Below are positions 1 to 38,070 of a stretch of 38,070 nucleotides of DNA, in pieces. Made by a program: the position numbers and the translations under genes. Every line of letters begins with the position of its first letter. Position 1 is the stretch's first letter. The notes under the pieces are model-generated. The model made no database searches, was not told where the DNA came from, and saw only the letters and a program-made list of their open reading frames with translations. The DNA is from Candidatus Martarchaeota archaeon (lineage in GTDB: Archaea; Thermoproteota; Thermoprotei_A; Marsarchaeales; Marsarchaeaceae): the NCBI GenBank assembly GCA_023487445.1, contig JAMDBQ010000018.1:37200-75269 (forward strand), read 5' to 3'.

Positions 1-336
1 TGCACCCTTGTTTGAAGGGTTGGATTCAAGATGGCGCCGACTCGATGCGTCCCCCTTTGTAATAGCTGTTAAGAGTTCAACGTGTCTACGCCTGACCATG
101 TTCCTGATCAACTCGATCACGCCAACCAAGATGACCACATCAAAAAGTGTGGTCGCCGACTCCAGCAAAGTTGAATAGCCGGGATTAGGGTAAATTATTC
201 GTAACCAATTCGTATAGTAGTATAGAACTGTTGTAACCCATTTGATCAACACCGCCGCAGACGCTTTTGCTACTGACGCGATTACCGCCGCGATTACCGC
301 GCCCTGTACAGTCGACGGAAACGGTGCGAGAGTCAT
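1..336 (-). CDS. C-terminally truncated (window edge) putative membrane protein
   Basis: Minus-strand frame from ATG at 336 stays open to the window edge: MTLAPFPSTVQGAVIAAVIASVAKASAAVLIKWVTTVLYYYTNWLRIIYPNPGYSTLLESATTLFDVVILVGVIELIRNMVRRRHVELL...; two hydrophobic segments. Absent from the ORF track because it runs off the edge. Confidence 0.5.
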   Translation of the reverse strand, partial: MTLAPFPSTVQGAVIAAVIASVAKASAAVLIKWVTTVLYYYTNWLRIIYPNPGYSTLLESATTLFDVVILVGVIELIRNMVRRRHVELLTAITKGDASSRRHLESNPSNKGA

Positions 337-469
337 GCGTCCGGGTAGCTCTCACCAAAGGTTATAGCTTAAACATAATGAGACCACTATCATCGAGCCG
401 AGGGTTACAGCTTCGCCGCAGCGTTTTTCACTTACCCTCCTGTGCGACTCAGGTTCGCCTGCAAACGCA

Positions 470-1597
470 TTAAGCCGGATTGGCGACTCCTCCAACGGCG
501 TCATGCTTTAGATGTTTATCACGCCGACTTAGGGGTGGACTAAAGGTTTCTCCAAGTATTTCCTCCAACAGGTCGTTTAGGAAAACGAATCCAACTACGT
601 TTGAATCAGAAACAACTGCACACACCTGAGCCTTGATCGCCTGCATTTCTCTTAACGTGACCACAAGGTTGTTATCTGCCTTGACCAATGCGATTGGCTC
701 ACACACCTCTGTTACCACAGAATCTGAATAGCCGTTTATGTAAGCGATCGCAGCATCCCTTATAGATATTGCACCTTTCACCGATGCGGGGTCGGCCGCC
801 TTGACTTGGCGCTGGGAGTACTCAACAACGGGTAGCCTCCTATGACCCGCCTGGCCAAACACCGCCATGGCATCCCTTATCCTCGTAGTTGCATCCACTT
901 TGACACACAATTCGTAGGGTATCATAATGTCTGATGCTAGAAGATCGTCGATCTTGAGGACCTTGTTTATAAATTCGTGCTGAGTGCGGGTGATCACGCC
1001 TTCAACCATCGCCAATTCCATCAGGTTGATCACCCTCTCCTCCGTGGAGGGATCACTGCGCCTTTGCTGGCTCAGGCCCGCAAGGGATGACAGCCTGCTT
1101 CCAACCATAGTCATCAAATTCGCAGGTTTCCCCATCACTCTGAGGTAATGAGTCATAAAACGTGATAGACGCATCGCCACCTTCTCTGGGTTGTTTACAG
1201 CTAGATTCTTCGGCCACGCTTCCCCAACCACGAACACCACGCCTAGGTTAATGAACGCGAACAAAACGGCTCCGAGCGCACCGTAGAACACGTAGCCAGC
1301 CACTGTGGCTATACTCGTGAATACTAGGTTCACAATGTTGTCGCCTATTATTATAGCGTTCAGAGTCTCAGGCAGGCGTGAAACCAATCTGAGGACTAGG
1401 TTCGCCTGCGCGGATCCGTGAGCCGCCATAAGTCTCACAAGGGTCAACCTCAGTGACGAATAGGATGTTTCAGCTGCTGAAAACACGAACGAAAGACAAA
1501 CTAGGACAACATAGACCGTACCCAACACCAATGCGATGTACAATTGACACACATCATACAGGATTCTATGCTGAACCCTTAACGTGTTACATGTCAT
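470..1597 (-). CDS. CNNM/CorC-like DUF21 membrane protein with CBS domains
   Basis: N-terminal hydrophobic DUF21-like region (AAETSYSSLR..., GDNIVNLVFTSIATVAGYVFYG, VVGEAWPKNLAVNNPE) followed by a CBS-like pair (DIMIPYELCVKVDATTRIRDAMAVFGQAGHRRLPVVE). Confidence 0.8.
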   Translation of the reverse strand: MTCNTLRVQHRILYDVCQLYIALVLGTVYVVLVCLSFVFSAAETSYSSLRLTLVRLMAAHGSAQANLVLRLVSRLPETLNAIIIGDNIVNLVFTSIATVAGYVFYGALGAVLFAFINLGVVFVVGEAWPKNLAVNNPEKVAMRLSRFMTHYLRVMGKPANLMTMVGSRLSSLAGLSQQRRSDPSTEERVINLMELAMVEGVITRTQHEFINKVLKIDDLLASDIMIPYELCVKVDATTRIRDAMAVFGQAGHRRLPVVEYSQRQVKAADPASVKGAISIRDAAIAYINGYSDSVVTEVCEPIALVKADNNLVVTLREMQAIKAQVCAVVSDSNVVGFVFLNDLLEEILGETFSPPLSRRDKHLKHDAVGGVANPA

Positions 1598-1857
1598 CTT
1601 GGATTATTTAAGTGAATCTCTACACGCGTCGAAGTGCTTGACTCCACCGGTTGAACACCGACTGATTAGACGGCCCGAACTAGTATTGGAGCCGATGTTG
1701 GTATACAAAACTTTTAGGATCTTGAGATGGTTTGGTTGGTAACACCATAGGAACAAGGATGTTACCGACGATGCTTATTTCAAGATGAGACAAGTTTTAG
1801 GGTTCATTGGCATGGAGCTAGATTACATCGTTGTAGCAGAGTAGCGGTTTTCATCTC

Positions 1858-2286
1858 CTAAAAAGGCGTGGATGCAAATCTTGCGATTACAGATGACACC
1901 TCATCCACATATTTCTTAAATATGTTCAAGATGTCTCTTGAAGTGATTGTGCCAACAACTTTATCTCCATCAGTTATGACCATCCGACGGATTCCGCGCT
2001 TAACCATCATTTCAACAACTTCCTCGGTCGGAGTCTCCTTATCGCATCCAACGATCGGGGAATTCATGAGTTCGGACACTTTTGTTGTTGAGGGGTCTAA
2101 TCCCTTATCTACCAGTTTCTCCAAGAAGTCCCACTCGGTGACTATACCCACAGGCGTCTGATTCGTGGTGATTATCGCAAACCCCCGCCTTGACTGAACA
2201 AGTTTGCGTACGACCTCGGCCACGGTGGCAGACGAATCCACACTCACGAACTCGGTCCTCATTATATCTTTTGCTTTCATCACCAA
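1858..2286 (-). CDS. CBS domain pair protein
   Basis: Two CBS repeats: KAKDIMRTEFVSVDSSATVAEVVRKLVQSRRGFAIITTNQTPVGIVTEWDFL and KVSELMNSPIVGCDKETPTEEVVEMMVKRGIRRMVITDGDKVVGTITSRDIL. Confidence 0.9.
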   Translation of the reverse strand: MVMKAKDIMRTEFVSVDSSATVAEVVRKLVQSRRGFAIITTNQTPVGIVTEWDFLEKLVDKGLDPSTTKVSELMNSPIVGCDKETPTEEVVEMMVKRGIRRMVITDGDKVVGTITSRDILNIFKKYVDEVSSVIARFASTPF

Positions 2287-2408
2287 TGGCGTTCATCCAG
2301 TATAGATGGTATCCGAAATTTATTTATGTCGGAGCAGAGATTGGCTAAACCCCTCAATCACAGCGTGTAGTTATGGCTTAACGCCTGAGTTCGCAGTGAC
2401 CTCGGGCA

Positions 2409-3305
2409 TTAGCCGTACACCTTCTTTACAGCCTCTGCAACCGTGTTTCTTTCGCGTTCTGTCAAGGGTGATAGCGGCGGTCTTACAGGACCCACTCTGA
2501 ACCCCAACAGATTCACCATTTCCTTCACAGCCGCGGGGAAGTTTCCGATGAACATCGCTTCCGCGAGCGGCAGAATCTTCATCTGTTCCCGCATACCTCT
2601 TTCCAAGTCTCTCGAAGAAACTGCCTTAAAGATCGTTTCACACTCAGCCGGAGCTGCGTTGGCGAGTCCACTGACCACTCCATCCGACCCCAGCTCAAGC
2701 GCGGAGTAAATCAAGGAATCCGTCCCCATCATAACCGAAAACTTGCTGCTTCGAAGAGCAAGCGCCTCGATGTATGAAGGCATATCCCGCGTGGTGTACT
2801 TCATACCCAGAATATTGGGGTGATCAGATAGGCGCTGCAGAACTTCGAGTGGTATTTCGTTAAAAGTGTTCGACGGGATGTTGTATATTACAAGTGGAAG
2901 CGGCGAAGAATCGGCTATCGACTTGAAATGGAGATATATTCCCTCGGGCTTGGGGCGGTAGTAGTAGGGGGCGGTTGCCACCACGTAGTCAGCGCCCAAG
3001 CGAGCCGCGATTTTAGCATTCTCTATGACACTCATGGTTGAAGGGTCGGAGATCCCAGCTAACACCGGCACGCGTCCTCCAGCCGCCTCAACCGCGGCCT
3101 CGATCACCCGCTGCTTTTCTACGGGGTTAAGCAGAGCGAATTCGCCGTTGGTTCCAAGAGGAAAGATACCGTTGACCGATTTCTCGATCAAGTGGTCGAC
3201 GAACTTCTTAAATTCATCAAGATTCAGGGAATAGTCCGGGTTAAACGGGGTCACTACGGGAACAATTACGCCGCTCGGCTTAGCAGTCATGAACAAGCCT
3301 TTCAA
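2409..3305 (-). CDS. Dihydrodipicolinate synthase / KDG aldolase family protein (class I aldolase)
   Basis: GVIVPVVTPFNPD, GIFPLGTNGEFALL, YYYRPKPEGIYLHF, LVIYNIPSNTF, ILGMKYTTRD (Schiff-base Lys) are family hallmarks. Internal ATG (MTAKPSG) may be the true start. Substrate unresolved. Confidence 0.88.
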   Translation of the reverse strand: MKGLFMTAKPSGVIVPVVTPFNPDYSLNLDEFKKFVDHLIEKSVNGIFPLGTNGEFALLNPVEKQRVIEAAVEAAGGRVPVLAGISDPSTMSVIENAKIAARLGADYVVATAPYYYRPKPEGIYLHFKSIADSSPLPLVIYNIPSNTFNEIPLEVLQRLSDHPNILGMKYTTRDMPSYIEALALRSSKFSVMMGTDSLIYSALELGSDGVVSGLANAAPAECETIFKAVSSRDLERGMREQMKILPLAEAMFIGNFPAAVKEMVNLLGFRVGPVRPPLSPLTERERNTVAEAVKKVYG

Positions 3306-3858
3306 CCGGTAGCTATTAATCTAACATGGTGCCCGCGCATATGGGTCAACTTTGAAGGAATATCGGAGTTGACGATGCTAGATTTCAACTAGGAACATAG
3401 CTCAAGCACGCTGGACAGGGAGACGTCTCCAAAGCATTGTCAAGGCCAGTTTAGACACTGCCCTCGGCCCCATGTGGTTGGGTGCCATGCAACACACCCG
3501 CGATTTGGCGGACCCTGCGTCCTAAAATGACTAAATTGTAATGGGTCCTACCAACCAGTGCCGCATCTAAACCTCGTATCCAGTATGTCCCATCTAATAC
3601 CTTTTCGAAGCACCTCTTCAGGGGATAAAGGGGGTATACCACAAGCCCAATGTTCAAAAGCGGGTTGTGTGCCCAATACACTGAGCTTTCTCTCTTAACA
3701 GTCCTACGGCGCCTGGGTCAGAATTATCCATAGAGAATGCCTGGTACACATAGTATGGGGATCACAAAAGATTGGGGAAATGCTTTGCCCCTGCGGAACA
3801 ACAAATGAGTCAAATACTGGAAGAATACATGGCTTAAGCATAAGTTTATTATCATCGT

Positions 3859-5070
3859 TTGATTGCAGTGGTTCAAATGAACTATAGATACGTCCTTGTA
3901 GTAGGAATAGTGCTGATTCTTGCCGTTGGCGTGGGTTCAGCGTACTACTTTCTACACACTCGTTCCCCAACGGTTACGGTTCCACCATCTTCTAGCCCAA
4001 CCTCAAGCACCACCACGAGTTCAGGCGCATTTGACTTTCTTGTGTTCACCCAGAAGGGAATAGCCATGCTCATGTCTCCTTCTGGCAGCTTCCTTGGCTA
4101 CGAAAGGTTGTACAACCTGTCAACGTCAAGCCCAGTGCAGACCTTCTATTGGGACGAGTACTCGACCACGGCAGTTCCCTCTTCCGTGCTAGCGATTCCA
4201 CTCAATAACGGGACCATCCTCCTGTTCAACACCACAACGATGAAGGAAACCGGTAAGACGTCGGTGGGAAGCTCTATAGGTTTTATTGGAATACAGCTCT
4301 CCCCGAACTCAAAGTACTTGGCTGTGGCAGACGGCCCGTCGGGCGTGGTTGAGGTGCTCAGCGCGACGTCTGGGCAGGTGGTATGGCAAAAGACGTACGA
4401 CACACTTCAGGGAAAAACCGCTTACCCATGTGATGTTCGATGGTCACCCGATGGTAAATACCTACTCGCACCCATGAAGCTCAACGGAACAATTGACCTT
4501 ATAGATTCTACAACGGGTGCGATTACAAACGAAGCGAATGTGGCACCTACGTCCCAGCCTTACATGGCGTCGATCAATGCACAGGGAACCCAGGCAGTGG
4601 TTGAGTTTCTGACGAACAAGACCGACGGCTTCTACTCCTTCCCCTCCCTCAAACTAATCGGCACTGTCGCCTTCAACTCAACCCACTTCCTTCCACAAAG
4701 AGGCGTGTTCACGCCAGACGGAAGCTACTACCTAGAAGCGTCGGCTTCAACAAACCAGATAGCGGTGATATCCACGTCAAACCTGCATGTGGTGAACATG
4801 ATAAACCTTCCTCCAACCTCGGCTCCGGGCTTTGCTGACATAGTAATTGCACCAGGTGGCGCAACCGCATACGCAGTGCAGCACGGCAATCCCACAACCG
4901 GGGGCATAATATACCTGATATCCCTTTCCGAGCTTACATCGTCCTCGGCTGTCGCAGGTAGCATTCCACTTACCACCGCTCCCGCGATAGTTCTCACGAT
5001 TCCGTCAACCTTAGCCACGTACCTCGCCGACAATGTGCTTGAACCACCAGTTACGGGACTACACTGCTAG
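3859..5070 (+). CDS. Membrane-anchored YVTN-like beta-propeller protein
   Basis: N-terminal TM/signal anchor (YRYVLVVGIVLILAVGVGSAYYFL), Ser/Thr/Pro linker, then repeated blades (LSPNSKYLAVADGPSGVVEVLSATSGQVVW; WSPDGKYLLAPMKLNGTIDLIDSTTG). Confidence 0.75.
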   Translation: MIAVVQMNYRYVLVVGIVLILAVGVGSAYYFLHTRSPTVTVPPSSSPTSSTTTSSGAFDFLVFTQKGIAMLMSPSGSFLGYERLYNLSTSSPVQTFYWDEYSTTAVPSSVLAIPLNNGTILLFNTTTMKETGKTSVGSSIGFIGIQLSPNSKYLAVADGPSGVVEVLSATSGQVVWQKTYDTLQGKTAYPCDVRWSPDGKYLLAPMKLNGTIDLIDSTTGAITNEANVAPTSQPYMASINAQGTQAVVEFLTNKTDGFYSFPSLKLIGTVAFNSTHFLPQRGVFTPDGSYYLEASASTNQIAVISTSNLHVVNMINLPPTSAPGFADIVIAPGGATAYAVQHGNPTTGGIIYLISLSELTSSSAVAGSIPLTTAPAIVLTIPSTLATYLADNVLEPPVTGLHC

Positions 5071-5079
5071 TGTCACGCC

Positions 5080-5994
5080 ATGAGAGCGCCCAACCCCTTC
5101 TTCTTTGTGTACCTTTTTGCAAACCTCACAATTGTCCTTCCAGTCGCAGTCACCGGGGTCAGGGTGTACACCCTCTGGTACTCTCCTCTTGCGGACACTG
5201 GTAGAGTGACGTTTCTTTACCCCTTTGTCGGGATTATGACCGGCCTGACTCTGGCTTCCGTGCTTGTAGGAGTGTATCTCTACTTCCGGGAATCCCCGGC
5301 TTTCTATCCCCTTGAACGGATGAGTCCGCTTTCGATAATTAAGTCGCTGCTTCATACCAAGGTGGGCCGTGTTATTTCGCTCTGCTATCCGCCCCTATAC
5401 TTCGCATCATTCCTTATAGTGAGCGGCATGCTACTTGTACCTGGACTGAATGTGGCGGGAGCTCTGCTTCCACTCACAAACATCACATACCAAGGCGTCG
5501 GAGTCCCAGTCTTCGGAAGACTAGTTCCTAACGTGGACATGCTCATAGTGGGCATCGTGAACACAATCGTGCTTCTCGCCTCAGTGCTTCTCGGCTACTA
5601 CATCACTTCGCTCATACACACCTCACAGCTTATGGTAAGACGTGGGGTTAAGGGGTCGCTTGCAACAATGAGTATCCAGGGAATCGGAGGCTTTCTCGCA
5701 GCATCCACTCCAGCCGTGGGTACAACTGCCGTGATCTGCTGCCTCACACCGACAGGCGTGAATTCGCTGCTTTACCTTCTTTCGGCGTCCGTCCCGTTTA
5801 TAGGAAAGAAACTCGTCTGGAGCTATGGGGCGGTGGCCGGGCTCTTCTGGATCACCGGTGCACTGCAAGGCGCCGAGCTTCTGTCAACTACTATACTGGG
5901 CTTCGCTATGCTTGGTCTCTCCGTGTACCAGATAAGGAATCTCGTGGAGAGGCTAAGAAACTCTTCGCTCCTACTTGAGACAGTCCGCCACTGA
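5080..5994 (+). CDS. Polytopic membrane protein of unknown function
   Basis: 304 aa with multiple hydrophobic helices; begins 10 nt after the propeller gene ends, likely co-transcribed. Contains a GFLAASTPAVGTTAVICCLTPTGVNS segment. Confidence 0.75.
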   Translation: MRAPNPFFFVYLFANLTIVLPVAVTGVRVYTLWYSPLADTGRVTFLYPFVGIMTGLTLASVLVGVYLYFRESPAFYPLERMSPLSIIKSLLHTKVGRVISLCYPPLYFASFLIVSGMLLVPGLNVAGALLPLTNITYQGVGVPVFGRLVPNVDMLIVGIVNTIVLLASVLLGYYITSLIHTSQLMVRRGVKGSLATMSIQGIGGFLAASTPAVGTTAVICCLTPTGVNSLLYLLSASVPFIGKKLVWSYGAVAGLFWITGALQGAELLSTTILGFAMLGLSVYQIRNLVERLRNSSLLLETVRH

Positions 5995-5995
5995 A

Positions 5996-6934
5996 TCAGG
6001 GCGTATCCATTTCGACACTGCCTGTCTGACTATAGGCGTACATTAGTGTCATGATGGATAAGAAAAACGAAGAAGCGGATGCCATCGATGCAGCAAGCGC
6101 GATGGGAGATGGAAGCGAGATAAAGGCTGTGTTGAGTATTCCAAAGAGCGCAGGATACACGCTTAGGAAGAATGCAGATGCAGACGCACCCGTAAGCCGT
6201 TTCCTGAGTAAAGAGTAAATAAAGAAGCCCCCCGTCGAAACCACATATGCCGACCCGAGCAAGGCGTGCACCACAAACTGCGGGCCGGTGGTGAACTGCA
6301 GTATTTCCCTCCTTTCACCAAGTGGTGGCAGGGAGAAGAACCGTGAACCCGCGTTTAGATTGAGGTACATTCCCGAAGCGAATACGAGGAAGGATAGACC
6401 GAGGCAGAGTGTGCACAGCATCTGCGCCCCGGTGTCCCGCGTCCTAGAACCAGCGTCGGGGAGGGCGGCGACGAAACTCAGGAAGAGCGAGGAGATGAAA
6501 CCGAGCGCCATCTCGAAGCTCTCCGTGGAAACGCCCCCCGACGAAAGGAAGAGTAGCCCCTGCGCCGCTGCCCAAAACAACACAATCATAGAAGACACCC
6601 CAAGCAGGGCCCGACGTGTTTCGCGGTTCACCACATATACGGAAACGGCTGCGGCTGAAACTGCACCAAGAGCTCCGGCTGAAGCCGCGTGTGCAAGAAG
6701 CGGAGGCTCTGTAAATATGCTGCCCACCCTTGAAAATGGTATGAATACGTAGCCGTTCACGAAAATACCAGTAACCCAGACCGCGAAGTAGAGTGCAAAC
6801 TGCAAAGAGACGATAAGGTTCAGTACGTGAGTTCGAGCAGTAATAGTGTTCTTACTCTCCGCTCTTTTCGCCGTGTCAAAAGACCATCGTGCCCTTCGCC
6901 TGGTTGCTCTTGAGTGCGAACTCGGTAACTCCAC
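5996..6934 (-). CDS. Polytopic membrane protein of unknown function
   Basis: Several hydrophobic helices; downstream of the dsrE-like gene on the same strand. Start uncertain: the predicted N-terminus overlaps the dsrE-like ORF by 59 nt and looks non-membrane. Confidence 0.65.
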   Translation of the reverse strand: MELPSSHSRATRRRARWSFDTAKRAESKNTITARTHVLNLIVSLQFALYFAVWVTGIFVNGYVFIPFSRVGSIFTEPPLLAHAASAGALGAVSAAAVSVYVVNRETRRALLGVSSMIVLFWAAAQGLLFLSSGGVSTESFEMALGFISSLFLSFVAALPDAGSRTRDTGAQMLCTLCLGLSFLVFASGMYLNLNAGSRFFSLPPLGERREILQFTTGPQFVVHALLGSAYVVSTGGFFIYSLLRKRLTGASASAFFLSVYPALFGILNTAFISLPSPIALAASMASASSFFLSIMTLMYAYSQTGSVEMDTP

Positions 6935-7232
6935 TCACCTTTACCGCGGCAAGAAGCCTCTCCTTGGGTATTCCCATCACATTCATGCCGAAGGAGCATG
7001 CCGCAAGCTCAACGTCCTCCATTTCGAGCAGCTTGCTCACATAGTAGCCGAGGGGCTTCTGCCCGGGTAGCACGAGCTCCTCCGAATCCTTCGTCACTCC
7101 CTTCAAACCTTCCATGGTAAAGAACATGTACACACCCGATCCGGTTGCGGTTAAACCGATTGCTGTGATATAACTCATGTACAGCCTGTGGAGCTCCCCG
7201 GAGACCACCATTATGGTGTAGTTCTCACTCAT
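6876..7232 (-). CDS. DsrE/DsrF-like sulfur-relay protein
   Basis: 118 aa; YTIMVVSGELHRLYMSYITAIGLTATGSGVYMFFTMEGL... and Cys-containing VELAACSFGMNVMGI, as in the DsrE-like family; adjacent to YeeE and TusA genes. Confidence 0.75.
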   Translation of the reverse strand: MSENYTIMVVSGELHRLYMSYITAIGLTATGSGVYMFFTMEGLKGVTKDSEELVLPGQKPLGYYVSKLLEMEDVELAACSFGMNVMGIPKERLLAAVKVSGVTEFALKSNQAKGTMVF

Positions 7233-7509
7233 GGCTCGACCGCTCCTTGTACTCTACGTAGGCGACAAGGCCGCTCCACAACATGATGAGACCTCCGAAC
7301 ACGGCTGCATACGACACCCAGGTCACAGCTTGCATATAGGCTGCCACCTGCTGGAGCGGAACATAAACTGCGTAGTTTCCATGAGCAATAAGAGAAGCGT
7401 CGTCCGTCCGTATGTACACATCGGAAAAGCGGTACCATCCAAGGGCGAAGAGGACTAGAACGATCGGCGCTACAATCCGTCGTTGCGGAAAGCTATGCTC
7501 AGCCACCAC
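7225..7509 (-). CDS. Small membrane protein
   Basis: 94 aa, two hydrophobic helices; overlaps the downstream dsrE-like gene by a few nt and lies 10 nt from the yeeE-like gene. Confidence 0.6.
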   Translation of the reverse strand: MVAEHSFPQRRIVAPIVLVLFALGWYRFSDVYIRTDDASLIAHGNYAVYVPLQQVAAYMQAVTWVSYAAVFGGLIMLWSGLVAYVEYKERSSHE

Positions 7510-7518
7510 ATGCTCACC

Positions 7519-8751
7519 CTAAAGCAGGCGCTCCTGAACCTTCACCGCAAGCGCCACACCCGCAAGCATTGAGGCCAGAAAGAGCAGTCCGTCGTAGCCG
7601 AGCTGTGCAAAGTTGGTCCACATCAGGCCAACGTTGCATCCAAGAGCAATTCTCACACCCAGACCGACAAGGATACCACCTCCAAATCCTATCCCAAGCC
7701 TTCTGCGATCCCTCGGTATCCTTACCTTAAAATCGCCAGAGAGGTACGAGGCTGAGAAAGCACCCACTATAAGCATTATTACCATAAGCACACTCGTGTC
7801 CACAATCGGTAGAGAAGAGTTGTACCACGGAGTATTAAGTGCCAAGTTCACGCCGAAGGGCATCAAAATGTACTCGAGGAACCTTCCTCCATCAGAGGAT
7901 GTGATAACAAGGTAGTTAAACGTGTACCCTGCACCCATAACGAACACAAGTAGCAGGTCAAGAAAGAGAACCACGGTCGCGAGGTTAGTTCCCAATGGTT
8001 CCTTGAGTGTTAGCATGCGCCAGGCCCTTACGGACAGGCTACGGGGTTTTGAGCTTTGGTGCCCGCGGTTCACGACTATTCCTCCCGCTCCGGCCGCGGG
8101 AACAGGATCGGTAGACTTCATCACCTTGAACTTCGCGTATGTCCTGCGCTGCAGGTATATTCCGAAAATAATGAATGGAACACCCAGTATCAGCGCGGTT
8201 GCGCCAACCGATGCAGCAGATACCGTGTGGAACAGGTCGTATGGTAGGTACTCCACGTAACCACCCGCCTTAGTTGAGAGTAGACCCACCTGCATAGTAG
8301 AAAGCTGAACGGGCCAGACGAGCGTGGCAAAAAAGTACGTGCCAACCATCATGCCCGCAAGCTCAAGCCAGTTCTGAACATAGCCGCTTGCAGCCCTGTA
8401 AAGCATGGAAAGGTTGCATCCTCCGGCTATGGCAGCGCCGAAGCCGAAGATGAACGCCCCTACCACTATGTACCAGCCGCCGAAGTAGTTAAAGTAGTAT
8501 TGGTCAACGGCCGGAACCATGCCGAACGCGACGAGCAGACCTGGTACGAGAGCGGAAAGGCCAAAAAGCAGCATTAGACCTCCAAACCTGTCATAAGTTT
8601 TCGTGGTAAAAATGGAGGTCATCGCGTTTACAAAGCAGTAGTTACCCCTCTGAGCCACCCAGCCTAGGATAAAGCCGCTCAGCGCGAAGACTAGGTAGAC
8701 AAACGTTAGACCGTCGTTAAACAGAGGGTCTAGGATCATCGGAGGAGCCAA
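7519..8751 (-). CDS. YeeE/YedE-family (DUF395-type) sulfur-compound transporter
   Basis: 410 aa, many TM helices; two paired motifs FGFGAAIAGGCNLSMLYRAASG and GILVGLGVRIALGCNVGLMWTN; 7 nt downstream of tusA-like gene. Confidence 0.85.
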   Translation of the reverse strand: MAPPMILDPLFNDGLTFVYLVFALSGFILGWVAQRGNYCFVNAMTSIFTTKTYDRFGGLMLLFGLSALVPGLLVAFGMVPAVDQYYFNYFGGWYIVVGAFIFGFGAAIAGGCNLSMLYRAASGYVQNWLELAGMMVGTYFFATLVWPVQLSTMQVGLLSTKAGGYVEYLPYDLFHTVSAASVGATALILGVPFIIFGIYLQRRTYAKFKVMKSTDPVPAAGAGGIVVNRGHQSSKPRSLSVRAWRMLTLKEPLGTNLATVVLFLDLLLVFVMGAGYTFNYLVITSSDGGRFLEYILMPFGVNLALNTPWYNSSLPIVDTSVLMVIMLIVGAFSASYLSGDFKVRIPRDRRRLGIGFGGGILVGLGVRIALGCNVGLMWTNFAQLGYDGLLFLASMLAGVALAVKVQERLL

Positions 8752-8758
8752 GCGGTCC

Positions 8759-8995
8759 TCATCTCTTCGTGATCCTTACCCTGTAAGCGTCACCTTCATT
8801 TTGTACTGAAATCGGGTATCCAAGAGACTTTGCAAGCGCAGGCAGCGTCACCTCAACCGCGGGCTGGTGGTCCGTGAGTAGTTCAAGCGTCTGACCGGGT
8901 GTCATCTTCCTGAGCTTCTTTGAAGCGGTCATTTCGGGTATCGGACAGCATTCTCCTCTGAGGTCGACTACCTCACTTTGCAGATTTTCTTCCAT
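8759..8995 (-). CDS. tusA: TusA/SirA-family sulfurtransferase
   Basis: 78 aa; [52 protein letters not shown] with the CPxP active-site motif. Confidence 0.9.
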
Positions 8996-9183
8996 GTTTG
9001 ATTCTCAATGAGATAACAATGCTCTATATTTATCTATTGGTCTCATAGTGCATTGTACCACGTTTTACTCGAACAGGCTGCGTGTGCAACATTTTTCGCA
9101 GGAACTGAATTTCCCACAGGATCAACTCACGGCTTACTAAGTGCATCCCGGGTTTCCGGGGTGTCGTAGGCTCACCCGCACGC

Positions 9184-9312
9184 AGGGGCGCCGCCCCTCT
9201 CAGAGGCAGCTGACCTAGGCGCGTGGAATCGACGCGCGCCACTGTGACATTCCGAAGGCTGGACGGAGAGGTGCTCAGCCAGCCCGCCCGTTAAGGCCGT
9301 AGAGGGTGGGGC
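9184..9312. other. Hairpin-rich intergenic segment (possible ncRNA or IS200/IS605 3' remnant)
   Basis: Successive inverted repeats: aggggc-gcc-gcccct (9184-9198); ggcgcg...cgcgcc (9218-9240); ggctgg...ccagcc (9257-9284); gcccgccc...gggtggggc (9282-9312). Confidence 0.4.
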
Positions 9313-9337
9313 CATTCATGCACCCAGAAGTCCCTAT

Positions 9338-10456
9338 TTGGGCCACCTACGTTTCAAAGCATCTAAATCACTGATCGAGCTAGCCGGCTTGACTGAATTG
9401 ACCGTTCTACTCAAGGTTGACCCGCTCAGTCCGGGCGTGGAAGAGATCCATAAAGCCGCCTCAGTTATCAGGAGCGGTGGAACGGTTGCGTTTCCCACAG
9501 AAACCGTTTACGGCCTCGGATGCGATGCTTTTAACGCGGATGCATGCAGAAAGATCTTTCAAATAAAGGGCAGGCCGGCTGACAATCCCCTGATCGTCCA
9601 TATATCTTCACTTCGGGCCCTGAACGAATTATGCGACACGGTACCCAAGAGCGTCGAGTTGATTCTTGAGAAGATCTGGCCGGGGCCAATCACCATGCTT
9701 TTACCCAAGTCTGACAGGGTTCCGGAGGCAGTCACAGCCGGTCTGCCAACGGTGGCAGTTAGAATGCCTGCTCACCCAGTGGCTTTGGCGCTTGTTGATG
9801 AATCTGGAACACCTATCGCGGCGCCGAGCGCAAACATTTCGGGTAGACCAAGCCCCACCAAACCGGAGCACGTCGTAAACGATCTCTGGGGGAAAGTTGA
9901 CCTAGTCTTAGACGGGGGACCAACCTTCTTCGGAGTTGAATCCACCATAGTGAAAGTCGACGGAAATGCAGCCACGGTGCTTAGGCCCGGCCCGTTCACC
10001 ACGGAGGATCTTTCAAGGATCTTTGGGTCTGTGAGCGTTTACCACTCCCCGCCCGGCGAAAGACCCCTTTCACCTGGGATGGTGTATCGGCACTACTCAC
10101 CCAGTAAAAAGTTGTTCATGGTCAGCGGAGACTTGGTCAGCATGGCCAACAGCCTGGTTGACGACGGCATGAAGGTTGCGGTGATTTGCACCAAAGAGAA
10201 AGCTGACCTGCTGAAGTGTCCGGCCGTGGTTTTGAGCAGCACGTCAAACATATACGAGGTAGCTAAAAACCTGTTCGACAGCCTAAGAAGGCTAGACGAA
10301 CTCGAATGCGAATTCGGTCTGGCTCAAAGATTCGAGGAGAAAGGAATAGGCTTGGCCGTAATGAACAGACTCGCAAAGGCGTGCGGCGGAATTTCTGTTA
10401 CAAATACAAAAGAAATAATTTCACTGCTCCAAGATAACTCGGGAAGCCGCTTCTAG
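9338..10456 (+). CDS. sua5: Sua5/YciO/YrdC threonylcarbamoyl-AMP synthase (two-domain Sua5)
   Basis: VIRSGGTVAFPTETVYGLGCDAFNADACRKIFQIKGRPADNPLIVHI; PIAAPSANISGRPSPT; STIVKVDG; C-terminal Sua5 domain (SPGMVYRHYSPSKKLFMV). Start probably downstream of 9338. Confidence 0.93.
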   Translation: MGHLRFKASKSLIELAGLTELTVLLKVDPLSPGVEEIHKAASVIRSGGTVAFPTETVYGLGCDAFNADACRKIFQIKGRPADNPLIVHISSLRALNELCDTVPKSVELILEKIWPGPITMLLPKSDRVPEAVTAGLPTVAVRMPAHPVALALVDESGTPIAAPSANISGRPSPTKPEHVVNDLWGKVDLVLDGGPTFFGVESTIVKVDGNAATVLRPGPFTTEDLSRIFGSVSVYHSPPGERPLSPGMVYRHYSPSKKLFMVSGDLVSMANSLVDDGMKVAVICTKEKADLLKCPAVVLSSTSNIYEVAKNLFDSLRRLDELECEFGLAQRFEEKGIGLAVMNRLAKACGGISVTNTKEIISLLQDNSGSRF

Positions 10457-10498
10457 GCAACAGCACCCGGAAAGCAAAGTTAAACTCGACCTAGCCAC

Positions 10499-10621
10499 AT
10501 GAAACGGGAGGCCGCTGAGTTAGATAAGAAGATTCTCACGAGTTTAATTTACGATACCCGTAAACCAAACTTCAGCCTCTCGATTGCTCGCCCCGCAGCC
10601 TCGAATCCGCGGTGTGATTAG
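10499..10621 (+). pseudogene. Short ORF resembling a truncated Lrp/AsnC N-terminal HTH
   Basis: MKREAAELDKKILTSLIYDTRKPNFSLSIARPAASNPRCD*; ELDKKIL..L..D.R.PN...IA resembles Lrp/AsnC starts. A following frame reads RIRGVIRP*TLRLGSGSSITYAE*, reminiscent of the next part of that family. Confidence 0.35.
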
Positions 10622-10699
10622 ACCATAGACTCTACGGTTAGGCTCAGGCTCAAGCATTACATACGCAGAGTAAAATAGTACCCGGGCGTAGACACTCCG

Positions 10700-11323
10700 A
10701 TGGAAGCCTTCGATAAAATCTGCGAACTGTTTGACGTAGATCACGAACAAATAGCAAGATACTACCGCGAATGTGAACCGTTGAACGCCGAGATTGAGGC
10801 AAAAATGGGTGGTCTTTCACTGTGGGCGCTCGACCGCGAGGAACGTATGGTCCTTTACTCGATAACGAAGCTGCTTAGACCACTCTCAGTGGTAGAAACA
10901 GGTGTGGGTTCAGGCGTATCCTCAAGCTTCATATTGGCGGCTCTGGATAGGGGAACGCTTCACTCCGTGGACCTAGGAAAGAAATACGGAAACGAAGAGA
11001 AGACTTATCCCGTGGGGTTCGCCGTCCCCGAGAAACTCAGAAACAAGTGGGTACTGCACGTAGGTGAGTCAAAGACGATTTTACCTGAGCTCATGAATCA
11101 GCTAGGAGAAATACAGCTGTTCCTACACGATAGCGAGCACACCTACGAAAACGTGTGGTTTGAGCTCTCAGAGGCCTGGAACCACATTTCAAGCGGTGTC
11201 ATACTCTTGGATAACTACGACTGGACAGAGGCTCCCAAGAAATTTGCTCAATCGGTTAGAAGCAGGTTGGTGCATTTAGCAGGCGACATGGCTGCCATCC
11301 CAAAACGCGGAGACAAAAGTTGA
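10700..11323 (+). CDS. Class I SAM-dependent methyltransferase (family 24-like)
   Basis: LSVVETGVGSGVSSSFILAALDRGTLHSVDLGK; IQLFLHDSEHTYENVWFELSEAWNHISSGVILLDNYDW. Confidence 0.75.
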   Translation: MEAFDKICELFDVDHEQIARYYRECEPLNAEIEAKMGGLSLWALDREERMVLYSITKLLRPLSVVETGVGSGVSSSFILAALDRGTLHSVDLGKKYGNEEKTYPVGFAVPEKLRNKWVLHVGESKTILPELMNQLGEIQLFLHDSEHTYENVWFELSEAWNHISSGVILLDNYDWTEAPKKFAQSVRSRLVHLAGDMAAIPKRGDKS

Positions 11324-12462
11324 TCAACTACCCGAGTCTATCCCCCGTGGAATCACTATCCAAGCAGACGCGTGGAAGGAGCGTTGTAAACCTGGCCTCG
11401 GGCTCGCCGGACCCATCGATGATACCCCTGCGAGAGATACATGGCGCCTACACCCAGGTGATCTCGGAATACGGCCGTCTAGCGTTTTCCTACCCCGGGG
11501 CGGGAGGCCTAGAAGAGTTGAAGGCGCAGATCAAGGCCTGGTGCAAAGCCATAGGCGTACCAGCCGGTGGTTCAAAGGTGGTGGTGACCAGTGGCGCACA
11601 GCACGCTATAACCCTGCTAGCCGTAGCGGTTGCCGCAAACAGGTCGTACGCACATGAAGATCCAACCTTCCCTGAAACCCTGAACAGTTTTAGACTACTC
11701 GGCAAAACGCCGGTTCAAATACCAATAGACCACCGTGGGGCGCAGCTGGAAATCCTTGAACAAGCCTTTTCAAAGGGGAAGAAGTTCTCGGCCTTCTACA
11801 CGATACCTGTGTGCCATAACCCTGCAGGTGTAAACATGTCTACTGATAGAAGAAGTCACCTGGCTCAGCTCTCAGTTGACCACGGCTTCACTTGTGTAGA
11901 AGACGATCCATATAGGCCGATATGCCCAGAACCCGGGGAGCCAATATTTTCCCATTCCCCGAAGTCGGTTGCCTACGTTGGCAGCTTCAGCAAAGCGGTT
12001 GCACCTGGACTAAGAATCGGCTTTGTATTGACGGCAAATCATCGACTCGCAAACCTGGTTGAGCGACTCGAACAACTTGATTTTTCGACATCAACCATAA
12101 ACCAGCTTGTCTTGAGCAGACTCCTGCGTTCAGGTGCGGTTTCAAAGTCACTTGAGCCTCTGCGCTCACACTACCACATGAAACTCAAAGCGGCTACGGA
12201 TGAACTCGTCGACAACGGTTTGGAACTTGTGTTCAAACCAGCCGGCGGCCTTTTCCTGCTAGCAGATCTAGGTGTTAACGCCGTGAAACTCCTTCCGAAG
12301 GCGCTCCGCAGAGGTGTGGCCTACGTTCCGGCTTTGGGGTTTTACGCCCGGGGAAGACGTAAGGCGTCGGGCTATGCGCGCCTAAGCATTGGACCGGCGT
12401 CCTGCGACGAGATAGCGACGGGTATAAGGTTGATCAAGAAGGCTATACTGGACGACTCCTGA
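11320..12462 (+). CDS. PLP-dependent aminotransferase, class I/II (LysN/MocR-like)
   Basis: FSYPGAGGLEELKAQI, VVTSGAQHAITLLA, CHNPAGVNMSTDRR, CVEDDPYRP, YVGSFSKAVAPGLRIGFV (PLP Lys). Overlaps the end of the methyltransferase ORF by 4 nt. Confidence 0.9.
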   Translation: MINYPSLSPVESLSKQTRGRSVVNLASGSPDPSMIPLREIHGAYTQVISEYGRLAFSYPGAGGLEELKAQIKAWCKAIGVPAGGSKVVVTSGAQHAITLLAVAVAANRSYAHEDPTFPETLNSFRLLGKTPVQIPIDHRGAQLEILEQAFSKGKKFSAFYTIPVCHNPAGVNMSTDRRSHLAQLSVDHGFTCVEDDPYRPICPEPGEPIFSHSPKSVAYVGSFSKAVAPGLRIGFVLTANHRLANLVERLEQLDFSTSTINQLVLSRLLRSGAVSKSLEPLRSHYHMKLKAATDELVDNGLELVFKPAGGLFLLADLGVNAVKLLPKALRRGVAYVPALGFYARGRRKASGYARLSIGPASCDEIATGIRLIKKAILDDS

Positions 12463-12578
12463 ACAGTCTTGGCAGATGAAAGAGTCCCATCGCCCGCTAA
12501 GACATCTGACACGGCCAGCCGCAGACCTGGTCGAGCAGAGTAGACGCAGCGTTCCGAGATCACCTTGGACGTGTCCAG

Positions 12579-12630
12579 GTGAACTGCCCCGCCCTTCCGG
12601 ACGGGGACTTCCGCCCCCTCGAACCCCCAT
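12579..12630 (-). repeat. Putative IS200/IS605-type right-end hairpin remnant
   Basis: Minus strand reads ...gggggcggaagtCCCCGTCCggaaGGGCGGGGcagttcac: 8-bp stem (one G-T) with GGAA loop then cagttcac. Resembles the right-end hairpin/insertion junction of IS200/IS605 elements. Confidence 0.4.
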
Positions 12631-12690
12631 AAAGTTAAAAAAGAGAAGGTTAGCCGAGTCGACTGAAGAGGCGCTGGATCGGCGAAGGCC

Positions 12691-14952
<2,262 letters not shown>

Positions 14953-14976
14953 TCAACCATGAAAGTTGTAGACATA

Positions 14977-14994
14977 TACTCTTAATTAAGAGTA
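14977..14994. promoter_or_regulatory. Perfect 18-bp palindrome at the katG promoter (putative operator)
   Basis: TACTCTTAATTAAGAGTA is its own reverse complement; 42 nt upstream of the katG ATG and abutting a TATA-like agtatatg on the minus strand. Confidence 0.6.
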
Positions 14995-15118
14995 ACTTCT
15001 ATTTAATTATTCCGATAGTTCTTTGCTCCTGGGCTGTACACCTCGACCTGAATCATACCGAACACAGAGTTCCTGATCATAGCCACGCTTAAAATCTCGT
15101 ACACATTCTGTCCGTGAT

Positions 15119-15541
15119 TTGGATTCAACCATACCCGACGAACTTGAAAAGTTACTGAGGTCCCCCGGAAGGAAGCTCCTCGTGGCTTACCAGTCAACAG
15201 AATTCAACAAATGTGATGGAAACAAAGCCTACGTTATAGAAGTCCAAGAGTCAGCTGGCGCTGCAGGAGGCCGAGCGGCCGGAATGGGTGTCAGGAAACC
15301 CTTCAGGATAACCAGGTTCAAATGCGAAGGCGCAGGCTACACCCGCACCTTTGAATGTACAGAGCCCTCCGACATCGAAAAGTTCGAGATACCCTATCAC
15401 TCCACGGCCATGGATGTTACGCTTAGCTCGGGTGCAACAGTCGTAGTGTCGGGGGTGGTCGACCCCGAGATTTTTGAGCAATACGAAGAAATTGTCGAGA
15501 AACTAGGGAACCACCCTGTAAAACGGTTTAAACCAGATTAA
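15119..15541 (+). CDS. Conserved-looking hypothetical protein
   Basis: 140 aa ORF (start uncertain) with regular alternating sequence; no family recognised. Convergent with the GNAT gene, stops overlap. Confidence 0.5.
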   Translation: MDSTIPDELEKLLRSPGRKLLVAYQSTEFNKCDGNKAYVIEVQESAGAAGGRAAGMGVRKPFRITRFKCEGAGYTRTFECTEPSDIEKFEIPYHSTAMDVTLSSGATVVVSGVVDPEIFEQYEEIVEKLGNHPVKRFKPD

Positions 15542-16329
15542 GGTGCGGTGTATAAAGCGAGGCTTCCGCACTCACGGAATCCCAGCCCCGCATAGAGGGG
15601 TAGACCCATTGGTGTGGCGTATAGGCTGACCGTTCGGTGGCCCCGGCTATGTGCGAGCCGGCAGGCTTCCAAGGTCATAGCGCGTCCGATTCCGTGGCCG
15701 CGCGCCTCTGGTATGGTAGCGACCCCCCAGATCGATGCAGGTTCACCGAAGCACATCAGGGTGGCTGAGGCCACTGGGCGGTTTCCGACCCAGCCGAGCA
15801 GGTGGGCTACTGGTCCGCTCGGGCTCAGTCCGAAAAGCCTCTTCATGGCAGCTCGTGGCGCAAAGTCCTGTCCCAAGGTCTCGACCTGAATCCTGGATAG
15901 GAGCGCGTGCAGCTCGTCGCTGTCCACTCTCGTTACCCGTAGCGAGGAGGGTAACTGCTCGATCAGGGGAAGCTTGGCCAGGGTGGCGGCCATCGCGGGG
16001 GTGACGCGCCGAGTGAATCCCTGCGATACCAGGTAACCGTGGACCCCGCTTTCATGGTCGGGGAGTGCTGTGACGAAGACAACGGAGCCCTCAGCGAATC
16101 TTTACTGAACAGCTCTGACCTCGTGCTCGCTTGCGCCCGGCTCGGTCTCAAACGCGAAGATTGTTTCACCGTGGAGCCCATGGCCACGCAGCAATAGAAG
16201 GGGGCCGAAATCGGAGACACGCCACGTTTCAGGCTGAAGCTGGGATACGTGCCGGAAGAACCGCACGAGTTCTTGGAACGCGGCTTTGCCGAGCGTCGCC
16301 ACTGATGCATCGCCGAGCTGATCTACCAC
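15538..16329 (-). pseudogene. GNAT N-acetyltransferase interrupted by an in-frame TAA
   Basis: 15538-15993 encodes a GNAT domain (ASIWGVATIPEARGHGIGRAMTLEACRLAHSRGHRTVSLYATPMGLPLYAGLGFREC). The same frame continues upstream (RFAEGSVVFVTALPDHESGVHGYLVSQGFTRRVTPAMAATLAKLP), through one TAA at 16102-16104, into MVDQLGDASVATLGKAAFQELVRFFRHVSQLQPETWRVSDFGPLLLLRGHGLHGETIFAFE. Confidence 0.6.
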
Positions 16330-16577
16330 TGGGAATCATCTGCCAGTCCTAGCGGGAGCTGGGTATCCAAACGAGTATAACATCGGCGACGGCTAAGTGT
16401 CCGCCGCCCACACATATATTTTTGCACTCATAGTTCGTCGGACCATACCAGCGCACCATTCTGAGAGTTTAAACGAAAGATTCGGAGCATCTCATGATTC
16501 GATGACGGGGTCAACCCCAAACTTGCGGAGATCTAGAAGTTGCTCGCCGTGGACGAAATATTTAACTGCTCAAAGCC

Positions 16578-18545
16578 GTGTGGGTGCTGGTAGTGTCGGG
16601 TTCCCAGAACAGGAGGCTTGCTGCGGTGATGTTCACAGACATAGTGGGCTACACCGCTCTGACTCAGCTGGACGAAGCCCAGTCTCTACGTGTATTGGAT
16701 AGGCATAACAGGCTGCTTCGTCCGGTTTTCACCAAGTTCAAGGGGAGAGAAGTTAAGACGATCGGCGACTCATTCCTAGTTGAATTCGAAAGTGCGCTGG
16801 ACGCCGTAAACTGCGCTATCGAAATTCAGCGGCTCCTCAACGATTACAACGCGTCATTGGGAGAGGAGTGGAGGATAATTCTGAGGATAGGCATACACCT
16901 TGGAGACGTGGTGGACTCTCAGGGCGATATTCTCGGGGACACTGTGAATATCTCATCCCGGATCCAGCCGCTCAGCCAGCCAGGTGGAGTGTGCGTATCC
17001 GGCCAAGTATATGATCAGGTAAGAAACAAAATACGCGCGCCAATGGTTAAGCTGGAGCCAAGGCAGCTTAAAGGCGTAAACTCGCAGGTTGATGTGTACA
17101 AAATAGTGATGCCTTGGGAGAACTATGATTTTGTCGAGGGGGCGCCACCTGCAGAGGCGGCTCGGCAGATGAGTAACCGGGTGGCCGTTCTTCCATTCAT
17201 CAACATGAGCCCGAACCCAGACGACGAATACTTTGCGGACGGAATCACAGAGGAGCTGATCGACAGGCTCGCACACGTAAGCGGCTTGGAAGTTATTGCT
17301 CGAACGTCCATCATGACATACAAGGGCGAGAAGAAGAAGGCGTCGCAGGTTGGTCAGGAGCTGAAAGTGGGATTCTTGGTTGAAGGTAGTGTCAGGAAAG
17401 TGGCCAACAGGGTGAGGGTAACTGTTCAGCTGATCAACACCGTAACCGAAGCCCACATCTGGTCGGAACACTACGACGGCACACTGGACGACATCTTCGC
17501 GGTACAGGACGAAATCACTCAAAGAGTGGTTTCGGAGCTGCGAGTCAAGCTCTCGGCCAGGGAAAGAATCGCGATCGCCAAGAAACCCACTCAGGATATG
17601 GAGGCTTACACCTACTATCTGCAGGGCTCGCAGCTAATTCATAGGCTTGAGGAAGAGCCTAACAGGGAGGCCCTCAAACTGTTTTTGAACGCGACCCAAA
17701 GAGATCCAAACTACGCAGCCGCCTACGCGGGTATCAGCTTTTCCTATAGCTTTCTCGGTTTACACGGGTATATTACGTTTGCCGAAGCCATCGAGAAGGG
17801 CAGACTTGCGGCAATGAAGGCTATTCAACTCGACCAGGACCTTGCCATGTCTCACGCCGCTATGGCGCTAGTCATGTTTATGGCTGACGAATGGGAGAGC
17901 ATCCAAGAGATTAGGAGGACGATTGAACTCGACCCGAACTATTCCGTGGGATACGGGATGCTTGGCGTCTGGTCTACCAGCGTGGGAAACATTCAGGAGG
18001 CCGTGGCCGCGCTGGAGAAGGCGTACGCCCTGGACCCCCTCAACCCGGAATGGGTGACCACGCTAGGAGTAGTCTATTACTACGCTGGGCAAGAGAAGAA
18101 AGCCTTGGACCACTGGAAGAGGACGATGCCTCTTGAGCCGTATCGCACACACGCGGCTCTTTCCATGTACTACATGGGTAAAGGCGAGTACAAGGATGCC
18201 GACAAGGAGGTCAAAGAGCTAGAGCATCTGGGGCCGAGTCTAATCGACACGCTCTTCTGCAAAGGGGTTTTGGCTGCGCTCGCGGGAGATCAGGACACTG
18301 CCCGGGAGATGATATCCAGACTCGAAAAAATGCAGAACACCGCTTTTAGCAGGGGCACGATACATCTGGCAATGGGGGAAAAGGAAAAGTTCTTCGAACT
18401 CATGTTTAGGTCGGCTCAGGAACACACGATTAACATCTCGCTTATTCGATGGGACCCGTTGTTCGCGGATGCCAGAACAGACCCCCGGATAAAAGAACTT
18501 CTGAGCAGATCAGCCACCACCTTGGGTCTTCAGTTCACCTCGTAA
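16578..18545 (+). CDS. Class III adenylate/guanylate cyclase fused to TolB-like and TPR regions
   Basis: RRLAAVMFTDIVGYTALTQLDEAQ, VKTIGDSFLVEFESALDAV, RIGIHLGDVVDSQGDILGDTVNISSRIQPLSQPGGVCVS; then VAVLPFINMSPNPDDEYFADGITEELIDRLAHVSGLEVIARTS and TPR-like helices. Actual start may be a GTG slightly downstream. Confidence 0.92.
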   Translation: MWVLVVSGSQNRRLAAVMFTDIVGYTALTQLDEAQSLRVLDRHNRLLRPVFTKFKGREVKTIGDSFLVEFESALDAVNCAIEIQRLLNDYNASLGEEWRIILRIGIHLGDVVDSQGDILGDTVNISSRIQPLSQPGGVCVSGQVYDQVRNKIRAPMVKLEPRQLKGVNSQVDVYKIVMPWENYDFVEGAPPAEAARQMSNRVAVLPFINMSPNPDDEYFADGITEELIDRLAHVSGLEVIARTSIMTYKGEKKKASQVGQELKVGFLVEGSVRKVANRVRVTVQLINTVTEAHIWSEHYDGTLDDIFAVQDEITQRVVSELRVKLSARERIAIAKKPTQDMEAYTYYLQGSQLIHRLEEEPNREALKLFLNATQRDPNYAAAYAGISFSYSFLGLHGYITFAEAIEKGRLAAMKAIQLDQDLAMSHAAMALVMFMADEWESIQEIRRTIELDPNYSVGYGMLGVWSTSVGNIQEAVAALEKAYALDPLNPEWVTTLGVVYYYAGQEKKALDHWKRTMPLEPYRTHAALSMYYMGKGEYKDADKEVKELEHLGPSLIDTLFCKGVLAALAGDQDTAREMISRLEKMQNTAFSRGTIHLAMGEKEKFFELMFRSAQEHTINISLIRWDPLFADARTDPRIKELLSRSATTLGLQFTS

Positions 18546-18622
18546 TCCCGTGTCTTAGCCCCGGTTCTCGCAAGCGACGTGTCCGGGCATACAACCAGCG
18601 TGGCAGCGGTAGCCACCATGAC

Positions 18623-18751
18623 ATGCCAGTGGGCGAAGTGTGGACACACTTTCTCTTCGTGAGGCCAGAAGTTGCGGAGGACACATCTGAACTCGCGTGT
18701 CTTAGGCTAGAACAGCTAGGTTTTATGAGGGTATACAAACTAAACCCATAG
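18623..18751 (+). CDS. Possible small ORF (42 aa)
   Basis: MPVGEVWTHFLFVRPEVAEDTSELACLRLEQLGFMRVYKLNP*, protein-like composition in an otherwise non-coding gap. Confidence 0.25.
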   Translation: MPVGEVWTHFLFVRPEVAEDTSELACLRLEQLGFMRVYKLNP

Positions 18752-18822
18752 GCGTCACCCACAACGGTAGCGAACATATGAGCAACTGTATATGGGAACT
18801 CGGCCTCACTTCAAAGTACCAC

Positions 18823-19839
18823 CTACTCAAGCAACCTGATACCCGATTCCACCAAGCGAACAACGGAGTCAGCGTCCTTTGAGGACATAATCGAATGGGA
18901 GGAGTGAATATACCTGCATGGCACGGAGACCGCTGTAAAAGGTATGCCTTGACTGGCAAGGTGTAGTGCACCGCCATCCGTGCCCCCGTATGCGGGCTTC
19001 TTGATCTGATACGGAATACTATTCTTCTTGGCCGCCTCCCTGAACACCGCTGTCAGCCGAGGGTCGGCTACCAGTGATCTGTCCATGACGGTTAGCGCCG
19101 CACCTTCTCCCATTCTTGCTGGCCTCTTCTCCTCAGGAAGGCCGGGCTGATCGGCTGCAACCGTGGCTTCCAGCACGACGCCGTAATCCGCCTTAATCGT
19201 GTTAGCAATCACCGATGCCCCTCTGCAACCAACTTCCTCCTGGACTGTGGCAACATAGTGTATGGTAAGCTTCGAATCAGTTAGAGTCTCTGCCAGCTTC
19301 ACTAGGTTTCGACATCCTGCGCGGTCATCCAGCGCCTTACTCATCACCAAGTCAGCTCTTTCCCTAACCGTGGCGCAAGGTACTATTGGAACGCCCGTTA
19401 CGACCCCCTCATCAACAAGTTCCTTTCGGCTAAAACCCGTATCAACATAAAGTGAATCCACCCTCACCGCCTGAGAACGCTCGGATTCATTGGTGATATG
19501 TGGCGAAGTGCTTGCTACGACCCCATACACAGGGGTGTTTGCAAGGATTTTAACTTCCATGTCGGGTAGAATGCGTTCATCCCATCCACCAAGGGGTACA
19601 ACCTTGAGAAATCCGTCTTCGTAAACATGCTGAACCATAAATCCGACCTCATCCATGTGGGCAACCAATAATATCGACTTGTCGGAGACGCCTTGCTTGG
19701 TTGCCACAATGTTTCCTATGTTATCTGTTTTCAAGAAATCGACTCTGTCTTCGAGCATCTTCTTCAAGACTAGGCGAACCGGCTCCTCGAAGCCTGATGG
19801 TGCATCGACGGATAGAAGGGCTGACAGCACATCATCCAT
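18823..19839 (-). CDS. M42-family aminopeptidase / endoglucanase-like metallopeptidase
   Basis: LLSVDAPSGFEEPVR, ILLVAHMDEVGFMVQ, LDDRAGCRNLVKLAE, TVQEEVGCRGA, GTDGGALHLASQGIPFTAVSVPCRYIHSSHS. Confidence 0.93.
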   Translation of the reverse strand: MDDVLSALLSVDAPSGFEEPVRLVLKKMLEDRVDFLKTDNIGNIVATKQGVSDKSILLVAHMDEVGFMVQHVYEDGFLKVVPLGGWDERILPDMEVKILANTPVYGVVASTSPHITNESERSQAVRVDSLYVDTGFSRKELVDEGVVTGVPIVPCATVRERADLVMSKALDDRAGCRNLVKLAETLTDSKLTIHYVATVQEEVGCRGASVIANTIKADYGVVLEATVAADQPGLPEEKRPARMGEGAALTVMDRSLVADPRLTAVFREAAKKNSIPYQIKKPAYGGTDGGALHLASQGIPFTAVSVPCRYIHSSHSIMSSKDADSVVRLVESGIRLLE

Positions 19840-20027
19840 GGTGAAGGCGATAGAACGAGAACTATTTTAGTCTTTCACACAAGTCCTTGGAAGCGCCTCG
19901 AACCTGTTAGACGACATGAGTAGCGAGAACTCCGGCCCGTCTTGTGACTCATGACTGAGCTAAAATCCCGGATTCCCGTCCGTCATGCCTACCTATGCGA
20001 AACGCTTTTTAGACTTGGTTTCAGGAC

Positions 20028-20681
20028 GTGTACTGGAGGCGGTGCCACGTGGAGTCTGGATTGCGCATCGTGCTGGGCGTGATATTCGCAGTTATCGTCG
20101 CAATGTCGGCAATAGGCGTCGTCCATAACTTCTTAGCTGATCGCGGTTACTACGCCAACCAGATTCCGTCGCGCTATCAGGCGTTGAAGGGAATACCGGT
20201 AATTGTCGACCAGCACTCGCTCAGCTCCGAAGTATTAGCCTCCAACTATTCGAGGGGTTTCAGTGAGGCCACCGCTCTTTCAGAGCACGAATTCATATCA
20301 AACTTTGAATATATTGAAGCCAACAGGCTGAATATTAGCTACGTCATAGCAAACTACACTTTTCCAGAGGCAACGCTGGGAGTTGCCGTGGTCACATTAT
20401 CATCCGGAGACTATCATGCGGCGCTCAGCTCAACAATCCAGAGCATCAGAAACCATCTGGAAAATAGTGCTGATAGTACCTGCACTCAAGGGCTTTTCAC
20501 CAAAAATATGTCGACTTCATCAGTCGTCTACTATGAAGCCGGCAAGGTCTTTGGCCAATGCGGCTTTATATATACTATGATTGAATACGAGCCTTATTCA
20601 ATTATTGTTCTGCAGTACAGCACCCTTGAGCCGCCAACGTTACCTCAGCTTGCGGCAATAGCGGACTCGCTAGCAGGATAG
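20028..20681 (+). CDS. Hypothetical protein with N-terminal TM anchor
   Basis: 217 aa; LRIVLGVIFAVIVAMSAIGVV followed by an extracytoplasmic-looking domain; TATA-like cgctttttag upstream and a T8 tract downstream. Start may be GTG (VESGLRIV). Confidence 0.6.
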   Translation: MYWRRCHVESGLRIVLGVIFAVIVAMSAIGVVHNFLADRGYYANQIPSRYQALKGIPVIVDQHSLSSEVLASNYSRGFSEATALSEHEFISNFEYIEANRLNISYVIANYTFPEATLGVAVVTLSSGDYHAALSSTIQSIRNHLENSADSTCTQGLFTKNMSTSSVVYYEAGKVFGQCGFIYTMIEYEPYSIIVLQYSTLEPPTLPQLAAIADSLAG

Positions 20682-20782
20682 ATAAATAACGTTGGCTACG
20701 CAGCCTCCCATATTTCAGATAGTGGCGCAATAGCGTTACAGGTCGAATCATGCGGAGGGGCCAAGAGCGAGAGAATGCAAAG

Positions 20783-20790
20783 TTTTTTTT
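20783..20790 (+). terminator. Oligo-T terminator-like tract
   Basis: TTTTTTTT about 100 nt downstream of the 20028-20681 gene; archaeal terminators are T-rich. Confidence 0.35.
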
Positions 20791-20820
20791 CTAACCATAC
20801 GTAGACCGTATACGACCAAG

Positions 20821-21228
20821 TTGGCAGACGCCCAGCTTTCAAGGGTACTCGGATTGTTGATAGTTGGATCCGCGGCTTCACTGGCGCTAGGCGGCTACTT
20901 ACTGTATCTGAACCGAATGGTGCCGGTGTCACTGAACCTATTGACGTTGCTCGCGGTCGTAGTTGCATGCACGATCTCCTACTACGTGTTTCAGGCTAAC
21001 AGGGTGGCCATAGATGTATCCACAATACTTGGGCTTGCGGTCATCGCCTTCTCGGCTTCTTCGAGGGCTCACGACTCCGCAATAGCTAGGTTTGGCTCAG
21101 GCACAATTATCGATTTACTCGATGTTCTCCAGGTAATTGGATTCTACATTTGTCCAGGATCGTTCATAATTCTACGAGTAATATACCGAAATCGAATAAA
21201 TCTTGAGGCTCGCCAAAGCAGCGCTTAG
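20821..21228 (+). CDS. Small polytopic membrane protein
   Basis: 135 aa with about four hydrophobic helices (VLGLLIVGSAASLALGGYLLYL; LNLLTLLAVVVACTISYYVF; IDLLDVLQVIGFYICPGSFIILRVI). Confidence 0.55.
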   Translation: MADAQLSRVLGLLIVGSAASLALGGYLLYLNRMVPVSLNLLTLLAVVVACTISYYVFQANRVAIDVSTILGLAVIAFSASSRAHDSAIARFGSGTIIDLLDVLQVIGFYICPGSFIILRVIYRNRINLEARQSSA

Positions 21229-21531
21229 CTCAATTTGCGTCATCCCTTTCCCACCGGAGTTCTTGAAGACGTTTGAACCGCTCCCTCATTGGACGAGTCA
21301 TCGTTTCAACGGACGGGACTACCCTAATCCCTTCGGTTTAAAACTGCCTGTGTGGGAACTCGGAGCCAAGGCACCACTCATCCACGCTGACTTTACACAA
21401 TTTGTCCTTCCCAACACTATCCACCACACTTGCCTGCACACTTGCCTGAGCTTGTGACGGAAGACTTGTGCTTAACTTAACCTAGCCTAGCCTAGTCTGC
21501 TATCCTAAAAGACTCCGCATGCATGGGCAAG

Positions 21532-21540
21532 GCTTTATAA
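21532..21540 (+). promoter_or_regulatory. TATA-like box of the M1 aminopeptidase gene
   Basis: ctttataac about 25-30 nt upstream of the ATG at 21562. Confidence 0.5.
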
Positions 21541-21561
21541 CATGATAGCCTAATCCACTTC

Positions 21562-23970
21562 ATGGAAGTTTCCGAGTATCGCGTGAGTATAGCCATCGAC
21601 TTTGAGAGCCTAAACTTTAAAGGATTGGTTGAGCTGGACATTCACGACTGTATAGATAACCTTGAACTAGACGCAGTCGATCTTCAGATCGATCATGTAA
21701 AGGCAAATGGATCCGCAATCTCATTCAACCACGACCGCAACCGAGGAAAAGCAACGTTGGAAAATCCTAAGGGGAATCTAACGATAGCCATAGACTACAG
21801 TGGGAGAGCGGGAGAGTCAACCCTGACAGGGCTCTACAAGGCTGGATACAGGGGAGGATACGTTTTAGTCACGCAGTTTGAGCCCACAGGTGCTAGGAGG
21901 CTTTTCCCCTGCCTGGACAACCCCTCGTTTAAGTCCGTGTTTAAACTCGACGTTACAGTGGCTAACCATCTTACCGTGATATCTAACACGCCGGCAGAAA
22001 GGGAGGAGCAGTCGGGGTCGTCGAAGAGAATCTTCTTCAAGGCCACGCCAAAAATGTCAACCTACCTCCTGTTCCTGGGAGTGGGAGAATTCGAGCAGTC
22101 GAGCCTGCCCTGCAATTCAGCGGAGGTCATATCCGCCTCCGTAAAGGGCAAGGTCAAGGAAGCGGATTACGCCTCCCGTGAGGCGTGCAAGACGCTTTCT
22201 TGGTATGAGAAATTCTTCGACATACCCTATCCGCTTGAGAAGCTGCACCTGATAGCAGTGCCCGATTTTGCCGCTGGAGCAATGGAGAATTGGGGAGCTA
22301 TAACCTTCAGGGAGTCCGCTATGCTTATAGGCGAATACGCTGGTGCCGCTGAACGCAAAATCGTATCAGAAGTAGTCGCCCATGAAATCGCACACCAGTG
22401 GTTTGGGAACCTAGTTACGATGAGGTGGTGGAACAATCTTTGGTTGAACGAGAGCTTTGCCACTTTCATGAGTTACAAGGCTGTAAACGCCTTGCATCCC
22501 GAATGGGGTGTTTGGAGCAGCTTTCTGCGTGAGAATTTTGCGGGTTCGCTCTATGAAGACTCCTTAAGTTCTACTCACCCTATAGATGTCGCGGTCGACT
22601 CTCCCGACGAGATAGCCGAAGTATTCGACCAGATCAGCTACGGCAAAGGGGCAAGCATCATCCGCATGATAGAAGGATACATCGGCGACGAATATTTCAG
22701 AAAGGGAGTGAACAACTATCTCATAAAGAACAAATACGCCAACACAGATGGGGTTCAGCTCTGGTCAAGCCTCCAAGAAGCCTCAGGGCTACCCGTTAAA
22801 GAGGTGATGAGTGCATGGGTTTCCACCCCTGGTCACCCCGTGGTAATGGTTGAGTACGCAGGTAACGGTGCGGTCAAACTCACTCAAAAGAGGTTTACCT
22901 TTCTAGGAGAACCGAGCGATACGCTTTGGCCCATACCCGTAACCGTGGTACAAGGCGGCTCGAGGACCACTCTTTTGTTCAATACCCGCACAACGCAGCT
23001 ACAAGGGGTAACGGAGCCAGTGTTGCTAAACGTTGATGCAACAGGCTTCTATCGGGTGCTTTACGACAAACAGAACATGTCGCTGCTTATTGAGAAATTC
23101 ATGACGCTGTCCCCTACGGCTAGGTGGACGCTTGTTTCCGACTATTTCGCGTTCCTGATGGCGGGCGAAGTGGGCGCCGATGACTATCTAAGACTTGTTG
23201 AAGCCGCATCCCTAGACACCGATTACCTAATGGTTAACACCGTCCTCAGCCAGCTAAACGCACTTGTCCAGCTGGATAGGAGCCTGACGAAAGTCACCAC
23301 CCTTATCGAAGCACATTGCAGAAGGCACCTATCCAGAATAGGTTATGAATACCGAGGCGGCGAACACGACAATGACACTGAGTTACGTCAACGCCTACTC
23401 AATTCGCTAGTCAGCATAGACGACGAGTTCGCGAAGGATATGTCATTAAAATTCGGAGACTACAGAAATCTTCGGGCAGATCAAAGGGCTGCGGTAGCCC
23501 ACGCATACGCGATCACGAATGGTCCACAGTCGTATACCAAGCTCGCGGAGCTTCTCCGCGCGGTCGATAACGACACGGACGCTGAGAGACTGATATCCGC
23601 AATGGTTTCAATCAGAGATGCATCAACAGTAAAGGACGTGCTTGACGCAGCCCTCAAAGGCGCGGTTCCCCTGGGAAACGTCGCCTGGGCGGTGATCGGC
23701 GCGATACAAAACCACTACTCCCGCATCGAAGCATGGAACTGGCTGAAGAAGTCAATAGATCCACTACGGGAGATTTACAAGGGGACTGGGACGGTGTCGA
23801 TACTCGCGGAGGCGTGCATAGAGTATGTGGGACTAACAAACTATGAAGAGATCCGAGGATATTTCAGTGAAAGAACTTTACCGGAAGCCCAGATAGGGAT
23901 AAAGAAGGGTTTTGAACTCTTGGAGGTAAACAGGAGAGTGCTTTCTTCCCTGAGGACTGACGGGGCATAG
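21562..23970 (+). CDS. M1-family aminopeptidase (tricorn-interacting factor F-like)
   Basis: FAAGAMENWGAITFRE, VVAHEIAHQWFGNLVTMRWWNNLWLNESFATFMSYKAV, SYGKGASIIRMIEGYIG; C-terminal ERAP1-like helical domain. Confidence 0.96.
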   Translation: MEVSEYRVSIAIDFESLNFKGLVELDIHDCIDNLELDAVDLQIDHVKANGSAISFNHDRNRGKATLENPKGNLTIAIDYSGRAGESTLTGLYKAGYRGGYVLVTQFEPTGARRLFPCLDNPSFKSVFKLDVTVANHLTVISNTPAEREEQSGSSKRIFFKATPKMSTYLLFLGVGEFEQSSLPCNSAEVISASVKGKVKEADYASREACKTLSWYEKFFDIPYPLEKLHLIAVPDFAAGAMENWGAITFRESAMLIGEYAGAAERKIVSEVVAHEIAHQWFGNLVTMRWWNNLWLNESFATFMSYKAVNALHPEWGVWSSFLRENFAGSLYEDSLSSTHPIDVAVDSPDEIAEVFDQISYGKGASIIRMIEGYIGDEYFRKGVNNYLIKNKYANTDGVQLWSSLQEASGLPVKEVMSAWVSTPGHPVVMVEYAGNGAVKLTQKRFTFLGEPSDTLWPIPVTVVQGGSRTTLLFNTRTTQLQGVTEPVLLNVDATGFYRVLYDKQNMSLLIEKFMTLSPTARWTLVSDYFAFLMAGEVGADDYLRLVEAASLDTDYLMVNTVLSQLNALVQLDRSLTKVTTLIEAHCRRHLSRIGYEYRGGEHDNDTELRQRLLNSLVSIDDEFAKDMSLKFGDYRNLRADQRAAVAHAYAITNGPQSYTKLAELLRAVDNDTDAERLISAMVSIRDASTVKDVLDAALKGAVPLGNVAWAVIGAIQNHYSRIEAWNWLKKSIDPLREIYKGTGTVSILAEACIEYVGLTNYEEIRGYFSERTLPEAQIGIKKGFELLEVNRRVLSSLRTDGA

Positions 23971-23973
23971 GCG

Positions 23974-24819
23974 ATGCAGATGAGCGCCTTTGATGTACAC
24001 GTACATATACCCGACAAGGGAGTTGAAGACGCGCTTGGAAAACCCGTGCTCGAGGCGTCAATCAAATACTTCAGAGCTGATTACACCGAACAGACATTCG
24101 AGGAAGCAGAATCCTCTCTAGCCTCGCAAGGCGTTCGTAAGTACGCTCTACTTCCTGTGCCCAGTAAACTGGGAGACGCGGACAAGGTGAACGCGTTGAC
24201 GGCGCAGAGAGCCTCTACGAGTTCTATGGCCGTGGGATTCGCGTGGGTCAACCCCTTATCCAATCCCTTGGGCTCGCTCAGAAAAGCCGCGAAAATGGGT
24301 TTGAACTGCCTGAAAGTCCACCCAACGCTTCAGGAAATCAGACCCGACCACCAGAAGATGATCCCGGTGTACACCGAGTTATCACAGATTGCTGGAATCG
24401 TGGTTGTCCATACCGGCACGTCAGGAATAGGTGGGGGGATCCGTGGTGGAGGAGGATACAAGATCGACTATTCGAGACCGGTATATGTCGATTCAGTGGC
24501 CGCCGATTTTCCCGATGTGACGTTTATCATGGCACACTTCGGTTGGCCCTGGGTTACGGAAGCCATCGCGATCTCCCTTCAAAAGGAAAACGTATACCTC
24601 GATTTGTCGGGGTGGAGCCCCAAATACGTATCCGAGGAAGTGTGGAGGTATGCGCGTTCTCTTCTAAAGGATAGGGTGGTTTACGGAAGCGATTACCCAT
24701 TTATTCAGCCTTCGAGGTGGTTCAAGGAGTTTCATGCGGTGGGTCTACCCGAGGATGTCGAACGCCGCATCCTGTGGGAGAACGCCGCGAGGCTGTTTAA
24801 AGGACGAATTGACTCTTGA
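23974..24819 (+). CDS. TIM-barrel amidohydrolase (amidohydrolase_2-like)
   Basis: MSAFDVHVHIPDKG, GLNCLKVHPTLQEIRPD, VVHTGTSGIG, FIMAHFGWPWVTEAI, RVVYGSDYPFIQP. Confidence 0.85.
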   Translation: MQMSAFDVHVHIPDKGVEDALGKPVLEASIKYFRADYTEQTFEEAESSLASQGVRKYALLPVPSKLGDADKVNALTAQRASTSSMAVGFAWVNPLSNPLGSLRKAAKMGLNCLKVHPTLQEIRPDHQKMIPVYTELSQIAGIVVVHTGTSGIGGGIRGGGGYKIDYSRPVYVDSVAADFPDVTFIMAHFGWPWVTEAIAISLQKENVYLDLSGWSPKYVSEEVWRYARSLLKDRVVYGSDYPFIQPSRWFKEFHAVGLPEDVERRILWENAARLFKGRIDS

Positions 24820-24928
24820 AGGTAAGGTGGTAGACACAGGATCTCTCGGCCATCTGCCTTAAACTACACTCTAAGCCTGCACGGGTCATCAACCAACCCG
24901 GAGTCGGTCTGATGCTCTCAACGTTTAA

Positions 24929-26065
24929 TTGGGAGCGGGAGCTATATCCCCCAAATTGTTTGAATGGGAAGGCAGAGTCATTGCACATGTAGATATGAAC
25001 GCCTTCTATCCCTCATGCGAACAACTCGCAAATCCCGAGCTTAGAGGTAAACCGGTGATAGTGGTGATGTCCCCTGAACCCGAAGGAAAGCTAACTAGGG
25101 GGGCGGTTGCCTCTTGTTCATACGAAGCCAGAGCCAACGGAGTTCATTCGGGGATGTCTTACAGGAAGGCCAAGGAACTCTGCCCGAGTGGGGTTTTCCT
25201 GAGAACCAACTTTGAGCTTTACGAGTCATACTCAGCCATGGTAATGAAGACGTTAAGTAAGTTCGCGGATAAGCTGGAGCTAGCCAGCATAGACGAAGCC
25301 TACATCGACGCCTCATTAAAGGCGAAATCCCAGTTTTCTTCACCTGAAGAGTTTGGGTTAACCATAAAGGAAACCGTCAAGAAGGAAGTGGGTCTAACAT
25401 GCAGCGTGGGAGTGGCTCCCACCAAGGCCTCTGCCAAGCTTGCATCAGACGTGCGAAAGCCAGACGGCCTTACCGTGTTCAGACCAGACGGATTGAAGGA
25501 AGCGATATCGGGATTTCCAGTTGAGAGGGTGGCGGGCATAGGGCCTAAGACTCAGGCTGTTCTCAACCAGATGGGGATATATACGCTTGGAGACCTTGGT
25601 TCCAAGCCCCCGCAGGTTCTCATGGAAAGGTTTGGCAAAAATGGCGTTTGGATGTGGAAGGTTGCAAACGGGTCAGACGATGATGAAGTTATCGCGGACG
25701 ACGAGTACAAGTCAATTAGCACCGAACATACACTGGCACATGAAACAACGGATACAACCGAACTTGAAAAAGAGCTTGTCGCCATGACAGACGAGCTGTG
25801 CTCGAGGCTCCTGCAGCTCGAACTTCTCTATAAGACGATTGGGATAAAAGTCGTATACTCCGACTTTAAAATTATAACGAGGGGCAAAACTCTCAGATAC
25901 TTCACCGATGATTGCTCGTTTATCCAGCCGGCTATACGGGAATTGCTTACCAAAATAGAGATGAGGCCTGTCAGAAAGGTGGGCCTGCGGCTGTCTACGC
26001 TTCAGCACGCCACCCAGCATCAAAGAAGGATAGAGGACTGGATAAACCAAATTCAACATACCTGA
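24929..26065 (+). CDS. dinB: Y-family DNA polymerase IV (Dbh/Dpo4/DinB)
   Basis: VIAHVDMNAFYPSCEQLANPELRGKPVIV, ASCSYEARANGVHSGMSYRKAKELCP, ASIDEAYIDAS, GVAPTKASAKLASDVRKPDGLTV, VAGIGPKTQAVLNQMGIYTLGDL. Start may lie downstream. Confidence 0.95.
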   Translation: MGAGAISPKLFEWEGRVIAHVDMNAFYPSCEQLANPELRGKPVIVVMSPEPEGKLTRGAVASCSYEARANGVHSGMSYRKAKELCPSGVFLRTNFELYESYSAMVMKTLSKFADKLELASIDEAYIDASLKAKSQFSSPEEFGLTIKETVKKEVGLTCSVGVAPTKASAKLASDVRKPDGLTVFRPDGLKEAISGFPVERVAGIGPKTQAVLNQMGIYTLGDLGSKPPQVLMERFGKNGVWMWKVANGSDDDEVIADDEYKSISTEHTLAHETTDTTELEKELVAMTDELCSRLLQLELLYKTIGIKVVYSDFKIITRGKTLRYFTDDCSFIQPAIRELLTKIEMRPVRKVGLRLSTLQHATQHQRRIEDWINQIQHT

Positions 26066-26211
26066 CGACTGACGACTGACAACTAGTCGAGCTATAAACC
26101 GCTTGAATACTTCAGATCTTGCAAGAGGTGACAGGGGGCACGCAATAACCGAAACAATACGCGCTTTTCCCTAAAACCAAAGGGTTTCCAATCATCGGTG
26201 AAAAATCTAAT

Positions 26212-26853
26212 TTGGATGTCAAGCATATCCGTAAGTTGAGCCATTTGCACATAAGCCAGATCAAGGTTGGACACATGGAGAACTTCACATATATACTCGA
26301 ATCAGCGGGGACAGCCGCCATAATAGATCCCAGCTTCGGGGGTGAAAAACTCAGGGACGAGATCGATCGTAGAAGGCTAGAGCTGAAGTATATATTCTAT
26401 ACCCACCACCACTTCGATCATATTAACGACGGAGAAAACCTTGCGAACAGGTACGGCGCAGAAACCGTGGCACACACGAATTCGCCCGTCAAAAAGGATG
26501 TATCGGTGACCCATGGCCAAAAGCTTCTGATAGGGTCCGAAGAGATCACGGTGATTCACACCCCCGGACACACCAAAGACAGTGTATGCTATTTAGCCGA
26601 TGGCTCTGTGTTTACTGGTGACACCTTGTTTGTAGGGGAGTGTGGCAGAGTAGACTTACCCGGAGGCAGCGCCCAGGAAATGTATGCGAGCCTTTTTAGG
26701 AAGCTCACAAGACTTGGAGACGAAACGGTTGTGTACCCAGGCCACGACTACGGTGCAACACCCACTTCGACCATTGGCCGCGAGAAAAGACAAAACTACG
26801 TGCTAGCTCCCCGAACGCTTGAACAGTTTCTGGAGTTCATGTCGTCCCCTTGA
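26212..26853 (+). CDS. Metallo-beta-lactamase-fold hydrolase (glyoxalase II-like)
   Basis: YIFYTHHHFDHINDGENLANRYGA, VIHTPGHTKDSVCYLADGSVFTGDTLFVGECGRVDLPGGS, YPGHDYG. Confidence 0.93.
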   Translation: MDVKHIRKLSHLHISQIKVGHMENFTYILESAGTAAIIDPSFGGEKLRDEIDRRRLELKYIFYTHHHFDHINDGENLANRYGAETVAHTNSPVKKDVSVTHGQKLLIGSEEITVIHTPGHTKDSVCYLADGSVFTGDTLFVGECGRVDLPGGSAQEMYASLFRKLTRLGDETVVYPGHDYGATPTSTIGREKRQNYVLAPRTLEQFLEFMSSP

Positions 26854-28079
26854 AAGTCGACAAAATAGTTACTGCTGGTAGGGTTTGCACCCCCACCCGC
26901 GTTACAAGGCTGGGTGAAAGTCAAGCGGTCCTGAGTATAGAAGACGGAGCCTTCGCGGTTCGTAATGGTAGAATCGTTGAAATCGGCGAAAGATCTAGGA
27001 TAACATCGAAATATGAGCCTGCGGAAACCCTAAGATTCGACGACTACCTGATAACACCGGGTCTTGTGGATCCACACACCCACCTGCTTTACATGGGCAA
27101 CCGCTCGGATGAGCTTGAACTCAAGGTGCAGGGCTTGACCTATAGGGAGATCGCCTCCCGAGGGGGCGGAATCATGCGCTCTGTCCGTGATACACGTCGG
27201 GGGATAAACGAGCTAGAAGCCACCGCAAGGAAGCGTCTGATCAACTTCTACAAGTGTGGCACCACCACACTAGAGGTCAAGACGGGTTATGGCCTGAGTT
27301 ATGAGACCGAAGTGTCCTGTGTAAACATATTGAGCTCCATAGCAAACAGGGGGGAAATGCGGATCAAAAAGACTCTGCTTTCTGCACACATGGTCCCGGA
27401 TGATTACAGCGACTCTGACGCCTACCTTCACCAGGTCGTGTTTCCTACTATAGACTACTGTTCCGAGGCAAAGGCGGTGGATTTCGTAGACGTGTTCTGT
27501 GAGGAAGGCTACTTTGACGTAGAGTCAACCCTGGCAGTGTGCTCGTACGCCAAGAAGGCGGGTTTCAATATAAAGCTGCACGCCGATGAATTCAAGGACA
27601 CGGGCGGGGCTCGGGTGGCAGCGGACCTCCGGGCTGTCTCCGCGGATCACCTCGGGCATTCCTCGAGATCCAACCTTAAACTAATGGGTGAAAAGGGGGT
27701 TGTCGCCGTGCTTCTCCCACTGCTTTACCACTCAAGCATGATGGACGCTCCCACCATAGACAAGTACAAAGGAGTGTCTCTGGTGGTGGCCCTGGGAACA
27801 GATTTCAATCCCAACAACCCAGTGGACTCGCAGCTAACCGTGATGAACCACGCGTGTCTTCGAATGAAGATGAGTCCCTGGGAAAGTTTTTGCGGAGTAA
27901 CCATAAACGCGGCAGCAGCCATCGGTGCTGAACGGGAAGTGGGTGCTCTCCAACCCGGCTTCTGCGCGGACTTTGCTGTATATGACTCTGACGGTGTTCA
28001 GGACCTGATAATGAGGTGCGGCGCTTCTCCTCTGGTGTGCTCATATATTTCCGGAGAGAGGGTCGCGGGTGTCAGCTGA
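26850..28079 (+). CDS. hutI: Imidazolonepropionase
   Basis: ITPGLVDPHTHLLYMGNRSDELELKVQGLTYREIASRGGGIMRSVRDTR, KTGYGLSYETEV, LHADEFKDTGGARVAADL, SADHLGHSS, ALGTDFNPNNP. Confidence 0.95.
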   Translation: MKVDKIVTAGRVCTPTRVTRLGESQAVLSIEDGAFAVRNGRIVEIGERSRITSKYEPAETLRFDDYLITPGLVDPHTHLLYMGNRSDELELKVQGLTYREIASRGGGIMRSVRDTRRGINELEATARKRLINFYKCGTTTLEVKTGYGLSYETEVSCVNILSSIANRGEMRIKKTLLSAHMVPDDYSDSDAYLHQVVFPTIDYCSEAKAVDFVDVFCEEGYFDVESTLAVCSYAKKAGFNIKLHADEFKDTGGARVAADLRAVSADHLGHSSRSNLKLMGEKGVVAVLLPLLYHSSMMDAPTIDKYKGVSLVVALGTDFNPNNPVDSQLTVMNHACLRMKMSPWESFCGVTINAAAAIGAEREVGALQPGFCADFAVYDSDGVQDLIMRCGASPLVCSYISGERVAGVS

Positions 28080-29371
28080 TGCCCTCTAAGATCGGAAACC
28101 AGGAAAGCGTAAAGAGGTGGCTCAACAGGGTAATGACTAGACGTACGAGATCTGAGGGTACAGCCAAAATTTACTTATGGCATCTCACAAAGTTTTGCGA
28201 GTGGGTGAACAAGACTCCCGATGAACTCATCATCGATAGGAGAACCACCATAGAGTCGCAGGTTCTGGGCGTCAGACGCACACACGAGGACTTGTTGACC
28301 GAGTACTTCGGCCACCTTGAGTCCAAGAGAAAGCTTGCTAGGAACACCGCGCTTGTAGCGCACGCGGTCATTCGTAGCTTTTACAGGGCAAACTATGTAC
28401 CGCTTGACGTTGACACCCCGGAATCGTGGTCGGTTAGAGCTGAAAGAGTGCCCAGCCGCCAGGAATTGGCTGACGTGGTTCACAGGCTCACGTCTCCCCT
28501 TCAGAAGGCGTTAATCTTGTTTTCCGTTCAGTCGGGTCAGAGAATCGGCGTGATCAGGTCTTTGCGGTACGCCATGGTAAAGGATGCCCTCGCTACGGAT
28601 AAGGCGTCGGCGGTTAGTGTTCCAGCAACACTCAGAGACGCGTCAGGGGTGAGCGTGAACAAGAGAAGGCAGACCTACGATTTTTTCATAGGCAAACAGG
28701 CGAAGGATGCGCTGCATGAATACTTCAGTTTCAGGGGTGACTTGAGGGATGCAGACCTGGTGTTTGTGAGTACGAAGAAACACAGGGGTAAACCTGCGCC
28801 CCTCGATGACGAACAGGCTAACAGACTCATACGGAGAGCATTTGTCGAAACCGGTGTGTACACTGCTTCGGAGGCGAGATTACTGCATCACCACTCGCTT
28901 CGAAAGTTCTATCAGACAAGCATGGAGCAAGCAGGTGTTGCACCCACATGGTACGAGCAGATGATGGGTCATGTGCTTCCACGAACACAGAAGGCGTATT
29001 CAAAGCCGAGCAGGGAGCAGCTTCGAGCCGCATATGAAAGGGCTGAGCCGTTCCTCAGCCTCGGACCGCAGGAGCCTGAGCAGCAACCGAGGGACTCCGC
29101 CGCGGCTACGCAGGATGTCTCTAACGTAGCCGAAAGAGCTTGGGAACACGGTGTTGACCGTGGGGCCCGCGGAGTAGAGAATAGTTTGCCCCGAGTAGCG
29201 GGGCGGGGAATCCGAGACCATGGGTCAGCCTCAGAGTCAGTCGGTGTTAAGCCAAGGGTTCTGAACAAGGTAGTTAAGGAGGAGGAAGTGACAGTGTACC
29301 TCGACGATGGATGGGAGTTCGTGGGTCAACTTCCGAGTGGAAAAATCGTTGTGAGAAAACGTTCAGAGTGA
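28079..29371 (+). CDS. Tyrosine recombinase/integrase with C-terminal extension
   Basis: Catalytic residues R (SGQRIGVIRSLRYAM), HxxR (HHHSLRKFYQTSM), H (MMGHVL), Y (QKAYSK). ATG at 28079 overlaps the hutI stop (TGATG). About 110 aa after the catalytic Tyr, ending VTVYLDDGWEFVGQLPSGKIVVRKRSE. Confidence 0.9.
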   Translation: MPSKIGNQESVKRWLNRVMTRRTRSEGTAKIYLWHLTKFCEWVNKTPDELIIDRRTTIESQVLGVRRTHEDLLTEYFGHLESKRKLARNTALVAHAVIRSFYRANYVPLDVDTPESWSVRAERVPSRQELADVVHRLTSPLQKALILFSVQSGQRIGVIRSLRYAMVKDALATDKASAVSVPATLRDASGVSVNKRRQTYDFFIGKQAKDALHEYFSFRGDLRDADLVFVSTKKHRGKPAPLDDEQANRLIRRAFVETGVYTASEARLLHHHSLRKFYQTSMEQAGVAPTWYEQMMGHVLPRTQKAYSKPSREQLRAAYERAEPFLSLGPQEPEQQPRDSAAATQDVSNVAERAWEHGVDRGARGVENSLPRVAGRGIRDHGSASESVGVKPRVLNKVVKEEEVTVYLDDGWEFVGQLPSGKIVVRKRSE

Positions 29372-29434
29372 TCGTTTTGGACTCCGATTTCAACCGGACA
29401 CAGTTTCAAACGGGTTGCAGGCCGCGTTGACGCA

Positions 29435-30604
29435 TTAGGGCGACGCCTTTTCGCGTCCGAAAAACACTTTGTAAAGTACCAGGTTTGCCAGGTTTACGGG
29501 TACCGCGAGCAGAAAAGGCAGTTCAAGAGGAAATCCATCTAAAGCGTAGCCGGTGAGGAACGTGGCCGCGGACGAGGGCAATAACCTTGAAGCTTGGTTG
29601 ATGCCGGTTGCAGAGCTCCTTTCCGCCTCGGAGACCATTCCCATCATAAGCGATTGCTGAGCGGGAAGCGCAAGCATCCTGGTGGTGGTGATCGCTCCGT
29701 ACTCCATCACAGCCACTGTAAACGCCGGCGTGAACGGGAAAAGGGCCAGTAGCAGAGTCGAGATACCCCTTGTCACCACAATCATCTTCACAAATCCAAG
29801 CCTTTTGGCCAAGTACGGCGTGACAGGCATAGACAGCGATGAAGCAAGCGTACCAGCACCCATGGCGTCTCCTACGAGGCCGTTGGATACATGAAACACA
29901 GAGTGGAACAGTATTGGGAAGAACGGCGTTACGAGACCCTGTCCGAATCCGTTGAGCATCCCTGTCACCGAAAATTTTGCTATGGCTCCGCCGGAGCTGA
30001 TTTTACCCAGCCTTATTTTCTGTCTTCCCTGCCTTTCCTTGATGAACACGGTTACGAGGGTCGAACCCGCGGATAGTATCAATCCATAGGTGAACAGTGT
30101 TTGGAAGTCTGCGAGGTTAACGAGGTATGCTCCTGCGGACGACGCCATCCCTCCTAGTAGGCTTGTGTAGCTGTACACCTGGGTTAGTTTCCCCGGTGGA
30201 GCCTTCTCAGCTAACAGGGCGTTCTGCATCGGAGCAACGTAGCTCCCCACTCCCCCACCTACGGTTCCGCCGGCTAGGCCGAAGCTTCCCAGCACCGACG
30301 CCGATACTATGTCGATGTACCCCCTTTCCGCTAGCAGCAGGAGGCAGGACACAACAAGTAAAGAGTTACCCATAACAAGCATCGGTTTTCTCCCAAAGAT
30401 ATCTCCCGCGAACCCGAAAACAATCGTTAGCATGGGGGCCGCGAAACTCGCTATTCCGAAGACGACGCCTATGTTCAGATAGGAGTACCTGAGTACCTCA
30501 ACCAAATATAGCGACACGGCTACATTGAGGAAACCGGCTGCAAAATTACGCAGAACTCTACTCCCAACTATCAGTGAAAGGTCCCTGGTGAGCCACCCCG
30601 TCAT
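29435..30604 (-). CDS. MFS transporter
   Basis: Twelve-helix-like profile; GFAGDIFGRKPMLVMGNSLLV resembles the MFS loop 2-3 motif. Confidence 0.85.
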   Translation of the reverse strand: MTGWLTRDLSLIVGSRVLRNFAAGFLNVAVSLYLVEVLRYSYLNIGVVFGIASFAAPMLTIVFGFAGDIFGRKPMLVMGNSLLVVSCLLLLAERGYIDIVSASVLGSFGLAGGTVGGGVGSYVAPMQNALLAEKAPPGKLTQVYSYTSLLGGMASSAGAYLVNLADFQTLFTYGLILSAGSTLVTVFIKERQGRQKIRLGKISSGGAIAKFSVTGMLNGFGQGLVTPFFPILFHSVFHVSNGLVGDAMGAGTLASSLSMPVTPYLAKRLGFVKMIVVTRGISTLLLALFPFTPAFTVAVMEYGAITTTRMLALPAQQSLMMGMVSEAERSSATGINQASRLLPSSAATFLTGYALDGFPLELPFLLAVPVNLANLVLYKVFFGREKASP

Positions 30605-30656
30605 CTGCGGTCACCAGGAATGGTGGCTCCGGCATCTATGAGTGCGTCATATGAAT

Positions 30657-32051
30657 TCAGCCAACCGCGCCCCCCTCGTACTCCACGTTCTCGTTAAACA
30701 ATATCTCCTTAATGTCACCGTACAGGTATCCAGCGATCAGCCAGGCGAATGCAACGTAGACGTAGATGGGCGCCGCCGACCCTATTGAATAAATCAAGTC
30801 CGTAAGGGATATTGCGGCTGCTGCTATACCCACAACTGATTCACCGATGGAACGGCTTAAACTCCGAACATAGAAGGTCGCTGAGGACCTGACTGAGCCC
30901 AGTGAAAGCCTGATCAGTGAGGCGTTTGCAGCCAGGTGGATAAGAAGAGAAGATATACCCGTGATTACGCCTAATGCGACGAATGCGTCGAACGCAGGAA
31001 GCGTCACGCTGAGGATTACCGATACTAGAAAATAGGGTATGGCTACAGCGGTAATAGCCTTGATGGGGTGCCCCGCCCGGGTACCCGCCAATCCATGCGG
31101 AAACGCATTGTCAGAAGCCATTTTGAATAGTGTCCTTGACGAGGCGGTCATAAATGCGGTTACGGCGAGCACGCCGTCGTTTAGAAAGGCTACGAGTAGC
31201 ACTGGAGCGAGCGCACCACCGATATTTTGGGTGAACCATCCAACGCTCAGTAAATCCGATGGTGAACTCATATGCAAGCCTGCGTTGAGGAAGGAGTATA
31301 TGAAAACGGAGGCAAGGAGGCCTCCCGTTGAGATTACCGCGAGAACCGTTTTCCCCACAACTTTTCTGGCGTTGACAACCTCACCCGAGACGGGTGTCAG
31401 AGAACCGAAACCGGTTGGGATAGCTGACGCGAATAGAACCGCGAGTCCCAGCCTACCCGGTGTCACTTGGGATCCGAACCGCAGTGGGTCATAGAGGTGG
31501 AAGTGTGTAATCGAAAGCATCGCGAATATCAACGCCGAGATGACAGCCAGCTCCAAGGAGCCCGCTATGACGGCAAACCTCGACGAGATCTTTACACCCT
31601 TAAACACTATGAATGTTGCTGGAAGAAGAACGCCGATCGCGGTGTATACGGGTGGAACACCGATTAGCTGGTTTAACACATATGAAACCCCCACCACATA
31701 GGCGCACCCATAGAGCACCGAATAGAAGAGGTACATCCACCCCGTCTGGAAGCCGAATCGCTGCGAAAGGGAGTGTAAGGCATAAGCGTAGTACCCACCC
31801 GTCATCGTGAACCTAGTCGAAAGCCTGTAGACGACGAGTCCGTTGAAAAGTACGAGGACGGTGCCAAGCACCATTGCCACGGGGGAAAAGAGGCGGGCGA
31901 CGGATATGACTGCTACGCCGTACGTGAAAAGGCTGAGGAAAGGAGATTGGCCGCCGAACGCCATGAAGAACGCGTCCTTGGCCGAAAGCCTACGGGGTAG
32001 ATCGTCAACGGATCCTCTGGCCAAAGAAACAAGACCCTTGGTTTTACTCAT
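30657..32051 (-). CDS. APC-family amino acid permease
   Basis: LSAKDAFFMAFGGQSPFLSLF, YRLSTRFTMTGGYYAYALHSLSQRFGFQTGWMYLFYSVLYG, FNDGVLAVTAFMTASSRTLFKMASDNAFP. Confidence 0.87.
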   Translation of the reverse strand: MSKTKGLVSLARGSVDDLPRRLSAKDAFFMAFGGQSPFLSLFTYGVAVISVARLFSPVAMVLGTVLVLFNGLVVYRLSTRFTMTGGYYAYALHSLSQRFGFQTGWMYLFYSVLYGCAYVVGVSYVLNQLIGVPPVYTAIGVLLPATFIVFKGVKISSRFAVIAGSLELAVISALIFAMLSITHFHLYDPLRFGSQVTPGRLGLAVLFASAIPTGFGSLTPVSGEVVNARKVVGKTVLAVISTGGLLASVFIYSFLNAGLHMSSPSDLLSVGWFTQNIGGALAPVLLVAFLNDGVLAVTAFMTASSRTLFKMASDNAFPHGLAGTRAGHPIKAITAVAIPYFLVSVILSVTLPAFDAFVALGVITGISSLLIHLAANASLIRLSLGSVRSSATFYVRSLSRSIGESVVGIAAAAISLTDLIYSIGSAAPIYVYVAFAWLIAGYLYGDIKEILFNENVEYEGGAVG

Positions 32052-32095
32052 CCAGGCCTACCCATTTCCTCGTTGTAGGTGTTGCCTCCCACCGT

Positions 32096-33112
32096 TCAAC
32101 CTTTAAGTCTAACTGATTTTTCCATGTTAGGCGCGTTTCCCCCGCGGGGGTTCGCGAGCCATATACTCGCCATGGCCGCCGCAAGAGATGGAAGCAAAAT
32201 GTAGGTTGTGACAGTCTCGGAGGCGTAGACAAAACCGGTGATGATCAGCAGTAACCCGGTTAAACCCGCGAAGGTGGTGTTTTGACCGCCCCGCATTGCC
32301 AACAGAAAAAGAGCGGTTATAAATGAAGCTATACCCGCGAAAACAACCAAGGGCACCAAGGTGTCGGTGACCCCCAGAAATCCAAAGTCATAAATGATTA
32401 TGGTTCCCAGAACTATAGATGACCCGGGAAACACGTTTGCCATAACAGCATACTCGATTGCCACCCCCACCAACAGGGCGGCTACGTAACCCCATCTGAT
32501 ACCACCCTTTTTCCCCAGTATCCGGTAACCACCCGCGGCCGCAAACAGCAGACCCCCCAGCGTCCCCGCATAGGGTTCTGCGGCTGCGCTGAAGCCGCCG
32601 AGAGTGGACCAGCCTTCGCCGCCGAAGTTTGCGGTTACTATGTTACCTACGAGGAACAGGATTCCCAGAAGCTCGGTTAGAAGCATCACCGCCAGGGCTA
32701 ACCCCATTAGATCTCTGTGTTGTAAAACGACCAGGGCTGCGAATATAACCGAACACGTAACTAGACCAAGAAGGATGAGGCTCTCACCAGCTGAGGAGGA
32801 TTGAAATATTGAGTTAATCCCTTCCTGGACGTGCTGAACATCCATTGCAACAGCTACCACTGCTCCCAGAGCCGACGCGTAGAGTGACGCCGTAGCGAGA
32901 AGTCGAGTGCTGGGCTTCAAAATTCCCGAGGCTAAAAGCGCCGCGGGGGCGAGCAAGGTGAGTACCCCAAACGAGTATCCTCCTATTACGTAGAACGCCC
33001 TGATAGCCGGCGAAACCTCTGCTATGTTCACTCCTGCACTGCCAAGCGGAAGAACCGCAGCCAGAAACTCTCTGTTGAAAAACGCTTCAACGAACGCGGT
33101 CAGGCATACCAT
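32096..33112 (-). CDS. Polytopic membrane protein, CbsB-like by position
   Basis: 338 aa with about 9-10 hydrophobic helices, directly downstream of the CbsA-like gene. Family assignment is contextual. Confidence 0.55.
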   Translation of the reverse strand: MVCLTAFVEAFFNREFLAAVLPLGSAGVNIAEVSPAIRAFYVIGGYSFGVLTLLAPAALLASGILKPSTRLLATASLYASALGAVVAVAMDVQHVQEGINSIFQSSSAGESLILLGLVTCSVIFAALVVLQHRDLMGLALAVMLLTELLGILFLVGNIVTANFGGEGWSTLGGFSAAAEPYAGTLGGLLFAAAGGYRILGKKGGIRWGYVAALLVGVAIEYAVMANVFPGSSIVLGTIIIYDFGFLGVTDTLVPLVVFAGIASFITALFLLAMRGGQNTTFAGLTGLLLIITGFVYASETVTTYILLPSLAAAMASIWLANPRGGNAPNMEKSVRLKG

Positions 33113-33120
33113 ATAAAAAA
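33113..33120 (-). terminator. T-rich tract after the CbsA-like gene
   Basis: Minus strand reads aaaccttttttta just past the stop of the 33169-34827 gene; may instead be part of a promoter for the next gene. Confidence 0.25.
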
Positions 33121-33168
33121 AGGTTTAAGGAGTTGCCTACTCACCAGGTTGTCCACGGATAAGGTCGC

Positions 33169-34827
33169 CTAGATAAACCTCTTCAAGCCGTACGCCCCCA
33201 GCCCTAGAAGCATAGGTAGGATACCCAAGTATTGCTGAATGCCAAGGGGACCGGACGCGGAGCTGGGTGGCTGAATGTACACGTTCCACCACAGCGATAT
33301 AGACTTGAAGTCAACAGATTCTCCTATAGCTCCTTGGAACCAAGCGAACGCGACGTGGTATGTTCCACCGGGGGCTAACTGGATCTGGTAGTGTGATTCA
33401 CCCTGGCCGTCCGACACACCCACTGTACTGAAGGTTCTCGCGTACTCCAAGGTGAGGTAGGTCTGGCCGTTGGGGGCAGTCGCCAAAGTGTCGCCTGTAG
33501 CAACCACCGAGGGGTTCCACAACTCGCTGGGAGTGTATTGTCCCTGAAGCCACTGCCAGTTGGTTATACTGGGGTTGTTGAGTGCGGGAAAAGTCGTAAC
33601 GAAGGGTATACCGCCGAGATAGTAGATTGAGGATCCGTTAACGTACATGTCGGCGACGAGTCCCTGGTGGGGGAGATACCCCAAGTTGAGCGGGTCCTTG
33701 TAGCCGGGGTAGTGAGTGTAATTCGCCATGGTCCAAGATATTCCCCCGGGCAGACCCATGAATCCTGGGAGATTCGCCAGAATGCCGGCGTAACCAGCGT
33801 CCAAGGTGTTGTTGGATCTTGGGTTACTGTTCCAGTGCCAAACCTCTACTGCCCCCGCGGAGAATGCGCCGCTCGTGCCCAGAACCATGTGGGGAGTGTA
33901 TGCAACCTTGAACCAGTCGTTGGGGACGCCGCCAAGGTCCCACATTACGGCTGCTCTGAGCGGATATAGATAGGTTGAGTTGTGGAAGAGGTCCACATAC
34001 TCCCCCGTATCCTCAGGGTAGAAGAGGTTGTATGCAGCCTGAGGCCAGATGGAGTTGTTGATACCGTAGGATAGTATTTGACTTGGAGAGGTTATATCCA
34101 CCGTGCCAACCGACGGAATGTTGGCGGATATGTCAAGTGATGTGATCTGAATCGGGGCACCACCGTTGAGGGGGTTGCCGTATTGGTCGATAGCGCCGCT
34201 TACCCACGCCGTTAACGTACCGTGGCTCTTAGTCACATATATCTGCACTGGGTTACCCATGGTTTCACCTGGCGGATACGATATTTCGTTTTGCTGGTAG
34301 CTAATCGGAACACTTTTGACCGTTGTAGTCGACTGATCATGTGTAGAATAGGTTATATTCACGAAATAATTCGACGTGGGGAAGAAGTTGAACGGGGCCC
34401 AAATCCTCCCCTGGGGAGTGCGTTCACCTGACGGATTCTGATACGCCGTCTGAATCTCGCTGGGTGTTCCCAGGACCACGCCGTGCATCAAAACCATGAT
34501 ATACGGTACTCCGTCAACGTAGGTCCACGCCATTTTCACCTGAATTGACGTGGTGTGCCCTGCTATGCTTCCGGGAGCCGGAACAGTTGGCACAAGAGGC
34601 ACAGTGGTGTAGGGGATGCTTGCCCAGTACTGCTCTTGGCCAGGGTTACCCAAGCCAAGCTGAGCATTGGGGACGTAATACGCTGTCATTGTTGTGGCTG
34701 ACTGACTTGCGGCGTCCAAGGCGTTATCCAGCCCTATCGCGAGTCCTCCAACCAACAGTATGAATATGAACCCGTATACCCCTAGCCTAAGATACTTGGA
34801 GTTCTCTTTTTTGTATTCTTCACTCAT
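33169..34827 (-). CDS. CbsA / ethylbenzene-dehydrogenase-related heme-binding cytochrome-like protein
   Basis: 552 aa with N- and C-terminal TM segments; YLYPLRAAVMWDLGG and AGAVEVWHWNSNPRSN resemble EBDH-related heme domain motifs; many N-x-S/T sequons; next to oxidase genes. Confidence 0.65.
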   Translation of the reverse strand: MSEEYKKENSKYLRLGVYGFIFILLVGGLAIGLDNALDAASQSATTMTAYYVPNAQLGLGNPGQEQYWASIPYTTVPLVPTVPAPGSIAGHTTSIQVKMAWTYVDGVPYIMVLMHGVVLGTPSEIQTAYQNPSGERTPQGRIWAPFNFFPTSNYFVNITYSTHDQSTTTVKSVPISYQQNEISYPPGETMGNPVQIYVTKSHGTLTAWVSGAIDQYGNPLNGGAPIQITSLDISANIPSVGTVDITSPSQILSYGINNSIWPQAAYNLFYPEDTGEYVDLFHNSTYLYPLRAAVMWDLGGVPNDWFKVAYTPHMVLGTSGAFSAGAVEVWHWNSNPRSNNTLDAGYAGILANLPGFMGLPGGISWTMANYTHYPGYKDPLNLGYLPHQGLVADMYVNGSSIYYLGGIPFVTTFPALNNPSITNWQWLQGQYTPSELWNPSVVATGDTLATAPNGQTYLTLEYARTFSTVGVSDGQGESHYQIQLAPGGTYHVAFAWFQGAIGESVDFKSISLWWNVYIQPPSSASGPLGIQQYLGILPMLLGLGAYGLKRFI

Positions 34828-35098
34828 TTTCAGTTCCCTCCGATTCCTGAGTCATCTCAGCATCCATAATGGTTACAGGATCCTTGTGATCAGCTATGAG
34901 CAAGTGAACCGCGAAGTAAAGCACTGCTACACCCACCAGCGTAACGAACACGTTGGTTGTCACCGCCGGCTGCGAAGCAAGCACCAAGCCGTTGATGTGG
35001 TTGTGAACCACGCCGTACTTGACCTTAACAAATACCCCGGCCACCGCCAATATTAATCCGAGTACAACCAACCCCAACCCAAGAGTCCTATGATTCAC
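34820..35098 (-). CDS. Small membrane subunit of the oxidase locus
   Basis: 92 aa, two TM helices; overlaps both flanking oxidase-locus genes by 4-8 nt, implying translational coupling. Confidence 0.65.
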
Positions 35099-35778
35099 AG
35101 GGTACCACCCGCCGTGTTATTTGTCAAGTACCCTGGATCCCACTGCCCCTGCGGCATATTGCCGCCGAGGATATGCGACGCATAAGTTTGGTTATAGGTT
35201 GCGATAATTGTTCCAACCAGCCATGGGTGGCCTAAGCCGAATCCCGCGACGCCACAGTACTCCGCGCACGCCACGTGATACTCGCCCGGCTTGGTGAACA
35301 CATACACTATGTATGAATAGTATCCCGGCGCCGCCTCTGCACCGAAGTTGAACGACTTACCGCCGTATACAGCGCTCTGAACGAAGAATTCATGGAACAC
35401 ATCTACACTCGTTATAACGAACACCACCGGTTCCTCAACCGGAACCACTGTCTCGTTGACTTCGGGATCATTGTGGGGCCCAAACATCCAGTGCCACTGT
35501 TCGCCTGTTACGTAAATCGTTACATATGGGCCAACATAGCTACCCAAGGCGTGCTGCAGCGTTGTATGCACAACGTCTTCGCCAGCGTTGTTAACAGGGT
35601 TATACCCCACGTAGTCGTATTCGCTATACTGAATCTCGAACGACACCACGGCGACTATAACTAATACCAAGAATAATGCGATAACGGTGCCTCGTCGCAT
35701 AACCAGCACGACTTGTACAACATTATAAACCTTTTCGAATTCCAACGTTAGACGCTGGAATAGCGCATCCGTTCGCAC
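35095..35778 (-). CDS. coxB: Heme-copper oxidase subunit II with atypical CuA motif
   Basis: N-terminal TM then cupredoxin domain: [50 protein letters not shown]. Confidence 0.9.
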
Positions 35779-36372
35779 TCTACTTTATCTAAGGCAAGCT
35801 GTTCCAGCGTCCTGCCCGACACCAGCGTATCCGTCACAAGGCTCAGACGCCTAGTTCATCTGTTGGGGGGTTGCATTAGATAATCCACTGAGCGTATACG
35901 CTGGGGCTACACATAGCTCACCGATATGCTTTCCGCAACACGCGGAAGCCTTCAGCCAACGTTCGCTGAGCACAGCTGGCCAAGGGACGGTGTCGTCGTT
36001 GCTGCGCACGCTTCGGCGAGGCTTCGCTGAACAACGCCATTCAAACCGCGTTCGTCGATGCGAGCCACAAGTGTACACACAGGGTAGGAGGATGAGCCAT
36101 GTTCATGTCAGGAGAACGGTTCGAAGCGTCGCTAGCGCTCCCCGTTAGCTGAAAAAGGTGTTTGCATGGTTCAGCCCCGCTGTGCCCGTGAAACCTCAGC
36201 ACACTTCAACCCAAGTTACACCATCGTATCCCCAATGCGTGGCAAAGGAAATTGCTGCGCTACTGGATTTGAATACCCAAGTGAACCATCCAGTCAGGGT
36301 TTGCTTTAAACGCCTAGGCGGCCGCCTGCACCCGTCCTACCCGGCATGTATCGACGTCCGCTCAGTTTCGGT

Positions 36373-38016
36373 TTAGGATCCATTTGAAGGCTGGTCTATC
36401 GGAAGCATGGGCAAGGAGTCCTCTGAATATCCCTCCTGGCGCATGCCGTACCTCTCCATGGCAAGGGACCGCCTAAGCCAGCGTGGGTAACCCTCATACT
36501 GAATTCTCTTTCCTTTAAACGCCGTAAGTCCAAGATTCACTATGAAAGCTATCGCGGCGAACCCAGCTATCCATCCGCCAAGCGCGGCAAACTGGTAGTA
36601 GATCTGATATATTATGGGCCAGGCGACCTCCCTTCTTATCGCGCCGAAGAATCCCGCGTTGTTGAATGCGGCTATAAGCATACCCATGCCTATGTTCCAG
36701 CCCCAGAAGTGGATCTGCGCCAGCCTGTTGCTATACCATGCCCGGTTAAGTATGTGTGGGAGAACAATATACAACACCCCGAAGAATCCACCAACGGTGA
36801 ACGCAGCCATCATTATGTGTATGTGGGAGGGTATCCACAACGTGTTGTGCACGGTGGGATCAGTCGCAGGTGACGGCTGAACTGGTTCGGCGTGTATGCC
36901 TCCGATTATGTTCCATATGATGCTCGCATATATGAACATCAACGGAACATCCCATTTCAGTTTCCTAGGGTCGCCGAGCGTAATCAACTCAATCATCCAG
37001 ACTGCAGCAAACGGTATTGCTATTATTGCAGTCGAGGTCTGAGCGAATACGTCTCTGAGTATCAGCGGAACCGGGTCAGTGGCGATGTGGTGGACATAAA
37101 CAGACATACCCAGCACGAAGAGTACGGGAACCATCCACCTGAACAACCTGTAACTGAAAAGAGGTCTCCTCGCATAAACGGGGAGGATAGCGGCTACGGC
37201 CCCCATCAAGGCGTACGGACCAAAGTAGACGAGTGGGTGGTCAGCATACCAGAACAGCGCCTTCCAAACTTCCGCATTGGGGATACCGCTAAGGAATATC
37301 CCCAGCTGACCCATGGGTGACACAAGCGACCATATCACCGCGGCGAACACAGATATGTTGCCCAACGCCATCTGAATCATATCCATAACAAGAAGAGCCA
37401 CTCCTAGCGGCATTAGTCTGCCGTGGCTTCTCCAGTTAAATGAGGTGGCGATGATACTCGTCATCACCATCCATTCACCCACAACCATAGCACCGTATCC
37501 GATGAACCAGTTAGTCGCCGGCATCAGCGGATTCTGGAACACGAAAAGATACTGGTTCTGATATCCACCTGCGAGCATCATTATGATACCCGTAGAAGCT
37601 GTCCACAGTCCGAGGTTAGCCAATTTGGGATACTTGACCACCCTCGTACCAGTCAGCAAAGGAACAAAGTAGAACCCCAACCCGAACGAAATGTCGAATA
37701 CCACACCGAAAATCATCGCCATAACGTGGTCCGTCATATCCTGGAAGTAGAACACCGGAGGCACAACGTATGGGATACCTGTGTTGGTTATGCCTGACTG
37801 AGCCCTGAGCATCAGGGCGAACGATCCTCCAATCATTAGCATGAACAGTGCGACGAGAAAATGCTTCATGGCTATGCCTTGGTAGCTCTTGGAATAAATC
37901 AGCTTCATCCAGAGAGGCTTACGAGACTCTTCTTCACGTATCTTCTCGTATTCGGCGTTCCATTGCTGCATCTCTTCAAAATCGCGTTGGACCCTCTGCG
38001 TCGCCATCGAGGTCAA
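36373..38016 (-). CDS. coxA: Heme-copper oxidase subunit I
   Basis: Helix II His (MTDHVMAMIFGV), helix VI ADHPLVYF (CuB His and Tyr), helix VII VHHIATDP, helix X IPSHIHIMMAAFTVGG. Confidence 0.95.
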   Translation of the reverse strand: MTSMATQRVQRDFEEMQQWNAEYEKIREEESRKPLWMKLIYSKSYQGIAMKHFLVALFMLMIGGSFALMLRAQSGITNTGIPYVVPPVFYFQDMTDHVMAMIFGVVFDISFGLGFYFVPLLTGTRVVKYPKLANLGLWTASTGIIMMLAGGYQNQYLFVFQNPLMPATNWFIGYGAMVVGEWMVMTSIIATSFNWRSHGRLMPLGVALLVMDMIQMALGNISVFAAVIWSLVSPMGQLGIFLSGIPNAEVWKALFWYADHPLVYFGPYALMGAVAAILPVYARRPLFSYRLFRWMVPVLFVLGMSVYVHHIATDPVPLILRDVFAQTSTAIIAIPFAAVWMIELITLGDPRKLKWDVPLMFIYASIIWNIIGGIHAEPVQPSPATDPTVHNTLWIPSHIHIMMAAFTVGGFFGVLYIVLPHILNRAWYSNRLAQIHFWGWNIGMGMLIAAFNNAGFFGAIRREVAWPIIYQIYYQFAALGGWIAGFAAIAFIVNLGLTAFKGKRIQYEGYPRWLRRSLAMERYGMRQEGYSEDSLPMLPIDQPSNGS

Positions 38017-38035
38017 TGAGTGCTCGGGTCCATGC

Positions 38036-38048
38036 TAATAAATATTTC
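38036..38048 (-). promoter_or_regulatory. TATA-like box of the coxA gene
   Basis: Minus strand aatatttattag about 20-30 nt upstream of the coxA ATG. Confidence 0.45.
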
Positions 38049-38070
38049 TTGACTGCAGCTTAGAACCCCG

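Follow-up and report, generated by a model that had tools for sequence, protein, structure and literature searches.

Canonical CuA loops follow the pattern C-x3-C-x3-H-x2-M. A minus-strand gene near the end of the window (by window we mean the whole 38,070-nucleotide stretch of archaeal DNA that was analysed) encodes an oxidase subunit II whose loop departs from this pattern in two ways. The question is whether such a protein can still carry a CuA centre, and what the departures would mean for the oxidase to which it belongs. The preliminary description placed the unusual loop at positions 35215-35290, with five additional residues and a Leu at the position of the axial Met, and both the translation and the alignments bear this out.

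The gene is almost certainly foxB, which encodes the copper-bearing subunit II of Fox, the haem-copper oxidase with which some thermoacidophilic archaea reduce O2 when they respire on dissolved Fe(II). Its product matches the Pfam COX2 family (PF00116, E 1.2e-8) and scores 369 bits on a FoxB profile that itself includes the window protein as a row, against less than 59 bits for the next families. In a single-sequence search the protein is 63-71% identical to the FoxB proteins of the Sulfolobaceae. The enclosing open frame runs from 35095 to 35778 on the minus strand, and its longest version begins at the GTG at 35778. The ATG at 35700 is the better start, because it aligns with the starts of all of the homologues and has a TTTATAA about 26 nt upstream, which is the distance expected of a TATA-like element for a leaderless archaeal mRNA. 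The residue numbers used here (His103, Cys145, Glu147, Cys149, His158 and Leu161) count from this ATG in a protein of 201 amino acids. The features are listed in Table 1.

Table 1. Features of the foxB gene and the surrounding fox cluster in the window
Feature	Position	Strand	Evidence or remark
foxD, polytopic membrane protein	32096..33112	-	45% identity to G002, 25-31% to Sulfolobaceae
foxC, CbsA/ethylbenzene-dehydrogenase-like haem b protein	33169..34827	-	54-58% identity to Sulfolobaceae FoxC
Small ORF with two TM helices, 92 aa	34820..35098	-	Equivalent place in Sulfolobaceae fox clusters
foxB, subunit II with one N-terminal TM helix and a CuA cupredoxin domain, 201 aa	35098..35700, stop codon 35095-35097	-	63-71% identity to Sulfolobaceae FoxB
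CuA ligand loop, C145-AEY-C149-GVAGFGLG-H158-PW-L161	35218..35268	-	Translation, alignments
Codon CTG for Leu161, axial Met position	35218..35220	-	Leu in 12/14 FoxB, Met in 2/14
Five-residue insertion, approximately VAGFG	35236..35250	-	14/14 FoxB, 0/54 other subunits II; placement ambiguous by a few residues
Second FoxB-specific insertion, about 7-8 residues, after the His103 strand and before GAEAxPG	35344..35373	-	Alignments
His103, upstream His ligand in SVDVFHEFF	35392..35394	-	Invariant in 14/14 FoxB
TATA-box-like TTTATAA, about 26 nt before ATG 35700	35723..35729	-	Consensus match only
foxA, haem-copper oxidase subunit I	36373..38016	-	Haem and CuB ligand His and HPLVY Tyr conserved

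When FoxB is aligned profile to profile with 10 canonical subunits II (probability 99.8%), and by HMMER with Thermus CuA structures, five inserted residues fall between Cys149-Gly150 and Gly157-His158, and Leu161 lies opposite the axial Met. The number five given in the preliminary description is thus correct, but its choice of GVAGF is not fixed by the alignments, since the inserted residues are ambiguous within GVAGF/GLG. Three points go beyond that description: the second insertion after His103, the occurrence of Met161 in two of the 14 FoxB proteins, and the setting of foxB in a cluster for an Fe(II)-oxidation oxidase.

To learn how far the insertion extends, the FoxB profile was searched against 229 genomes of the class and 398 sampled across the phylum. 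The matches separate cleanly: 13 genomes of a single family score 388-404 bits, the window scores 369 bits and everything else scores less than 59 bits. We take this family to be the Sulfolobaceae because its FoxB sequences match two named Metallosphaera loci. All 14 proteins (13 from Sulfolobaceae plus the window) fit the consensus CAE[YF]CGxxxxGLGHxW[LM], with eight residues from the second Cys to the His where the canonical loop has three; these counts refer to related sequences and not to independent events. The 54 other subunit II ORFs of the same phylum (51 of them distinct), which include paralogues from the FoxB-bearing genomes, all fit C-x3-C-G-x2-H-x2-M, with the Met and without the insertion. 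The contrast between 14/14 and 54/54 makes the insertion more than a matter of chance. Viral contigs were also scanned for additional subunit II sequences that would deepen the alignment, and none was confirmed. A frameshift or sequencing error behind the insertion was rejected, as the insertion consists of complete codons and is common to 13 other genomes. The possibility that close homologs would have a canonical loop with Met, which would have pointed to error or degeneration, found no example among the 14 FoxB proteins. On these alignments, then, the five-residue insertion is a family trait of FoxB, neither an error nor a degeneration.

The window protein shares both insertions, the ligands and the order B-small-C-D with FoxB of Metallosphaera, S. 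tokodaii and their relatives, at the 63-71% identity noted above, whereas its host lies outside the Sulfolobaceae and it sits on a long branch (0.44-0.54). The canonical SoxH/PoxH-type subunits II encoded in Sulfolobaceae genomes have the same set of CuA Cys and His residues as FoxB; unlike FoxB, all of them have C-G-x2-H-x2-M and no insertion.

The axial position displays a different pattern. Position 161 is Leu in 12 of the 14 FoxB proteins, including that of the window, which therefore lacks the canonical H-x2-M, and is Met in the other two. Both Met cases are from one genus, g23, which is probably Sulfurisphaera, given that the description of the FoxA clade covered S. tokodaii among other organisms (PMC3512248). 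A Met-type FoxB also occurs at the named locus 'Sulfolobus sp. UBA167'. The Met occurs in the same register inside the inserted loop, and this supports the alignment of position 161. The preliminary description treated the long loop and the loss of Met as one change; the altered ligand loop that it proposed is borne out and is conserved across relatives, but within the alignment the two are separable, the insertion being invariant in FoxB and the Leu/Met choice variable. Parsimony on the trees rates an ancestral Leu with a reversion and an ancestral Met with two losses alike, and the FoxB tree with canonical outgroups has long-branch problems, so that neither ancestral state is favoured. Two FoxB proteins of one genus keep the Met, so Fox function does not depend on losing the thioether. 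One g23 genome has a decaying fox cluster (L101, G032:C1:1254500-1262500): it keeps foxC and foxD, its foxB is a C-terminal remnant (about 3495-3602), and it has no full FoxA match.

The gene order in the window is foxA, foxB, the small ORF, foxC and foxD, so foxB is linked to foxA, foxC and foxD. The order from foxB to foxD is identical in M. yellowstonensis and UBA167. The window foxA lies directly upstream of foxB on the same strand, whereas foxA of M. yellowstonensis is on the opposite strand at a distance of about 4 kb. The roughly 670 bp between foxA and foxB (35701-36372) contain no convincing gene and no Rfam match. The small ORF at 34820-35098 is conserved in place and weakly in sequence, and possibly encodes an accessory oxidase subunit. 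Aligned with PDB chains and with Fox homologues, FoxA retains the His ligands of haem and CuB as well as the cross-link Tyr of HPxVY. The Glu that A1-family enzymes have in this motif is replaced by Leu (HPLVY), which is consistent with the placement of FoxA in family B of the haem-copper oxidases (PMC3512248). In the Sulfolobaceae the fox cluster encodes a terminal oxidase for Fe(II) oxidation, and foxA-D are highly expressed on Fe(II) (PMC5461723); Fe(II)-induced expression and a role in Fe(II) oxidation are known for Fox only in that family (PMC5461723, PMC12101473). The available genome (603 kb, 71% complete) has no COX1/COX2 matches besides FoxA and FoxB, and cytochrome bd was sought there and not found. 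Elsewhere in the window are a large catalase-peroxidase-like protein (PF00141; 12691-14934, minus strand), possibly transferred from bacteria, an adenylate/guanylate cyclase domain fused to TPR repeats (16578-18545, plus strand), an architecture that looks bacterial, and, near the fox cluster, a tyrosine recombinase/integrase family protein (PF00589; 28016-29371, plus strand).

By its kinship labels the window genome belongs to the class of the Sulfolobaceae and to a different family and order. All of the other FoxB proteins are from Sulfolobaceae, and one might suppose that the contig is Sulfolobaceae DNA contaminating the bin. This is extremely improbable, and we rejected it on the position of FoxA in the tree and on the fox genes of relatives. 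The window FoxA is 70% identical to FoxA of a genome of its own family (G001) and only 54-58% identical to any Sulfolobaceae FoxA, and it falls outside the Sulfolobaceae clade (100/100). A second genome of the family (G002) has a FoxC fragment (62-70%) and a FoxD (45%) that are closer to the window than the Sulfolobaceae counterparts are. These relationships indicate that the fox cluster is native to the window lineage or was exchanged long ago. Fox homologues have been reported in Marsarchaeota (PMC10654088), which may be this same lineage. In G001 no FoxB was found; its foxA (L124, G001:C29, 14351-15970) has as neighbours a CbsA-like gene and canonical genes of the caa3 type, whose CuA loop, CYELCGAGHSYM, is normal.

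Does FoxB bind copper as other subunits II do? The canonical ligand set, His103, Cys145, Glu147 (the backbone carbonyl position), Cys149 and His158, is invariant in all 14 FoxB proteins, in agreement with the earlier statement that both Cys and the upstream His are kept. The best solved relatives by sequence are the CuA-bearing subunits II of Thermus thermophilus ba3 (1ehk, 2cua), which share with FoxB the single TM helix, C-x3-C, the His ligands and local matches at GLGH and GTI; unlike FoxB they have the canonical C-x3-C-x3-H-x2-M with its axial Met and no insertions. AlphaFold models built with four homologues are of low confidence (mean pLDDT 39.6 for the full length and 55.2 for the domain only), and the geometry cannot be read from them; Foldseek with the domain-only model (mean pLDDT 55.2) gave no match at E<=0.001. 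The CyoA family, quinol oxidase subunits II that share the cupredoxin domain, lacks CuA and its ligand set, which FoxB has in full. It is very unlikely that FoxB is a non-copper subunit of this kind and Fox a quinol oxidase, given the invariant Cys, His and Glu residues and the weaker PDB match of CyoA as compared with Thermus ba3, even though a published model has likened FoxB to CyoA (PMC10654088). The variant metal site offered in the preliminary description is unlikely for the same invariant residues. In its more specific form, a mononuclear copper or an added Fe(II) site would use FoxB-specific residues such as His142, which, like Trp160, is invariant in the 14 sequences, and FoxB does belong to an iron-oxidation system. 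We consider this improbable as well, since the complete CuA Cys/His set is retained and His142 is three residues before Cys145 on a strand, from which the side chains would be expected to point outward.

A harder question is whether the insertion matters at all. It could be a structural accident of the FoxB clade without electronic effect, a loop that bulges while His158-x2-Leu/Met161 keeps a normal geometry and Met and Leu drift neutrally. Residues 151-154 inside the insertion do vary (T/V/L, A/V, A/G and T/V/F) next to a fixed GLGH, and Met and Leu share one register. We regard this as possible but rather doubtful: every one of the 14 loops is longer by exactly five residues, even that of the window protein, which is divergent (63-71% identity), the second insertion co-occurs with the first, and none of the 54 other subunits II has Leu or the insertion. 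The fixed length and the paired insertions point to a constraint on the FoxB loops.

The explanation that we find likely as a whole is a working binuclear CuA, with enlarged loops that reshape donor docking and a Leu that raises the potential. It draws on the clean split of the profile scores, the insertion in 14/14 against 0/54, the invariant ligands, the synteny and the intact FoxA. FoxB probably has a functional binuclear CuA, presumably a mixed-valence centre that would pass electrons to FoxA. The insertions beside both His ligands would reshape the face on which the donor docks; the chances that the enlarged loops act in docking are about even. Electrons would reach FoxB from the fox chain, with haem-b FoxC/FoxD or else a blue copper protein as the donor in place of cytochrome c. 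The likeliest reading of the loop is that in the enlarged FoxB site the axial thioether would be weak or absent. With Leu161 the centre would have no weak thioether ligand, and from CuA Met mutants this loss is expected to raise the potential. A changed redox potential is plausible, and a raised one would suit a chain whose first couple is Fe(II)/Fe(III) under acidic conditions; it also fits the trend of acidophile redox proteins to more positive potentials (PMC10879576). That the Leu raises the potential and that this is adaptive we suggest only tentatively. In type-1 chimeras on a CuA scaffold, lengthening the ligand loop raised the reorganisation energy (PMC7480511), which could be a cost and counts against this explanation, as do the two FoxB proteins with Met. 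In published models, FoxC/FoxD take the electrons of Fe(II) and pass them, perhaps via a multicopper protein, to FoxAB (PMC10654088; PMC8280799). Neither sulfocyanin (PF06525) nor a Cu-oxidase_3 multicopper oxidase was found in the 71%-complete genome, which likewise counts against it. FoxB may be a natural CuA lineage with a loop lengthened by five residues, a dispensable axial Met and a high potential, reshaped to take electrons from a haem-b/cupredoxin chain that oxidises Fe(II) rather than from cytochrome c.

FoxB is an already known family, and its loop is a variant CuA within a known oxidase family. We found no description of the variant in the papers that the analysis covered, and an earlier notice elsewhere is possible.

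If the preferred reading is true, FoxB would depart, in both loop length and axial Met, from the full conservation that has been attributed to CuA coordination. With either Met or Leu present in one and the same lengthened loop, the family offers a natural mutant series for testing the roles of the axial Met and of loop length. The loop also bears on how archaea couple Fe(II) oxidation to O2 reduction, a process in which the electron donor of FoxAB is not yet agreed. Finally, the window extends FoxB to a lineage outside of the Sulfolobaceae, in which Fox may be the sole oxidase present.
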